From Mesorhizobium sp. Pch-S (lineage in GTDB: Bacteria; Pseudomonadota; Alphaproteobacteria; Rhizobiales; Rhizobiaceae), in assembly GCF_004136315.1 (NCBI RefSeq), contig NZ_CP029562.1, positions 5,355,501-5,419,500 of the forward strand: a DNA stretch of 64,000 bases, read 5' to 3'. The translations under genes and the position numbers were made by a program. Position 1 is the stretch's first letter, and each line of letters begins with the position of its first letter. Shown piece after piece: positions 1-64,000 of the stretch. The notes beneath the pieces are model-generated. The model was not told where the DNA came from. It made no database searches and saw only the letters and a list, made by a program, of their open reading frames with translations.

Positions 1-10
1 ACGCAGGGCC

Positions 11-847
11 ATGCATCGATCGGTCGGTATTTTGGTAGCGGGGCTCTGCATCCAGAGCGGTGGGATAGCGAGTTCTGCGGAACAAGAGGCTCGAGTAGCT
101 CGAACATTCAAGCCGCTTCCTGCCCACGCCGTAGCGGACTATCAGCTTGGTGGCGCCTACGATCCGCCGGCGGGAACCACTGTCGTCGTGCGCGACAGTA
201 CCGCTGCGCCGGCCCAAGGCCTTTACAACATATGCTACGTCAATGGTTTTCAGACACAGCCCGGCGTGGCGTGGCCACCTCGGTTGCTGGTCAGGAACGG
301 CAAGGGTAAGCCGCTGGTCGATCCGGATTGGCCGGATGAGCATCTGCTCGACATATCATCGGAAAAACTTCGGACTGCCGTGCTGGAGCGCCTGGCTGTC
401 ACCATTGCCGAATGTGCCCACGCGGGGTTCGATGCCGTTGAATTCGACAATCTGGACTCCTTCACGAGGTCAAGGGGCGCGCTCAAACACAAGGACGCGG
501 TCGCTTTCGCAGAACTGCTGGTGCGTGCCGCACATGAACAGGGTCTCGCGGCAGGGCAAAAGAACACACCCCAGCTTTCCGACGGTGAGAGAAGGCGGAT
601 CGGATTCGATTTCGTGGTATCCGAGGAATGCCACCGCTACGACGAATGCTCCGCATACACGCGGTTCTACGGCGACCGGGTCATCAACATCGAGTATGTC
701 GATGATCTTCGTGCGCCTTTTGCCGATGTCTGCGCAGATGCCGCCACGCCTCGCGACACCATTCTTCGTGATCGGGAACTCAACCCAGCGCAGCGCGCGA
801 GCTACCGCTATGATCATTGCGTTGCGCATCGGACCGTCCGGCAATAG
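11..847 (+). CDS. Secreted GH114-like (endo-alpha-1,4-polygalactosaminidase family) protein
   Basis: A 278-residue protein that resembles the TM1410/GH114 TIM-barrel family, whose characterised members cut alpha-1,4-linked galactosamine polymers. The N-terminus has a hydrophobic stretch (about residues 5-22) that fits a signal peptide, so export is likely. The acidic motif GFDAVEFDNLDSF (Asp141, Glu144, Asp146) matches the conserved D-x-x-E-x-D-N strand expected at the active-site end of the barrel. The reading starts 11 bases into the window, so promoter and upstream neighbours are unseen. It converges on the FUSC gene with about 50 bases between them. Family assignment is by motif and overall pattern; the substrate is inference. 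Confidence 0.72.
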   Translation: MHRSVGILVAGLCIQSGGIASSAEQEARVARTFKPLPAHAVADYQLGGAYDPPAGTTVVVRDSTAAPAQGLYNICYVNGFQTQPGVAWPPRLLVRNGKGKPLVDPDWPDEHLLDISSEKLRTAVLERLAVTIAECAHAGFDAVEFDNLDSFTRSRGALKHKDAVAFAELLVRAAHEQGLAAGQKNTPQLSDGERRRIGFDFVVSEECHRYDECSAYTRFYGDRVINIEYVDDLRAPFADVCADAATPRDTILRDRELNPAQRASYRYDHCVAHRTVRQ

Positions 848-895
848 CCCATCCAGCCCGATGCTGCGGCGAGCTCGAGCCGAACAGCCACTGTT

Positions 896-2956
896 CTAGT
901 CCTTGCGGAAGAAATCCGGGTAATCTTCGGCGGCGGCGGCAACCACACGCAGCGATGCAGCAACGCGCAGCGCGTCCGGCGTACCAGTCGCGGCAATCGC
1001 AGCCGCGTCCGCGCGCATCGCGGCGATGCTGGCAATCCACGCCTCATTCGGCACGCGGACAAGCAGATTGCGCGCCAGTTGCCGTAGAAAGTCGCTGACG
1101 TTCTGCGTCATGGCTGATGGCAGGCCGCCGGCTTTCTGGTCGATGCGCAGGCGAAGCAGTTCCAGCCCTACCATCACCGAAGCAACACTGCCATCGAACA
1201 GGCCTTCGCTCTTGCGACCGGCCTGCTGTACCAGCGGCATCATCTGGTTGACGCGGTCGTAGGCGAGGCTTTCGAAGGCTGAACGGCGCGGAATGCGGTC
1301 ATGCAGGCACAGTCGGACCAGATCCTCACGCATGGCGCCGGCGATCCGGCGTGCGGTGGCGATCGGGTCGACGGGCAACACCACCATGAACACGCCGATG
1401 GCGATCAGGATGCCGACCAGGACCGAAATCGAGCCGGCGAAGAAGGCGGCGGGATCGTAGCTCATGCCCTGATGCGGATTGAGGAAGGCCAGGAAATTTA
1501 TGGCGAAGGCGGTAGCGACGCCGACGAGACGCGGATTGGCCATGGCGAGAGCCGCGGGCACGAGGATGGGCACGACAAACAGCACGAACCAGCCAAAGCC
1601 CGGCAGTACCGGCAAGGCAAGCTGACCGACCACAAACGCAACCGGAAGCGCCAGCAACGTGCCTTTGAAAAACCCCCAGGAAACCTGTGCCGGATCCGGC
1701 CTGGACGCGAACAGGCTTGAAACGACAGCAACGAGGATCAGCGTGCCAGCCGCCTCCGACCAGTGAGTGGTCAGCCAGAAACTGGCGACAAGCATGGTGG
1801 CCACCGTGGCGCGGATGGCATTGCGCCAGGCAGCATGGTGATCGCGATGCACGATCAGCGCTGGCTGCCGGCGCTGTCGCATGGCTTTTTCCGTTGTCGG
1901 TCGCCGCACGGCATCGAGACCGCGCAATACCTCGCGCAGAGATTGCGCAAATTCGCCGGCGACGGTGAGACGGGTGATGGTCCCGACCGGATCTTCGCCT
2001 TCGTTGGCGGCGCTATCGGGAGCATGCAGGGCTTCGTTGGCAATTGTAGTGAGCCTTGCCTCCCATGGCTTTGTGTTCTCCAGGGAATTCGGTGTGTCGA
2101 CGAGCTCTCCGACAAGCGCTTTCAGCTGTCCTCGTACCGGCAGGAGAGCTGCATTCTGCGGGGCGGCGTGCGCGTGCAGCATGCGCGCGGCAGACAAGGC
2201 AGAAAGCAGATGGCCAATGGTCCGCCGGACCGGGTGCGCGCGTGTCGCCACGCTTGGCGCCTCCAGCCGGGCATAAGCGCGCATTTCTCCCAGCGTCTGC
2301 GTGTCTGCGACCAGCTTGCGATAAAGAGCGTCGAGCTTGGCCGGTTCCGCGCCCGCAAAGGCGCCGCGCGTATAGGCGGCAAGATCGAGGATGCAGCGTT
2401 CCAGGCGCGCTTTGATCGCCGAGCCGGCGAGCCGCGGCAGGATCAGCCGGCTGGTGATCGCCGCACAGGCGATGCCGAGGATGATCTCCTCGCAGCGGGC
2501 GACCGCGAGGTCCGTGATCAGGTGCGGCTGGCCGAAGGCTGGCAGGCCGACGATCATCGCGGTGTAGCCGGCGAGTGCCGCGCCGTAGGCTTCGGGGTTG
2601 CGCAAGAGCGACGAGACCAGCGTGCACAGGCCGATCCAGAGCGAAAGAACCGTGACAAAGAGCCAGGGGTTGCCACCGAAGGCGAATGTGAACCCCATGG
2701 CGGCCACGGCACCGACAACCGTCCCGATCAGCCGGTAGAAGCCTTTCGCAAGCACCATGCCGGCGACCGGTTGGGCGACGATGAACACGGTCATCATTGC
2801 CCATTGCGGGTGTTCGAGCTTGAGGGCATAAGCCGCCAAAAGCGCGATCAGCCCGGCCGACGTGGTGCGCAGCGCGAAAATCCAGTCCGAGCGGGTTGGC
2901 TGAAGCGAACCGGCGAACGTCGTGCCGACCCATTCCTTCAGCTTCACCCAACTCAC
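896..2956 (-). CDS. FUSC family inner-membrane protein (AaeB-like efflux)
   Basis: About 686 residues with the FUSC architecture: an N-terminal block of hydrophobic helices (starting in LRTTSAGLIALLAAYAL and including QPVAGMVLAKGFYR), a soluble middle, a second membrane block (about residues 370-530) and a cytoplasmic tail. FUSC proteins such as AaeB are thought to export aromatic carboxylic acids; the substrate here is unknown and no AaeA-like membrane fusion partner lies beside it. I chose the GTG at 2956 because GGAG lies a short distance upstream; the open frame also allows a TTG at 3004 that would overlap the parE stop. It follows parE in the same direction, so co-transcription is possible. 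Confidence 0.8.
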   Translation of the reverse strand: MSWVKLKEWVGTTFAGSLQPTRSDWIFALRTTSAGLIALLAAYALKLEHPQWAMMTVFIVAQPVAGMVLAKGFYRLIGTVVGAVAAMGFTFAFGGNPWLFVTVLSLWIGLCTLVSSLLRNPEAYGAALAGYTAMIVGLPAFGQPHLITDLAVARCEEIILGIACAAITSRLILPRLAGSAIKARLERCILDLAAYTRGAFAGAEPAKLDALYRKLVADTQTLGEMRAYARLEAPSVATRAHPVRRTIGHLLSALSAARMLHAHAAPQNAALLPVRGQLKALVGELVDTPNSLENTKPWEARLTTIANEALHAPDSAANEGEDPVGTITRLTVAGEFAQSLREVLRGLDAVRRPTTEKAMRQRRQPALIVHRDHHAAWRNAIRATVATMLVASFWLTTHWSEAAGTLILVAVVSSLFASRPDPAQVSWGFFKGTLLALPVAFVVGQLALPVLPGFGWFVLFVVPILVPAALAMANPRLVGVATAFAINFLAFLNPHQGMSYDPAAFFAGSISVLVGILIAIGVFMVVLPVDPIATARRIAGAMREDLVRLCLHDRIPRRSAFESLAYDRVNQMMPLVQQAGRKSEGLFDGSVASVMVGLELLRLRIDQKAGGLPSAMTQNVSDFLRQLARNLLVRVPNEAWIASIAAMRADAAAIAATGTPDALRVAASLRVVAAAAEDYPDFFRKD

Positions 2957-3000
2957 CACGTCATCTCCGCTCCCGGGGCGAAACCGCCGGCCGAATGCTC

Positions 3001-5103
3001 TCAAATGTCCAAGGCGTCAGCGGCTGCGAATTCGGCGCGCTCCTGGATGAACCTGAAGCGCGCCTCGGGCTTGGTGCCCATCAGCGCGTCGACAGCATCC
3101 TTGGTCACAGTCTCTTCGTCCAGCACATCGACCCGAAGCAAGGTACGCTTCCTTGGATCCATGGTGGTTTCCTTAAGCTGGCTCGCCATCATTTCGCCAA
3201 GACCCTTGAAGCGGCCGAGCTCGACCTTGCCACGACCGGTGAATTCGGTGCGCAGCAATTCGTCCTTGTGCGCATCGTCGCGGGCGTAGGCGATCTTGCC
3301 GCCCTGACGCAGCGAATAGAGTGGCGGCACGGCCAGGAAGAGGTGACCGCCGCGGATCAGGTTGGGCATTTCCTGATAGAAGAAGGTGATCAGCAGCGAG
3401 GCGATGTGGGCACCGTCGACGTCGGCGTCGGTCATGATGATGACGCGGTCGTAACGCAGGTCCTCGTCGCGGTATTTCGAGCGCGTGCCGCAGCCGAGCG
3501 CCTGGACGAGATCCGAAATCTGCTGGTTGGCGGCCAGCTTGTCGTTGCCGGCGCTGGCGACGTTCAGGATCTTCCCCCGCAGCGGCAGCACCGCCTGTAT
3601 CGCACGATCCCGCGCCTGCTTGGCTGAACCACCGGCCGAGTCACCCTCGACGATGAACAGTTCCGCGCCCGCCGCCGCATTCTGCGTGCAGTCCGCGAGC
3701 TTGCCTGGCAGGCGCAGCTTGCGCACGGCGCTCTTGCGCGACACTTCCTTTTCCTGGCGCCGGCGCACGCGCTCATCGGCACGGGCGATCACCCAGTCGA
3801 GCAGCTTCGAGGCTTCCTGCGGGTTGTCCGCCAGCCAGTGGTCGAACGGGTCGCGCAGCGCGGTTTCGACGATGCGTACCGCTTCAACCGTAGCCAGCTT
3901 GTCCTTGGTCTGGCCAACGAATTCCGGCTCGCGGATGAAGACAGAGAGCATGCCGGCAGCCGAAATCATCACGTCTTCCGAGGTAACGATGGACGCGCGC
4001 TTGTTGCCGACCAGATCCGCATAGGCGCGCAGGCCGCGCGTCAGCACGTTGCGGAAGCCCATCTCATGGGTGCCGCCTTCGCCCGTCGGGATGGTATTGC
4101 AGTACGAGTTGAGGAAGCCGTCGCCGCCATACCAAGTGACTGCCCATTCCACGGAGCCGTGGCCGCTCTGCTTCTCGCTCTTGCCCGAGAAGATCTCGCG
4201 CGTGACCTGCATCTCGTCGCCGAGCGAAGCTTTCAGATAGTCGCCGAGGCCGCCGGGAAAGTGGAATTCCGCCTTGGCCGGCGTCGAATCCTTGTCCTTG
4301 ATCAGCGATGGATCGCACGACCAGCGAATGTTGACGCCGCCGAACAGATAGGCCTTCGAGCGCGCCATGCGGTAGATTCGCGCCGGTTCGAAATGCGCAC
4401 CCTTGCCGAAGATATCGGCGTCGGGATGAAAGCGGGTTCGCGTGCCGCGCCGGTTCTGGACGTCGCCGAGGAATTCGAGTCCGCCCTGCGGGATGCCGCG
4501 CGAGAAGCGCTGGCGATAGAGTTTGCGTCCACGCGCGACCTCGACTTCGAGGTCATCGGACAGTGCGTTGACCACCGACACGCCGACGCCATGCAGGCCG
4601 CCGGATGTTTCGTAGACCTTGGAATCGAACTTGCCGCCGGCATGCAGCGTCGTCATGATCACTTCGAGCGCCGACTTATCCTTGAACTTGGGGTGCGGGT
4701 CGATCGGAATGCCGCGTCCGTTGTCGGTGACGGTGAGGTAGCCGTCAGCACCGAGTTCCACCTCGATGAAGGTGGCATGCCCGGCGACTGCCTCGTCCAT
4801 CGAATTGTCGATGACTTCGGCGAAGAGATGGTGCAGCGCCTTCTCGTCGGTGCCGCCGATATACATGCCCGGCCGGCGCCTTACCGGTTCCAGTCCTTCC
4901 AGAACCTCGATATCGGCTGCACTGTAGCCTTCGCTGCCATCCTTGGCGGCGCTGTTCTGCGTGCGCTTGGCAGCCTGCACGAGCGGATCCGCAGGCCGCG
5001 AACTGGTGCGTGGCTGCTGTTGTGGCTGCTTGTCAGGATTGCCGAAAAGATCGTCCATTTCGTCCATGCGCTTTGAAAACGAATCAGGGAGTGATACTGC
5101 CAT
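3001..5103 (-). CDS. parE: DNA topoisomerase IV subunit B
   Basis: A 700-residue type IIA topoisomerase ATPase subunit. The GHKL ATP-binding fold is visible (EVIDNSMDEAVAGHA, then DNGRGIPIDPHPKFKDKSALEV), followed by the transducer and the TOPRIM domain (FIVEGDSAGGSAKQARDR, and DADVDGAHIASLLITFF). The length and the N-terminal extension ending in DDLFGNP, before a Gln-rich low-complexity segment, favour ParE over GyrB, which is usually longer (about 800 residues). ParE pairs with ParC to decatenate chromosomes; parC is not in the window. The start at 5103 precedes the conserved core by about 60 residues; a Met 12 residues further in is an alternative. Confidence 0.93.
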   Translation of the reverse strand: MAVSLPDSFSKRMDEMDDLFGNPDKQPQQQPRTSSRPADPLVQAAKRTQNSAAKDGSEGYSAADIEVLEGLEPVRRRPGMYIGGTDEKALHHLFAEVIDNSMDEAVAGHATFIEVELGADGYLTVTDNGRGIPIDPHPKFKDKSALEVIMTTLHAGGKFDSKVYETSGGLHGVGVSVVNALSDDLEVEVARGRKLYRQRFSRGIPQGGLEFLGDVQNRRGTRTRFHPDADIFGKGAHFEPARIYRMARSKAYLFGGVNIRWSCDPSLIKDKDSTPAKAEFHFPGGLGDYLKASLGDEMQVTREIFSGKSEKQSGHGSVEWAVTWYGGDGFLNSYCNTIPTGEGGTHEMGFRNVLTRGLRAYADLVGNKRASIVTSEDVMISAAGMLSVFIREPEFVGQTKDKLATVEAVRIVETALRDPFDHWLADNPQEASKLLDWVIARADERVRRRQEKEVSRKSAVRKLRLPGKLADCTQNAAAGAELFIVEGDSAGGSAKQARDRAIQAVLPLRGKILNVASAGNDKLAANQQISDLVQALGCGTRSKYRDEDLRYDRVIIMTDADVDGAHIASLLITFFYQEMPNLIRGGHLFLAVPPLYSLRQGGKIAYARDDAHKDELLRTEFTGRGKVELGRFKGLGEMMASQLKETTMDPRKRTLLRVDVLDEETVTKDAVDALMGTKPEARFRFIQERAEFAAADALDI

Positions 5104-5283
5104 GTTTTGTGGGCTGGATCACAGCAGTTCGTGTTCCGTTCATGGCTTGCGCGTGCTCTACTCCGAATAGAGACGTCTCGTAAACCATCTGGCGACTTTC
5201 TCCTGAGCGTTCGAGCCGGGTTGCCGCAAAATGGGCGATGATGGCGTACAATGTACGCTGTTGTGATAGCGGGGAAGCGAACA

Positions 5284-6456
5284 ATGCTGGACTATCAGTC
5301 CTTGCTGCTGGCGGCAGCATTGTCCGGCACCTGTCTCAGCATTACGATGCTGGTGATCTGGAGCGCGATGCGGCAGAGCCACTATTTCCTGACGGCCGCG
5401 GTCGGCCTGATCGTGGTGGCCGCGCACGTCATTGCCTTCTGGCGATACACCAACGATCCGCAACCCTGGATCGGAGCGCTGCTGATGGCCCTTCTGCCCA
5501 GCGGTTTCGCACTGGTCCTGGTTGCTGCTGGCCAATTCTACGGGCACATCCACATCGCGCGAAAGGTGTTGGCCGTCGTCGCTGCATCTGTCCTTTCGAC
5601 CACCTTCCTGATGATGGTGGGCCTCGATGGCGCCGCCTTCATGGTCGAATATGCTTTTGCCTCCGCGCTGCTGGTGTGGGTCGGCTGGGTTTTCTGGCAG
5701 GCCCGCGAGGAGTTTCCGGCGCTCATCACCTTGATGACCGTACTGTTCGCGATCTGCGCCGTCTCGTTTGCCTTGTGCGGCCTGGTGCTCCTGTTCAACG
5801 GCAGCTGGGTGCTGGGCAAGGCGCCTGACAACTGGGCCGAGCGCGTCAACATCATCGTTTCCGTGGCATGTCTCACCGCGCTTGGCGCACTGCCCATGAC
5901 CATGCACAATCTGCGGATGGCGGCCCGGCACCGCAACGAAGCGCTGACCGATCCGCTGACCGGCCTGCAGAACCGCCGCGCCCTGGTGGACGGCTACCCG
6001 GACAAGGCCTTCGGCGAGGAACTGGCGGTCGTGATGTTCGATCTCGACCATTTCAAGAATACCAATGATGTCTACGGTCATTCCGCCGGCGATGAGGTGC
6101 TGAAGCGCTTCGCCGATGTCATCAGGGCGAATTTGCGCGCCGGGGACAGCGCATTTCGCCTCGGTGGCGAGGAGTTCGCGCTGGTGATCGCGCGTGTCGA
6201 AGGCAACTACGTCGAGGCTGCTGCCCGCAACATCCTGGCGGATTTCGCCGGACAGGAAATTCACACGCAAATCGGCGTGCTGCGTTGTACCGTGAGTGCC
6301 GGCGTCGCCTTCGGTTCGATGAAGAAGGCCACGCTGACGGAGATGCTGACCCGTGCCGATCGGGCACTCTATCAGGCCAAGCGCGCCGGCCGTAACAGGG
6401 TCGTGGTCGACGGCTGGATCACGGAGTCGACGCGGCGGCCGGCGCTGCGCGCCTAG
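5284..6456 (+). CDS. Membrane-bound diguanylate cyclase (GGDEF)
   Basis: About 390 residues. The first 210 or so form about six hydrophobic helices (LLLAAALSGTCLSITMLVIW through IIVSVACLTALGALP), then a GGDEF domain begins at EALTDPLTGLQNRRAL. The active-site motif is intact (GGEEF, residues 294-298), and five residues before it is an RxxD inhibitory site (RAGD, residues 285-288), so active, product-inhibited c-di-GMP synthesis is expected. No EAL domain is present. I place the start at the ATG at 5284 because GGGGAAG lies just upstream; an in-frame ATG at 5251 has no ribosome site. The membrane part is not a named sensor domain I can recognise. Confidence 0.88.
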   Translation: MLDYQSLLLAAALSGTCLSITMLVIWSAMRQSHYFLTAAVGLIVVAAHVIAFWRYTNDPQPWIGALLMALLPSGFALVLVAAGQFYGHIHIARKVLAVVAASVLSTTFLMMVGLDGAAFMVEYAFASALLVWVGWVFWQAREEFPALITLMTVLFAICAVSFALCGLVLLFNGSWVLGKAPDNWAERVNIIVSVACLTALGALPMTMHNLRMAARHRNEALTDPLTGLQNRRALVDGYPDKAFGEELAVVMFDLDHFKNTNDVYGHSAGDEVLKRFADVIRANLRAGDSAFRLGGEEFALVIARVEGNYVEAAARNILADFAGQEIHTQIGVLRCTVSAGVAFGSMKKATLTEMLTRADRALYQAKRAGRNRVVVDGWITESTRRPALRA

Positions 6457-6513
6457 AGCGTTCCGCTGAACGCTCCAGCTCTTTGTTTTTACGCAATTCC
6501 GGACGCGAAAAAC
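6455..6513. repeat. Intergenic palindromic repeat, copy 1
   Basis: Starts one base before the end of the GGDEF gene. It opens with a short palindrome, GAGCGTT (6456-6462) and AACGCTC (6469-6475), followed by a T-rich linker and CAATTCCGGACGCGAAAA. The same layout and near-identical tail recur at about 23226-23300, so this is a dispersed family, probably one of the rhizobial palindromic intergenic elements. Confidence 0.7.
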
Positions 6514-6544
6514 GCCAGGCGCTTTGCTGGACTGGCTGGAATGC

Positions 6545-6580
6545 TGCAACCCCCTCGCAACTTTTTGCGAGGGGGTTGCA
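6545..6580. terminator. Bidirectional hairpin between GGDEF gene and gcvP
   Basis: A perfect 16-bp stem (6545-6560 with 6565-6580) closes a four-base CTTT loop, with five consecutive G-C pairs in the middle. It lies between two convergent genes, where a shared terminator is expected. Neither side has a proper T-run, so release may depend on the very stable stem or on Rho. Confidence 0.75.
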
Positions 6581-6601
6581 TAGGCCAGATACCAGGGTGC
6601 C

Positions 6602-9412
6602 TTATTCGGCAGCGCCGAGATATTCAGACAGCGGCGGGCAGGAGCAGACGAGATTGCGGTCACCTGCCACATTGTCGATACGGGATACCGGTGGCCAGTA
6701 TTTGGCAGCGGTATCCGGATCTGCTGCCGGGTAGGCCGCTTCCATCCGCGTGTAAGGATGAGCCCAGTCGCCAGCAAGCGTCTCGGTTGCAGTATGCGGG
6801 GCATTGACCAGCGGATTGTCTTCCTTCGGCCATTCACCCCTGGCAACCTTGGCGGCCTCGTTGGCGATCGAAATCATCGCCTCGCAGAACCGGTCGAGCT
6901 CATGCTTGGGCTCGGACTCGGTCGGCTCCACCATCAGCGTGCCGGCCACCGGCCAGGACATGGTCGGCGCATGGAAGCCATAGTCGATGAGCCGCTTGGC
7001 GACGTCGTCGACGGTGATGCCGGCGCTGTCTTTCAGCACCCGCGTGTCGAGGATGCACTCATGCGCGACACGCCCGTTGGCGCCCTTGTAGAGCACTGGA
7101 TAGTGCCCCTCGAGCCGCTTGGCGATGTAGTTGGCCGACAGGATTGCAGCTTCCGTCGCCTGCTTGAGGCCCTGAGCGCCCATCATGCGGATGTACATCC
7201 AGGTGATCGGCAGGATCGACGCACTGCCGTAGGGCGCTGCCGAGACCGGGTAGTCCGTGCCGAGGTCGATGTGTCCGGGCAGGAACGGTGCCAGGTGCGA
7301 CTTGACGCCGATCGGCCCGATGCCGGGACCGCCGCCGCCATGCGGGATGCAGAAGGTCTTGTGCAGGTTCATGTGACAGACGTCGCCGCCAATGTCGCCG
7401 GGACGGGCGAGACCGACCAGCGCATTGAGGTTGGCACCGTCGAGATAGACCTGGCCGCCATTGTCGTGGATCAGCTGGCACAACTCCTTCACGCCTTCCT
7501 CGAACACGCCATGCGTCGAAGGATAGGTGATCATCAGGGCGGAGAGGTTGGCGGCATGGGCGGCCACCTTGGCGCGCATGTCCTCCATGTCGATGTCGCC
7601 GCTTTCCATGCAGCGCACCACCACCACTTCCATGCCCGCCATTGCCGCGCTGGCCGGATTGGTGCCGTGCGCGGAGGAGGGGATGAGGCAGATATTGCGG
7701 TGCGACTCGCCGCGCGAGGCGTGGTAGCGGCGGATGGCCAGCAGGCCGGCATATTCACCCTGGCTGCCTGCGTTCGGCTGCAGCGAGACTGCCTGGAAGC
7801 CGGTGATTTCCGCCAGCCAGCGCTCGAGATCATCGGTCATCGCCTTGTAGCCCTTCGAGTGCGCCTTTGGCGCGAACGGATGCATGTTGGCGACACTCGG
7901 CCAGCTCACCGGGATCATCTCGGCGGCGGCGTTGAGCTTCATGGTGCAGGACCCGAGCGGAATCATGGTGCGGTCGAGCGCCAGGTCCTTGTCCGCCAGC
8001 TTGCGCAGCAAACGCATCATGTCGGTTTCGGAGCGGTTCTGGTGGAAGACCGGCTGCGACAGGAAACCTTGCACGGTGCGCTTGCCCGGCAACTGGCGTT
8101 CCGCCTTGTCGGCAACCGTCGCGCCGAACAAAGCGGCGATCGCCTGCAGGTCGGCTTCGGTCGAGGTCTCGTCGAAGCAGATGCCGACGAGGTCGTCGTT
8201 CACCATGCGCAGCAGCCGCCCGTCGGTCTGGGCTTCCTTGGCTTTCGCCTTGGCCTGCCCCTTCAGTTCGACTGTCACCGTGTCGAAGCGGCTGTCGCCG
8301 AGGACGGTGTGTCCCTTGGCCTTGAGGGCCGCGGCCAGCCGCGCAGTGAGGCCGTGGACATGCTCGGCGATGCTCTGCAGGCCTTCCGGGCCGTGCCAGA
8401 TGGCATAGGCGGTCGCCATGTTGGCCAGCAATGCCTGTGCGGTGCAGATGTTGGAGGTCGCCTTGTCGCGGCGGATGTGCTGCTCGCGCGTCTGCAGGGC
8501 AAGGCGGAAGCCTGGCCGGCCCTTGGTGTCGACCGACTGGCCGACCAGGCGGCCGGGCATCAGGCGGGTCAGCTTGTCGGAGACGGCGCAATAGGCTGCG
8601 TGCGGGCCGCCGAAACCGATCGGCACGCCGAAGCGCTGCATGGATCCGACGGCGATGTCGGCGCCAAGGCTGGCCGGCGTGTCGCTGACCGCGAGAGCCA
8701 GCGGGTCGGCGACGAAGATGACGACCACGCCTGCGGCCTTCGCTTCAGCGATCTTGGCCGAATGGTCGCCATAAACGCCATAGGTGTCCGGCCATGCAAC
8801 GACGAGGGCTGCGGTGTTTTCGTCGATTGTGTCGCCGTCGACCTCGATGCCGAGCGGCTCGGCGCGGGTGACAACGACATCGCGGGTCTGCGGATGCAGC
8901 TTGCCGGCGAAGGCCACCTTGGGGCGCTTATCGCGGTGATGGCGGAAGGCCATGCCGACTGCTTCCGCAAGTGCGGTCGCCTCATCCAGCAGCGAAGCGG
9001 ATGCCACCGGCAGGCCGGTCAATTCCGTCACCAGCGTCTGGAAATTGAACAGCATCTCCAGGCGGCCCTGGCTGATCTCGGCCTGATAGGGCGTATAGGC
9101 AGTGTACCAGGCCGGATTCTCGAACAGGTTGCGCAGGATCACCGGTGGTGTGTGCGTGCCGTGATAGCCGAGGCCGACGAAGCTCTTCAGAACGACGTTG
9201 GTCGACATTTTCTCGGCAAGTTCGGCCAAGGCTTCCGCCTCGGAAGCGGCGGCCGGCAGGTCGAGCGGACGGTCGAGCCGGATCGACTTCGGCACGGCCT
9301 GCGAGATCAGCGTTTCCACGGACGGTACGCCAATGGTGGCCAGCATGGAACGAGCGTCGGTCACGCTCGGCCCGATATGCCGGGTTGAAAAGGGATAAGG
9401 AGCAGCGGTCAT
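6602..9412 (-). CDS. gcvP: Glycine dehydrogenase (aminomethyl-transferring), P protein
   Basis: 936 residues, the full length of the homodimeric one-chain P protein. It decarboxylates glycine with pyridoxal phosphate and passes the aminomethyl group to the lipoyl arm of GcvH. The N-terminal half shows [14 protein letters not shown] and DEATALAEA; the C-terminal half carries the cofactor lysine in [18 protein letters not shown]. It is the last gene of gcvT-gcvH-gcvP, 15 bases after gcvH, and is ordered as in many rhizobia. Control is expected through the glycine riboswitch ahead of gcvT. A hairpin at 6545-6580 lies just after its stop codon. Confidence 0.97.
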
Positions 9413-9427
9413 GATTTCACGTCCTGC

Positions 9428-9796
9428 TTAGCCGATATGGGCTTTGTAGCCGGCTTCATCGAGAAGTCCGGCAAGCTGACCTTCATCAGCGAGCTTCATC
9501 TTCCAGAGCCAGCCGTCGGTGGTGGCGGCGGAGTTGACCAGTGCCGGATCGCCGGAGAGCGCACCGTTCACTTCGGTAATCTCGCCATCGAGCGGCGCAT
9601 AGACGTCCGAAGCCGCCTTGACCGACTCGACCACGACAGCGGTGTCGCCCTTGGCAAGCTTACGACCGACTTCCGGCAGGTCGACGAAGACCAGATCGCC
9701 GAGCTGTTCCTGGGCATAGTCGGTGATGCCGACGGTAGCGACGTTGCCGTCGACGCTCAGCCACTCGTGATCTTCGGTGAAATAGGTCTTGGCCAT
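9428..9796 (-). CDS. gcvH: Glycine cleavage system H protein
   Basis: A 122-residue lipoyl carrier protein that shuttles the aminomethyl intermediate between GcvP, GcvT and the shared dihydrolipoamide dehydrogenase. The lipoyl lysine is Lys60 in the motif [16 protein letters not shown]; the N-terminus ([14 protein letters not shown]) and the C-terminal GWLWKMKL are family hallmarks. It sits 6 bases after gcvT and 15 before gcvP, so the three are one transcript. Confidence 0.97.
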
Positions 9797-9802
9797 TGCA
9801 AA

Positions 9803-10903
9803 TTATCCTTTGCGGTAATGGTGAGGCGTGAAGGGAAGGGCGCTGACCTCGATTGGAACCCTGGTTCCGCGAACGTCGGCGAACAGCTTGGTGCCGGCTT
9901 TGGCCAGCGCAGAAGAAACGTAACCCATGGCGACCGGATGGCCGGCAGACGGGCCGAACCCACCTGAGGTGACAGTGCCTGCGGGATTGCCATCGGCGTC
10001 GAACAAGGCGGCGCCACCGCGTACCGGCTGGCGACCTTCGGGCTTCAGGCCGACGCGTTTTTGTTTGGCACCCTTTTCGACGATGGCGCGCAGTGCCTCG
10101 GCGCCGATGAACGTCCCGGACGCGCGGATTTCCTTCGGTACCGCCCACATCAGGGCGCCGCTTGCCGGATCCGTATCCGGGCTGATGTCGTTGCCGTGCA
10201 GACAGAGGCCGGCTTCCAGCCGCAGGCTGTCGCGGGCGGCAAGCCCGATCCACATGGCGCGCTCGTCGGCCAGCAGTTGCGTGACCAGTACGCGCGCATC
10301 GGCTTCCGGCAGGCCGATCTCGAAACCGTCCTCGCCAGTATAGCCGGAACGGCTCATGAACCAGTTCGGCCTCGGCTCGAAGCCATGCATGAAGGTGAGC
10401 GTGCTGCCGTCGACGCCGGCTTCCGCCAGGACGGCCTCGGCCTCGGGGCCCTGGATGGCGAGGAAGACACGGTCGAGCGGTTCGACCCTCGCGTCGAAAT
10501 CCCTGGCCAGTGCCTTGAGATGCGCTTCGTCGGCAACCGCGTTGCCGGCATTGGCGACGACCATGAAGCGCTCGGCCCCCAACCGCGTGACGATCAGGTC
10601 ATCGAGGATGCCAGCCTGGTCGTTCAGAAAGAAAGTGAGCTTCGACTGCGAGACTTCCAGCGCCGCAGCGTCGATCGGGCAGGCGCGGTTGAGCAGGGAC
10701 GCGGCACCGGGACCGCTTACTGCAAACAGCTTCATATGCGAGATGTCGAACAGGCCGACATGCTCGCGTGTGTGCTGGTGTTCCTTCATGACGCCGGCCG
10801 GATAGGTCAGCGGCATGGACCAGCCGGCAAAGGCACCGAATTTGGCGCCCGCTGCCTGATGCAGATCTTCGAGTGGAAGGGTCTTGGTGGCTTCGCCCGT
10901 CAT
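9803..10903 (-). CDS. gcvT: Aminomethyltransferase (glycine cleavage T protein)
   Basis: 366 residues. T protein takes the aminomethyl group from lipoyl-GcvH, releases ammonia and makes 5,10-methylene-tetrahydrofolate. The N-terminus PLEDLHQAAGAKFGAFAGWSMPL and the folate-site segment REHVGLFDISHMK are typical. The open frame runs further upstream through the riboswitch, but the ATG at 10903 is preceded by GGAGAA and fits the family start, so the upstream part is leader RNA. It is the first gene of the gcv operon. Confidence 0.96.
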   Translation of the reverse strand: MTGEATKTLPLEDLHQAAGAKFGAFAGWSMPLTYPAGVMKEHQHTREHVGLFDISHMKLFAVSGPGAASLLNRACPIDAAALEVSQSKLTFFLNDQAGILDDLIVTRLGAERFMVVANAGNAVADEAHLKALARDFDARVEPLDRVFLAIQGPEAEAVLAEAGVDGSTLTFMHGFEPRPNWFMSRSGYTGEDGFEIGLPEADARVLVTQLLADERAMWIGLAARDSLRLEAGLCLHGNDISPDTDPASGALMWAVPKEIRASGTFIGAEALRAIVEKGAKQKRVGLKPEGRQPVRGGAALFDADGNPAGTVTSGGFGPSAGHPVAMGYVSSALAKAGTKLFADVRGTRVPIEVSALPFTPHHYRKG

Positions 10904-10950
10904 GTCTTCTCCAGAACAGCACGATGGTCGGCCGCTGGATGCGACCGCTC

Positions 10951-11136
10951 CGTGCCCCTCTGTCTGAAGCCTGAGAGACTCGCGCCCCGGAACCCTGTCG
11001 GAAGCGCTTACACCTTCGGCGCGAGGGTTTTGGTGCCCTCGACTTTCCAGAGTGTCTTTCCCGTTTACGGTTCTTTTGCCTGAGAGATTTCGGGCGATTT
11101 CCCCTTCGGCGGCAGCTCGCGCTGCTCTCTCCCGCA
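10951..11136 (-). promoter_or_regulatory. Tandem glycine riboswitch ahead of gcvT
   Basis: On the minus strand two similar aptamers follow one another. The first (about 11136 down to 11045) has GGAGAG, CCGAAGGGGAAA and CTCTCAGGCAAAAGAAC; the second (about 11045 down to 10951) has CGCCGAAGGTGTAAGC, CTCTCAGGCTTCAGACAGAGGGG. These are the conserved elements of the glycine riboswitch, including the CUCUCAGGC core in both copies. It lies about 50 bases before the gcvT start. In this family glycine binding turns on expression of the cleavage operon; how this copy acts on expression (termination or translation) was not resolved by eye. Confidence 0.93.
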
Positions 11137-11362
11137 AACAGGTGGAGCTCCTCGCGAAGCCCCAGACGACTCATCCTTAGCCCGACCGCGACGGATTGTC
11201 ACCTCTTCGCGACAGATTTTGTCGAGGCTTGAAACATCGCCGGCGGCCTTTGCACGGGAACGTGATTGCACGAGCCGGCCTCCGCGCAAAAAAAGAACCG
11301 CCGAAACGAGAACGCTCCGGCGGCACTGGGAGGAAATCAGGACGGCGTTCGTCGCCTTGTGA

Positions 11363-12478
11363 TTAGGCAGCGAGGACGGCCTTCGGCTCGACCATCTCGT
11401 AGCCGAGCGCTTCGGCAACGGCCTTGTTGGTGATCTTGCCCTTGTGGACATTGAGGCCGTTGCGCAGGTGGTGGTCGTCAAGGATGGCCTTCAGGCCCTT
11501 GTCGGCCAATTGCAGGCCGTAATGCAGGGTGGCGTTGTTCAGCGCATGCGCCGAAGTGACCGGCACGGCGCCCGGCATGTTGGCCACGCAATAGTGGATG
11601 ATGTCGTCGACAACATAGGTCGGCTCGGCATGGGTGGTGGCGTGCGAGGTCTCGAAACAGCCGCCCTGGTCGATGGCGACGTCGACAAGCACGGCGCCCT
11701 TCTTCATGCCCGACAGCATCTCGCGGGTCACCAGCTTGGGGGCTGCTGCGCCCGGGATCAGCACTGCACCGACGATGATGTCAGCCGAGAAGCATTCTTC
11801 TTCCAGCGCTTCGACGGTCGAATAGCGTGTGTGAACGCGGCCACCAAAAATGTCGTCGAGATAGCGCAGACGCGGGATGGAGCGGTCGAGGATGGTCACG
11901 TCGGCACCAAGGCCTGCAGCCATCTTGGCCGCATGGAGGCCGACGACACCGCCGCCGATGACCGCGACCTTGCCCGGCAGCACGCCAGGAACGCCGCCGA
12001 GCAGCACGCCACGGCCACCATTGGCCTTTTGCAGCGCGGTCGCACCAGCCTGGATCGACAGGCGGCCGGCCACCTCGGACATCGGCGCTAGCAGCGGAAG
12101 ACCGCCGCGGTCGTCGGTTACGGTCTCGTAGGCAACGGCGGTGACGCCGGAAGCAAGCAGTCCCTTGGTCTGTTCTGGATCGGGAGCGAGGTGGAGATAG
12201 GTATACAGGATCTGGCCTTCGCGCAGCTGCACCCATTCGTTCGGCTGTGGCTCCTTGACCTTGACGATCATGTCGGACTTGGCGAACACGTCCGCGGCGG
12301 TCTTGGCGATGGCCGCGCCTGCCGCGCGGTATGCATTGTCGTCCGCGCCGATGCCGGCACCTGCGCCGGTCTCGACCAGCACCTCATGGCCATGGGCGAC
12401 ATATTCACGAACCGAACCCGGCGTCAGGCCGACCCGATATTCATGGTTCTTGATTTCCTTGGGGCAACCGACGCGCAT
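11363..12478 (-). CDS. ald: Alanine dehydrogenase
   Basis: 371 residues, the usual length. It interconverts L-alanine and pyruvate plus ammonia with NAD. The N-terminus [20 protein letters not shown] is the family signature, the NAD-binding glycine motif is [20 protein letters not shown], and [18 protein letters not shown] is typical of the C-terminal part. The start at 12478 has AGGAG at a good distance; the open frame extends upstream without a second ribosome site. A divergently placed Lrp-type gene begins 160 bases away and is the likely regulator, as with ald/aldR pairs elsewhere. Confidence 0.96.
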
Positions 12479-12637
12479 GTTGGGTGATCTCCTCTTGGCC
12501 CTGTTGGGCCTTCTCCCTGTAAGAGGAACAGTGAACCACCAATCGGGTTGCATGTGTTTGCGAATGCGCTTGCTGGTGAGGTCTCAATTCGATAATCGTT
12601 GCGTAAAATCATCACTTTTTCGCAGGAACCGCGAAGA

Positions 12638-13111
12638 ATGCCACTCGACAAGATTGATATCGCTATTCTCGACACGCTTCAGAAGGACGGCCGGATACCC
12701 AATGCGGCACTCGCCGAAAGGGTTGGCCTGTCGCAGTCGGCCTGCTCGCGCCGGCTCGACAATCTGGAAAAATCCGGTGCCATTCGCGGCTATCATGCGC
12801 GCCTGTCGAACGCAGCTCTCGGCCATCAGATGACGGCCATCGTGCATATATCGCTGTCCGGTCAGTTCGAGAAGACGCTGTCGGATTTCGAGACGGCGAT
12901 CAAACGATGTCCGAACGTGCTCTCCTGCCATCTGATGTCAGGCGAATATGACTATATCCTGCGCATCGCGGCACGCGATCTGGCCGACTATGAACGCATC
13001 CACAAGGAATGGCTGTCGGCTATGCCGCATGTCACGAAAATCAACTCGTCCTTTGCATTGCGCGAAATCGTCGACCGCACGGCCATGGGATTGAAGCCGG
13101 AAATGGCCTAG
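12638..13111 (+). CDS. Lrp/AsnC family transcriptional regulator, probably controlling ald
   Basis: 157 residues. An AsnC-type helix-turn-helix (LDKIDIAILDTLQKDGRIPNAALAERVGLSQSACSRRL) is followed by the RAM ligand-binding domain (MTAIVHISL through FALREIV). Such proteins bind amino acids. Its divergent position beside alanine dehydrogenase suggests it is an AldR-like activator answering to alanine; that is inference from context. Start chosen at the ATG at 12638, which fits the family N-terminus. Confidence 0.9.
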   Translation: MPLDKIDIAILDTLQKDGRIPNAALAERVGLSQSACSRRLDNLEKSGAIRGYHARLSNAALGHQMTAIVHISLSGQFEKTLSDFETAIKRCPNVLSCHLMSGEYDYILRIAARDLADYERIHKEWLSAMPHVTKINSSFALREIVDRTAMGLKPEMA

Positions 13112-13197
13112 CCGGCAAAACCAGTTTGAATCTCACGACTGCTTGAAATTCGACGCCTGCGCCCGCATGTTTGCTGCGATGCACAAAAGGTGTTGCG

Positions 13198-14460
13198 ATG
13201 AACAGCGAGCCTCATCATGTGGTTGTGGTCGGCGCGGGTTTTGGCGGCCTGGAATTCGTCAGGGCGATAACCAAAGCACCGGTTCGTGTTACGCTGATCG
13301 ATCAGCGTAACCATCATCTTTTCCAGCCGCTGCTTTATCAGGTCGCGACGACCTCGCTGGCGACATCCGAAATCGCCTGGCCGGTAAGGCATCTGGTTCG
13401 TCGTGAGCCGGAGGTGACGACGCTGCTTGCAACGGTCAGTGGCGTCGACAAGGACAAGAAGCAGGTGTTGCTGGCCGACGGCAGCACGATCGCCTACGAC
13501 ACGCTGGTGCTGGCGACGGGAGCGCGGCACGCCTATTTCGGCCATGACGAGTGGGAAGAATTCGCGCCCGGGCTCAAGACGCTGGAGGACGCGACCACGA
13601 TCCGCCGGCGCATGCTGCTTGCCTTCGAGCGGGCCGAACGCGAAACCGACCCGGCGATACGCCAGGCTCTGCTCACCTTCGTCATCATCGGCGGCGGTCC
13701 GACCGGCGTCGAACTGGCCGGCACCATCGCGGAACTGGCGCATGCCACGTTGCGCGGAGAATTCCGTAACATCGATACCCGCGACACCAAGGTTGTTCTG
13801 ATCGAAGCAGGAGAACGCATCCTGCCGGTGTTCCGGCCCGACCTGTCAGCCTATGCCAAATCCGCGCTGGAACGGCTCGGCGTGACCGTCGAGCTTGGGC
13901 GTCCAGTCTCGGCCTGTGACGCGGAAGGCGTGGTGTTCGGCGATCAGCGACTGGCGGCACGCACGATCATCTGGGCGGCTGGCGTCGCAGCCTCACCAGC
14001 GGCGCAATGGCTGGGCGCCGAAGCCGACAGGGCGGGCAGGGTGGTTGTCGAAGACGATCTTACCGTGCCGGGGCATCCCGAAATCTTTGTCGTCGGTGAT
14101 ACGGCACTGGCCAAGCGCGGTGATGGCCGTCCCGTTCCCGGCATAGCTCCAGCCGCCAAGCAGGCAGGCCGCCATGTCGCCACCACGCTGAAGAGCAGGT
14201 TGGCCGGAGACAACGCAAGACGGCCGTTCGTCTACAGACATCAGGGTGATCTCGCGACGATCGGCAAGCGTGCCGCGGTCATCGATTTCGGCCGCTTCAG
14301 CGTGACTGGATGGCTGGCCTGGTGGCTGTGGGGCATCGCCCACATCTTCTTTCTGATCGGTTTGCGAAACCGGATCGCGGTGGCGTTGAGTTGGCTGTGG
14401 ATCTATACGACCGGCCAGCGCAGCGCCCGGCTGATCACCCAGGGTTCGCAGTCTCCGTGA
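13198..14460 (+). CDS. ndh: Type II NADH:quinone oxidoreductase (NAD(P)/FAD-dependent oxidoreductase)
   Basis: 420 residues. The N-terminal FAD motif is VVVVGAGFGGLEFVRAI, the second nucleotide motif is FVIIGGGPTGVELAGTIAEL, and the C-terminal FAD segment is IFVVGDTALAK. A C-terminal hydrophobic stretch (WLAWWLWGIAHIFFLIGL) is the usual membrane anchor. Non-proton-pumping NADH dehydrogenases of this group feed electrons to quinone. Start at the ATG at 13198, after AAAAGGTG. Its last 26 bases overlap the end of the convergent 5-FTHF cyclo-ligase gene. Confidence 0.9.
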   Translation: MNSEPHHVVVVGAGFGGLEFVRAITKAPVRVTLIDQRNHHLFQPLLYQVATTSLATSEIAWPVRHLVRREPEVTTLLATVSGVDKDKKQVLLADGSTIAYDTLVLATGARHAYFGHDEWEEFAPGLKTLEDATTIRRRMLLAFERAERETDPAIRQALLTFVIIGGGPTGVELAGTIAELAHATLRGEFRNIDTRDTKVVLIEAGERILPVFRPDLSAYAKSALERLGVTVELGRPVSACDAEGVVFGDQRLAARTIIWAAGVAASPAAQWLGAEADRAGRVVVEDDLTVPGHPEIFVVGDTALAKRGDGRPVPGIAPAAKQAGRHVATTLKSRLAGDNARRPFVYRHQGDLATIGKRAAVIDFGRFSVTGWLAWWLWGIAHIFFLIGLRNRIAVALSWLWIYTTGQRSARLITQGSQSP

Positions 14461-15094
14461 CCACGACATCCATCGGGATGTCGTGCGGTTGCGGGTAGAT
14501 GGTCGTGATGCGCTGCAGCTCATAGCCGATGCCGATGACCAGCGGTTTGCGTGGCAACGCGGCAAGCGTGCGGTCGAAGAAGCCACCGCCGTAACCAAGC
14601 CTATATTTTTCGGGATCAATACCGACGATCGGCGAGATGACGACATCGGGAACGACCGGATCGCCCTCGGCGGGGATAGGGATATTCCAGACACCACGTT
14701 CAAGCCTGTCGCCATGCCTGTAGGCGCGGAAGATCAGCGGTTGGTCCTTGTCAACGACGATGGGTAATGCGGTGCGCCCGCCACGCTCATTCACACTTTC
14801 CATCCAGCCGCGCAGATCTGGCTCACCACGGAACGGCCAGTAAAGACTGATCAATTTGCCGGCAACATTACCGATAGCGGCATCGAGCCCTTCGGCGATA
14901 CGTCCGGCCTTTGTCGCGCGGACATCGGCGGAGATGGCGAGCCGCGCAGCAATCAGTCTTTCGCGCTCGGCCTTGCGCCAACGTCGTACATCGCTCCAGT
15001 CGGAAAGTGCCTGCTGAAAGGCCGGATCGAGTTCGTGCATGAAACAGGGTGGCGAAGCGTATTGCGCCGGCATTGTCTCGTCATTGTCACTCAT
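14435..15094 (-). CDS. 5-formyltetrahydrofolate cyclo-ligase
   Basis: 219 residues. It converts 5-formyl-THF to 5,10-methenyl-THF using ATP. The C-terminal signature DPEKYRLGYGGGFFDRTLA and the R-x-A-E-R-E-R segment near residue 40 support the family. The N-terminal extension (about 25 residues) is longer than in the E. coli YgfA protein. Folate chemistry links it loosely to the nearby gcv operon. Its 3' end overlaps ndh by 26 bases on the opposite strand. Confidence 0.9.
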   Translation of the reverse strand: MSDNDETMPAQYASPPCFMHELDPAFQQALSDWSDVRRWRKAERERLIAARLAISADVRATKAGRIAEGLDAAIGNVAGKLISLYWPFRGEPDLRGWMESVNERGGRTALPIVVDKDQPLIFRAYRHGDRLERGVWNIPIPAEGDPVVPDVVISPIVGIDPEKYRLGYGGGFFDRTLAALPRKPLVIGIGYELQRITTIYPQPHDIPMDVVVTETANPG

Positions 15095-15324
15095 GCCGAT
15101 CTCCCCGTGTCGACCGTTCGCCCGTAAAGCCTATGCCTGCAGGGATGCACGGGTTTATCGTATTGCGACATATTCGTGTTGGAAAGGTCGTATTTTTCCG
15201 CCCTTGGTCGCGTGAGCGTCATGCGAGCCTGCTGGACTTGGGATGCTTTTGGCGCAAGATTTGCTGGCGCTAGATTGGCGCGGGGCGACAGGGAAGCAAA
15301 ACGCTAGCGAAAGGATCATCCATC

Positions 15325-17303
15325 ATGTCCGAACCGCTCCCGCCGATATCCCGTCGCGCGCTGCTTCAGGGAACAGCCGCAACCGGAGCTTTGATCATGC
15401 TGCATCCGTTTTCGGCGCGTGCGGCGGCCAACCAGGCCCATCTCAGGATCATGGAGACGACCGACATCCATGTGAACCTGCTGCCTTACGATTACTACGC
15501 CGACAAAGCGAATGACACGCTCGGCCTGTCCCGCACCGCTTCGCTGATCGATGCCGTGCGCAAGGAGGCTGTCAATTCGATGCTGATCGACAATGGCGAT
15601 CTGCTGCAGGGCAGCCCGATGGGCGACTTCGTCGCCTACGAGCGGGGCATGAAGGATGGTGACGTCCACCCCGTCATGAAGGGCATGAACCTCTTGGACT
15701 ACTCCTGCTCGACGCTGGGCAATCATGAGTTCAACTACGGGCTTTCCTTCCTCGACAAGGTGCTGGCAGGAGCCAATTTTCCGTTTGTCTGCGCCAATTT
15801 GATCCGGGGCACCGAAAAGGCCGCCAATCCACGCGACGACAAGCTCTACCTCAAGCCGTATCTGATCCTGGACAGGACGCTGAAGGACGGGGCGGGTGCC
15901 GAATATCCGATCAGGATCGGCGTTATCGGCTTCGTGCCGCCGCAGATCCTGGTGTGGGATGCCAAGAACCTCTCCGGCAATGTGGTGACCCGTGACATCG
16001 TCGAGGCGGCCAAGGCCTGGGTGCCGCAGATGAAGGAAGAGGGCGCCGACATCGTCATCGCGCTTTCGCATTCCGGCATCGATATCAAGCAGGCCGAGAT
16101 GATGGAGAATGCTTCGTTTTTCGTGGCCGGCGTGGAGGGCATCGATGCAGTCTTCACCGGTCACCAGCATCTGGTCTTCCCTGGCAAGAAGGATTTCCAG
16201 CAACTCGCCGGCGTCGATGCCGAAAAGGGCACGTTGCAGGGTAAACCAGCCGTGATGGCGGGTTTCTGGGGTTCACACATGGGGTTGATCGACCTGTTGC
16301 TCGAGCGCGACGGCGGCAAGTGGCGGGTCGTTTCAGCGACGTCCGAGGCGCGGCCGATCTTCGAGCGCGTCGACAACAAGAACAAGGCAATCGTCGAGGA
16401 TGTGAAGAGCGTCGTCGATGCGCTGAAAAAGGATCACGAGGCCACGCTCGCTTATGTGCGCCGCCCGGTCGGCAAGACGTCCGCGCCGCTTTACTCCTAT
16501 TTCGCACTGGTGGCCGACGACCCTTCCGTGCAGATCGTCAGCCAGGCACAGAGCTGGTATCTGAAGGATATTCTCAAGAGCACCCAGTGGAAGGATCTGC
16601 CGCTGCTTTCGGCTGCTGCGCCGTTCAAGGCCGGCGGTCGTGGTGGCGCCGACTACTATACCGACGTGCCTGCCGGCGACATTGCCATCAAGAACGTCGC
16701 CGACCTTTATCTCTATCCCAATACGGTGCGTGCCGTTGAGATCACCGGCGCGCAGGTGCAGGAGTGGCTCGAGATGTCGGCGGGCATCTTCAGGCACATC
16801 GAACCGGGCAAGGTCGACCAGCCGCTGATCAACACGGATTTCCCGTCCTACAATTTCGACGTGATGGACGGTGTCAGTTATCGCATCGACCTGTCGCAGC
16901 CACCGAAATACGATGCCAAGGGCAATGTCATCAATGGCGGCTCCAACCGTATCAAGGACCTGGCATTCGAAGGAAAGCGATCGATCCTGCGCAGAAATTC
17001 GTCGTTGCCACCAACAATTATCGCGCGGGTGGTGGCGGCAATTTCCCCGAGATCAACCAGGGCAAGGTGATCTACGAGGCGCCCGATACCAACCGCGACG
17101 TGATCGTGCGCTACATCGTCGCCGAAGGCACCATCAACCCATCAGCGGACGGCAACTGGTCGTTCGCGCCATTGCCGGAAACCAGCGTGGTGTTCGAAAC
17201 GGGAGCCAGGGCGAAGGATTTCATCAACCAGGTCAAGACGTTGAAGATCGAGCCTGCCGGCGAGGGCGAAAACGGCTTCGCACGATATCGTATCCTGCTG
17301 TGA
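15325..17303 (+). pseudogene. cpdB: 2',3'-cyclic-nucleotide 2'-phosphodiesterase/3'-nucleotidase, one-base frameshift
   Basis: Periplasmic bifunctional enzyme that dephosphorylates 2',3'-cyclic nucleotides and 3'-nucleotides. A twin-arginine type leader (SRRALLQGTAATGAL) comes first, then the metallophosphatase domain (METTDIHVNLL, NGDLLQGSPMG, TLGNHEFNYG, GHQHLVFPG) and the C-terminal nucleotidase domain. The frame breaks at about 16978: the first frame runs off into an unrelated tail ending at 17070, while the true C-terminus (IDPAQKFVVATNNYRAGGGG to RYRILL) continues in another frame to 17303. Adding one C (AAGCGATC to AAGCCGATC) restores a 659-residue protein close to E. coli CpdB in length. 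Recent mutation or assembly error; the rest looks intact. Confidence 0.9.
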
Positions 17304-17357
17304 TTGCCGGGTAGAGAGCCTTGCGGCCGCCTGTTCCGGCGGTCGCAATTGCCTGCA

Positions 17358-18614
17358 TCAGGCCCTGTAGATGACCTGGCGCACGTCGATGTAGCTCGTG
17401 CGGAAGCCCGCTTCGCAGTAGTGCAGGTAGAACTCCCAGAGCTTCTTGAAGCGATCGTCGAAGCCGAGCGGAACGATGCGCTCCCAGGATGCCCAGAAGC
17501 GCTGGCGCCACTCCGCCAGGGTGCGAGCGTAATCCTGCGCAAAGACGCGCTCGGCCAGATAGGCGAGGCCATGATCGGCGCCGAGTGATTTCAGGATAGT
17601 CGGAGTAGGCAGCATGCCACCCGGAAAGACGTAGCGCTGAATGAAATCCGGCCGGGCGCGATAGGTCTTGTAGGCGGCCTCGTTGATAGTGATGATCTGG
17701 AAACCAGCGGTGCCACCGGGTTTCAGGCATTCCTTCACCTTGCCGAAGAAGGTGGGCCAGTATTTTTCGCCAACCGCCTCGAACATCTCGATCGAAGCGA
17801 TGCGGTCGTACTTGCCGGTTTCGTCGCGATAGTCCTGCAATTTGATGTCGACCTTGTCGGCCAGCCCGGCGCGCTGGATGCGGGCCTTGGCGAAATCATG
17901 CTGCTCGCGGCTGATGGTGAGGCCGGTGACGCGGCAGCCGATCTCGCGCGCTGCAAACTCGGCAAAGCCGCCCCACCCACAGCCAATCTCGAGAACATGG
18001 TCCTGGGTGTTGATGCCAATGTCCTTGGCAAGTGCCCGATACTTCGCGGCCTGCGCGCTTTCGAGGTCGTTGGCACCGGTCGAATAGAGCGCCGACGAAT
18101 AGGTCATGCTCGGATCGAGCCAGTTCTGATAGAAGGCATTGCCGAGGTCGTAATGGGCGGAAATGTTGCGTTTCGAGCCGGTGCGGGTGTTCTCGTTCAG
18201 CCAGTGGCGGATGCGCTGCACGGTGTTGACGATCCAGCTGGCTCCGCCGGCCACCTTTTCTCCGGTTTCCGTATTCACCACGAAGAGCTCCAGGAAGCTT
18301 GTCACGTCCGGGCTTTCCCAATCCCCATCCATGTAGGATTCCGCGACCCCTATGGTGCCGCCGGTGAAGGCGCGGTTGGGCAAGCGCCAATTGTTCAGCA
18401 CCAGTTCGGCGTTCGGGCCCGGCGCCTTGCCCTCCACCAGGACGGCGCGCCCGTCGGGCATGCGAACCTTGAGCGAGCCGCGTGGCATGGCCATCGCGGC
18501 CTTGAAGACCATGCGTGCCTTGGCCGGGAGCCCTTTGACGATTTCAGCGAAATTGCGCTCATCGAGACGGACGGCGTCCGTCAAAGGGGGCGCAGTTCGG
18601 TGTTTCTCGGTCAT
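17358..18614 (-). CDS. cfa: Cyclopropane-fatty-acyl-phospholipid synthase
   Basis: 418 residues. It adds a methylene bridge from S-adenosylmethionine to unsaturated acyl chains in membrane lipids. The SAM motif VLEIGCGWGGFAEFAA, the preceding NISAHYDLGNAFYQNWLD, and the later YIFPGG-like element (RYVFPGGMLPTPTI) are characteristic. The ATG at 18614 follows a strong AGGAGGGG ribosome site. No partner gene is adjacent. Confidence 0.94.
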   Translation of the reverse strand: MTEKHRTAPPLTDAVRLDERNFAEIVKGLPAKARMVFKAAMAMPRGSLKVRMPDGRAVLVEGKAPGPNAELVLNNWRLPNRAFTGGTIGVAESYMDGDWESPDVTSFLELFVVNTETGEKVAGGASWIVNTVQRIRHWLNENTRTGSKRNISAHYDLGNAFYQNWLDPSMTYSSALYSTGANDLESAQAAKYRALAKDIGINTQDHVLEIGCGWGGFAEFAAREIGCRVTGLTISREQHDFAKARIQRAGLADKVDIKLQDYRDETGKYDRIASIEMFEAVGEKYWPTFFGKVKECLKPGGTAGFQIITINEAAYKTYRARPDFIQRYVFPGGMLPTPTILKSLGADHGLAYLAERVFAQDYARTLAEWRQRFWASWERIVPLGFDDRFKKLWEFYLHYCEAGFRTSYIDVRQVIYRA

Positions 18615-18908
18615 AAATTCCCCTCCTGTTCAGAAGCAATTCCCTCTGTCGCTCCTGATCGGACCCATCGGTTGCTGCGCCATGCATTGCACGGCGCGGA
18701 TTTCCTCTCCCGAACACAACAAAACGGCGCGCCCGACCGGGCCCGTCCGCTTCTTGATGAATCCATTGATGATTTTCTATCGTGTCGAGGCTGCTGGCAA
18801 GAGGCAGGAGCGGAACCCGGTTAGGGCAATCCGGCTGGTTTGTGCTGATACCGCAGGTGAGCGGTTGAAGTTATGATTGCGGTAATCGAAATCGCCTAGT
18901 GTGTGCCC

Positions 18909-19037
18909 ATGCGCATCGTCATCGTCATCGCCGCAATCGCCTTCTTCCTGATCTGGGACGGCCTTTACAATCAGGGCCGCTACCTGGATGCGGGAACAAA
19001 AAGCGTGAAACACGCGGTCGCCTACGTCACCGGCTGA
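18909..19037 (+). CDS. Small single-helix membrane protein, 42 residues
   Basis: Short frame reading MRIVIVIAAIAFFLIWDGLY and ending VAYVTG. An N-terminal hydrophobic helix of about 16 residues is followed by an amphipathic tail with charged residues, so a single-span inner-membrane or signal-anchored protein is likely. Codon use is GC-rich like its neighbours. No strong ribosome site was seen, and function is unknown. I believe similar short proteins occur in other rhizobia, but that needs a search. Confidence 0.55.
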   Translation: MRIVIVIAAIAFFLIWDGLYNQGRYLDAGTKSVKHAVAYVTG

Positions 19038-19173
19038 TTCTCCGGATCACGCCAGTTGCCGCGACAACCTGCCGGTTGACGCCAGTCTGCGGCTGGCCCA
19101 GAAACTGCTGATCTCAAAGAGCGCACCATCCCGCCCGGGCAACGCTGCGCGAGCAAGGTGCAGGGAGGCTGGA

Positions 19174-19464
19174 TTGATCCGGCACATCGTATTCTTCAGC
19201 GTGCGGCCCGGCGAAGACGTCGAAAAGGTCCGTGACGGCCTGCTCGCCCTGGGTCAAATCCCCCATTCACGCCTGTTCGAAGTGACGCTCAACTCCAAGG
19301 TCGACCCGATGTGCGACAAGATCGACATCGTCGTCTATGCCGAGTTCGAGGATGCGGCAGCACTCGCCGCCTACAAGGCGCATCCGGTCTATTCGGCAAC
19401 GACCAGCAAGGTGCGGCCGATGCGCGAACTGCGGTTTTCGGCGGATGTCGTGGCCGGCGGCTAA
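19174..19464 (+). CDS. Dabb (stress-responsive alpha/beta-barrel) domain protein
   Basis: 96 residues covering one Dabb domain, a ferredoxin-like dimeric fold: IRHIVFFSVRPGEDVEKVRDGLLALGQIP, then HPVY near the C-terminus (YKAHPVYSATTSKVRPMREL). It starts with TTG at 19174, preceded by CAGGGAGG, a convincing ribosome site. Family members range from stress proteins to small-molecule enzymes, so the role is open. Confidence 0.82.
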   Translation: MIRHIVFFSVRPGEDVEKVRDGLLALGQIPHSRLFEVTLNSKVDPMCDKIDIVVYAEFEDAAALAAYKAHPVYSATTSKVRPMRELRFSADVVAGG

Positions 19465-19513
19465 TCGATCTGTGTCCGCCGTCTGCAAGGCGGCGTAAGC
19501 GCCTCCTTGTGGA

Positions 19514-19942
19514 TCAAGATCTTTGCAACAAAGATCCTCCGGCATTTGCCACTGGCGTACAACCCTTGCTTCCATTCCAGTACGACCAGCCCGTCGAAAC
19601 GAGATTGGCGGTCGTCCATTGCCCCTGAAAAGTGCAAAGGCTGGGATCGAATTCCATCTTCAGCACGCCTGTGCCGTAACGATCGTGCCACTGACAGATG
19701 AGAACCCGCATTTCTATCTGGCAGGCATCCAGTGAACCCGACGTCGTTTGACCGGTTTGTTCAATGAAGCTGTATTCACCGCTCAGGACCAGATCGGCTC
19801 CAATCTTCAAGGTGGTGATACTGGGCGAGTCCCCGTCGCCGCTCCAAAGTGACCCCCGATAGGTGCCAACAAATGCTGCCGGATTAATTGCCGAAGTGTC
19901 GATGAGCAGCAATCCTACGAAAGCGAAGGCGAGAAAATTCAC
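19514..19942 (-). CDS. Hypothetical exported protein
   Basis: 142 residues with a hydrophobic N-terminus (MNFLAFAFVGLLLIDTSA) that looks like a signal peptide. The rest is beta-rich and small-residue-rich with three cysteines (in LDACQ, LICQW, SLCTFQG). I do not recognise a family. Base composition in this stretch seems lower in G+C than its neighbours, which may mean separate ancestry. It stands alone between the Dabb gene and tRNA-Asn. Confidence 0.5.
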   Translation of the reverse strand: MNFLAFAFVGLLLIDTSAINPAAFVGTYRGSLWSGDGDSPSITTLKIGADLVLSGEYSFIEQTGQTTSGSLDACQIEMRVLICQWHDRYGTGVLKMEFDPSLCTFQGQWTTANLVSTGWSYWNGSKGCTPVANAGGSLLQRS

Positions 19943-20083
19943 GAATGGTCCTCCCGATCACGCGATTTCCAAGCATCGATTGTCTGAAGGCAAGTGCTGT
20001 TTCTGCCAAAAACCGCTCCAGCCTCAGCCGCTTTGGGCAGGTGCTTTCGTAGGCTCCGGTCTAATGCTGATGTGCTAGCAAAG

Positions 20084-20158
20084 TGGCTCCCCGGGCCGGA
20101 TTCGAACCAGCGACCAACCGGTTAACAGCCGGTTGCTCTACCACTGAGCTACCGGGGA
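20084..20158 (-). tRNA. tRNA-Asn (anticodon GTT)
   Basis: Read on the minus strand it folds as a 75-nt tRNA: acceptor stem TCCCCGG with CCGGGGA, D-arm with AGCTCAGTGGTAGAGC, anticodon loop CTGTTAA on a five-pair ACCGG/CCGGT stem, T-loop GGTTCGAATCC, and an encoded CCA after discriminator G. Confidence 0.97.
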
Positions 20159-20350
20159 ACAGCGCTCTTGTGCGAACGGGGGTGGCTATAGCGATCCTTT
20201 TCGGCTTTGCAAAGCGGGAATTCGAATTTTTTAAAAGGTTTTTCTGTGGCGTATTCTCGCAATCGCCGCCTGACGCCATCATATCAGGCCGCAATGCCGG
20301 CAAATGAGGCTTTTGAGGCGCTGGAGCAAAGCCGGACAGAGAAAACAAGG

Positions 20351-20629
20351 ATGGACGAAACGGTGCAGGTCATGGGCGCAGAGAGCGAGCCTCGCAAGCG
20401 AAAGCACAAGATTTCAGCGTTCGGACGCGAGTTCGCGTTGCCGCGGTCCCGTGCATTGCGCATTGCCATTGGCGTGGCGTTCCTGTTTGGCGGCGTCCTG
20501 TGGTTCCTGCCTGTGCTCGGGCTGTGGATGCTGCCGGTCGGCTTCCTGGTGCTCTCCTATGAATTCGCAATGATTCGTCGCCACCGACGCCGCTTTGTGG
20601 TGTGGTGGGAGCGGCGGCGCCGCACCTAG
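20351..20629 (+). CDS. Small putative membrane protein
   Basis: About 92 residues from the ATG at 20351. A basic N-terminal part (EPRKRKHKISAFGREFALPRSR) is followed by two close hydrophobic helices (ALRIAIGVAFLFGGVLWFLPVLGLWMLPVGFLVLSYEF) and a very basic tail rich in Arg and Trp (RRHRRRFVVWWERRRRT). Start choice is weak: earlier in-frame ATGs exist and none has a clear ribosome site. It lies between tRNA-Asn and tRNA-Cys. Function unknown. Confidence 0.6.
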   Translation: MDETVQVMGAESEPRKRKHKISAFGREFALPRSRALRIAIGVAFLFGGVLWFLPVLGLWMLPVGFLVLSYEFAMIRRHRRRFVVWWERRRRT

Positions 20630-20790
20630 GCGCCCACTCGCACGCTCGGGCCTGACCATTCCGCAACCAACGCCCGGTCCCGGACGCCATTCACAATAGG
20701 TTAGGGAATTGTCAGCGGAATAAAGCTTGTGTCCTTGACTGCCCAAACGGCCCAACCTATTGAAGCGCCGTGGAACGCCGGGAGTGATGA

Positions 20791-20864
20791 GGCCTCGTGG
20801 CGGAATGGTTACGCAGAGGACTGCAAATCCTTGCATCCCGGTTCGATTCCGGGCGAGGCCTCCA
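20791..20864 (+). tRNA. tRNA-Cys (anticodon GCA)
   Basis: 74 nt: acceptor GGCCTCG with CGAGGCC, D-arm around GGCGGAATGGTTACGC, anticodon GCA within GGACTGCAAATCC, T-arm CCCGGTTCGATTCCGGG, and encoded CCA. Confidence 0.97.
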
Positions 20865-20947
20865 ATCCCGACAACCGGTACAGTGCCGGGGGGCGTTCCA
20901 TATGACCATAGGCGCCGGAGTGGCGCCGGAAGCGGGACGGTTGGAAT

Positions 20948-21616
20948 ATGAGCGCTGATTTTTCCGCACGCCGCGTGAAGATGGTCGATGGCCAGCTGCG
21001 AACGACCGATGTGACCAATGCCGCGGTCCTCGATGCTTTCCTCACGGTTCCGCGCGAAGCTTTCCTGTCAGACAGCCAAAGCGATCTTGCCTATATCGAC
21101 GAGGATATCCGCCTTGCCGGCGTGGCTGGCGAGCCGCGTTACATGATGGAGCCTTCGCCGCTCGGCAAGCTGCTGCAGCTTGCGGGAATCAGTGTCGACG
21201 ATAGCGTTCTCGATGTCGGGTGCGGTACGGGCTATTCGGCAGCGATTCTATCCCGGATCGCGAAATCCGTCGTTGCGCTGGAAAGCGATTCGACCCTGGC
21301 CGAAACCGCACGCACGGCCCTGTCGTCGCTGGGTTACGACAATGTCGTGGTGGTCGACGGCGCGTTGCGCGACGGTCACGCCGCGAAAGCACCCTACAAT
21401 GTGATTCTGGTCGGCGGCAGCGTGGAAGAGGTGCCACAGGCGCTTCTCGACCAGCTCGCTGAAGGCGGTCGCCTGGTTGCCGTGGAAGGCCATGGCAATG
21501 CCGGTGTCGCTCGTCTGTTTTTGAAGACTACTGGAATAGCGGCAGGGCGGCGTGCATTTAATGCGGCAATAAAGCCACTACCTGGATTCGAACGTGTGCG
21601 TGTTTTCGAATTCTGA
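20948..21616 (+). CDS. pcm: Protein-L-isoaspartate O-methyltransferase family protein
   Basis: 222 residues. The PCMT fold is shown by the SAM motif VLDVGCGTGYSAAILSRIAKSVVALE and by the N-terminal VPREAFLSD and the YMMEPSPLGKLLQL segment. The enzyme methylates isoaspartyl residues to start repair of aged proteins. The rhizobial branch next to tolC is divergent from E. coli Pcm, so true isoaspartate activity is likely but not certain. It lies 174 bases ahead of the TolC-like gene in the same direction. Confidence 0.85.
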   Translation: MSADFSARRVKMVDGQLRTTDVTNAAVLDAFLTVPREAFLSDSQSDLAYIDEDIRLAGVAGEPRYMMEPSPLGKLLQLAGISVDDSVLDVGCGTGYSAAILSRIAKSVVALESDSTLAETARTALSSLGYDNVVVVDGALRDGHAAKAPYNVILVGGSVEEVPQALLDQLAEGGRLVAVEGHGNAGVARLFLKTTGIAAGRRAFNAAIKPLPGFERVRVFEF

Positions 21617-21790
21617 GAGATTCGCTCTTGCGGCTCACGTCGCGGCATGATGGCTTGTGTTAACAGATCGTTGCCGACGGTTCGGATTTTGGGGAGACGG
21701 GCTAGCGGCAGGGAACACAACACGCAATGACGGTTGCCCGAATACGGCGGCCGTTCTTGCGTGGTTTCCAATTAAGAATGAGGATTTGCC

Positions 21791-23170
21791 GTGCATTCTG
21801 TAAACAAGAGTCTCCTCGCTATTCTGCTTGCTTCGGTGACCGCGCTCGCTCCCGGCGCGGCATCTGCTGAAACCATACTTGGCGCGCTGTCCAAGGCCTA
21901 TCAGAACAACTCGACGCTGAATTCGTCGCGCGCTGGTGTGCGTGTGACCGATGAAGGCGTCGCGATCGCCAAATCCGGCTGGCGCCCGACCATCACCGGT
22001 TCGGCCGCCATCGATTATTCGAGCACGCGCGGAAACAATGCCGGCCGTCTGACCACCGGCAATTTCGGCGTGCAGATCAACCAGACCCTGTTCGATGGTT
22101 TCCAGACCAAGAACAACGTGGCCTCGGCAGAGGCACAGGTGCGCGCTTCGGTCGAAGGGTTGAACAACCAGCAGAATGCGACGCTCTTCGCTGCGGCCCA
22201 GGCCTATATGAATGTCATCCACGATCGCCAGGTCGCGAAGCTGACGGAACAGAATCTTAAGTTCCTGACCGAGCAGGTACGCGCCGCGCGCTCGCGCTTT
22301 GAAGTGGGCGAGGGCACCCGCACCGACGTCGCGCAGGCTGAAGCGCAGCGCTCTACGGCACAGGCCCAGGTGAGTGCGGCGCAGGCACAGGCGCTGGCCA
22401 GCGCCGGTGTCTACCGCCAGATCGTCGGTGACCAGCCGGGCAAGCTGAAGGCGCCATCGCCACTTGGCAAGCTGCTGCCATCCAGCATCGAAAACGCCAT
22501 CGCCGCGGCGAACAACGAAAACCCGGCCATCCTGGCCAACCAGCATCTGGTCGATGCCTCCGGGTTTGGCGTGAAGGCGGCTGAAGGTGCGCTGCTGCCG
22601 CAATTGAGCGCTTCGGCGGGTATTTCCCGCAACTACCGGGATGCATCGCCCGGAAGCATCCTGAGCCCCGACGGTTCGTCGACCTCGGCCAATGTCGGCG
22701 CGACGCTGACGGTGCCGATCTACTCCGGTGGCCGTACCGCAGCGACGGTTCGCCAACAGAAGGAAAGGCTCGGCCAGGCTCGCATCGAAGTCGATGTGGC
22801 GCGCGATCAGGTCCGCAACGCCGTCGTGGCGGCATGGACCGCCTATCAGGCCGCCAGGGAGAATGTCGACGCCAATCGTGCTTCGATCGCTGCCGCGCAA
22901 CTGGCGCTGAATGGCGTGATCGAGGAGCGCAATGTCGGCCAGCAGACCACGCTGGATGTGTTGAATGCGCAGAACGTCGTCATCAGCGCGCAGATCAACC
23001 TGGCCGCTTCCGAACGCGACGTCGTTATTGCCAGCTACGGTATTCTGCAGGCGATGGGGCGGCTGACGGTTGAGCGCCTTGGACTCCAGGTGGCAAAGTA
23101 CAATCCCGACGAGCATTACAAGGCCGTCAAGGACAAGTGGTATGGTCTGCGTACGCCGGACGGCCGCTAG
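21791..23170 (+). CDS. tolC: TolC family outer-membrane efflux channel
   Basis: 459 residues. A signal peptide (KSLLAILLASVTALAPGAASA) is followed by two OEP repeats of long heptad-rich helices, full of Ala and Gln (AQAEAQRSTAQAQVSAAQAQALA; then the matching VRNAVVAAWTAYQAARENVDANRASIAAAQLAL), as in trimeric TolC tunnels. It would couple to type I secretion or RND pumps encoded elsewhere. The start is a GTG at 21791, after AGGATTTGCC. A strong terminator follows directly. Confidence 0.92.
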   Translation: MHSVNKSLLAILLASVTALAPGAASAETILGALSKAYQNNSTLNSSRAGVRVTDEGVAIAKSGWRPTITGSAAIDYSSTRGNNAGRLTTGNFGVQINQTLFDGFQTKNNVASAEAQVRASVEGLNNQQNATLFAAAQAYMNVIHDRQVAKLTEQNLKFLTEQVRAARSRFEVGEGTRTDVAQAEAQRSTAQAQVSAAQAQALASAGVYRQIVGDQPGKLKAPSPLGKLLPSSIENAIAAANNENPAILANQHLVDASGFGVKAAEGALLPQLSASAGISRNYRDASPGSILSPDGSSTSANVGATLTVPIYSGGRTAATVRQQKERLGQARIEVDVARDQVRNAVVAAWTAYQAARENVDANRASIAAAQLALNGVIEERNVGQQTTLDVLNAQNVVISAQINLAASERDVVIASYGILQAMGRLTVERLGLQVAKYNPDEHYKAVKDKWYGLRTPDGR

Positions 23171-23192
23171 TTCTTCCTGATTGAAGAGTTCG

Positions 23193-23222
23193 ACAGCCCC
23201 GCTTTGCGGGGCTGTTTTGTTT
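23193..23222 (+). terminator. Rho-independent terminator after tolC
   Basis: Perfect 10-bp stem ACAGCCCCGC / GCGGGGCTGT with a TTT loop, followed by TTTGTTT. Confidence 0.92.
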
Positions 23223-23225
23223 CAA

Positions 23226-23300
23226 GGGCGTTTCCGTTTTTCATGGAAAGGTGGAAACGCTCCAACTCCCTGTATTTACATAATTCCGACCGCGAAACCG
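23226..23300. repeat. Intergenic palindromic repeat, copy 2
   Basis: Same design as the element at 6455: a palindrome with arms GCGTTTCC (23228-23235) and GGAAACGC (23253-23260), then CTCCAACTCC and a T-rich linker ending TAATTCCGACCGCGAAAC. Comparison with copy 1 shows shared spacing and tail, with several substitutions, so the copies are old. Confidence 0.7.
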
Positions 23301-23462
23301 CTGCACGCGTCTGCTGCAATTGCTCTAATCTGTTGAAACAGCACCGGTCCCCGGTTTGGGGATTCTCTGATCGCAATCGGTCGGTTACGCTTGAGTGGTG
23401 ATTCGAGCCGGCCTTGGCGTCGGCCGAAAATGCAACAGATTTCCAGGGCGGCGAATGTGACA

Positions 23463-24242
23463 ATGGCCACGGCAGCAAGCAGCGCACAACGCGAACCTTC
23501 GATGGAAGAGATCCTGGCTTCCATCCGCAGGATCATCGAAGACAGCGATTCAGGCCGCAAGACTGGGATGGAGGCGAGCGATACGCGCCCGGAGATTGAA
23601 CCGGTCATGGCGCGATCCGAGCCGGTCGAGAATACTGCTCCCGACGTCGATGCCTTCCGCAGCGAATTGCGTAGCGAATTGCCGGGCAAGCCCATCAGTC
23701 TGGCCGACGTTCAGGTGCAACTTGCCGCCGGCTCGCCAGAGCAGCGCCCGGCTGCTCCTGTGATCACGCTGGCTGAAATCGGGGCGCTGACGGCATCCGA
23801 ACAGCCCGCTGCAGTGGCACCGCAACCGGTCGTCGAGAGGGATGAGGCTGTCAGCCAACTTCGCACCGGTTGGCCTCGCGAGGTCGAGCTTGTCTCCGAC
23901 ACCCGCGCCGACGAAATTCGTGGTCAGGAAGATAGCGTTTTCACGGCGCAGCCCGGCAACGATGTGACAGATGAGCCGGCTGATTTCCCGACCCGTCATG
24001 AACCCGCCCTTGAAAGCGCTGTGCTGCGGCCCGCGCTGATCTCGGAGCATACGAGCCGTCAGGTCGCAGCTTCCTTCGAGGAATTGTCTGAAGCTTTCGC
24101 CGGTCGAGCCAAGAAGACCTTCGATGACATGGCTGCGGAGATGCTGCGCCCGATGCTGCAGGATTGGCTGGACAACAACCTGCCGACGCTGGTCGAGCGC
24201 CTCGTGCGTGAGGAGATCGAGCGCGTCGCACGAGGCTCCTGA
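23463..24242 (+). CDS. popZ: PopZ / DUF2497 family polar organising protein
   Basis: 259 residues from the ATG at 23463. The conserved N-terminal helix is REPSMEEILASIRRIIEDSD, the middle is an acidic, Pro-rich low-complexity linker, and the C-terminus is KKTFDDMAAEMLRPMLQDWL followed by NNLPTLVERLVREEIERVA, the PopZ self-assembly helices. In alphaproteobacteria PopZ forms a matrix at the cell pole that anchors chromosome origins. In many relatives valS follows; here a terminator and an opposite-strand gene follow instead. Confidence 0.88.
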   Translation: MATAASSAQREPSMEEILASIRRIIEDSDSGRKTGMEASDTRPEIEPVMARSEPVENTAPDVDAFRSELRSELPGKPISLADVQVQLAAGSPEQRPAAPVITLAEIGALTASEQPAAVAPQPVVERDEAVSQLRTGWPREVELVSDTRADEIRGQEDSVFTAQPGNDVTDEPADFPTRHEPALESAVLRPALISEHTSRQVAASFEELSEAFAGRAKKTFDDMAAEMLRPMLQDWLDNNLPTLVERLVREEIERVARGS

Positions 24243-24274
24243 CACCAGCGCGAAATCTTCACTGCTTTCTCAGG

Positions 24275-24318
24275 AAAAGCGAAAGCCTCTTCAACGAAGC
24301 GGCTTTCGCTTTTTCATT
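24275..24318 (+). terminator. Rho-independent terminator after popZ
   Basis: Perfect 13-bp stem AAAAGCGAAAGCC (24275-24287) with GGCTTTCGCTTTT (24301-24313); the loop can itself pair CTTC/GAAG. T-rich on the plus side, and A-rich enough to serve the convergent DUF72 gene on the other strand. Confidence 0.9.
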
Positions 24319-24320
24319 TT

Positions 24321-25127
24321 TCAGGCCTCAACGCGTTTCATCAACGCCATGGCGCCGAATGGGGCGCGGACCTTGCCTTCGGTGATGAAGTAGGCGAACA
24401 CATCGCGCGGCTTCACCTCTGCCTGGGTGTCGGGATCTGCGCGCTTCAGGTCGCCGGGTTCCTTGCCCGCAGCCCAGGTCCTGGCACGTTCAGCCCATTG
24501 GTCGAGCGCCTTGGGCGTGTAGCAGTCGGGATTGTCGTCACTGCCGGTCTGGAGCCGCGCATAGACGAAGCCCCCGGTCGCGTCGGCGATTGCCGGATAT
24601 TTGGCATGGTCGGCATAAACGATCGCGACATCATGCTTGCGCGCCAGCGCGGCGAATTCGGGCACGACGAAAGAATCGTGGCGAACCTCCACTGCATGGC
24701 GCAACGCCACGCCATCCTGTTTTTCGGGCAAGAGTGCCAGGAACGCCCCGAAGTCGTCGGCGTCGAAGCGCTTCGTCGGTGCAAATTGCCAGAGAATGGG
24801 CCCGAGCTTGTCGCCGAGTTCGGAAACGCCGGAATCGAGGAAGCGCTTCACCGATTCGCCCGCTTCCCCCAGTACCCGGCGGTTGGTCGCAAAGCGGATC
24901 GCCTTCAACGAAAACACAAAACCGTCCGGAGCATCCTTCGCCCATTTGGCGAATGTCGGCGGCTTGAAGGTCGAATAGTAGGTGCCGTTGACCTCGATTG
25001 TCGGAACCTGCCTCGAGGCATAGTTGAGCTGTTTGGCTTTCGAGAGTTTCTCCGGGTAGAACGATGTGTCCCAGGGCTCGAACGTCCAGCCGCCCATGCC
25101 TGACCGGATTTTTCCAGCTGTAGTCAT
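24321..25127 (-). CDS. DUF72 (YecE-like) family protein
   Basis: 268 residues forming a TIM-barrel-like DUF72 protein: RSGMGGWTFEPWDTSFYPEKL, then EVNGTYYSTFKPPTFAKWAKDAPDGFVFSLKA, and later HAVEVRHDSF and YARLQTGSD. DUF72 proteins are widespread with no settled biochemical role. It is convergent with popZ and shares the hairpin between them. Confidence 0.88.
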   Translation of the reverse strand: MTTAGKIRSGMGGWTFEPWDTSFYPEKLSKAKQLNYASRQVPTIEVNGTYYSTFKPPTFAKWAKDAPDGFVFSLKAIRFATNRRVLGEAGESVKRFLDSGVSELGDKLGPILWQFAPTKRFDADDFGAFLALLPEKQDGVALRHAVEVRHDSFVVPEFAALARKHDVAIVYADHAKYPAIADATGGFVYARLQTGSDDNPDCYTPKALDQWAERARTWAAGKEPGDLKRADPDTQAEVKPRDVFAYFITEGKVRAPFGAMALMKRVEA

Positions 25128-25339
25128 TCCATCCCTCCAGTATTTCCCTCAATCTCGAATGGGCGTAGGCAACCACGGCAAGGCGTCACAAGCCATCCGA
25201 AATCAGCAATCCTGACGATCATCCTGCCAATTCCGTTCAGCATTCGGATGGTGTGGCCAATTCGGATGGCACGTCGTGGCTAAGTCGCTTTTCAAGTCTC
25301 TGCGATCCGGGCTCAAAGCCTTGCGCCTCCTCCATTTGA

Positions 25340-25500
25340 GGTATGTACCTTGGATTAAGATGCGCTAAAATGAGACAGACCGTTAATACCGTTCTCCCGG
25401 TTCTTTGGCTCGGGGGCGGTGCGCGGTGCCAACGGCCGCGTCGCTGCCAAATGCTAGGGGAGAGCAGGCGAAGGATTTCGTCTGCTCTTTTTTTGTCTCA
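25340..25500 (+). ncRNA. Candidate small RNA with strong terminator
   Basis: The 440-base gap between DUF72 and DUF302 genes holds no convincing gene. On the plus strand there is a long hairpin, GGCGGTGCGCGG pairing with CCGCG-T-CGCTGCC (one bulged T and G-U pairs; about 25413-25448), preceded by a CCCG/CGGG hairpin and followed by a terminator: AGAGCAGGCGAA / TTCGTCTGCTCT (about 25462-25489) and a run of seven T. No plus-strand gene lies upstream to need this terminator, so a short stand-alone transcript is the simplest explanation. Its 5' end is uncertain; no clear promoter was found. Confidence 0.45.
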
Positions 25501-25569
25501 AATCCTGCCTTTGCCAGTTCCGGGATGTCATGCCGCCGGCAGCGAACTGCCAAGGGCCGCGGGGGGGCG

Positions 25570-25973
25570 TTACTCCCGGCCTGCTGCCAGCCCGATAACC
25601 TTGCCCATGCCGTTGGCAATCGCCTGGACCGCGGTGATGCTGGTGTCACTCAGCCCATGCCGTGCGGCGATCCATTCAGCCGCGTTGTATGAAAGCCAGA
25701 CCTTGCCGTGTTCATCTTCCCAGGCAAGCGCCTTCACCGGAAGGTCGATGCCTGCGATCTGCTTGTCCTGCATCAGCGGTGTGCCGCCCTTCGGGTTGCC
25801 GAAGATCAGAAGCTGCGTCGGGCGAAGTGGCAGACCGACCTCCTGCGCACCGGCCATGTGGTCGATACGTGCGAAGACATGGAGACCCAGCCTGGTCACG
25901 GTTTCCGCCAGCCGATCGAGTGTTTCAGCTACTCCGAACCGGCTCTCGACGGAGACGATGCCCTGGCTGCCGC

Positions 25974-25977
<4 letters not shown>
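25570..25977 (-). CDS. DUF302 domain protein
   Basis: 135 residues spanning one DUF302 domain: [37 protein letters not shown] and [21 protein letters not shown] are family hallmarks. It starts with GTG inside the uvrA stop (GTGA, 4-base overlap), so translation is probably coupled to uvrA. Function of DUF302 proteins is unknown. Confidence 0.85.
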
Positions 25978-28895
<2,918 letters not shown>

Positions 28896-29040
28896 GCCGC
28901 TCCGCCGCCTCAGCTTGCAATGTTTCGGATTGGCGAACCCAGCCGCCGCCCGCTCATATGGGTATTTTTGCCGCAAGATCGAGACTCTCCGGCTACTTTC
29001 AGCGTTTAACCGCCTTTCGCGCGGGCGGGCAAGCAAAAAA

Positions 29041-29055
29041 GAACAAAGGCCGAAC
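29041..29055 (-). promoter_or_regulatory. LexA (SOS) box ahead of uvrA
   Basis: GAACAAAGGCCGAAC, which is GTTC-N7-GTTC on the minus strand, the direct-repeat LexA box of alphaproteobacteria. It sits about 146 bases upstream of uvrA, a known SOS gene, and matches the spacing of the box at ssb. Confidence 0.75.
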
Positions 29056-29259
29056 GCGCTCCTGACAATGCGATGTCAGCAGAACGTGACGTTCCGGACC
29101 GTTCCGATCACAATTTTTATAATCGGCCGGCCGCCGGTTGACGCTGCGGAAGTGAAGGCGCAAGGTTAGCCGTCGCCTGAACCGATCGCCCCGTGGCGAT
29201 CCTCGAGCCGGAAGGCGGTCTGCGAGGCGCCGCAGACCAAAACGAGTGAGAGTTCGGGC

Positions 29260-29556
29260 AGACGGCAAGAGCAACCAGAAACAGGAGCGAGGCATGACCC
29301 CACCGGACAGTCCCTTCAGGCTCCATCTGTCGTTGGAGCCGCGGCGGGCATAGGTGTCAGGAAGGCGGCGCCTTCCCGTACAAACCGTGACCTGCCGATC
29401 CCCTTACAATCAGAGACCATTAGTCGGGTCGTCGGCCGTGAGCCGCGAAGCACCCGAAACCCAAAGCCGGTAAAACGCTCCCGGCAGAATTGGGTAAAGC
29501 CCTAAAAAGCCCCGTCCGCATGCCAAAGCGCAGCGGCGGGGCTGTTCTTTTGCGGT
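29260..29556 (+). ncRNA. Candidate structured RNA with a 19-codon small frame
   Basis: The 740 bases between uvrA and the next gene contain no ordinary gene. On the plus strand: a small frame at 29294-29353 (MTPPDSPFRLHLSLEPRRA) with an ideal AGGAG six bases upstream; a 7-bp hairpin GGAAGGC/GCCTTCC at 29360-29376; then two adjacent nested stem-loops, TCGGGT (29424-29429)/ACCCGA (29452-29457) enclosing CGGC/GCCG, and ACCCAA (29459-29464)/TTGGGT (29490-29495) enclosing GCCGG/CCGGC; then a terminator. Such dense pairing suggests a functional RNA. No known RNA family was recognised. Whether the small frame is translated is unknown. The stretch 28896-29260 otherwise shows only the LexA box and presumed uvrA leader. 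Confidence 0.4.
29508..29551. terminator. Bidirectional terminator hairpin
   Basis: AGCCCCG-T-CCGC (29508-29519) pairs with GCGG-CGGGGCT (29533-29543) with one bulged T. The plus side continues GTTCTTTT and the minus side TTTTTAGGG, so it can end both the exported-protein gene (minus) and the candidate RNA (plus). Confidence 0.8.
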
Positions 29557-29636
29557 GAGTACGACTTCGCGAGATCGTCACATGCTGCGCCGACGCCACG
29601 GCTGTCGTGACGAAAGATCAGCAGAATCCGCGCAAA

Positions 29637-29924
29637 TTACCGCCGCGGGGCAGGAAGATTGCCTGCGCCGATGTCCACGATCACCGAGCCCGAAATGCGA
29701 ACATCCATGTCACCGACCTTGAACCGGCGACCGGAGGCGGGATCGTAATCGTCCGGTTCCGGTTGTGGAGCCGCCGGTTTGACGATGCTGTAGCCGCCAT
29801 TGACGCCGGGCAGGGGCTTTGCAGCCTGTTTGCCGGCTTCTCCGGCAAATCCTGTCGTTGTCGAAAAAAGGGCAATCGTAAGGGCTGCCAGATACGATGA
29901 CGGTGAGAGGCGGGCGGTGATCAT
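29637..29924 (-). CDS. Small exported protein of unknown function
   Basis: 95 residues from the ATG at 29924: MITARLSPSSYLAALTIALF begins a signal peptide ending near TGFAGEAG, followed by a short mature part rich in Pro and Gly (PLPGVNGGYSIVKPAAPQPEPDDYDPASGRRFKVGDMDVRISGSVIVDIGAGN). The C-terminal VGDMDVRISGSVIVDIG resembles the start of a porin-like beta strand, but the protein is far too short to be one. It follows clpP in the same direction. Confidence 0.6.
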   Translation of the reverse strand: MITARLSPSSYLAALTIALFSTTTGFAGEAGKQAAKPLPGVNGGYSIVKPAAPQPEPDDYDPASGRRFKVGDMDVRISGSVIVDIGAGNLPAPRR

Positions 29925-30001
29925 GGCGCTAACATAGGCGTCTTCACCCGTGACGGCCAGTACCCGCCGAGCCTTCGGATCGGATGTGCGGGGATTTGTT
30001 C

Positions 30002-30607
30002 CTATGCAGCCCGTTTGCGCGTGTCGTAGACGTGATCGACCAGGCCCCATGCCCTGGCTTCCTCCGCGTTCATGAAATGGTCGCGGTCGAGCGTGTTCTC
30101 GACGTCTTCGACCGTGCGGCCGCAATGCTGAGCGTAGAGATCGATCATCTGCCGCTTGGTCTTCAGGATATCCTCGGCGTGCCGCTGGATGTCGGAAGCC
30201 TGGCCCTGGAAGCCGCCAAGCGGTTGATGCAGCACGATCTTGCTGTTGGGGAGTGCGATGCGCCGGCCAGGGTCGCCAGCCATGAGCAGGAACGAACCCA
30301 TCGAAGCCGCAAAGCCCATGCAGACCGTCGACACCGGGCAGGAGATGTAGCGCATCGTGTCATAGATGGCGAAGCCGGAGCTCACCACGCCACCGGGTGA
30401 GTTGATGTAGAGCGACACTTCCTTTTCCGGATTGTCAGCTTCCAGCGACAACAACTGGGCGCAGATGATGGCGGCCATGTTGTCTTCGATCTGGCCGTTG
30501 ACGAATATGATGCGTTCACGCAGCAGCCGGGAGAAGATGTCGAAAGCGCGTTCGCCGCGACTCGACTGTTCGATCACCATCGGCACAAGATTGGCGACAC
30601 CGGACAT
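30002..30607 (-). CDS. clpP: ATP-dependent Clp protease proteolytic subunit
   Basis: 201 residues. The serine protease triad is in place: Ser102 in [10 protein letters not shown], His127 in [10 protein letters not shown] and Asp176 in LDRDHF, with the same spacing as E. coli ClpP. SD AGGAAGGAG precedes the start. No clpX or lon neighbour is present, so this is probably an additional ClpP paralogue rather than the clpPX-operon copy; rhizobia usually carry more than one. Confidence 0.93.
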
Positions 30608-30625
30608 TGTCTTGGCTCCTTCCTG

Positions 30626-31072
30626 TTAGGCGGCCATGCGCCATTGCGGCGCATTGGCCGCTGCGAGGGTTTTGGTGGGTTTGGGGGCATCGACGACGAC
30701 GCTGCAGCCGGCGCCTGAGATGCAGCAGACTGCCGTTGCGGCGGCGGCGAAGCCGTCATGGACGACACGCAGATGCGTGCCGCCACCGGCGGCGGGCGTC
30801 AGTTCGAAGGTGACGATGCTGTCGAACCCCACTGTGGCGTTGGTTTCGGCTTCGCGCCAGGAATAGCGCAGCAGGCGGCAAGGCTCGGCTTCCAGCACGG
30901 TGCAGTCGATGCGGCTTTCCGTGCCGAGCGAAAAGCGATGGCCGGTCTCTGCTTTGATGTCGTTGGGCATCAGCCAGGCCGCGACGATTTCCGGCTCGGT
31001 GAGTGCGCGCCAGACTTTTTCAGGCGCATCCGGCAGATCGCATTCAACGACGATGTCGTCGGGTGAGGTCAT
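30626..31072 (-). CDS. SRPBCC (AHSA1-like) domain protein
   Basis: 148 residues. The AHSA1/START-like fold is shown by the start VVECDLPDAPEKVWRALTEPEIVAAWLMP and by GTHLRVVHDGF near the end. It overlaps the ArsR-type gene by four bases (ATGA), so the two are translationally coupled. ArsR/SRPBCC pairs of this kind are common and of unknown ligand; the C-terminal Cys-containing tail (VCCISGAGCS) is an unusual feature. Confidence 0.85.
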   Translation of the reverse strand: MTSPDDIVVECDLPDAPEKVWRALTEPEIVAAWLMPNDIKAETGHRFSLGTESRIDCTVLEAEPCRLLRYSWREAETNATVGFDSIVTFELTPAAGGGTHLRVVHDGFAAAATAVCCISGAGCSVVVDAPKPTKTLAAANAPQWRMAA

Positions 31073-31383
31073 TGATCCATCTCCTTCAGCACGGTCTTCA
31101 GCCTTTCGATGCGGTCAGGCCAGAAGGTGCGATAGCGTTCGATCCAGCTGAGCAGCGGCGATAATCCTTCCGGGGCGGCCCGGTAAAAAGCATTGCGGCC
31201 GACGCGGCGTTCGCTCACCAGCCCGGCGCCGCGCAGCACGGCAAGATGCTGGGAGACTGCCGGTTGGGACACCGGCGTGCCGGCGCGCAGTTCGGAGACA
31301 GTCATCTCGTCGTCGACCAGCCGTTCAAACAGCGCGCGCCGTGTCGGGTCGGCCAGGGCCTTGAAGATTTCGGATTCGATCAT
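31069..31383 (-). CDS. ArsR family transcriptional regulator
   Basis: 104 residues of winged helix-turn-helix: IFKALADPTRRALFERLVDDEMTVSEL, then VSQPAVSQHLAVLRGAGLVSERRVGRNAFYRA. The classic ArsR metal-binding Cys box (ELCVCDL) is absent, as usual for the group that pairs with SRPBCC proteins. It is the first gene of the pair and probably represses its own operon. Confidence 0.9.
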   Translation of the reverse strand: MIESEIFKALADPTRRALFERLVDDEMTVSELRAGTPVSQPAVSQHLAVLRGAGLVSERRVGRNAFYRAAPEGLSPLLSWIERYRTFWPDRIERLKTVLKEMDQ

Positions 31384-31503
31384 GCTAAAACATAAGTGGA
31401 TACTTATCCGTTTGGCAAGAGCCTCCCCGGGGTAAGGACTTGAAACGAAGCCTGGTCGGCTCTTTTGCTGACATTCCTTGACAAATAGCCAACGCGGGAA
31501 CTA

Positions 31504-31518
31504 GAACAGAAATAGAAC
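31504..31518 (+). promoter_or_regulatory. LexA (SOS) box ahead of ssb
   Basis: GAACAGAAATAGAAC, GAAC-N7-GAAC, about 100 bases before the ssb start. An extra GAAC at 31498-31501 lies two bases upstream but at the wrong spacing. TTGACA at 31478-31483 nearby could be the promoter -35 element. Confidence 0.78.
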
Positions 31519-31618
31519 AAAAACGTTGTGGGAAAGGCATGTCCGTGGAGGCGGGCAGGCCCCTCAGCCTATATGGTGCGGCGAGAATTCTGGTTTCGGA
31601 CGAGCGCGGAGAAGTGTG

Positions 31619-32155
31619 ATGGCTGGCAGCGTCAACAAGGTCATTCTGGTGGGGAATCTGGGTGCGGATCCCGAAATCCGCCGGCTGAACTCGGGTGAGC
31701 CGGTCGTCAACATCCGTATCGCCACCTCGGAAAGCTGGCGCGACAAGAACTCGGGCGAACGCAAGGAAAAGACCGAGTGGCACAACGTCGTCATCTTCAA
31801 CGACCAGCTCGCCAAGGTGGCCGAGCAGTATCTGAAGAAAGGCATGAAGGTCTATGTCGAGGGTCAGTTGCAGACCCGTAAATGGCAGGACCAGAGCGGC
31901 CAGGAGCGCTATACAACCGAAGTCGTGCTGCAGAAATTCCGTGGCGAATTGCAGATGCTCGATGCACGTGGCGGGCAGGGTGAAGGTGGCCAGGTCGGTT
32001 ATTCCGGCGGCAACCGCGACAGCTTCGGTCAGTCCGGCCCGAGCGACTTCGGTGGCGGTCGCAGCTCGGGTGGCGGTGGTTTTGGCGGCGGAAACGGCAA
32101 CCGCGGTGGCGGTGGCGGCGGTTCGCGCGAACTGGACGATGAAATCCCGTTCTGA
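31619..32155 (+). CDS. ssb: Single-stranded DNA-binding protein
   Basis: 178 residues. The OB fold covers the first 115 or so ([62 protein letters not shown]), then a Gly-rich disordered linker and the conserved acidic tip DDEIPF that recruits repair partners. Start at the ATG at 31619; the open frame extends upstream without support. It faces uvrA across a few intervening genes, and both carry LexA boxes; in relatives the two are usually closer. Confidence 0.97.
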
Positions 32156-32219
32156 TTGCTGATGGGCGGAATTTTCCGGCCCACAGGCCTGACATGGTGA
32201 TACGGCGAGGAGCTACGGC

Positions 32220-33134
32220 ATGAGTGCATTCGCACGCGTGATTGCGATCGGCCTGCTGTTCTTTGCCATGTTATCCGCTGCCGTTTCGGCTGCCGAGCGG
32301 CTCGATGACAAGCCGCGTATCGCAGTCGTATCAGCATTCCCGCCTGAATGGGTGGCGCTGCAGACAGATCTTTCTGATCGAACCGAGCATGAGATCAACG
32401 GTCGCCAGTTCATCACCGGCAAGCTGGCCGGCAAGGACGTCGTGCTGTTCCTGAGTGGCGTCAGCATGGTCAATGCGGCCATGACCATGCAGGTGGCGCT
32501 CGACAGGTTTGTCGTGACGTCCGTGGTGTTCTCCGGCATTGCCGGCGGCGTCGACCCGGCTCTCAGCATCGGCGATGTCGTTGTCGCCGATCAGTGGGGC
32601 GAATATCTGGAAGCGGTTTTCGCACGCAAGGTCGGCGACGGTTACGAAATCCCGCCGTTCATACCGAAGGATCAGTTTGCGGGCTACGGCATGATCGTGC
32701 CGCGGTCCGTGACTGTCGCCCGCAAGGGCGGCGAGGAAACGAAGTTCTGGTTCCCTTCCGATCCGGCCCTGTTGGAGGCCGCCCGCAAGGTCGCCGCCAG
32801 ACTCGACCTGCAGGCTTGCGCCCCAGAAAACAGATGCCTTACCAAGCCGCCGAAGATCATCGTCGGCGGCAACGGCGTTTCCGGCCAGGCTTTCGTCGAC
32901 AACGCCGAGTTTCGTGACTATGTGCACAAGACTTTCGAAGCCAAGGTGCTTGACATGGAAAGTGCGGCGGTCGCGCATGTGACCTACAGCAACGGCGTTC
33001 CGTTCGTGGCGGTGCGCAGCCTTTCCGATCTTGCCGGTGGCGGAGAGGGAGCCAATCAGATGGCGACCTTCATGGCGTTGGCGTCGACGAATTCGGCCAG
33101 TGTCGTCAAGGCGCTGCTGGCCGAGATGCCTTAA
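32220..33134 (+). CDS. Exported MTA/SAH nucleosidase-like phosphorylase
   Basis: 304 residues. After a signal peptide (VIAIGLLFFAMLSAAVSA) comes a purine-nucleoside phosphorylase/nucleosidase fold: IAVVSAFPPEW, VFSGIAGGVDPALSIGDVVVADQW, VLDMESAAVAHV and VRSLSDLAGG, whose Glu and Asp match the catalytic residues of MTA/SAH nucleosidase. Cytosolic Mtn proteins are about 230 residues; the larger size and exported form suggest periplasmic nucleoside salvage. The exact substrate is inference. Confidence 0.82.
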   Translation: MSAFARVIAIGLLFFAMLSAAVSAAERLDDKPRIAVVSAFPPEWVALQTDLSDRTEHEINGRQFITGKLAGKDVVLFLSGVSMVNAAMTMQVALDRFVVTSVVFSGIAGGVDPALSIGDVVVADQWGEYLEAVFARKVGDGYEIPPFIPKDQFAGYGMIVPRSVTVARKGGEETKFWFPSDPALLEAARKVAARLDLQACAPENRCLTKPPKIIVGGNGVSGQAFVDNAEFRDYVHKTFEAKVLDMESAAVAHVTYSNGVPFVAVRSLSDLAGGGEGANQMATFMALASTNSASVVKALLAEMP

Positions 33135-33181
33135 GGCGGACATCAGACTACAAAGATGTCCAAAAATATAGGGATGCAGGG

Positions 33182-33610
33182 ATGAAGGCGCGGATCAAAT
33201 GGGTCGAGGGTCGCACATTCGTGGGCGAGTCCGGCAGTGGCCACAAGCTGGTTCTCGGTACGACACATGGTGAAGAGGGCAAGACACCCGGCCCGAGCCC
33301 AATGGAATTGCTTTTGATCGGTACGGGCGGTTGTTCGGCCATCGACGTGGTGCACATCCTGGAAAAGGGGCGGGAGCAGGTCGAGGATTGTATCGTGGAA
33401 CTCGACTCCGATCGTGCGGCGACAGATCCCAAAGTGTTCACGCGTATCCACATGCACTTCATCGTCAAGGGCAAAGGACTGTCACACGACAAGGTCAAAC
33501 GGGCGGTTCAGCTGTCTGCGGAAAAATACTGCTCGGCCTCTATCATGATGGGCAAGACGGCAACCGTTACACACGATTTCGAGGTGATCGATACCGCTGC
33601 TTCGAGGTGA
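33182..33610 (+). CDS. OsmC family peroxiredoxin-like protein, altered C-terminus
   Basis: 142 residues with the two redox cysteines of OsmC/Ohr proteins: Cys51 in LLLIGTGGCSAIDVV and Cys117 in AEKYCSASIMMG. The family reduces organic hydroperoxides with thiols. The last codons are changed by a perfect 23-bp tandem duplication: the protein now ends DTAASR, while the second copy would have given DTAAE in the ancestral frame. Confidence 0.88.
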   Translation: MKARIKWVEGRTFVGESGSGHKLVLGTTHGEEGKTPGPSPMELLLIGTGGCSAIDVVHILEKGREQVEDCIVELDSDRAATDPKVFTRIHMHFIVKGKGLSHDKVKRAVQLSAEKYCSASIMMGKTATVTHDFEVIDTAASR

Positions 33611-33623
33611 TCGATACCGCTGC
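33578..33623. repeat. Perfect 23-bp tandem duplication at the end of the OsmC-like gene
   Basis: Positions 33578-33600 and 33601-33623 are identical, starting TTCGAGGTGATC and ending CCGCTGC. Because 23 is not a multiple of three, the copy shifts the frame and moves the stop codon. Confidence 0.97.
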
Positions 33624-33671
33624 TGAATGAGGCTGCCTGCGCAGCGATGCGATTGCACGCGTTTGAGGCGA

Positions 33672-34301
33672 TCAACTCGCCGCCAGGGCCTTGATACCGT
33701 CGGCTACGAACTGGACCGCGAGTGCGGCGAGGATCACACCGAGCAACCTGGTCAGGATCGAGCGCCCGGTCTGCCCAAGAATACCGTCGATGCGTTCCGC
33801 CAGCACGAATACCACATAGGTGATGAGCAGGCATGCGAGGATGATGCCGAGCAGTGCCAGCTGGCCTCCGATACCTTGGAAGGAACTTGACAGCAGGACT
33901 GTGGCCGAGATTGCGCCCGGGCCGGCGATCAGTGGGATCGCCAGCGGGAAAGCCGCAATGTTATGGATGTGATCCTTGGTGATTGCCACATCGGCGCTTT
34001 TTTCCTTGCGGTCCTGCCGGCGTTCGAAAACCATCTCGAAAGCGATGAAGAACAGCAGGAAGCCGCCGGCGACGCGGAAAGCGGGCAGGGTGATGCCGAA
34101 CACCGAAAGGATCGAGGCGCCGGCAACTGCAAACAGCGCAATGACCAGAAAGCCGATGATCGAGGCGCGAACCGACACCTGGCTGCGTTGCTCGCGGTTC
34201 ATGCCGCGCGTCACGGCAAGGAAAAGCGGGGCGAGTCCCGGCGGGTCGATGGTCACGAGCAGTGTCACGAAGGCGTTGAACAGGCTTTCGTAGCTCGGCA
34301 T
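33672..34301 (-). CDS. MarC family integral membrane protein
   Basis: 209 residues with about six hydrophobic helices. The family signature is seen in FVTLLVTIDPPGLAPLFLAVTRGMN, FRVAGGFLLFFIAFEMVFERR and FPLAIPLIAGPGAISATVLL. MarC proteins were once linked to multiple antibiotic resistance, but that role was not upheld; the substrate is unknown. Placement near gyrA is common in rhizobia. Confidence 0.9.
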   Translation of the reverse strand: MPSYESLFNAFVTLLVTIDPPGLAPLFLAVTRGMNREQRSQVSVRASIIGFLVIALFAVAGASILSVFGITLPAFRVAGGFLLFFIAFEMVFERRQDRKEKSADVAITKDHIHNIAAFPLAIPLIAGPGAISATVLLSSSFQGIGGQLALLGIILACLLITYVVFVLAERIDGILGQTGRSILTRLLGVILAALAVQFVADGIKALAAS

Positions 34302-34373
34302 GCCATTCCCCTCTCTCGCCGCAACCAGACCATTGGTAGCGCGAATATCGGGAAGTTGCCAACGCCCAGTCGG

Positions 34374-34751
34374 TCAGCTGCCTGAGCCGCAATAGGCCTC
34401 TATGCGATAACCATCCGGATCGATGGCGAAGGCTGCGAAATAGCTGTCGCCATAATCGGCGCGCAGGCCGGCCTTGCCGTTGTCGCCGCCGCCGTTGGCA
34501 AGGGCTGCCGCGTGGAAAGCACGAACGCTGTCGCGGGTTGGTGCGGCGAAGCAGAAGTGAAGCCCTGATGCCATATCCGCCGGCACAGGCCGCTCGACTT
34601 CGAGAATCCAGAGCGAAACCTGATCGCCGCCATAACCCAGCGAACCGGCAGATTCGCTGAGGCACGCATAGCCGAGTGGTGCCAAAACCGCGTCATAGAA
34701 AGCCTTGGAGCGGGATGGGTCGACAACACCGATCGAGACATGGTCGAGCAT
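34374..34751 (-). CDS. VOC family (glyoxalase-like) protein
   Basis: 125 residues: MLDHVSIGVVDPSRSKAFYDAVLAPLGY opens the first beta-alpha-beta module, and the second ends FAIDPDGYRIEAYC. His4 and the Glu in RIEAY are at the positions of metal ligands in the fold. It follows a hypothetical gene by 40 bases on the same strand; both are divergent from an AraC-type regulator. Confidence 0.88.
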   Translation of the reverse strand: MLDHVSIGVVDPSRSKAFYDAVLAPLGYACLSESAGSLGYGGDQVSLWILEVERPVPADMASGLHFCFAAPTRDSVRAFHAAALANGGGDNGKAGLRADYGDSYFAAFAIDPDGYRIEAYCGSGS

Positions 34752-34791
34752 TTTGAACCTCGTTTGAATTTGCGTTGTTGAGATCGGAACG

Positions 34792-35319
34792 TCAGGCGAC
34801 GCGTCGAGCCAGGAATTCAACCTGCAGGTGCCAGTTTCCTTCGCCGTCGGCACGCTCCCCAAGCCAGCGAAACGAATTGTCGGTGATTTCGGTGAAGCGC
34901 CAGCGTGTCCGTGTTCCGCTATCGTCGCTGCCGATTTGGACGATGTCCGCGCCGTCGGCTCGGCCGGTCTGCCGGCTGTAGTATTGCGTGCGCGGATCGC
35001 TCCACAGGATGTGCCAGGCATCGATGCCTGGGTCGTAGATCCGCAGCGTCGTGCCATAGAACGTCCAGGGGCCGAGTTCGGTCGAAGGCCCCGCGTCGCG
35101 CGCAGGCAGCATCCAGACGTCCTGAATGGCGCGTCCCTCCAGTGCCCAGCCGAAATGGATCTCGCCGCGGCCAACGAGCAGCCTGCCGTCGTCGGTCCAG
35201 CGTTTGGCATCGAAGCTCCATGCTCCGGCAAAGCGACCGTAAAGGGCGAGCTTGTCGGCGTGGGCGGCCAAGGGGCCTGGCGCCTGCAGGGCCTCGGTGA
35301 AGGAGTTCCGGTGATGCAT
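34792..35319 (-). CDS. Conserved protein of unknown function (beta-barrel-like)
   Basis: 175 residues starting MHHRNSFTEALQAPGPLAAH. The alternating pattern of aromatic and polar residues (FAGAWSFDAKRW, GEIHFGWALEGRAIQDVWMLP, TLRIYDPGIDAWHILWSDP, RTRWRFTEITDNSFRWLGE) suggests a lipocalin or DUF1579-like barrel that could hold a small molecule. I do not recognise a named family with confidence. It is first in a two-gene unit with the VOC gene, under probable control of the neighbouring AraC regulator. Confidence 0.65.
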   Translation of the reverse strand: MHHRNSFTEALQAPGPLAAHADKLALYGRFAGAWSFDAKRWTDDGRLLVGRGEIHFGWALEGRAIQDVWMLPARDAGPSTELGPWTFYGTTLRIYDPGIDAWHILWSDPRTQYYSRQTGRADGADIVQIGSDDSGTRTRWRFTEITDNSFRWLGERADGEGNWHLQVEFLARRVA

Positions 35320-35403
35320 GACGACCTCAAACCTGTCAGGAGACATCATCGGCGTAGCGCTTGCCGGCTGTCTGGGCTTGGGAAAAATTGCTAAATCGCG
35401 GCC

Positions 35404-36255
35404 ATGAGCCAGCAGGTGCGGATACTTGCCAGAAAAGCCGGATGGAGCGTGGCCGACATCGTCTGCACTGCGACGGTCGGCGAACGGCCTTTCGAAGAAG
35501 AGCATGGCTCGTTCTGCATCGCAGTCGTCACCTGCGGTACATTCCACTACCGTTCGCGGCAGGGAGCGGCGGTAATGACGCCGGGCGCTTTGTTGCTCGG
35601 CAATGCCCGGACGTGCTTCGAATGCGGGCATGATCACAGCAGCGGTGACCGTTGCCTGTCGTTTCAATTTTCGCCCGAGATGCTGGAAGACGTCTTGGCG
35701 AATGTGCCTGGAGCGAAACAGGGCGAATTCCATGCGCCGAACCTGCCGTCATGTCCAGAGCTTGCTGCACTTCTCGCGGATGCCGAGGTCGCCCGCCGCG
35801 AAGGCGACGCCAATGAGCTTGAGGAAGTCGCGCTGCGGCTGGCAGGTGCGGCGGCGACGATGCTGACGGGGACGCCGGGAAGACCTGCAAAGATCAGCCA
35901 ACGCGATGAAAAGCGCATCGCCGAAGCGATACGCCTCATTGAGGATCGGGGGGACGAGCATCTCTCGCTGTCCGACCTGGCAGACCAGGCCGCGACCAGC
36001 CCATATCATTTCCTGCGCTCGTTTCGCGCGATCGTAGGCATGACCCCGTATCAGTTTCTGCTGCGGGCCAGGCTGCACCGCGCTGCTGTCCAGCTGCGGA
36101 TTTCCGCAGATCCCGTTTCGGAAATTGCTTTCGAGGCGGGTTTCGGTGATCTGTCGACCTTCAATCGCCGTTTCCGGAGGGTGATGGGGCAAACGCCGAG
36201 CGGGTACAGGCTCTCCGGCGGGCCTGCTGTGGAACTGCGTCGGCTATCTGTGTAG
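35404..36255 (+). CDS. AraC family transcriptional regulator
   Basis: 283 residues: an N-terminal cupin-like sensor (about 1-120; a Cys-rich patch TCGTFHY, ARTCFECGHDH, DRCLSF) and a C-terminal double helix-turn-helix (LSLSDLADQAATSPYHFLRSFRAIVGMTPYQFLLRARLHRAA; ISEIAFEAGFGDLSTFNRRFRRVMGQTPSGYR in pattern). It is divergent from the hypothetical/VOC pair with 84 bases between starts, so it probably controls that pair. The Cys/His patch could bind a metal or sense redox state. Confidence 0.9.
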   Translation: MSQQVRILARKAGWSVADIVCTATVGERPFEEEHGSFCIAVVTCGTFHYRSRQGAAVMTPGALLLGNARTCFECGHDHSSGDRCLSFQFSPEMLEDVLANVPGAKQGEFHAPNLPSCPELAALLADAEVARREGDANELEEVALRLAGAAATMLTGTPGRPAKISQRDEKRIAEAIRLIEDRGDEHLSLSDLADQAATSPYHFLRSFRAIVGMTPYQFLLRARLHRAAVQLRISADPVSEIAFEAGFGDLSTFNRRFRRVMGQTPSGYRLSGGPAVELRRLSV

Positions 36256-36526
36256 GAGGCAAAATCCCCCACGACCTCAGGTTGTCGCCGGTGAGATTTC
36301 GCAGTTGACCTTACGGCAATCGACCTGCGCATTTCACACCGCTGCCACAATCTGCCGGGTGTCATTCGCGCTGTGTTTCTGGAGCCGGTCTATCTATTTG
36401 AAATAACTTGAAAAATAAGCACTGGAAAACAACTGTTTCGTGGCGAAAAACCGCGCCCTCGCATTGGAGAATGGTGCGGCTTTCCTATATAAGAAGTCAG
36501 TGATTCCCAGCTGATTGCGATCTATT

Positions 36527-39322
36527 TTGACCGACCAGAATACACCACAGGGGCCGGACGGCCCTTCAGGCATCGAGCCGATTTCCATTATCGAGGAGAT
36601 GCAGCGCAGCTACCTCGACTACGCCATGAGCGTGATCGTCAGCCGCGCGCTGCCCGATGTGCGCGACGGCATGAAGCCGGTGCACCGGCGCATCCTGTTT
36701 GCCTCGCACGAGAGCGGCTACCACTGGAACCGCAAATATGTGAAGTCGGCGCGCCCGGTCGCCGACGTGATGGGTAAGTATCACCCGCATGGTGATGCCT
36801 CGATCTATGACGCCCTGGTGCGCATGGCCCAGGACTGGTCGATGCGCGTGCCGCTCATCGACGGGCAGGGCAATTTCGGTTCGATCGACGGCGATCCACC
36901 TGCCGCGATGCGTTATACGGAATCGCGCCTGACCAAGGTCGCGCATGAGTTGCTGGAGGACATCGACAAGGACACCGTCGATTTCCAGGACACCTATGAC
37001 GCTTCGGGGCAGGAGCCGCGTGTTCTGCCGGCACGTTTTCCGGCGCTGCTGGTCAACGGTGCTGGCGGTATCGCCGTCGGTATGGCCACGAACATTCCTC
37101 CTCACAATCTGGTGGAAGTCTGTAACGGCGCCATCGCCGTCATGGAAAATCCGGCCATCGACCTTACCGAGCTGATGGAGATCATTCCCGGTCCGGACTT
37201 CCCGACCGGCGGCCTGATCCTCGGACGTACCGGCATCTACAATGCCTATTCGACCGGCCGTGGTTCCGTCGTCATGCGCGGCAAGGTGCATGTCGAGGAG
37301 ATGCGCGGCGATCGCGAGGCCATCGTCATCACCGAGGTTCCCTACCAGGTGAACAAGGCCTCGATGATCGAGAAGATGGCCGAGCTGGTGCGGGAAAAAC
37401 GCATCGAAGGCATTTCCGATATCCGCGACGAGAGCGACCGCCAGGGCTACCGCGTGGTGATCGAGCTGAAGCGCGACGCCAATACCGAGGTGATCCTCAA
37501 CCAGCTCTATCGCTTCACGCCGCTGCAGACGTCGTTCGGCGCCAATATGGTGGCGCTCAACGGCGGCAAGCCGGAAGTGATGACACTGCTCGACATGCTG
37601 CACGCCTTCGTGGCGTTCCGCGAGGAGGTCATCAGCCGCCGCACCAAGTTCCTGCTGCGCAAGGCGCGTGATCGCGCACACGTACTGGTTGGCCTGGCCA
37701 TCGCCGTGGCCAATATAGACGAGGTCATCAAGCTGATCCGCCACGCGCCGGATCCGCAATCGGCGCGCGACCAATTGATGACGCGCCGCTGGCCGGCCTC
37801 GGATGTCGAGGCGCTGATCCGCCTGATCGATGATCCGCGACACCGCATCAACGAGGACGGCACCTATAACCTGTCCGAAGAGCAGGCTCGCGCCATCCTC
37901 GAACTGCGCCTGCAGCGCCTGACCGCGCTGGGACGCGACGAGATCGCCGACGAATTGAACAAGATCGGCGCCGAAATCGCTGATTTCCTTGAGATTCTGG
38001 CATCCCGTGCGCGCATCCAGCAGATCGTCAAGGACGAGCTCATCGCCGTGCGTGACGAGTTTGGCACGCCGCGCCGCACCGAGATCACCGATGCCGGCTC
38101 GGATATGGAGGACGAGGATCTTATCCCACGTGAGGATATGGTCGTTACCGTCTCGCATTCGGGCTACATCAAGCGTGTGCCGCTGTCGCTCTACCGGGCG
38201 CAGCGCCGCGGCGGCAAGGGCCGCTCCGGCATGTCGACCAAGGACGAGGATTTCGTCACCCGGTTGTTCGTGGCCAACACGCACACGCCGATCCTGTTCT
38301 TCTCTTCGCGTGGCATCGTCTACAAGGAGAAGGTCTGGCGCCTGCCGATCGGTAACCCGCAGTCGCGCGGCAAGGCGCTGATCAACATGCTGCCGATCGA
38401 GAATGGCGACCGCATCACGGCCATCATGCCGCTGCCGGAGGACGAGACGAGCTGGGGCGAACTCGATGTGATGTTCGCCACGACGCGCGGCACCGTGCGC
38501 CGCAACAAGCTGTCGGATTTTGTCGATGTGAAGCGCAACGGCAAGATCGCGATGAAATTCGACGAGGAAGGCGATGCCATCCTGGCGGTCGAGACCTGCA
38601 CCGACAATGACGATGTCTTGCTGACCGCCAATACCGGTCAGTGTATCCGCTTCCCGGTCAATGACGTGCGCGTGTTTGCCGGTCGCTCGTCGCAGGGTGT
38701 GCGTGGCATCAACATGGGCGATGGCGACAGCGCCATTTCCATGGCGATCATCGAACATGTCGATGCGGATCCTGCGGAGCGTGCGGCTTATCTCAAGCGT
38801 TCGGTCGCCGAACGGCGTCTTGCCGGTGCCGGCGAAGAGGAAGAGGTCGCGTTGACCAATGAGGACGTTTCGGAGGAAGCCCAGCTTTCCGATGAACGTT
38901 ACGAATTCCTCAGGCAGCACGAGCAGTTCGTGCTCACCGTAACCGAATATGGCTACGGCAAGCGGTCTTCGTCCTACGACTTCCGCCTGACCAGCCGTGG
39001 CGGCAAGGGTATCCGCGCCACCGACGTGTCGAAGGTGGGGGAAATCGGGCCGCTTGTCGCGGCGTTCCCGATCGGTAACGACGATCAGATCATGCTGGTT
39101 TCAGACGGCGGTCAGGTCATTCGCGTGCCAGTTCATGACATCCGTTTTGCCAGCCGCGCTACCAAGGGGGTCACCATCTTCAACACCGCCGAGGGCGAGA
39201 AGGTGGTGTCGGTGGAACGCATTTCGGAACCTCAGGGCGAAGATGAACCCGGTGACGAAGATGTGGCCGAGGCTGGCGACAGCCCAGCTGAAGGTGACAG
39301 CAACACGGGTGATGAGGCCTGA
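36527..39322 (+). CDS. gyrA: DNA gyrase subunit A
   Basis: About 931 residues. Gyrase adds negative supercoils together with GyrB. The catalytic tyrosine is Tyr130 in [12 protein letters not shown], the GyrA box is [10 protein letters not shown], and the C-terminal beta-pinwheel and an acidic tail ([16 protein letters not shown]) follow. The start is non-ATG: TTG at 36527 (LTDQNTP as in relatives); a TTG at 36515 is the alternative, and no ribosome site is obvious. The residue equivalent to E. coli Ser83 is Ala91 ([10 protein letters not shown]), a natural variant in several alphaproteobacteria. Confidence 0.96.
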
Positions 39323-39387
39323 CCTGTAGGGCAGGCCTGCGTGTGAGCGATCCGGTGTAAATGCTGGTGTTGCATGATGTTTCTGAG

Positions 39388-39417
39388 AAGGCGGCTCTTC
39401 AGGCCGCCTTTTCTTTT
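39388..39417 (+). terminator. Rho-independent terminator after gyrA
   Basis: Stem AAGGCGGC (39388-39395) with GCCGCCTT (39403-39410), seven-base loop, then TTCTTTT. Confidence 0.88.
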
Positions 39418-39544
39418 ACCCGTAGCCTGGCGGTTGTCTGCTCGTCCGCTTTCTTGCCCAACCGACTTCGGCCGGTGGCGCTTTGGTCGGTCTGGCATCA
39501 TCGCTATGGTGTCGGGCAGATGCCTAGCAAAGCAGGAAGAGCGA

Positions 39545-40027
39545 ATGGAGTCGACCGAAGCTGTTCTGCGCCTGGCGAACCTGTCCGACGTTGCTGCCGT
39601 GGCATCTCTGACGGAGCGCGCCTATGCGGCGTATACGCATCTGCTTGGCGCGCCGCCGGTTCCTGTCACCGAGGACTACGCACCGCGTGTCGAGGCGGGG
39701 CAGGTGTGGCTGCTGGAGTTTTCAGGCGAGCTCGCCGGACTGATCGTTCTTGAACGACATGTCGACCACATCCAGATATTTTCCATCGCGGTTGCACCGG
39801 AGTTTCAGGGAAAGAAGTTCGGCATCCATCTGCTCGACTGGGCCGAGGAAAAAGCGGGCGAAGTCGGGCTCGATCTGGTGAAGCTTTACACCAACGCCCG
39901 GATGGAACGGAATATCGCGCTGTATTCAGCTTATGGCTATCGGGAAACCGGCAGGCGGGCCAATCCAAAGCGACCAGGCTGGACTGTCGTCGATATGGAG
40001 AAACGCCTCACCAGCCGGGGCCGATGA
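39545..40027 (+). CDS. GNAT family N-acetyltransferase
   Basis: 160 residues from the ATG at 39545, which has CAGGAAGAG upstream. The acetyl-CoA loop is IAVAPEFQGKKFGIHLLDWAEEKA (the usual Q/R-x-x-G-x-G/A pattern with K-F-G), followed by LYTNARMERNIALYSAYGYRETGR. The acceptor substrate is unknown. Residues N-terminal to this have the normal first beta strands of the fold (AVLRLANLSDVAAVASLTERAY). Confidence 0.88.
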   Translation: MESTEAVLRLANLSDVAAVASLTERAYAAYTHLLGAPPVPVTEDYAPRVEAGQVWLLEFSGELAGLIVLERHVDHIQIFSIAVAPEFQGKKFGIHLLDWAEEKAGEVGLDLVKLYTNARMERNIALYSAYGYRETGRRANPKRPGWTVVDMEKRLTSRGR

Positions 40028-40048
40028 GCCTACTCCAATCGAAAACTT

Positions 40049-40183
40049 CTACCGGCGCTTGCCGAAGCGATGACGGCGATCGAGGTCGTCGAGGCGCACG
40101 CGCTCGGCTTCCTGATGCAGGCCGAAAACGGTCGCGATCAGCATGGCTACGGTCATTGCGGTGGCGAGCATGAGGATCATCAT
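40049..40183 (-). CDS. Small single-helix membrane protein, 44 residues
   Basis: A short frame MMILMLATAMTVAMLIATVF leading into GLHQEAERVRLDDLDRRHRFGKRR. The first half is a hydrophobic helix and the rest is charged, so a single-span membrane protein with a cytoplasmic tail is likely. AGGAG sits at ideal distance before the ATG at 40183, the best argument that it is translated. It lies between the GNAT gene and coaD on the opposite strand. Function unknown. Confidence 0.7.
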   Translation of the reverse strand: MMILMLATAMTVAMLIATVFGLHQEAERVRLDDLDRRHRFGKRR

Positions 40184-40373
40184 GGCTTAATCTCCTGTTC
40201 CCTAAACGAGCAGAAGGTGAATTGGTTTCACCGCGCATGATCATGTGTACGTGAACAGACTTTAACCGTGTGTGATCGCGCCGTTCATCTGCTGTTCATG
40301 GTTGATGAAGGGTTCACGCCGCACTCCCGGCCGGCATTTGCGTTCCGGCCCGGTGCCCGCTAGAAGCAGCATC

Positions 40374-40874
40374 ATGACTGAACGCATTGCCCTCTATGCC
40401 GGATCTTTCGATCCACTGACCAACGGCCATCTCGATGTGCTGAAGGCCTCGCTGGCGATAGCAGATACGGTTTATGCAGCCATCGGCATCCAGGCGTCGA
40501 AGACGCCGCTGTTTTCCTTTGACGAGCGTTCCGAATTGATCGAAAAGGCTGCCGCTGCCGAATTCGGCAGCGAAGCCAGGCGCATTCGTGTCGTCTCCTT
40601 CACCGGTTTGGTGATCGATGCGGCCCGCAAGAATGGCGCATCCATCATGATCCGTGGCCTGCGTGACGGTACCGATCTCGACTACGAGATGCAGATGGCC
40701 GGCATGAACGAAACGATGGCTCCGGAACTGCAGACCGTCTTCCTGCCCGCGAGCCCTTCGGTGCGCACGATTACCGCCACATTGGTCCGCCAGATAGCCT
40801 CGATGGGCGGCGACATTCGTCCCTTTGTGCCGGTGGCGGTTGCCGGCGCGCTCAAAGCCAAATTCGCGAAATAG
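40374..40874 (+). CDS. coaD: Phosphopantetheine adenylyltransferase
   Basis: 166 residues. It catalyses the fourth step of coenzyme A synthesis, joining ATP and 4'-phosphopantetheine. The nucleotidyltransferase motif is [14 protein letters not shown] (T/HxGH), with [22 protein letters not shown] and the ISSS-equivalent [16 protein letters not shown] later. It leads the run coaD-ppi-ppi-ydcZ-queA, ordered as in rhizobia. Confidence 0.96.
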
Positions 40875-40906
40875 GTCCTGACCCTAGATATTTCGGAGAT
40901 CATTCC

Positions 40907-41494
40907 ATGCAGCTCAAAAAGCTCGCCGCCTTCCTCGTCGTGTTCGCCGGCCTGTTCGGCGGTGCGTCGCAGGCCTTCGCGGCAGACCCTGAAAACACAA
41001 TGGTCATCACGCTTAAGGACGGCGACGTGGTCGTTGCCCTGCGGCCTGACCTTGCACCCAAGCATGTCGCTCAGATCAAGAAGCTGGTGCGTGAAGGCGC
41101 CTACGACAACGTTGCCTTCCACCGTGTCATCGATGGCTTCATGGCGCAGACCGGCGACGTCCAGTACGGCAATATGAAGAAGGGCTTCGATGCCAGCCTC
41201 GCCGGCACCGGCGGCTCGAAGGAGCCTGATCTGCCTGCCGAGTTCTCCAAGGAGAAGTATGTGCGCGGCGTTGTCGGTATGGCACGCTCGCAGGATCCGA
41301 ACTCGGCGAATTCGCAGTTCTTCATCATGTTCGCGCCGGCATCGTCGCTGAATGGCCAGTACACCATCGTCGGCAATGTCGAGAAGGGCATGGAATTCGT
41401 CGACAAGATCAAGAAGGGCGATGCCGCCGACAACGGCTCCGTCTCCGACCCGGACCGCATGGTCAAGGTTCGCATCGCTGCTGACAAGAACTGA
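40907..41494 (+). CDS. Exported peptidyl-prolyl cis-trans isomerase (cyclophilin)
   Basis: 195 residues. A signal peptide (KLAAFLVVFAGLFGGASQAFA) precedes a cyclophilin domain: YDNVAFHRVIDGFMAQTGD, GMARSQDPNSANSQFFIMF. The catalytic Arg-Phe set (HRVIDGFMAQ, SQFFI) is present. It catalyses proline isomerisation in the periplasm. A cytosolic homologue follows 23 bases later; the two arose by an old duplication. Confidence 0.94.
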   Translation: MQLKKLAAFLVVFAGLFGGASQAFAADPENTMVITLKDGDVVVALRPDLAPKHVAQIKKLVREGAYDNVAFHRVIDGFMAQTGDVQYGNMKKGFDASLAGTGGSKEPDLPAEFSKEKYVRGVVGMARSQDPNSANSQFFIMFAPASSLNGQYTIVGNVEKGMEFVDKIKKGDAADNGSVSDPDRMVKVRIAADKN

Positions 41495-41517
41495 GTTTTA
41501 TCAAAGGGATACCCAAA

Positions 41518-42033
41518 ATGGCTGAAATCAAGGATCGCGAAAACGCGCTCATCATGGAAACGACCAAGGGCAAGGTCGTCATCGAACTGTTCCCTGACCT
41601 TGCACCCGGTCACGTCGGCCGCATCAAGGAACTGGCCCGCGAGGGCGCTTATGACGGCGTCGTCTTCCATCGCGTCATCGACGGGTTCATGGCCCAGACC
41701 GGCGACGTGAAGTTCGGCAAGTCGGGCGGCAAGGATTTCAATCCGTCGCGCGCCGGCATGGGCGGTTCCGACAAGCCGGACCTGAAGGCGGAATTCTCCA
41801 ACGTCAATCACGCCCGCGGCACGTGCTCGATGGCACGCGCACAGAACCCGAATTCCGCGAATTCGCAGTTCTTCATCTGCTTCGAGGATGCCGGCTTCCT
41901 GAATCGCCAGTACACGGTGTGGGGCCAGGTCATCGAAGGCATGGAGAATGTCGACAAGATCAAGCGCGGCGAACCGGTGCAGGATCCTGACAAGATCGTG
42001 TCGCTGAAAGTCGCCGCAGACGTGAAAGCCTGA
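41518..42033 (+). CDS. Cytosolic peptidyl-prolyl cis-trans isomerase (cyclophilin)
   Basis: 171 residues without a signal peptide: YDGVVFHRVIDGFMAQTGDVKFG, CSMARAQNPNSANSQFFICFED. It is the cytosolic partner of the upstream exported cyclophilin and is read in the same operon. Confidence 0.95.
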   Translation: MAEIKDRENALIMETTKGKVVIELFPDLAPGHVGRIKELAREGAYDGVVFHRVIDGFMAQTGDVKFGKSGGKDFNPSRAGMGGSDKPDLKAEFSNVNHARGTCSMARAQNPNSANSQFFICFEDAGFLNRQYTVWGQVIEGMENVDKIKRGEPVQDPDKIVSLKVAADVKA

Positions 42034-42037
42034 TCCG

Positions 42038-42487
42038 ATGGCTGGCGCTCTCTGGTCGCTTCTCGGCGTCCTTGCGGGCGCGTTCATCGCCATCCAGGCT
42101 CCTATCAACGCCCAGCTCGCTCGCGGGCTGGGTGTTCCTGTCGCCGCGGCCGCGATCTCGTTTCTGGCCGGGGCAATCGTTCTCGGCATCGTCACGTTCT
42201 TCACCACACGGGCTCAGGGTATTGCCATCGACTGGCGTGCGCCGGCCCCGTGGCTCTTCGTCGCCGGTGGAGCGCTCGGTGCGGTCTATGTCACGAGTTC
42301 GGTGCTGCTCACGCCGAGGATCGGCGCCGCCGCGCTGATGGCGTTCCTTGTTGCCGGTCAGCTGCTGGCTGGCATGCTTGTGGACCGGATCGGCTTCCTC
42401 GGTGTCGCCGTCCGTGAAATCTCGATGGGCCGCATCGTCGGTGCCGCGCTGTTGCTGGTCGGCGCGTTGATGATCCGGATTTACTGA
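42038..42487 (+). CDS. YdcZ/DUF606 family transporter (half-size DMT)
   Basis: 149 residues, almost all hydrophobic, with about five helices (LWSLLGVLAGAFIAIQAPIN through IVGAALLLVGALMIRIY). This is the half-length DMT-superfamily protein (DUF606), which may work as a dimer. It starts 4 bases after the cyclophilin stop, so it is co-transcribed. Its substrate is unknown. Confidence 0.85.
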   Translation: MAGALWSLLGVLAGAFIAIQAPINAQLARGLGVPVAAAAISFLAGAIVLGIVTFFTTRAQGIAIDWRAPAPWLFVAGGALGAVYVTSSVLLTPRIGAAALMAFLVAGQLLAGMLVDRIGFLGVAVREISMGRIVGAALLLVGALMIRIY

Positions 42488-42550
42488 CCGGCAGGTTCCC
42501 GGCAACAAGCATGGTGGCGGATCGATCAAGATCGCGCTATTGCCGCTGCC

Positions 42551-43621
42551 ATGAAAGTGGATCTCTTCGACTTCGACCTGCCGGAGGAGCGTATAGCGCT
42601 TCGTCCCGCCGAACCGCGTGATACCGCGCGATTTCTGGTCGTACGCCCGGATGAGGGGCTGGCCGACAAGGTAGTGCGTGACCTGCCGTCACTGCTCGAT
42701 CCCGGTGATGTGCTGGTTTTCAACGATACCAAGGTCATTCCAGCGCAGCTGCGTGGTGTCCGTCGGCGCGGCGAGGCTTCCGCCCAGGTTGAAGCGACGC
42801 TGCACATGCGCACCGGCGCCGACCGCTGGCTGGCCTTCATGCGGCCAGGCAAGCGTGTCGCAGAAGGCGACAGGATCCACTTCGGCCACGACGGCAGCTC
42901 TTGTTTTTTCGGCCGGCTCGACGCCACGGTGCTCGAAAAACGGGATGGTGGCGAGGTGCTGCTGGGATTTGACCTGTCAGGAGCTTTCCTTGACGAGGCT
43001 CTGCATGCCGTCGGCCATATTCCTCTGCCACCCTACATCGCTTCGAAGCGTAATGACGATGCACGCGACCTTTCCGACTACCAGACGATCTACGCCAGGG
43101 AAGAGGGGGCGGTGGCTGCGCCTACCGCTGGCCTGCACTTCACGCCCGATTTGTTCGCAGCACTGGATGCAAAGGGTATCGAGCGCCGGTTCGTGACTTT
43201 GCATGTCGGCGCCGGTACCTTCCTGCCGGTGAAAGCTGACGACACCGCCGATCACAAGATGCATGCGGAAAAGGGGTATGTGTCGAGCCAGGTGGCGGAT
43301 GCGCTGAATGCCGCCAAGGCGCGCGGCAATCGTATCGTCTGTGTCGGCACGACATCGCTGCGGCTGTTGGAAAGTGCCGCGCGCGACGACGGCACGCTTG
43401 GCGAATGGTCCGGCGCGACCGACATCTTCATCACGCCCGGTTATCATTTTCGTATCGCCGATGCGCTGATGACCAATTTCCACCTGCCGCGCTCGACGCT
43501 TTTCATGCTGGTTTCGGCCTTCGCCGGACTGGATACCATGCGTGCCGCCTATCGGCATGCCATCGAGACCGGGTATCGCTTCTATTCCTACGGCGACGGA
43601 AGCCTGCTGTTCAGGGCATAG
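42551..43621 (+). CDS. queA: S-adenosylmethionine:tRNA ribosyltransferase-isomerase
   Basis: 356 residues. QueA transfers the ribosyl moiety of SAM to preQ1 in tRNA to make epoxyqueuosine. The N-terminus [22 protein letters not shown] and the block [25 protein letters not shown] are diagnostic. Tgt, acting one step earlier in the same pathway, is encoded about 900 bases downstream, separated by a small gene and an opposite-strand GFA gene. Confidence 0.96.
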
Positions 43622-43703
43622 CGATCTTCATAGGGTCGGCATTTCGGCGCTTTGCGCATAAGGTACCCTGGCGGAAGCGCGCGCCTTAAGCGGAGGAAGA
43701 GAG

Positions 43704-43973
43704 ATGGACCACGATCTCGAAACCATGAACCGCGACCAGCTTGTCGCGGAGGTGAAGAAGCTGCGGCAAGGCATTCGCAGGCATAGAGACTCGACCGGAC
43801 ACGATCTGTGCTGGCATCACCCGGACCTTTGGGAGCTGCTGCCGGAAAGAACTGATCCGGCCATCGCAATACCGCCCTGGCCGAAATTCATGCGCGGCTG
43901 CATTCGCTACAGGCAGTCGCTCGAGGAGCAGGCATCCACCGCGCCAGTTCACGACAAGGAATTCGGCGAATAG
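43704..43973 (+). CDS. Small conserved protein, CWHHP motif
   Basis: 89 residues with a strong CGGAGGAAG ribosome site. A charged N-terminal helix (LETMNRDQLVAEVKKLRQGIRRHRD) is followed by the distinctive DLCWHHPDLWELLPE and a Pro-rich segment ending FMRGCIRYRQSLEEQ. I recall similar proteins in rhizobia but know no function. The Cys and two His could bind metal; that is inference. Confidence 0.7.
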   Translation: MDHDLETMNRDQLVAEVKKLRQGIRRHRDSTGHDLCWHHPDLWELLPERTDPAIAIPPWPKFMRGCIRYRQSLEEQASTAPVHDKEFGE

Positions 43974-43985
43974 CGGGTCGAGCTT

Positions 43986-44390
43986 CTAGAACCAATAGTC
44001 GATGACACAGCGGCCATCGCGTGGCAGGTCTTCAAAGCTGCTGAGACCGTCGAAGTGATCGATAGGAAGCGCGGCGACCGTGTCCGGCTCAGCAAGCCGT
44101 ACGTTGACCGCCATGCGTCGGCGACCGTCCCTGTTCAGGTGCTCGCCACGCCAGAACGCCATGCAGCCGCATCTGGGGCAGAAATTGAAAGCGAGATATT
44201 CCTCGCTATCGTCGCGCAGATAAGCACGGGTCTCGCCGGTTACCTCTATCTCTTCACCCTCATGACCATATATCCAGAGTGTGCCGTAGCGACGGCAGAT
44301 CGTGCAATTGCAGGCGGTCGCACCGTCCGGGGCCCCATTGAACCGCCAGCGCACAGCGCCGCAGTGACATGTCCCTACAAGTGTCGTCAT
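43986..44390 (-). CDS. GFA family (glutathione-dependent formaldehyde-activating-like) protein
   Basis: 134 residues of the GFA fold: zinc-binding cysteines appear as GTCHCGAVRWRF, ACNCTICRR and FCPRCGCMAFWR. Only some family members act on the glutathione-formaldehyde adduct, so the role is open. It lies on the opposite strand between queA and tgt. Confidence 0.92.
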   Translation of the reverse strand: MTTLVGTCHCGAVRWRFNGAPDGATACNCTICRRYGTLWIYGHEGEEIEVTGETRAYLRDDSEEYLAFNFCPRCGCMAFWRGEHLNRDGRRRMAVNVRLAEPDTVAALPIDHFDGLSSFEDLPRDGRCVIDYWF

Positions 44391-44498
44391 CGGATCAGCC
44401 TATGATCTTGCGAACTCGGCAAGGTAGAGGGAGCCGCCAGGCCCAACAAGTCAGCGCGGCCGATTGTGTTACGCCGTCACGGCGGCTAAAGGCAGCGC

Positions 44499-45629
44499 AT
44501 GATCGAGAATTTTTCCTTTTCCCTGCTCGCCACCGACGGCAAGGCGCGGCGCGGCGAAATCTCCATGCCACGCGGCAGAATTCGGACCCCTGCCTTCATG
44601 CCGGTCGGTACCGGTGGTACGGTCAAAGCCATGTACATGGATCAGGTGCGCGGCGTCGGCGCCGACATCATCCTGGGCAACACCTATCACCTGATGCTGC
44701 GGCCAGGGGCGGAACGCGTCGCACGGCTGGGTGGGCTGCATGAATTCGCGCGCTGGCCGCACCCGATCCTGACAGATTCCGGCGGCTTCCAGGTGATGTC
44801 CCTGTCCAAGCTCAGGAAATTGACCGAACAGGGCGTCACCTTCCGCTCGCATATCGACGGCTCGCCCTATGAGATGTCGCCGGAACGTTCGATCGAGATC
44901 CAGGGCCTGCTCGATTCCGATATCCAGATGCAGCTCGACGAGTGCACGGCGCTGCCTGCCGACGCCAAGGAGATCGAGCGTGCGATGGAATTGTCGCTGC
45001 GCTGGGCGGAGCGTTGCAAGACGGCCTTCGGCGATCAGCCCGGCAAGGCGATGTTCGGCATCGTGCAGGGCGGCGACATCGCACCGCTGCGGGTGCGCTC
45101 CGCGCAGGCGCTGTCGGCCATGGATCTCAAGGGCTATGCCATTGGCGGCCTTGCTGTCGGTGAACCGCAGGCGGTTATGCTGGACATGCTCGACATCACG
45201 TGCCCGCAATTGCCGACGCAGAAGCCACGCTACCTGATGGGCGTCGGCACGCCCGACGACATCCTGAAGTCGGTGGCGCGGGGCATCGACATGTTCGACT
45301 GTGTGATGCCGACGCGCGCGGGACGTCACGGGCTTGCCTATACAAGGCGCGGCAAGATCAATTTGCGTAACGCGCGCCATGCCGACGACCCGCGTCCGCT
45401 GGACGAAGAGAGCGACTGCCCGGCGGCACGCGACTATTCACGCGCATATCTGCATCATCTGGTGCGTTCGCAGGAAGCTTTGGGCGCCATGCTGCTGACC
45501 TGGAACAACCTGTCCTACTATCAGAAGCTGATGCAGGATATTCGCGACGCGATCGAGGTCGGTCGGTTCGATGCGCGCGCTGCGGTGATCACCGAGGGAT
45601 GGACGAGGGGAGATCTACCACCCCTCTAG
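44499..45629 (+). CDS. tgt: Queuine/preQ1 tRNA-ribosyltransferase (Tgt)
   Basis: 376 residues. It exchanges guanine-34 for preQ1 in tRNAs with GUN anticodons. Active-site blocks are intact: [26 protein letters not shown], and [15 protein letters not shown] with the nucleophilic Asp. The zinc site is altered: where most bacterial enzymes have C-x-C-x-x-C, this one reads [17 protein letters not shown] (Ser305, Cys307 kept, Ala for the third Cys), so only one Cys and the His remain. I believe this is shared by related rhizobia. Confidence 0.94.
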
Positions 45630-45653
45630 GCGGACTATGGCGGCCGTGGTCCA

Positions 45654-46163
45654 TCAATCGAGCTTCGACCAGCCGAAAACCTGCCACTTGTATTTGGAGG
45701 TCTTTTCCGGTTCCGCCGTGTAGGTCATCTGGATGTCTCCGCCCTCGGCGTAGATGTCGAGGCGTGGTGCCGTGTCCAGTTCCAGCCAAAGCGAATCGTT
45801 CTTGAACGACCAGTTGCCGCACCACACGCAAGGTCCAGACGCAGGATCGCCAAGCTGGTGGAAATTGTAGCTGCCATCGGCCTTGATCTCCAGATAATCG
45901 AAGGCTGAATAGAAGGCGGTTACGGTCTGCTGGAACTCGCTAGCCGCAGCCTCGTCTTTTTCGGTCGGCGATCCCTTCAGATCCCGTGGCGGCCGTATGG
46001 CCGACCCGCTCAGTTTCCACTTGCCGATGAAATCCTTCTTGGTCGGCAGGTATTCGGTCTGAGCCTGTGCCGACGAAACAGCTGTGACGGACGGTGCAGC
46101 ACCGAGCAGGCCGACGGCCAGCAACAATGCAGCCGCTCCTGCAGCCCTGGTCAGGTTTTTCAT
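45654..46163 (-). CDS. Exported protein of unknown function
   Basis: About 169 residues. A signal peptide (LTRAAGAAALLLAVGLLGAAP to AQAQ) leads into a compact domain with YLPTKKDFIGKWKLSGSAIRPP, FDYLEIKADGSYNFHQLGDP and GPCVWCGNWSFKNDSLWLELD. The GKW..., G.Y.F and W..L strands suggest a small lipocalin-like barrel, with a possible CVWC disulfide. No family recognised. I take the ATG at 46163 (AGAAG at a fair distance); the ATG at 46172 is possible. Confidence 0.65.
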   Translation of the reverse strand: MKNLTRAAGAAALLLAVGLLGAAPSVTAVSSAQAQTEYLPTKKDFIGKWKLSGSAIRPPRDLKGSPTEKDEAAASEFQQTVTAFYSAFDYLEIKADGSYNFHQLGDPASGPCVWCGNWSFKNDSLWLELDTAPRLDIYAEGGDIQMTYTAEPEKTSKYKWQVFGWSKLD

Positions 46164-46328
46164 GGGGCGCATCTTCTTCTCTGAAACGTGAGGATTGTCG
46201 GAGCCTGGCGCCGCCACGTTCGGCGGACATATCGCGTGGTTATGGATCGCGCTTTGCGGCTACCACCGTATTTGCCGATGCGTCAATCGTTGTGCTTTGA
46301 CCCTGATGAGGATCTGGTTCTCCTTAGG

Positions 46329-47545
46329 TTACAGCGCGTTGGCGATCGCCTGGAACACGTCGATCGCTTCATATTCCATCGCGCCACCGCTGTTGTTGTA
46401 GTCGGCATAGGCCGAGGTCTTGGCAATCACCACCTTGCGCGCGGGGTTCACATAGATGAATTGACCATAGATGCCGATCGCCGCGAAGTCGCCTTGCGGT
46501 TTGCCGGGGATCCACCATTGGTAACCGTAGCCGAACGGAATACCGGCGGCGGGGTCCTCACGACCCGGCATCAGATAGGTGCGTCCGGCGTCACCGAGGC
46601 ATGCACCCATTCGGCCGGCACGATCTGCTCGCCCTTCCAGTTGCGGCCCTCGTTGAGATAGAGCAAGCCGAAGCGGGCATAGTCGCGCAAGACCGCGTTC
46701 AGGCCGCCCGCCGCCAATGTTTCCTTCTTCTGGTCGATCAGCCAGTAAGCGTCGGCCTCTGGGCCGAGTCTGGACCACAGTCTTTCCTTGAAATAGTCGG
46801 GCAAGGGTTTGCCGGTTGCCCCCTCGAGGATCATGCCGAGCACCTGTGTGTCGGCTGAGACGTAGCGGTTGAAGCTGCCTTGTGGCCGTTCGTTCTTCAG
46901 ATGTGCGGTGAAGTCGTTCACCGAACCCGTGAGGATCTGGATGATGTAGCGCACGATATCGGAATTGAGATCGCCGTAATCCTCATTGAAGCCGATGCCG
47001 GACGACATCTGCAGCACGTTCTTGACCGTGACACCCTTGTAGCCGCCCTCGGCCAGCAACGGTGCGTATTTATCGACCGGATCCTCCAGCCTGATCAGAC
47101 CGTCGGCAACGGCATTGCCGACGAGGAAGGAAATGGTCGACTTCGACACCGACATGGCGATCGACTGCGTCCCGGCAGTGTTGCCGCGCCGGTACTCCTC
47201 ATGGACGATCTTGCCGTCCTTGATCACGAGCAGGCCGGTGGTCTGTGTCCTTTCGATCCAGTCGGCGACCCTGCGGGTCTCGCCTGCGGAGACATAGGCT
47301 TCCGGCAGTGGTCTTTCTGCCCGTTGAAGTTCGCTCACCTCCGGGCCGTGTTCGACCCGAACGGCGGGATAGAGTCTATACAGCGAGCGGAAATTCTCAT
47401 CGATGACGTCCGGCTTGAACGCGTTCGCATAGATGTAGACGGCGTGCAGTTCTCTGATCTTCTGGCGAAAGATGAAGCCGCCGACCAGCGCGACGGCAAC
47501 GAGCAGAAGAACGACGCGCAGCATCCAGCGCCAGAAAGTCCGCAT
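46329..47545 (-). pseudogene. Beta-lactamase-fold serine hydrolase, one-base frameshift
   Basis: About 405 residues if repaired. An N-terminal anchor (MRTFWRWMLRVVLLLVAVAL) is followed by a class C beta-lactamase/DD-peptidase fold: the SxxK nucleophile in SIAMSVSKSTISFL, and the C-terminal GYGYQWWIPG and IYGQFIYVNPARKVVIAKTS. The frame breaks at about 46577: the first frame stops after VTPDAPI, and YLMPGREDPAAGIPFGYGYQWW continues in another frame. One added base restores it. Start chosen at 47545 because GGAGGA lies five bases upstream. These proteins are usually esterases rather than true beta-lactamases. Confidence 0.85.
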
Positions 47546-47725
47546 CAAGTCCTCCGCCATGTCGAAACTGCATGGGTTTCGATCGAATTGGGATGAAGTT
47601 GACTCCACACCGGTCCGGCCTGTCAATGTGCCGCTGCGCCAGGCAACTATCCCCTGTCGGAAATCGGCTTGAATGCGCTGGGCACGTCTGCCAAAACGGT
47701 TGCGAAACAGAAGGAAGGCCGGCCC

Positions 47726-47962
47726 GTGAAGACGTTTTTTGTGCAGTTCAAGTGCGAACTCGGCAAGGCCTATGAGGTGGCCGCCGCGCTTGCCGACGCT
47801 GAGCTCGCCTCCGAGATCTATTCGACTGCCGGCCACTACGATCTGCTTGCGAAATTCTACATCGACGATGACCAGGACATCGGCCACTTCGTCAACGAGA
47901 AGGTGCAGATCATTCCCGGTATCTCCGACACTTTCACGACGGTGACTTTCCGGGCATTTTAG
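47726..47962 (+). CDS. Stand-alone Lrp/AsnC ligand-binding (RAM) domain protein
   Basis: 78 residues from a GTG at 47726 with AAGGAAGG upstream. It holds only the RAM sensory domain (MKTFFVQFKCELGKAYEVAAALADAELASEIYSTAGHYDLLAKFYIDDDQDIGHFVNEKVQIIPGI) and no DNA-binding part. Stand-alone RAM proteins may bind amino acids or modify Lrp partners. It precedes the ATP-grasp operon by 170 bases in the same direction. Confidence 0.85.
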   Translation: MKTFFVQFKCELGKAYEVAAALADAELASEIYSTAGHYDLLAKFYIDDDQDIGHFVNEKVQIIPGISDTFTTVTFRAF

Positions 47963-48131
47963 GCCACGGTAAACTGCACGCCGAATAAGCACGCATTGCC
48001 CAGGAAGCTGTTTTGCCGCCTGCCTATCGGGCAATCTTGATGGCCAGGCTGCTGTAACGATGCAAATTGCCGATTGCGCTTGATTTTCTTCTCCGACGCC
48101 AGTTGAAATGGTGTCAGAGGGGAGTACGCGT

Positions 48132-49544
48132 TTGGCAGCTTTCGATGAGATGCTTCCGGAAACGACCGGGCTGAGGAGACCATACTCGGCATATGATCGC
48201 TGGCTGAAAGAACAAGATCCAGGCCGACTTACACAGAAGATGGAAGATGCGGAGCGCGTCTTCCGCAAAACCGGCATCACCTTTGCCGTCTATGGCGAGC
48301 AGGAGGCTTCGGAACGCCTCATTCCCTTCGACATCGTGCCGCGCATCATTTCGGGCCAGGAATGGCGTCGCCTGGCGCTGGGTATCGAGCAGCGGGTACA
48401 GGCACTGAATGCATTCCTGGATGACATCTATCATCGCCAGGAGATCCTGCGGGCAGGGCGCGTTCCCAAACAGCTGATCGCAGCCAATGAGGCATTTCTG
48501 CCGGAGATGATCGGTGTGCGGCCTCCGGCCGGCGTCTACACGCATATCATCGGCGTCGACATCGTGCGCATCAGCGAAAACGAATTCTATGTGCTGGAGG
48601 ACAATGCCCGCACGCCGTCTGGTGTCTCGTACATGCTGGAGAACCGTGAGACGATGATGCAGCTCTTTCCCGAGCTGTTCCAGCAGATCAAGGTGCGGCC
48701 CGTCGAGAACTACCCTGCGCTGCTCAGGCAATCCCTGGCTGCCGTGAAGCCCAGAGGCGTCGAAGGAATGCCGACCATCGCGGTGCTGACGCCGGGCATC
48801 TACAACTCCGCCTATTATGAACACGCTTTCCTGGCCGACCAGATGGGCGTGCAACTGGTCGAAGGGCCGGATCTGCGTGTCGTCGACGGTCATGTCGCGA
48901 TGCGTACCACGGAGGGCTACAAGCAGATCGACGTGCTCTATCGCCGCGTCGACGATGCGTTCCTGGATCCGCTGACCTTCCGGCCGGATTCCGCACTTGG
49001 CGTGCCGGGCATCATGGATGTCTACCGCGCCGGCAACATCACCATCGCCAATGCGCCCGGCACCGGCATATCCGACGACAAGGCGATTTACTCCTACATG
49101 CCGGAGATCGTCGAGTTCTACACCGGCCGCAAGCCGATCCTGGGCAATATCCCAACTTGGCGCTGCTCTGAGCCGGACAGCCTGAAATATGTCCAGGAAC
49201 ACATCTCGGAACTGGTCATCAAGGAAGTGCACGGGTCGGGCGGCTACGGCATGCTGGTCGGTCCCGCGGCAACCAAGAAGGAATGCGAGGAGTTCGCCAA
49301 GAAACTCGCCGCCAAGCCCGCCAACTACATCGCCCAACCGACGCTGGCGCTCTCGACCTGTCCGATCATGACCGAGAAGGGCCTAGCGCCGCGCCATGTC
49401 GATCTCAGGCCCTATGTGCTTGTCTCCGATCGCATCCAGCTGGTGCCTGGCGGGCTGACACGTGTGGCGCTGAAGGAAGGTTCACTGGTCGTGAATTCTT
49501 CGCAGGGAGGAGGCACAAAAGATACATGGGTGCTGGATGACTAG
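48132..49544 (+). CDS. Circularly permuted ATP-grasp protein (amidoligase type)
   Basis: About 470 residues of the permuted ATP-grasp family (DUF404/DUF407): GLRRPYSAYDRWLKEQDPGRL, FDIVPRIISGQEWRRLALGIEQRVQALNAFL, EDNARTPSGVSYMLENRE and EVHGSGGYGMLVGP are characteristic. Published genomics links this family with alpha-E and transglutaminase-like proteins as a peptide-ligating and processing set; the product is unknown. A TTG at 48132 has GGGGAG just upstream; an ATG at 48108 is the alternative. The next operon gene (alpha-E) is pushed about 500 bases away by an inserted element. Confidence 0.9.
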   Translation: MAAFDEMLPETTGLRRPYSAYDRWLKEQDPGRLTQKMEDAERVFRKTGITFAVYGEQEASERLIPFDIVPRIISGQEWRRLALGIEQRVQALNAFLDDIYHRQEILRAGRVPKQLIAANEAFLPEMIGVRPPAGVYTHIIGVDIVRISENEFYVLEDNARTPSGVSYMLENRETMMQLFPELFQQIKVRPVENYPALLRQSLAAVKPRGVEGMPTIAVLTPGIYNSAYYEHAFLADQMGVQLVEGPDLRVVDGHVAMRTTEGYKQIDVLYRRVDDAFLDPLTFRPDSALGVPGIMDVYRAGNITIANAPGTGISDDKAIYSYMPEIVEFYTGRKPILGNIPTWRCSEPDSLKYVQEHISELVIKEVHGSGGYGMLVGPAATKKECEEFAKKLAAKPANYIAQPTLALSTCPIMTEKGLAPRHVDLRPYVLVSDRIQLVPGGLTRVALKEGSLVVNSSQGGGTKDTWVLDD

Positions 49545-49551
49545 TGGCAGG

Positions 49552-50024
49552 TCGGCAGTCGGCAGTCGGCAGTCGGTTGCAGACCATGAGCAGCCGAGCG
49601 ATCATGTGGATCACAAGATCGGATCGTATCGCGACCTGAGGGTCTGGAACCTTGCTATCGAATTGGCAGTAAATTGCTACGAGCACACCAGAGGTTTTCC
49701 GCATTCTGAATTGTACGGGCTTACATCGCAGTTGCGCGTTCTGCCACTTCCATAGCGGCTAATATCGCTGAAGGGTATGGCCGGCAAAATACAGGCTCAT
49801 ATGTTCAATTTCTTCGGGTGGCTCAGGGCTCGCTCAAGGAGTTCGAAACACACATCATAATTTCCACCCGTGTCGGTTTTCTCGATGCGGAAGCAGAACG
49901 GCGCTTCCTGGTGCAAGCCGACGATATTGGTCGCATGCTTCGTGCGTTGATCCGCAGCCTACAACGGACAAGTTGATGTTATATGCTCCGAAATCCCTTC
50001 GATCTGCCGACTGCCGACTGCCGA
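49552..50024. repeat. Inverted-repeat element with heptamer ends
   Basis: The left end (49552-49572) and right end (50004-50024) are perfect 21-bp inverted repeats, each made of the 7-base unit TCGGCAG three times in a row (the right end on the other strand). Partial extra units flank both sides. Between the arms are 431 bases holding one broken gene. The unit sits between the ATP-grasp and alpha-E genes, which normally adjoin. No target-site duplication was seen. Confidence 0.85.
49606..49976 (+). pseudogene. Four-helix-bundle protein (S23 / rRNA intervening sequence family), frameshifted
   Basis: Repaired length about 123 residues, the size of the family: KIGSYRDLRVWNLAIELAVNCYEHTRGFPHSELYGLTSQLR, then in another frame SATSIAANIAEGYGRQNTGSYVQFLRVAQGSLKEFETHIIIS to the stop at 49976. 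The break is at about 49737: CGC-GTT needs one more base. The likely start is an in-frame GTG at 49606, near the usual family start (a longer reading from 49537 would run through the heptamer repeats). Homologues are found inside 23S rRNA intervening sequences and as free genes; the fold is also that of the Avd protein of diversity-generating retroelements. No reverse transcriptase is nearby. Confidence 0.85.
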
Positions 50025-50046
50025 TTGCCGCCGGGAGACCCTGCTA

Positions 50047-50988
50047 ATGCTTCTCGGACGCACCGCCAACGGCCTCTACTGGATGAACCGCTACATCGAA
50101 CGGGCGGAGAATATGGCGCGGCTGGTCGATGCCGGGCTGCGCATGGCGCTGACGCGCACCCAGGATGCCTCGGAAGAATGGCATTCGGTGGTGATCAGCG
50201 CCGGTTCCGATGTCGCTTTCGCGCAGAAATATTCGGAGTTCACGGCGGCCAACGTCGCCGACTTCCTGCTGCGCGACACGTCGAACCCGTCCAGCGTCAT
50301 GTCGTCGATCGAGACGGCGCGCAACAATGCACGCATGGTCCGCACCGCGCTGACGCGCGAGACCTGGGAAAGCACCAACGAGGCCTGGATGGCGCTGAAG
50401 CGCATGCTGGCCAGGCCGATCGACCAGCGCGACCTGCCTTCGATGCTCGATGCGGTCAAACGCGAGACGGCCTTGATCCGGGGGTCGCTCTTCGGCACGC
50501 AACTGCGCAACGAGATCTTCGATTTCTCGCAGCTCGGCACCTACCTCGAACGGGCTGACAACACTGCGCGTATTCTCGATGTGAAGTACTACGTGCTGTT
50601 GCCGTCGATCTCCTGGGTTGGCTCGACCCTCGACAATTACCAGTGGGAATCGATCTTGCGCTCGGTGTCGGCGCACCGCTCGTATCGCTGGGTCTACGAG
50701 GCGGAGTACAAGCCGACGAACATCGCCGACTATCTGATCGTCAATGCGCGCATGCCACGCTCGCTGACTTTCTGCTATCGATTCATCCTGGAACACCTGA
50801 ATTTCCTGTGCGGCGACTACGGTGCGCGTCACGCCAGCCATGCGACAGCCGAGCGAATCCATGAGATGCTGAAGGTCGGCTCCATCAAGGACGTGTTCGA
50901 CGCCGGGCTGCATGAATTCCTCGGCGATTTCATCACCGAGAATACACGGCTGGGCGATCAGATCGCTGAAGACTACCGGTTCTATTAG
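50047..50988 (+). CDS. Alpha-E domain protein
   Basis: 313 residues, nearly all helical (DUF403, alpha-E): MLLGRTANGLYWMNRYIERAENMARLVDAGLRM, and further on FLERADNTARILDVKYY-like YLERADNTARILDVKYYVLLPS. The family always travels with permuted ATP-grasp and transglutaminase-like genes. Its function is not known, but a scaffold or substrate-binding role in peptide modification has been proposed from context. Confidence 0.92.
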   Translation: MLLGRTANGLYWMNRYIERAENMARLVDAGLRMALTRTQDASEEWHSVVISAGSDVAFAQKYSEFTAANVADFLLRDTSNPSSVMSSIETARNNARMVRTALTRETWESTNEAWMALKRMLARPIDQRDLPSMLDAVKRETALIRGSLFGTQLRNEIFDFSQLGTYLERADNTARILDVKYYVLLPSISWVGSTLDNYQWESILRSVSAHRSYRWVYEAEYKPTNIADYLIVNARMPRSLTFCYRFILEHLNFLCGDYGARHASHATAERIHEMLKVGSIKDVFDAGLHEFLGDFITENTRLGDQIAEDYRFY

Positions 50989-51057
50989 GCGAACTGAGAT
51001 GAAACCTGTGATTTCGACCCGTCCTGATATGAACGCAACACGTTCCAGTTGGCCATC

Positions 51058-51855
51058 ATGCGTTTGAAGATCACGCACCGGACCGAATACAGCTACGACA
51101 CTCCGGTCAGATATGCTTTGCAGCGCCTGCGGCTTGTGCCTGGCTCAGGCCCGACACAGACAGTGCGCTCGTGGGAGCTGCAGATCGAGGGGGCCAAGGA
51201 AGAAGTGCACTTCCGGGACCAGTTCGCCAACGACACGCGCCTGGTCAGCGTCGAAGGGGCGTCGCATCTCATCGCAATCGAGGCGGTCGGTGAAGTGGAG
51301 ACGATCGACAAAGCGGGTGTGTATGGACCACACCAGGGCTTCGCGCCCCTGTGGCTGTTCCTGCGCGAAACACCGCTGACGACGGCGGGCGATGGTATTC
51401 GTGGTCTCGTCGCGGGCCTTGGCGAAGGCCCCGAGATCGAACGGCTGCACAGGCTGATGGCGCTGGTGCGCGATCGGATCAACTATCTGCCGGGCAGCAC
51501 CAGCGCCGAAACGGTGGCTGAGGAAGCGCTCAGCCTTGGCACTGGTGTATGCCAGGACCACAGCCATGTTTTCATTTCGGCGGCACGGCTTCTTGGCCTG
51601 CCAGCCCGGTACATCAGCGGTTATCTGATGATGGATGGCGTTTCGGAGCAGGTGGCGAGCCACGCCTGGGCCGAAGCGCATGTCGCCGGGTTGGGCTGGG
51701 TGTCGTTCGACGCTGCCAACGGTATTTCGCCGGACGAGCGTTATGTTCGCGTGGCGAGCGGTCGCGACTATCGCGACGCGATGCCGGTTTCCGGCATTCG
51801 GCTGGGCCAGGGCCGCGAGCAACTCGCTGTTTCCATCACCGTCGTGCAACAATAG
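51058..51855 (+). CDS. Transglutaminase-like cysteine protease family protein
   Basis: 265 residues. The N-terminal domain begins MRLKITHRTEYSYDTPVRYALQRLRLVPGSGP; the catalytic triad lies in GTGVCQDHSHVFISAARLLGLPARYISGYL (Cys), ASHAWAEAHVAGLGW (His) and SFDAANG (Asp). It is third of the ATP-grasp/alpha-E/transglutaminase set and probably cuts or transfers the peptide bonds the ligase makes. An upstream TTG at 51049 is a possible start. Confidence 0.9.
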   Translation: MRLKITHRTEYSYDTPVRYALQRLRLVPGSGPTQTVRSWELQIEGAKEEVHFRDQFANDTRLVSVEGASHLIAIEAVGEVETIDKAGVYGPHQGFAPLWLFLRETPLTTAGDGIRGLVAGLGEGPEIERLHRLMALVRDRINYLPGSTSAETVAEEALSLGTGVCQDHSHVFISAARLLGLPARYISGYLMMDGVSEQVASHAWAEAHVAGLGWVSFDAANGISPDERYVRVASGRDYRDAMPVSGIRLGQGREQLAVSITVVQQ

Positions 51856-51959
51856 CCGCGCAAGCGAGCAAATAGCGCCGGCGCGGTCTTGCGTGCGGCT
51901 GCCCAGCACCATAATGCACCCGTTAATCATTATCGGACCGAGCTCAAGGAGGAGGCGGT

Positions 51960-53372
51960 ATGGATAGCGAAGAATTCCGCGCGTGGTCGCGGCGCGCTGC
52001 GGACTGGGGCGCGGATTACCGCGACACCGTGCGCGACAGGCCGGTGCGGCCGCAGGTGGCCCCCGGATCGACCCTGCAGCAGATCGCGGCATCGCCGCCA
52101 GAGCAGGCGGAGGCGATGGAGGCGATCTTCGCCGATTTCGAGGCCAAGATCATGCCTGGCATGACGCATTGGCAGCATCCGCGCTTCTTTGCCTATTTCC
52201 CGGCAAACGCTGCGCGTGTTTCCGTCATCGCCGAATACCTGGTGACCGCGGTCGCCGCGCAATGCATGCTGTGGCAGACTTCGCCTGCCGCGACCGAACT
52301 CGAAACAAAAATGATCGACTGGCTGCGGCAGGCGCTCGGCCTGCCGCAAGGGTTCTCCGGGGTTATCCAGGATTCGGCTTCCTCCGCCACGCTGGCTGCC
52401 ATACTCACCATGCGGGAGAAGGCACTTGACTGGGACGGCAACAGGAAAGGCCTGCCCGGGCAGAAGCGCCTGCGCATCTACAGCTCGAACCAGGTCCACA
52501 CGTCGATCGATCGCGCTGTCTGGGTCGCCGGCATCGGTGACGAGAACCTCGTCCGGATCCCCACGACAGGCGCGCTGCGTTCCATGGATGCAGCCGCACT
52601 GGAGGCTGCGATCCTCTCCGACAGGGAAGCAGGGTTCCTTCCAGCAGGCATCGTCGCGTGTGTCGGAGGTACCAGCACCGGCGGCACCGACGACATTGCC
52701 GCAGTGGTGGAAATCGCCCGTCGTCACGATCTCTACCTGCATGTCGATGCCGCATGGGCAGGTGCTGCGATGATCTGTCCGGAGTATCGACATTTCTGGA
52801 ATGGGATCGAACAGGCCGATTCCATCGTCTTCAATCCGCACAAATGGCTGGGCGCCAGTTTTGACTGTTCGATCCAGTTCGTGCGCGATCCGGACAGCCA
52901 CGTGCGCACACTGGCCATCAAACCCGAATATCTGAAGACACACGGCCACGACGGCGTCGTCAATTATTCCGAATGGACTGTGACGCTGGGCAGGCGGTTC
53001 CGTGCGCTGAAGCTGTGGTTCCTGATGCGCGCGCATGGGCTGGAAGGCCTGCGCAGCATGATCCGCAACCATGTGGATTGGAGTGCCGCCCTGGCGGAGC
53101 GGCTTTCGAAAGAGCCGGATTTCGAACTGGTGACTGCGCCGATGCTGTCGCTGTTCTCGTTCCGCCACCGGGCAGGCGAGGGGCATGACAGCGACGAGCA
53201 CAATCTGCGCCTGGTCAATGCCATCAACGATGATGGCCGCATCTATCTCACACAGACACGTGTCGACGATCAGGTCGCAATCCGTTTCCAGGTCGGGCAG
53301 TTCGAGGCGACGCGGGAAGATGTCGAGGCCGCTTTCGATGTGATTGTCGAGGTCGCTCGCGGCCTTCCATAG
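51960..53372 (+). CDS. PLP-dependent group II decarboxylase (aromatic amino acid decarboxylase family)
   Basis: 470 residues with a strong AAGGAGGAGG ribosome site. The cofactor lysine is in SIVFNPHKWLGASFDCS, with HVDAAWAGAAMICPEYR before it and HWQHPRFFAYFPANAARVSVIAEYL near the start. The family removes the carboxylate from tryptophan, tyrosine or related amino acids; the substrate cannot be read from sequence. It follows the transglutaminase gene by about 100 bases and may belong to the same transcript or stand alone. Confidence 0.93.
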   Translation: MDSEEFRAWSRRAADWGADYRDTVRDRPVRPQVAPGSTLQQIAASPPEQAEAMEAIFADFEAKIMPGMTHWQHPRFFAYFPANAARVSVIAEYLVTAVAAQCMLWQTSPAATELETKMIDWLRQALGLPQGFSGVIQDSASSATLAAILTMREKALDWDGNRKGLPGQKRLRIYSSNQVHTSIDRAVWVAGIGDENLVRIPTTGALRSMDAAALEAAILSDREAGFLPAGIVACVGGTSTGGTDDIAAVVEIARRHDLYLHVDAAWAGAAMICPEYRHFWNGIEQADSIVFNPHKWLGASFDCSIQFVRDPDSHVRTLAIKPEYLKTHGHDGVVNYSEWTVTLGRRFRALKLWFLMRAHGLEGLRSMIRNHVDWSAALAERLSKEPDFELVTAPMLSLFSFRHRAGEGHDSDEHNLRLVNAINDDGRIYLTQTRVDDQVAIRFQVGQFEATREDVEAAFDVIVEVARGLP

Positions 53373-53439
53373 CTGCCGCCGAGGGGAAACGAATGCGGCG
53401 GACACGATGTTCGCCGCTGCTGGCTCTTGCTTTTCTTCT

Positions 53440-53476
53440 ATTTTCGTTTTTGGCTATGCACAACAAGAACGAAAAT
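53440..53476. promoter_or_regulatory. Probable GlpR operator ahead of glpR
   Basis: A perfect 9-bp inverted repeat, ATTTTCGTT (53440-53448) and AACGAAAAT (53468-53476), ends 13 bases before the glpR start. The TTCG core matches the half-site type of GlpR operators, so autoregulation is likely. Confidence 0.65.
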
Positions 53477-53489
53477 GGGAACTGCCGCA

Positions 53490-54257
53490 ATGTACCTGTC
53501 GCCGCGCCATGCCGAGATCATCCAGATGGCCAAGGAGGCAGGGCGTGTGCTGGTGGATGATCTCGCTGCGCATTTCGAAGTGACGCCGCAGACCATCCGC
53601 AAGGATCTCAACGACCTGTGCGACCAGCGCCTCCTGACGCGTATTCACGGTGGTGCCCTGTTCCCGTCGGGCATCGAGAACATGGAGTATGAGGCACGGC
53701 GGAAGATCGCCGCGGATGAAAAGGAAGCAATCGGGCTGGCCGCCGCCCGGCTCATTCCGGACAATGCCTCACTGTTCATCAACATCGGCACCACGACCGA
53801 AGCTGTGAGCAAGGCTCTTCTTGATCACAACGGCCTGATGGTGATCACCAATAACATCAATGTTGCCAACAGGATGCGCGTCTATCCTTCGATAGAGGTG
53901 GTGATTGCCGGTGGCGTGGTGCGCGGCTCGGACGGCGGTATCGTCGGCGAGGCGGCAGTCGATTTCATCAAGCAGTTCAAGGTCGACTACGCCGTGATCG
54001 GTGCCTCGGCCATCGATCACGACGGAGCGTTGCTTGATTTCGATTTTCGCGAAGTGAAAGTCGCCCAGGCCATTCTTGCCAATGCGCGCCACGTCATCCT
54101 GGTTTCGGATTGCACCAAGTTCGAGCGCACCGCACCCGTTCGCATCGGCCATCTCTCGCAGGTCAACACCTTCATAACCGATCGTTGCGAGATCCCCGCG
54201 GTGCGCAAGATCTGCGCGGACTCGGAGGTTCAGCTCATCGAGACGTCACGATCCTGA
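53490..54257 (+). CDS. glpR: DeoR family repressor of glycerol genes
   Basis: 255 residues: a DeoR-type helix-turn-helix (HAEIIQMAKEAGRVLVDDLAAHFEVTPQTIRKDLNDLCDQRLLTRIHGGA) and a sugar-phosphate-type sensor domain (INIGTTTEAVSKALLDHNGLMVITNNINVA, AVIGASAIDHDGALLDFDF). In this family glycerol-3-phosphate releases the repressor. I chose the ATG at 53490, matching the family start MYLSPRHAEII. It heads the glycerol locus and is read in the same direction as glpD, 129 bases downstream. Confidence 0.92.
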   Translation: MYLSPRHAEIIQMAKEAGRVLVDDLAAHFEVTPQTIRKDLNDLCDQRLLTRIHGGALFPSGIENMEYEARRKIAADEKEAIGLAAARLIPDNASLFINIGTTTEAVSKALLDHNGLMVITNNINVANRMRVYPSIEVVIAGGVVRGSDGGIVGEAAVDFIKQFKVDYAVIGASAIDHDGALLDFDFREVKVAQAILANARHVILVSDCTKFERTAPVRIGHLSQVNTFITDRCEIPAVRKICADSEVQLIETSRS

Positions 54258-54290
54258 TATGAACGCAGGCTAGCATTTTCTATTGATCTG

Positions 54291-54346
54291 AATTTCGTTT
54301 GACATTCGTTCTGTTTTCGAAATAACATCCAACCGCTTTCGAAATG
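54291..54346 (+). promoter_or_regulatory. glpD operon promoter with GlpR-like sites
   Basis: TTGACA (54299-54304) and TAACAT (54323-54328), 18 bases apart, form a good sigma-70 promoter. TTTCGTTT, TTCGTT and TTTCGAAA lie inside or beside it, and another TTTCGAAA follows at about 54336. These TTCG half-sites match the one ahead of glpR, so GlpR would block polymerase here. Confidence 0.7.
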
Positions 54347-54386
54347 CGGCTTTCTATGCTGCAATGCGAAATCATGGGAGGGCATT

Positions 54387-55916
54387 TTGGACGGAACTCC
54401 GGTCCATGACATTTTTGTCATCGGCGGTGGCATCAACGGTTGCGGCATTGCGCGCGACGCGGTTGGCCGTGGCTATTCCGTATTCCTGGCCGAGATGAAC
54501 GATCTGGCGAGCGGGACGTCATCCGGCTCGACCAAGCTCATCCACGGCGGCCTGCGCTATCTCGAATTCTATGAATTCCGCCTTGTGCGCGAGGCGTTGA
54601 TGGAGCGCGAGGTGTTGTGGTGCAATGCGCCGCACATCATCTGGCCGATGCGTTTCGTACTGCCCTTTTTTGCTGGCGGTCCACGCCCAGCCTGGATGCT
54701 GCGGCTTGGTCTTTTCCTCTATGATCATATCGGCGGGCGCAAGCTCCTGCCGGCCACGAAAACGCTGGACATGCGGCGCGATCCTGCCGGCAAGCCGCTG
54801 AAGCCGCTGTTTTCCAAGGCGTTCGAATATTCCGACGGTTGGGTCAACGATGCGCGCCTGGTGGTGCTGAATGCCCGTGATGCCGCCGACCGCGGCGCGA
54901 CCATCCGTACCCGCACCAAGGTTGTCGCAGCGCGCCGCGAGGGTGACCTGTGGGCGATTACGATCGAAGACCTGCGCGACCGCAAGACCGAAACCGTCAG
55001 GGCGAAGCTGCTGGTCAATGCTGCCGGCCCCTGGGTTGATCATGTCCTGGAAAAGACCGTCGGCAAGAACGACGTGCACAATGTGCGTCTGGTGCAGGGC
55101 AGCCATATCGTCGTGCGCAAGAAGTTCGATGACCCGCGCGCCTACTTCTTCCAGAACAAGGATGGCCGCATCATCTTCGCCATCCCCTATGAGGAAGACT
55201 TCACGCTGATCGGTACCACCGATCGCGACTATTCCGACGATCCGCACAATGTGACGATCAGCGAAGGCGAGATCGACTATCTGTGCGCCGCGGCCAGCGA
55301 ATATTTCGCCGATCCGGTGACGCGCGCCGACATCGTCTGGACTTACTCTGCGGTTCGCCCGCTTTACGATGACGGTGCATCCAAGGCGCAGGAAGCGACA
55401 CGCGACTATGTGCTGAAAGCCGAAGGCGGGGAGGGTGCAGCTCCGCTCATCAATGCGTTTGGCGGCAAGATCACCACCTATCGCCGCCTGGCGGAGTCCA
55501 TGCTGGAGAAGATCGAAGGTTTCCTCGGCAAGCGCGGCGATCCCTGGACGGCAAAAGGCGCGCTGCCTGGCGGCGACTTTCCCGCAACCGGCTATGAGGC
55601 CGAGGTGACGAAGCTCAAGAGCTCCTATCCGTTTCTGGAAACCCGCATGGCGAGGCGTCTTGTGCGACTTTACGGCACGCGCGCGCGCATGCTGCTCGGA
55701 CTGGCCAAGTCGACGGCTGATCTCGGCCAGGACTTCGGTGCCCACCTCTACGAGGCCGAGGTCCGCTATCTCGTCGACCATGAATGGGCCCGGACCGCCG
55801 AGGACATCCTCTGGCGCAGAACCAAGCGCGGACTGCATTTCGATCGCGAACAGACTGCCAAGCTGGAAGCATTTCTGCACCGCATCAGCGGCCCGCATAT
55901 AGCTGCCGCCGAATAG
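54387..55916 (+). CDS. glpD: Aerobic glycerol-3-phosphate dehydrogenase
   Basis: 509 residues. It oxidises glycerol-3-phosphate to dihydroxyacetone phosphate and passes electrons to quinone at the membrane. The FAD motif is FVIGGGINGCGIARDAVGRG; SGTSSGSTKLIHGGLRYLEFYEFRLVREAL and FTLIGTTDRDY are hallmarks. It starts with TTG at 54387 after GGGAGGGC. First structural gene of the glycerol operon, 22 bases before glpS. Confidence 0.96.
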   Translation: MDGTPVHDIFVIGGGINGCGIARDAVGRGYSVFLAEMNDLASGTSSGSTKLIHGGLRYLEFYEFRLVREALMEREVLWCNAPHIIWPMRFVLPFFAGGPRPAWMLRLGLFLYDHIGGRKLLPATKTLDMRRDPAGKPLKPLFSKAFEYSDGWVNDARLVVLNARDAADRGATIRTRTKVVAARREGDLWAITIEDLRDRKTETVRAKLLVNAAGPWVDHVLEKTVGKNDVHNVRLVQGSHIVVRKKFDDPRAYFFQNKDGRIIFAIPYEEDFTLIGTTDRDYSDDPHNVTISEGEIDYLCAAASEYFADPVTRADIVWTYSAVRPLYDDGASKAQEATRDYVLKAEGGEGAAPLINAFGGKITTYRRLAESMLEKIEGFLGKRGDPWTAKGALPGGDFPATGYEAEVTKLKSSYPFLETRMARRLVRLYGTRARMLLGLAKSTADLGQDFGAHLYEAEVRYLVDHEWARTAEDILWRRTKRGLHFDREQTAKLEAFLHRISGPHIAAAE

Positions 55917-55938
55917 CGCGGCATAGGGAGGAAACCGA

Positions 55939-57018
55939 ATGCTGGAATTGCGGAACGTCTCGAAGGTCGTGGGTGCGGCAACGCACATCGACGACGTATC
56001 GCTGACGCTGCAGCACGGCTCCCTGAATGTGCTTCTGGGGCCAACGCTGTCCGGCAAGACAAGCCTGATGCGACTGATGGCGGGGCTCGATCGGCCAACC
56101 ACCGGTTCGGTCTGGTTCGACGGCAAGGATGTCACCGGCGTGCCGGTGCAGAAGCGTAACGTCGCAATGGTCTACCAGCAGTTCATCAACTATCCGGCGA
56201 TGACGGTCTATGAAAACATCGCCTCGCCGCTGCGTGTCGCCGGCGTCGACAAGGCCAGGATCGATCGCGAGGTGCGGCAGGCCGCGGACCTTCTGAAACT
56301 CACGCCCTTTCTGGAGCGCACGCCGCTCCATCTGTCCGGCGGCCAGCAGCAGCGCACCGCACTTGCCCGTGCCATCGTCAAGAATGCCAGCCTGGTGTTG
56401 CTGGACGAGCCACTGGCCAACCTCGACTACAAGCTGCGTGAAGAGCTGCGCGCCGAGTTGCCAAGGATTTTCGCCGAGGCCGGCACCATTTTCGTCTACG
56501 CGACCACGGAGCCGCATGAAGCGCTGCTGCTTGGCGGCAACACGGCGACGCTGTCAGAAGGCAGGGTCACGCAATTCGGTCCCACCATCGAGGTTTTCCG
56601 CAAACCGAACGACCTGATCACGGCCCGCACCTTCGCCGATCCACCGCTCAACACGATCGTCCTGCGCAAAGCCGGTGCCAGCTTCCTGCTCGATGGCGGC
56701 GTGAGTCTGCCCGTGCCGGCAGATATTACTGGCGTTGCCGACGCCAGCTACACCATCGGCTTCCAGCCGCATCATCTCTCATTGCAGCGGCCGAACGATC
56801 AGGCCGTGCCGGTGCGTGCCAAGGTATCGATCACCGAGATCACCGGTTCGGAGAGCTTCGTGCATCTGGATTTCGCCGATGCGCGCTGGGTCATGCTTTC
56901 CCACGGCATTCTCGACCTCACCACCGATGATGAAGTCGAGGTGTTCATCGATCCCCGCCATATCATGGTCTTCGACGCGGCCGGACGTTCGGTCGGCGCG
57001 GCGCGGTTGGCGGCATAG
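55939..57018 (+). CDS. glpS: Glycerol ABC transporter ATPase GlpS
   Basis: 359 residues: Walker A (LLGPTLSGKTSLMRLMAG), signature LSGGQ (132-136), Walker B with catalytic Glu (LVLLDEPLANLD), and a C-terminal TOBE-like domain. The switch His is missing: YATTEPHEA carries Thr190 where the usual motif has His, so its own site is unlikely to hydrolyse normally. It pairs with GlpT. The rhizobial glycerol importer GlpSTPQV, to which this belongs, is inferred from gene order and family. Confidence 0.9.
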   Translation: MLELRNVSKVVGAATHIDDVSLTLQHGSLNVLLGPTLSGKTSLMRLMAGLDRPTTGSVWFDGKDVTGVPVQKRNVAMVYQQFINYPAMTVYENIASPLRVAGVDKARIDREVRQAADLLKLTPFLERTPLHLSGGQQQRTALARAIVKNASLVLLDEPLANLDYKLREELRAELPRIFAEAGTIFVYATTEPHEALLLGGNTATLSEGRVTQFGPTIEVFRKPNDLITARTFADPPLNTIVLRKAGASFLLDGGVSLPVPADITGVADASYTIGFQPHHLSLQRPNDQAVPVRAKVSITEITGSESFVHLDFADARWVMLSHGILDLTTDDEVEVFIDPRHIMVFDAAGRSVGAARLAA

Positions 57019-57027
57019 GAGCGCGGC

Positions 57028-58095
57028 ATGGCACGCATCGATCTCGATCATATCCGCCATTCCTATCTGCCCAATCCGCAGAAGGACACCGACTTCGCGC
57101 TGAAGGAAGTGCATCACACCTTCCAGGATGGCGGTGCCTATGCGTTGCTCGGGCCCTCCGGTTGTGGCAAGACCACGCTGCTCAACATCATTTCCGGCCT
57201 GCTGCACCCTTCGCACGGCAAGCTGCTTTTCAACGGAAACGATGTGACCAACCTTTCGACACAGGAACGCAACATCGCGCAGGTGTTCCAGTTCCCGGTG
57301 ATCTACGACACCATGACGGTCTACGACAATCTGGCCTTCCCGCTGCGCAATCGTGGCGTTCCGGAGGCCGATATCGACCGTAAGGTGCGCGAGACGCTCG
57401 ACATGATCGACCTCGCCGACTGGGCGAGGCGCAAGGCAAGAGGCCTGACTGCCGACCAGAAGCAGAAGATCTCGCTTGGTCGTGGCCTGGTGCGCTCCGA
57501 CGTCAACGCCATCCTTTTCGATGAACCGCTGACCGTCATCGACCCGCATATGAAATGGGTGTTGCGTTCGCAGCTCAAGCAGCTGCATCGCCGCTTTGGC
57601 TACACCATGGTCTACGTCACGCACGATCAGACGGAAGCGCTTACTTTCGCTGACCAGGTGGTGGTGATGTATGACGGCGGCATCGTTCAGATCGGGACGC
57701 CGGCGGAACTTTTCGAGCGGCCGAAACACACCTTCGTCGGCTATTTCATCGGCTCGCCGGGCATGAACGTGCTGCCAATCGAAGTCGAGGGCAAGACGGC
57801 CAAACTGGGATCGCTGGCCATCGTGCTTCCCGGGGCTCCGGAGAAGACTGCTGGCGCGATGGAACTCGGGATCAGGCCCGAATATGTGCGCCTCGGCCGG
57901 GTCGGCATCGGCGTGTCGATCAGCAAGGTCGAGGATGTCGGCCGCCACAAGGTTGTCCGCGCCAGGCTGGAAGGCCGTGAGATCGCGGCGATCATCGGCG
58001 AAGACGAGGAAATCCCTGCTGAGCCGAAGCTGCGTTTCGAACCGGCCGGCATCAATGTCTATGCCGATTCCTGGCGCGTCGAGATGAGGGCCTGA
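57028..58095 (+). CDS. glpT: Glycerol ABC transporter ATPase GlpT
   Basis: 355 residues: Walker A (LLGPSGCGKTTLLNIISG), Walker B with Glu (AILFDEPLTVID) and switch His199 (YVTHDQTEALTFADQ). The signature is degenerate: LTADQ (140-144) instead of LSGGQ. Together with GlpS this gives one canonical composite site (GlpT Walker and His facing GlpS LSGGQ) and one degenerate site. The gene starts 9 bases after glpS. The name GlpT here is the rhizobial ABC subunit, not the E. coli glycerol-3-phosphate antiporter. Confidence 0.9.
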   Translation: MARIDLDHIRHSYLPNPQKDTDFALKEVHHTFQDGGAYALLGPSGCGKTTLLNIISGLLHPSHGKLLFNGNDVTNLSTQERNIAQVFQFPVIYDTMTVYDNLAFPLRNRGVPEADIDRKVRETLDMIDLADWARRKARGLTADQKQKISLGRGLVRSDVNAILFDEPLTVIDPHMKWVLRSQLKQLHRRFGYTMVYVTHDQTEALTFADQVVVMYDGGIVQIGTPAELFERPKHTFVGYFIGSPGMNVLPIEVEGKTAKLGSLAIVLPGAPEKTAGAMELGIRPEYVRLGRVGIGVSISKVEDVGRHKVVRARLEGREIAAIIGEDEEIPAEPKLRFEPAGINVYADSWRVEMRA

Positions 58096-58097
58096 CC

Positions 58098-58964
58098 ATG
58101 GAGAAAACCTGGAACAACAAGGCCTGGTTTCTTGTCCTGCCGGTGCTGGTGCTGGTGGCTTTTTCCGCCGTCATCCCGCTGATGACGGTGGTCAACTATT
58201 CGGTGCAGGATACTTTCGGCAACAACCAGTTCTTCTGGGCCGGTACCGAATGGTTCGAGGAACTGCTTGGCTCATCGCGCTTCTGGCAGGCGATGGGCCG
58301 CAACCTGGTGTTCTCGGCCATCATCCTGGCCATCGAGGTGCCGCTCGGCATCCTGATCGCGCTCAACATGCCGAAGAAGGGCTGGGGCGTTCCGGTCTGC
58401 CTTGTGCTGATGGCGCTGCCCCTGCTGGTTCCCTGGAATGTCGTCGGCACGATCTGGCAGGTCTTCGGCCGCAGCGACATCGGCCTGTTCGGCTACTACC
58501 TGAACCAGCTGGGCTTCAACTACAACTATGTGCAGGATCCGATCGACGCGTGGTTCACCGTCATCATCATGGATGTGTGGCACTGGACGAGCCTCGTCGT
58601 GCTGTTGTGCTATGCAGGCCTGGTCTCCATCCCGGATGCCTTCTACCAGGCCGCCAAGATCGACGGCGCCTCGCGCTGGGCGGTGTTTCGTTACATCCAG
58701 CTGCCGAAGATGCAGCGTGTGCTTCTGATCGCGGTTCTGCTGCGTTTCATGGACTCGTTCATGATCTATACCGAACCGTTCGTCGTCACCGGCGGCGGCC
58801 CTGGCAACTCGACCACTTTCCTGTCCATCGACCTGGTCAAGATGGCGCTCGGCCAGTTCGACCTCGGTCCGGCGGCGGCGATGTCGCTGGTCTACTTCCT
58901 GATCATCCTGTTGCTGTCGTGGGTGTTCTACACCGTCATGACCAACTACGACGCGGAGCGCTGA
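58098..58964 (+). CDS. glpP: Glycerol ABC transporter permease GlpP
   Basis: 288 residues with six helices and the permease loop that docks to the ATPase (EAA-type: YAGLVSIPDAFYQAAKIDGASRWAVFRYIQLPKM). Starts 2 bases after glpT. The MalF-type half of the pore, partnered by GlpQ. Membrane segments run from WFLVLPVLVLVAFSAVIPLM to LVYFLIILLLSWVFYTVM. Confidence 0.92.
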   Translation: MEKTWNNKAWFLVLPVLVLVAFSAVIPLMTVVNYSVQDTFGNNQFFWAGTEWFEELLGSSRFWQAMGRNLVFSAIILAIEVPLGILIALNMPKKGWGVPVCLVLMALPLLVPWNVVGTIWQVFGRSDIGLFGYYLNQLGFNYNYVQDPIDAWFTVIIMDVWHWTSLVVLLCYAGLVSIPDAFYQAAKIDGASRWAVFRYIQLPKMQRVLLIAVLLRFMDSFMIYTEPFVVTGGGPGNSTTFLSIDLVKMALGQFDLGPAAAMSLVYFLIILLLSWVFYTVMTNYDAER

Positions 58965-58965
58965 T

Positions 58966-59870
<905 letters not shown>

Positions 59871-59874
<4 letters not shown>

Positions 59875-60281
59875 TGACTGTTTCCCGAAACTGGATCGTT
59901 CCCCTCGTTGTCGTGGTTGCCGTCTACCTTGGCGCATCTGGGCTGCTCGCTTCTTTCGTTCCGGTCCAGGACGGTGCGCGCGCCTGGGGCGCGCCTCTGA
60001 TCGCCGGCGGCTGGATGGCATGGACTTTCCCGACCGCGATGTTCTTCCTCACGATCTTCGGCATCCTTTCGCTGATGGCGGTGTGGGAATATGCATCGCC
60101 CGGCGGAAATCCGCGTGTCGGCGTGCTGCGCTTCGAGACGACGCGCGGCGACCGCCTCTTCATCACGCTGCTTGGCAGCGCCTTCATCCATCTCGCTTGG
60201 CTGGGTCTCGTTGGAGCCGGCCTCTGGTGGGCTCTCGCTCTCTCCGTGGCCTACGCCATAGCGGTGTTCCGCTACGTATAG
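59871..60281 (+). CDS. glpU: Small membrane protein of the glycerol importer, GlpU
   Basis: 136 residues with about four helices (IVPLVVVVAVYLGASGLLASF, WMAWTFPTAMFFLTIFGILSLMAVW, FITLLGSAFIHLAWLGLVGAGLWW, ALSVAYAIAVFRYV), a DUF2160-type protein. Its ATG overlaps the glpQ stop (ATGA), with a second in-frame ATG three bases on. Its place between permease and binding protein is conserved in rhizobial glycerol loci; its role in transport is not known. Confidence 0.88.
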
Positions 60282-60356
60282 AGGGAGAAAACTGTCGGGG
60301 AGGCAGCCGGTCCGCTGCCGATCCGGAGCATATTAAACTTATTGAGGAGGAGACTT

Positions 60357-62081
60357 ATGCGACGGCAATTTCTGATATCGACCACCGCGCTTGCCCTGCT
60401 TGCTGGCATGGGCAACGCCTACGCAGGAATGGACGAGGCGAAAGCCTTCCTGGACAAGGAAATCGGCGACGTATCGACGCTTTCGCGCGCCGACCAGGAA
60501 AAGGAAATGCAGTGGTTCATCGACGCCGCCAAGCCGTTCGCCGGCATGGAGATCAAGGTGGTGTCGGAAACCATCACCACGCACTCCTATGAATCGGAAG
60601 TGCTGGCGCCGGCCTTTTCGGCGATCACCGGCATCAAGCTGACGCACGACCTGATCCAGGAAGGCGACGTCGTCGAGAAGATTCAGACCCAGATGCAGAC
60701 GGGTCAGAACCTGTACGACGGCTGGGTCAACGATTCCGACCTGATCGGCACGCACTGGCGCTACAAGCAGGTGCGCAACCTGACCGACTGGATGGCGAAC
60801 GAAGGCAAGGATGTCACCAATCCGAACCTCGATCTCGCCGACTTCATCGGCACGTCCTTCACTTCTGCACCGGACAAGAAACTCTATCAGTTGCCCGACC
60901 AGCAGTTCGCGAACCTGTACTGGTTCCGCTACGACTGGTTCAACGACGAGAAGAACAAGGCCGATTTCAAGGCGAAGTACGGCTACGATCTCGGCGTGCC
61001 GGTCAACTGGTCGGCCTACGAGGACATCGCCGAGTTCTTCAACGGTCGCGAGATCGACGGCAAGAAAGTCTTCGGCCACATGGATTACGGCAAGAAGGAT
61101 CCGTCGCTGGGCTGGCGCTTCACCGATGCGTGGCTTTCGATGGCCGGCAACGGCGACAAGGGCATCCCGAACGGTCTGCCGGTCGACGAATGGGGCATCA
61201 AGGTCAACGAGAAGTCGCAGCCCGTCGGTTCCTGCGTGGCGCGTGGCGGTGACACCAACGGCCCGGCTTCGGTCTATGCCATCCAGAAATATCTGGACTG
61301 GCTGAAGGCCTATGCTCCGGCTGAAGCCCAGGGCATGACCTTCTCCGAAAGCGGCCCGGTTCCGGCACAGGGCAACATCGCCCAGCAGATGTTCTGGTAC
61401 ACCGCCTTCACCGCCGACATGGTCAAGGACGGCCTGCCTGTGGTGAACGCCGACGGCACGCCGAAGTGGCGCATGGCTCCGAGCCCGCATGGCGTCTATT
61501 GGAAGGACGGCATGAAGCTCGGCTATCAGGACGTCGGTTCCTGGACGCTGATGAAGTCGACCCCCGATGACCGCGCCAAGGCCGCTTGGCTCTATGCGCA
61601 GTTCGTCACCTCCAAGACGGTCGACGTGAAGAAGAGCCATGTCGGTCTCACCTTCATCCGCGAGAGCACCATCCACCACAAGAGCTTCACCGACCGTGCG
61701 CCGAAGCTCGGCGGTCTGATCGAGTTCTATCGCTCGCCGGCCCGCGTGCAGTGGTCGCCGACGGGCACCAACGTGCCGGACTATCCGAAGCTGGCACAGC
61801 TGTGGTGGCAGGCAATCGGTGACGCATCCTCCGGCGCCAAGACCGCGCAGGAAGCGATGGACTCGCTGTGCGCCGAGCAGGAGAAGGTGATGGGCCGCCT
61901 CGAGAAGGCCGGCGTGCAGGGCGACATCGGTCCGAAGCTCGCCGAGGAGCACGATCTCGAATACTGGAACAAGGACGCCGTCTCGAAGGGCAACCTTGCG
62001 CCGCAGCTCAAGATCGAGCCCGAGAAGGACAAGCCGATCACCATCAACTATGACGAGCTGGTGAAGAGCTGGCAGAAGTAA
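60357..62081 (+). CDS. glpV: Glycerol ABC transporter substrate-binding protein GlpV
   Basis: 574 residues, large for a binding protein. A signal peptide (MRRQFLISTTALALLAGMGNAYA) leads the type I periplasmic domain; WVNDSDLIGTHWRYKQV, YQLPDQQFANLYWFRYDWF and SPARVQWSPTGTNVPDYPKL fit the large family-1 solute-binding group to which GlpV belongs. ATG at 60357 follows GAGGAGGAG. A weak hairpin (GGCAGC/GCTGCC) at about 60302-60319, in the gap after glpU, could adjust its expression level. Confidence 0.9.
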   Translation: MRRQFLISTTALALLAGMGNAYAGMDEAKAFLDKEIGDVSTLSRADQEKEMQWFIDAAKPFAGMEIKVVSETITTHSYESEVLAPAFSAITGIKLTHDLIQEGDVVEKIQTQMQTGQNLYDGWVNDSDLIGTHWRYKQVRNLTDWMANEGKDVTNPNLDLADFIGTSFTSAPDKKLYQLPDQQFANLYWFRYDWFNDEKNKADFKAKYGYDLGVPVNWSAYEDIAEFFNGREIDGKKVFGHMDYGKKDPSLGWRFTDAWLSMAGNGDKGIPNGLPVDEWGIKVNEKSQPVGSCVARGGDTNGPASVYAIQKYLDWLKAYAPAEAQGMTFSESGPVPAQGNIAQQMFWYTAFTADMVKDGLPVVNADGTPKWRMAPSPHGVYWKDGMKLGYQDVGSWTLMKSTPDDRAKAAWLYAQFVTSKTVDVKKSHVGLTFIRESTIHHKSFTDRAPKLGGLIEFYRSPARVQWSPTGTNVPDYPKLAQLWWQAIGDASSGAKTAQEAMDSLCAEQEKVMGRLEKAGVQGDIGPKLAEEHDLEYWNKDAVSKGNLAPQLKIEPEKDKPITINYDELVKSWQK

Positions 62082-62094
62082 GCTGGTGTGGGCC

Positions 62095-62146
62095 TGGAGC
62101 GTGATCCGGAAAAGTGGGAACCGGTTTTCGGAAAGATCACGCTCCA
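62095..62146. repeat. Rhizobial palindromic repeat between glpV and glpK
   Basis: Perfect 12-bp arms TGGAGCGTGATC (62095-62106) and GATCACGCTCCA (62135-62146), with inner pairing CCG-AAAA / TTTTCGG. The GAGCGTGATC..GATCACGCTC type is widespread in rhizobial intergenic regions. In an operon it may stabilise or trim the transcript. Confidence 0.8.
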
Positions 62147-62223
62147 ACAGAAAGGCCCGTATCCGAAACAAGGGGAGGCGGCGTCATGCCGTCTCCCTTC
62201 TCGTATCGCCATGAGGGGAAGAG

Positions 62224-63714
62224 ATGACAGGTTTCGTGTTAGCGATCGACCAGGGCACGACATCCTCGCGTGCGATCCTGTTCGACGGCGCCATGAAAGT
62301 GGCCGGCGTCGGCCAGCAGGAGTTCACCCAACACTTTCCGGCATCGGGCTGGGTCGAGCACGATCCGGAAGAAATCTGGGCGAGCGTCGTCCAAACCGTC
62401 AAGGCCGCGCTCAAAAAGGCGGGTCGCAAGGCCTCCGACATTGCCGCCATAGGCATCACCAACCAGCGCGAGACGGTTGTCATCTGGGACAAGGCGACAG
62501 GCAAGCCGATCCACAACGCCATCGTCTGGCAGGATCGTCGTACCGCGCCGCTGTGCGCGAAGCTGCGCAAGCAGGGGCTGGAGCCGAAATTCACCAGGAA
62601 GACCGGTCTGCTGCTCGATCCCTATTTCTCGGGTACCAAGATCGCCTGGATGCTGGACAAGGTGAAGGGAGCGAGGAAGCGCGCCGAGCGTGGCGAGTTG
62701 CTGGCCGGGACCATCGACAGCTTCCTGATCTGGCGGCTGACCGGCGGCAAGGTGCATGCGACCGACGCCACCAACGCCTCACGCACGCTGGTCTACAACA
62801 TCGCCACCAATGCCTGGGATGATGAACTGCTGCGCATCCTGAACATCCCGGCACAACTGCTGCCACAGGTGAAGGATTGCGCCGACGACTTCGGCGTGAC
62901 GGAAAAAGATCTGTTCGGCGCTGAAATCAGGATCCTCGGCGTCGCCGGTGACCAGCAGGCGGCGACGATAGGCCAGGCCTGTTTCGAGCCGGGCATGATG
63001 AAATCCACTTATGGCACCGGCTGCTTTGCGCTTCTGAACACCGGCGCCGACATCGTGCGCTCGAAGAACCGGCTGCTGACGACCATCGCCTATCGCCTGA
63101 ACGGCAAGACCACCTATGCCCTGGAAGGCTCGATCTTCGTCGCGGGCGCGGCGGTGCAATGGCTGCGCGACGGTATCAAGGTGATCGGCAAGGCCGAACA
63201 CAGCGGCGAACTCGCAGCCCAGGCCGACGAGGCCCAGAATGTTTATCTGGTGCCGGCTTTCGTCGGGCTCGGCGCGCCGCATTGGGACGCCGACGCACGC
63301 GGTGCGATCTACGGGCTGACACGCAATTCCGGCCCGGCGGAGTTTGCCCGCGCGGCACTGGAATCAGTCGCCTATCAGACGCGCGACCTGCTCGATGCGA
63401 TGAAGAAGGACTGGAAGACCGGAAACGGCAAGACGGTGCTGCGTGTCGATGGCGGCATGGTGGCGTCTGCCTGGACGATGCAGCGGCTCGCCGACCTTCT
63501 CGATGCACCGGTCGATCGACCGACCATCCTGGAGACCACGGCGCTCGGTGCTGCCTGGCTGGCCGGCTCGAAGGCCGGGGTGTGGCCGAAGATGAAGGAC
63601 TTCGCCAAGGCGTGGTCACTCGACCGCCGCTTCAAGCCGGAAATGGATGCGAAGATCCGCACAGCCAAGCTCAAGGGCTGGCACGACGCCGTCAGGCGAA
63701 CCCTGACGGCCTGA
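62224..63714 (+). CDS. glpK: Glycerol kinase
   Basis: 496 residues. It phosphorylates glycerol with ATP, trapping it after import. Family motifs: [40 protein letters not shown]-type [18 protein letters not shown], and [41 protein letters not shown] ribosome site. It follows glpV after the repeat, so it is probably the last gene of the operon; no strong terminator was seen after it. Confidence 0.97.
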
Positions 63715-63901
63715 TTTCGACGCCCATGGGCGTTGTTTTTGCTGCGAAAAAGCTGGTTGTCCGCAGCGGTTTGGAAATCGGCTTTTTTCCGGTTGACCAT
63801 GGGGGGCACTCTCCCTATGTTCCGCCCACTTTTCAGGCGGACCGGCATTCGGAAACGCGGTCGGCAAAAGCCGGGCGATGTTCCGGCCAGAAAGCCAGGA
63901 T

Positions 63902-63976
63902 GGGCCGGTAGCTCAGCGGTAGAGCACGTGACTTTTAATCATGTGGTCGAGGGTTCGATCCCCTCCCGGCTCACCA
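63902..63976 (+). tRNA. tRNA-Lys (anticodon TTT)
   Basis: 75 nt: acceptor GGGCCGG with CCGGCTC (one G-U pair), D-arm TAGCTCAGCGGTAGAGC, anticodon TTT in a CTTTTAA loop, T-arm GAGGGTTCGATCCCCTC, encoded CCA. No integrated element is joined to its 3' end within the window. Confidence 0.97.
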
Positions 63977-64000
63977 TCTTAACCAGCTGAAGAATTTGAT

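Follow-up and report, generated by a model that had tools for sequence, protein, structure and literature searches.

An S23 gene remnant between inverted heptad arrays in Mesorhizobium: a putative DNA-level hairpin cassette

REPIN–RAYT systems combine dispersed non-coding hairpins with a rare coding partner that has matching ends. Two further features of bacterial genomes—S23 ORFs in fragmented 23S rRNA and heptameric repeats in intergenic regions—are old puzzles, apparently treated so far in separate lines of work. The rRNA intervening sequence (IVS) of Coxiella lies in helix 45, has a 28-bp stem and an S23 ORF, and is excised by RNase III; tandem GACAGAT heptamers, three or two depending on the strain, are described upstream of its ORF (PMC4990558). 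In Xanthomonas, heptamers of the sequence GGGAATC occur as convergent inverted pairs, 70 in one genome and 75 in another, and Nostoc has GGGGAYT repeats (PMC4692102). A hairpin or cruciform is also needed at the target for homing of diversity-generating retroelements (DGRs), where the structure, and not the sequence of the stem, matters (PMC3240598). The term S23 has 0 occurrences in the available text of PMC4692102 and PMC4679880, and no paper among the matches listed in our literature search links inverted arrays of 7-bp units with S23 genes as a family.

Here, we describe a locus in Mesorhizobium sp. Pch-S where an S23 gene and heptad arrays stand together. The window that was analysed is a stretch of 64,000 nucleotides (positions 5355501-5419500) of a one-contig genome of 6.62 Mb. 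We use the term S23-heptad element for a unit of about 460-500 bp that consists of a G-rich, inward-pointing array with a 7-bp period, a gene for the S23 four-helix bundle and an inverted array.

Anatomy of the element and its S23 protein

The element occupies the junction between an ATP-grasp gene and an alpha-E gene. Domain typing at the locus covered the S23 pieces and the three neighbouring genes, and yielded the following features:

48108..49544, + strand: circularly permuted ATP-grasp gene (PF14403/PF04174; ORF list), the upstream host gene; the element begins just past its stop codon
49551..49576, + strand: left heptad arm, (AGTCGGC)n read inward; the unit matches the A-R-T-N-G-B-S pattern of S23-flanking arrays
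49537..49755, + strand: ORF with the 5' fragment of the S23/four-helix-bundle gene (PF05635 positions 1-36, match 49630-49737)
49731..49976, + strand: ORF with the 3' fragment of the S23 gene, in a different frame (PF05635 positions 35-105, match 49731-49943, 69.6 bits)
50004..50030, - strand: right heptad arm, reverse complement of the left arm; the RNA fold pairs both arms
50047..50988, + strand: alpha-E domain gene (PF04168), the downstream host gene
51049..51855, + strand: transglutaminase-like gene (PF01841/PF08379), next on the same strand

The original prediction had described two perfect 21-bp inverted repeats, each of three TCGGCAG units, around a frameshifted four-helix gene of the S23 family, and both parts of this description were confirmed. 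The core arms (49552-49572 and 50004-50024) are 21 nt long, 100% complementary and 431 nt apart, with three TCGGCAG units each, and a longer pairing (49553-49576 with 50007-50030) extends over 24 nt at 96%. The left array starts 6 nt past the stop codon of the ATP-grasp gene, and the right array ends 16 nt upstream of the alpha-E start. The pieces between the arms, which match the S23 family in two frames, constitute the sole S23 (PF05635) gene of this genome. Since the 5' ORF begins upstream of the left arm, the arm would be translated as ..SAVGSRQS... An uninterrupted S23 copy with no stops occupies the same site in a close relative (G085). With its S23 gene broken, the window copy would now act as a hairpin without a gene, flanked by two genes on the same strand.

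The RNA fold of the element has closed arms (-202.7 kcal/mol, z -5.6), an outcome that is expected for any inverted repeat and is therefore uninformative on use. An Rfam search of window positions 47500-52000 gave no match up to an E value of 1, and the element sits between protein genes, outside any rRNA gene. S23 was the only family detected between the arms, with no gene for an HUH (Y1) transposase inside the element. No target-site duplication was evident by eye in the listed flanks, the empty sites being too diverged to align, and neither catalytic residues nor a transposition event were seen for S23-heptad elements.

The S23 protein of the Shinella nuoC–nuoD locus (L030) was modelled as a four-helix bundle with a pLDDT of 95, and S23 matches the solved structures 2gsc, that of XCC0516, and 2rld. 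Moreover, the comparison with Avd, the accessory protein of DGRs, gave a Foldseek match to 4dwl (TM 0.78, probability 1.00, E 0.027) and a match to the Avd-related profile phrog_3206 (E 3.2e-8), with a score of 22.6 bits against the DGR-Avd equivalog model—far below the cut-off of 80. Given that S23 is Avd-like and that DGR homing depends on a hairpin, it is reasonable to suppose that S23 may bind its own heptad hairpin. Additionally, PADLOC matched neither of two S23 proteins, and a reading as a defence system was rejected on this ground; a phage origin was likewise rejected, as one S23 query found no match in 50,697 phage records.

Heptad arms beside S23 genes and elsewhere

A related-locus search yielded 56 loci, 53 of which were confirmed as S23 and used (L082-L084 were dropped). 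Exact arrays with a period of 7 (at least 17 nt, within 150 bp of S23) stand upstream of 24/53 and downstream of 36/52 loci, against 2/482 control windows, and periods 6, 8 and 9 gave totals of 2, 1 and 0. All but one of the units found in exact arrays match A-R-T-N-G-B-S and point inward; four cyanobacterial loci have a direct array downstream, with inverted arrays further out. Degenerate chains of at least three heptads were present upstream in 40/53 and downstream in 39/51 loci, compared with 1/960 controls—counts that are partly circular, since the degenerate motif was derived from the period-7 arrays of the same 53 loci, so that the class-wide sample described below is the better test. 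In the genus set of 75 loci, which includes the window's and overlaps the 53-locus set in part, 56 have an upstream chain, 70 a downstream chain, 52 both and 74 at least one. Own arms pair better than swapped arms with a z of 13.1 (51 loci). Judged by both flanks, 27 of the 53 loci lie at the nuoC–nuoD junction and 7 at the ATP-grasp–alpha-E junction. At nuoC–nuoD, the units vary among taxa and yet both arms agree (own versus swapped z 7.2, 27 loci).

The innermost heptad is of the GGG type more often than the others in ARTAGCG arms (28/42 vs 17/126), AGTAGGC arms (17/40 vs 0/198), AGTAGTG arms (6/12 vs 0/24) and at nuoC–nuoD elsewhere (7/28 vs 2/72). In the genome G122, which has one S23 match, all 8 listed arrays end in a GGG-type heptad and 1/24 outer heptads is of that type; two of these eight arrays are the S23 arms and 6 lie away from S23. 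A period of 8 characterises one Mesorhizobium S23 group.

Across the Alphaproteobacteria, S23 was found in 16/289 genomes, and an unbiased class sample comprised 20 S23 loci from 15 of them, i.e., all but the window genome. At 13 of the 20 loci the arms pair above the 99th percentile of swapped arms (0/77 at shifted places). These 13 loci were picked by pairing and not by period, and they show a match of 0.78 at lag 7 and 0.76 at lag 14, with 0.20-0.29 at other lags; nine of them have units unlike ARTNGBS (e.g., GGCTTAA, CAGGTAT, GCGTATA and CAGAGNN). Among the seven failing loci, three are the weakest Pfam matches and four have short arms. Among the 289 genomes, S23 and ARTNGBSx4 arrays co-occur only weakly (Fisher p 0.0066): both are present in 3 genomes, 5/8 array genomes have no detectable S23, and 13/16 S23 genomes have no ARTNGBSx4 array.

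Two class loci (L361 and L363) lie inside the LSU rRNA, on the same strand. Both inserts sit at LSU model position 1218, in a hairpin loop, and are bounded by inverted arms with a 7-bp period; from the description of the Coxiella IVS in PMC4990558, this position probably corresponds to helix 45, where that IVS resides. Because both inserts combine such arms with S23, S23-type rRNA inserts have the same build as the operon element in the window—as the original prediction had proposed from the shape of the element.

The plasmid set comprised 13 loci (14 of 31 records, with one like copy dropped) from Cyanobacteriota, Azospirillum, Gemmatimonadota and Bacteroidota. Their arms have a lag-7 peak in 8/13 and a lag-8 peak in 2/13, are too short to score in 2/13 and show no peak in 1/13; 2/13 exceed the 99th percentile in the swapped-arm test, a low count that reflects the similarity of several cyanobacterial arms to one another. 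A pair of Calothrix plasmids carries similar S23 copies that share several neighbouring genes, an integrase included, and a recent jump of the element alone was therefore rejected for this pair. Taken together, most examined S23 genes carry heptad arms, in several phyla and in 23S rRNA.

Heptad arrays are also dispersed in the window genome itself. The 14-mer TCGGCAGTCGGCAG (TCGGCAG twice) has 34 matches genome-wide, and three tandem ARTNGBS units have 64 matches at 17 places, i.e., the right arm in the window and 16 further places; the backward-pattern control gave 0 in both searches. Facing pairs account for 11 of the 17 places, and in all 11 the ARTNGBS array stands to the left of its complement (outside-in), with 19-88 bp between them. 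As the genome has a single S23 gene, there is none at the dispersed facing pairs. Several dispersed arrays start within a few bases of a stop codon, and some gene-less elements stand where the neighbouring ORFs are apparently convergent, both according to the sequence and rough ORF calls. Among 15 elements listed, the left flank ends in GGC in 9 and the right flank begins with GCC in 9, as counted by eye. A chance repeat was rejected, as backward-pattern controls were 0 in most searches (with a few backward matches in the degenerate class search) and shifted controls were also low.

Occupancy and turnover at fixed sites

An alpha-E gene was present in 115/119 genomes of the genus, and 114 junctions with the ATP-grasp gene were readable (L252 is cut by a contig end). 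The two genes had been described as normally adjacent, which holds for the 19 junctions that are empty, with 21 bp and no heptad, and not for the remainder: 68 contain gene-less inserts of 72-185 bp and 27, including the window's, S23 inserts of 462-503 bp. Depending on the relative, one and the same intergenic site is empty, carries a gene-less insert or bears S23. Together with the 16 further array places in the genome, these differing states rule out vertical conservation in all close relatives without repeats elsewhere, one outcome that the original prediction had named as evidence against itself. A chain of at least three heptads is present in one arm in 53 of the 68 gene-less inserts and at least two heptads in both arms in 39; 10 have not even two. 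Own arms pair better than swapped ones across these 68 inserts (z 9.5). Within the ATGCCATATTC gene-less family they pair no better (z 1.0), and covariation inside that family was rejected. For the 25 S23 inserts of the ARTAGCG type at the junction, own arms pair only slightly better than swapped ones (25.0 and 23.9, with 8/1000 shuffles as high).

Mapped on a flank tree, the three states require a minimum of 34 changes, with 4 to 9 per state forced by starred branches—though the tree is weak (500 columns, 18/111 inner branches starred), so that the 34 changes may be inflated and fast turnover is indistinguishable from a poor tree. The S23 state is barely more clustered than shuffled states on this tree (61/500 as low).

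At nuoC–nuoD, the flanks of G079 and G065 are 93% identical over about 1.1 kb each, and their S23 proteins are 56% identical; the arm units are AATGGTG and AGTAGTG, respectively, and the borders of the difference fall at the stop and start codons. The G079 protein is at best 60% identical to any S23 of the set. Similarly, G053 and the window share flanks of 90-92% identity at ATP-grasp–alpha-E, with an S23 that is 65-70% identical to the window's two pieces and with other heptads. In some genome pairs, then, the gene and its arms differ together, and the flanks hardly do. G085, with flanks of 86-88% identity, has the same kind of element (80.5% nucleotide identity) and an S23 that is closely related to the window's, being 90% identical to its 3' piece over 77 residues. 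The direction of movement, from rRNA to mRNA, that had been suggested for the window copy is not supported; S23 is present at this junction in G085 and also in other Hyphomicrobiales (L029 and L031). The alternative of a small cassette is supported by the arrays elsewhere in the genome and by the apparent replacement of cassettes between similar flanks.

At site C, gene-less arrays occur in exactly 5/30 genomes, namely the five close relatives. Their units are of three or more types: AGTCGGC in two genomes, mixed ARTNGCG/GTG in two, and AGTAGGG/AGTAGGC with 7 or 8 bp in the fifth. Arrays at site B occur in 4/24 genomes, all among the same five relatives, and are absent from G085 and 19 others read. 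As for site A, only the window genome was recovered (the left anchor was poor) and the site was dropped; G037 has a copy with AGTAGTG units at apparently the same place.

A set of 73 genus S23 genes, a subset of the S23 matches of the genus, falls into five groups of orthologous flanks, with each unit class at one site. Vertical inheritance hence dominates, and active transposition of S23 as the main mode within Mesorhizobium was rejected. Units follow S23 clades closely in the genus (10 changes, the minimum being 10 and the shuffled mean 40.7), a fit that is confounded with site—each unit class being at one site—and is not independent proof. Finally, solo arrays are more numerous in genomes with a sampled S23 of the same unit than in genomes without one (median 13 vs 3 for AGTAGGC, 6 vs 0 for AGTAGTG), where the p values are rough, relatedness is ignored, the other genomes include unsampled S23 elements and AGTCGGC is represented by two genomes only.

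Competing readings and comparison with known systems

On balance, the feature in the window is probably a decayed copy of an S23-heptad element, i.e., a DNA-level hairpin cassette with the Avd-like S23 protein as its presumed binder. The arms would act as a DNA hairpin or cruciform to which the putative binder, the S23 protein of the same element, would attach. Insertion or exchange may then take place preferentially at tolerant spots by stop codons and at sites already holding such a hairpin, and gene-less derivatives might use the S23 protein in trans or be relics. Mobility is suggested here by sequence comparison. We further put forward, as a tentative possibility, that S23 genes and inverted arrays of a 7-bp period together make up a single bacterial class of mobile elements that home to hairpins: rRNA IVSs, operon cassettes, plasmid copies and dispersed heptameric repeats would be its habitats and gene-less derivatives, and the Avd-like S23 would read the heptad hairpin and drive copying or exchange of cassettes at pre-existing hairpins, with the unit of a genome rewritten as its S23 type changes.

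The level at which the hairpin is selected bears directly on this reading. If selection acted on an RNA stem that RNase III cuts within the operon mRNA, between its ATP-grasp and alpha-E portions, S23 would be a passenger; the anatomy common to the two S23 inserts in 23S rRNA agrees with this, as do the low z of the RNA stem and the Coxiella precedent, where an IVS with tandem GACAGAT heptamers upstream of the S23 ORF is described as excised by RNase III (PMC4990558). The upstream gene is co-directional in 40/52 loci by a rough longest-ORF rule, but many of these 40 represent one site, nuoC–nuoD (27/53). A stem selected in the transcript should, moreover, give more G.U than A.C mismatches, and on the S23-coding (or operon) strand no G.U excess was found: four sets with some overlap gave counts of 59 vs 66, 45 vs 55, 10 vs 22 and 50 vs 50, or 164 vs 193 overall (p(GU>AC) 0.94). 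Selection at the RNA level as read from G.U pairs was accordingly rejected, and the absence of the excess favours a DNA-level hairpin cassette. In each of the sets, the 5' arm is rich in G (0.35-0.46) and poor in C (0.06-0.15). The gene-less elements between apparently convergent ORFs, again by rough calls, are a further point against selection in the transcript, which we judge unlikely.

Evolution driven by the host, without mobility, appears doubtful on the present evidence. The hairpins would then be inherited vertically, with a regulatory or terminator-like role and a resident S23 regulator; polymerase slippage would make the arrays, and template switching at quasi-palindromes, the mechanism invoked for the likeness of arms, would keep the two arms alike. 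The few fixed S23 sites of the genus fit such a history, and so does the unit that both arms share and that varies from taxon to taxon within a single site; one proposal explains the abundance of heptameric repeats in bacteria by slippage (PMC4692102). It accounts less readily for S23 genes that are only 56-70% identical between flanks of 90-93% identity, with borders at stop and start codons at nuoC–nuoD, for arrays of three or more unit types at a single site in five close relatives and their absence from 25 other genomes, or for the arrays of G122 that repeat the positional unit order of its S23 arms. An ordinary simple-sequence repeat, or an unrelated MITE or REP element lying by accident beside a pseudogene, is very improbable: heptameric repeats and convergent heptamer pairs are known from Xanthomonas and Nostoc with S23 unmentioned in the available text (PMC4692102), but the enrichment beside S23 against controls contradicts an accidental association.

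Under the preferred reading of a hairpin cassette, the intergenic heptameric repeats and the S23 ORFs within fragmented 23S rRNA are apparently parts of one element. S23, a family with no known function, thereby gains a candidate ligand—the heptad hairpin—and the heptameric repeats gain a candidate partner gene. The same reading would help explain why IVSs recur at the same rRNA helices, as the class also occupies a few tolerant sites elsewhere (ATP-grasp–alpha-E and nuoC–nuoD).

Among known systems, REPIN–RAYT resembles the present one in its dispersed non-coding hairpins and its rare coding partner with matching ends. REPIN–RAYT and IS200/IS605 elements differ from the S23-heptad element, which has no HUH/Y1 transposase inside and whose S23 protein is a four-helix bundle without known catalytic function. 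The likeness to Avd of DGRs (PMC3240598; PDB 4dwl and 8ub7) lies in the profile and fold match of S23 and in hairpin-forming inverted repeats that accompany both proteins; unlike the DGR target hairpin, the hairpin here is long and heptad-periodic. With the heptameric repeats described for Xanthomonas and Nostoc, the arrays share G-rich 7-bp units, a mostly intergenic position and variable length, and with those of Xanthomonas also convergent pairs, as at the 17 places and 11 facing pairs of the window genome (intergenic by sequence and rough ORF calls); they differ in their association with S23 genes and with gene-less copies built in the same way. The closest likeness in anatomy is to the S23-type IVS of 23S rRNA, with an S23 ORF (frameshifted in the window) and inverted repeats at the two ends, which enclose a loop of about 430 nt. 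Heptamers by the ORF, which lie outside the usual definition of an IVS, are likewise common to Coxiella (PMC4990558) and the two rRNA inserts. Unlike these IVSs, the window copy stands between protein genes and has gene-less relatives dispersed in its genome.

Reading frame and arm period in rhizobial S23 elements

At the ATP-grasp/alpha-E junction of the window, we observed (49537-49600) that the start of the S23 reading frame overlaps the tail of the ATP-grasp gene, from where the frame continues across the left arm—an arrangement likewise found in a Rhizobiaceae contig (locus L031, 2731-2790). In both sequences, the left arm, read in the S23 frame, translates to SAVGSRQS. We also found that the arms of one Mesorhizobium S23 group follow a period of 8 rather than 7 bp (AGTAGGGG). 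The loci concerned are:

L163, 1260-1720
L094
L100
L111
L112

The gene-less inserts at two further ATP-grasp/alpha-E junctions (L144 and L178) resemble arrays of mixed 7/8-bp period (GGCAGTAAGGCAGTAGGGCAGTA..), and both are missed by the heptad motif.

Cassettes at nuoC/nuoD and arrays in genomes without detectable S23

An S23-heptad cassette occupies the gap between nuoC and nuoD in Shinella (L030, 2733-3227) and at 26 more loci, with the cassette-bearing sites spread over many alphaproteobacterial groups, e.g., Bradyrhizobium, Bosea, Methylobacterium and Hyphomonadaceae. Genomes G262, G361, G402, G243 and G123 carry arrays of the degenerate heptad ARTNGBS, which are numerous in G262; no S23 gene was detectable in these genomes.

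Cyanobacterial S23 loci

In two cyanobacterial plasmids, the S23 gene lies between cas6 and cas4, within a CRISPR-Cas operon, and is flanked by inverted arms with a 7-bp period:

L373, 1291-1972
L379, 1131-1908

In Anabaena sp. 90, cas1d is annotated adjoining the S23 gene of the CRISPR-Cas operon. Moreover, four cyanobacterial loci (L050, L056, L061 and L069) displayed a direct array immediately 3' of S23, with inverted arrays beyond it, suggesting that the S23 gene may sit within the 5' arm at these loci.
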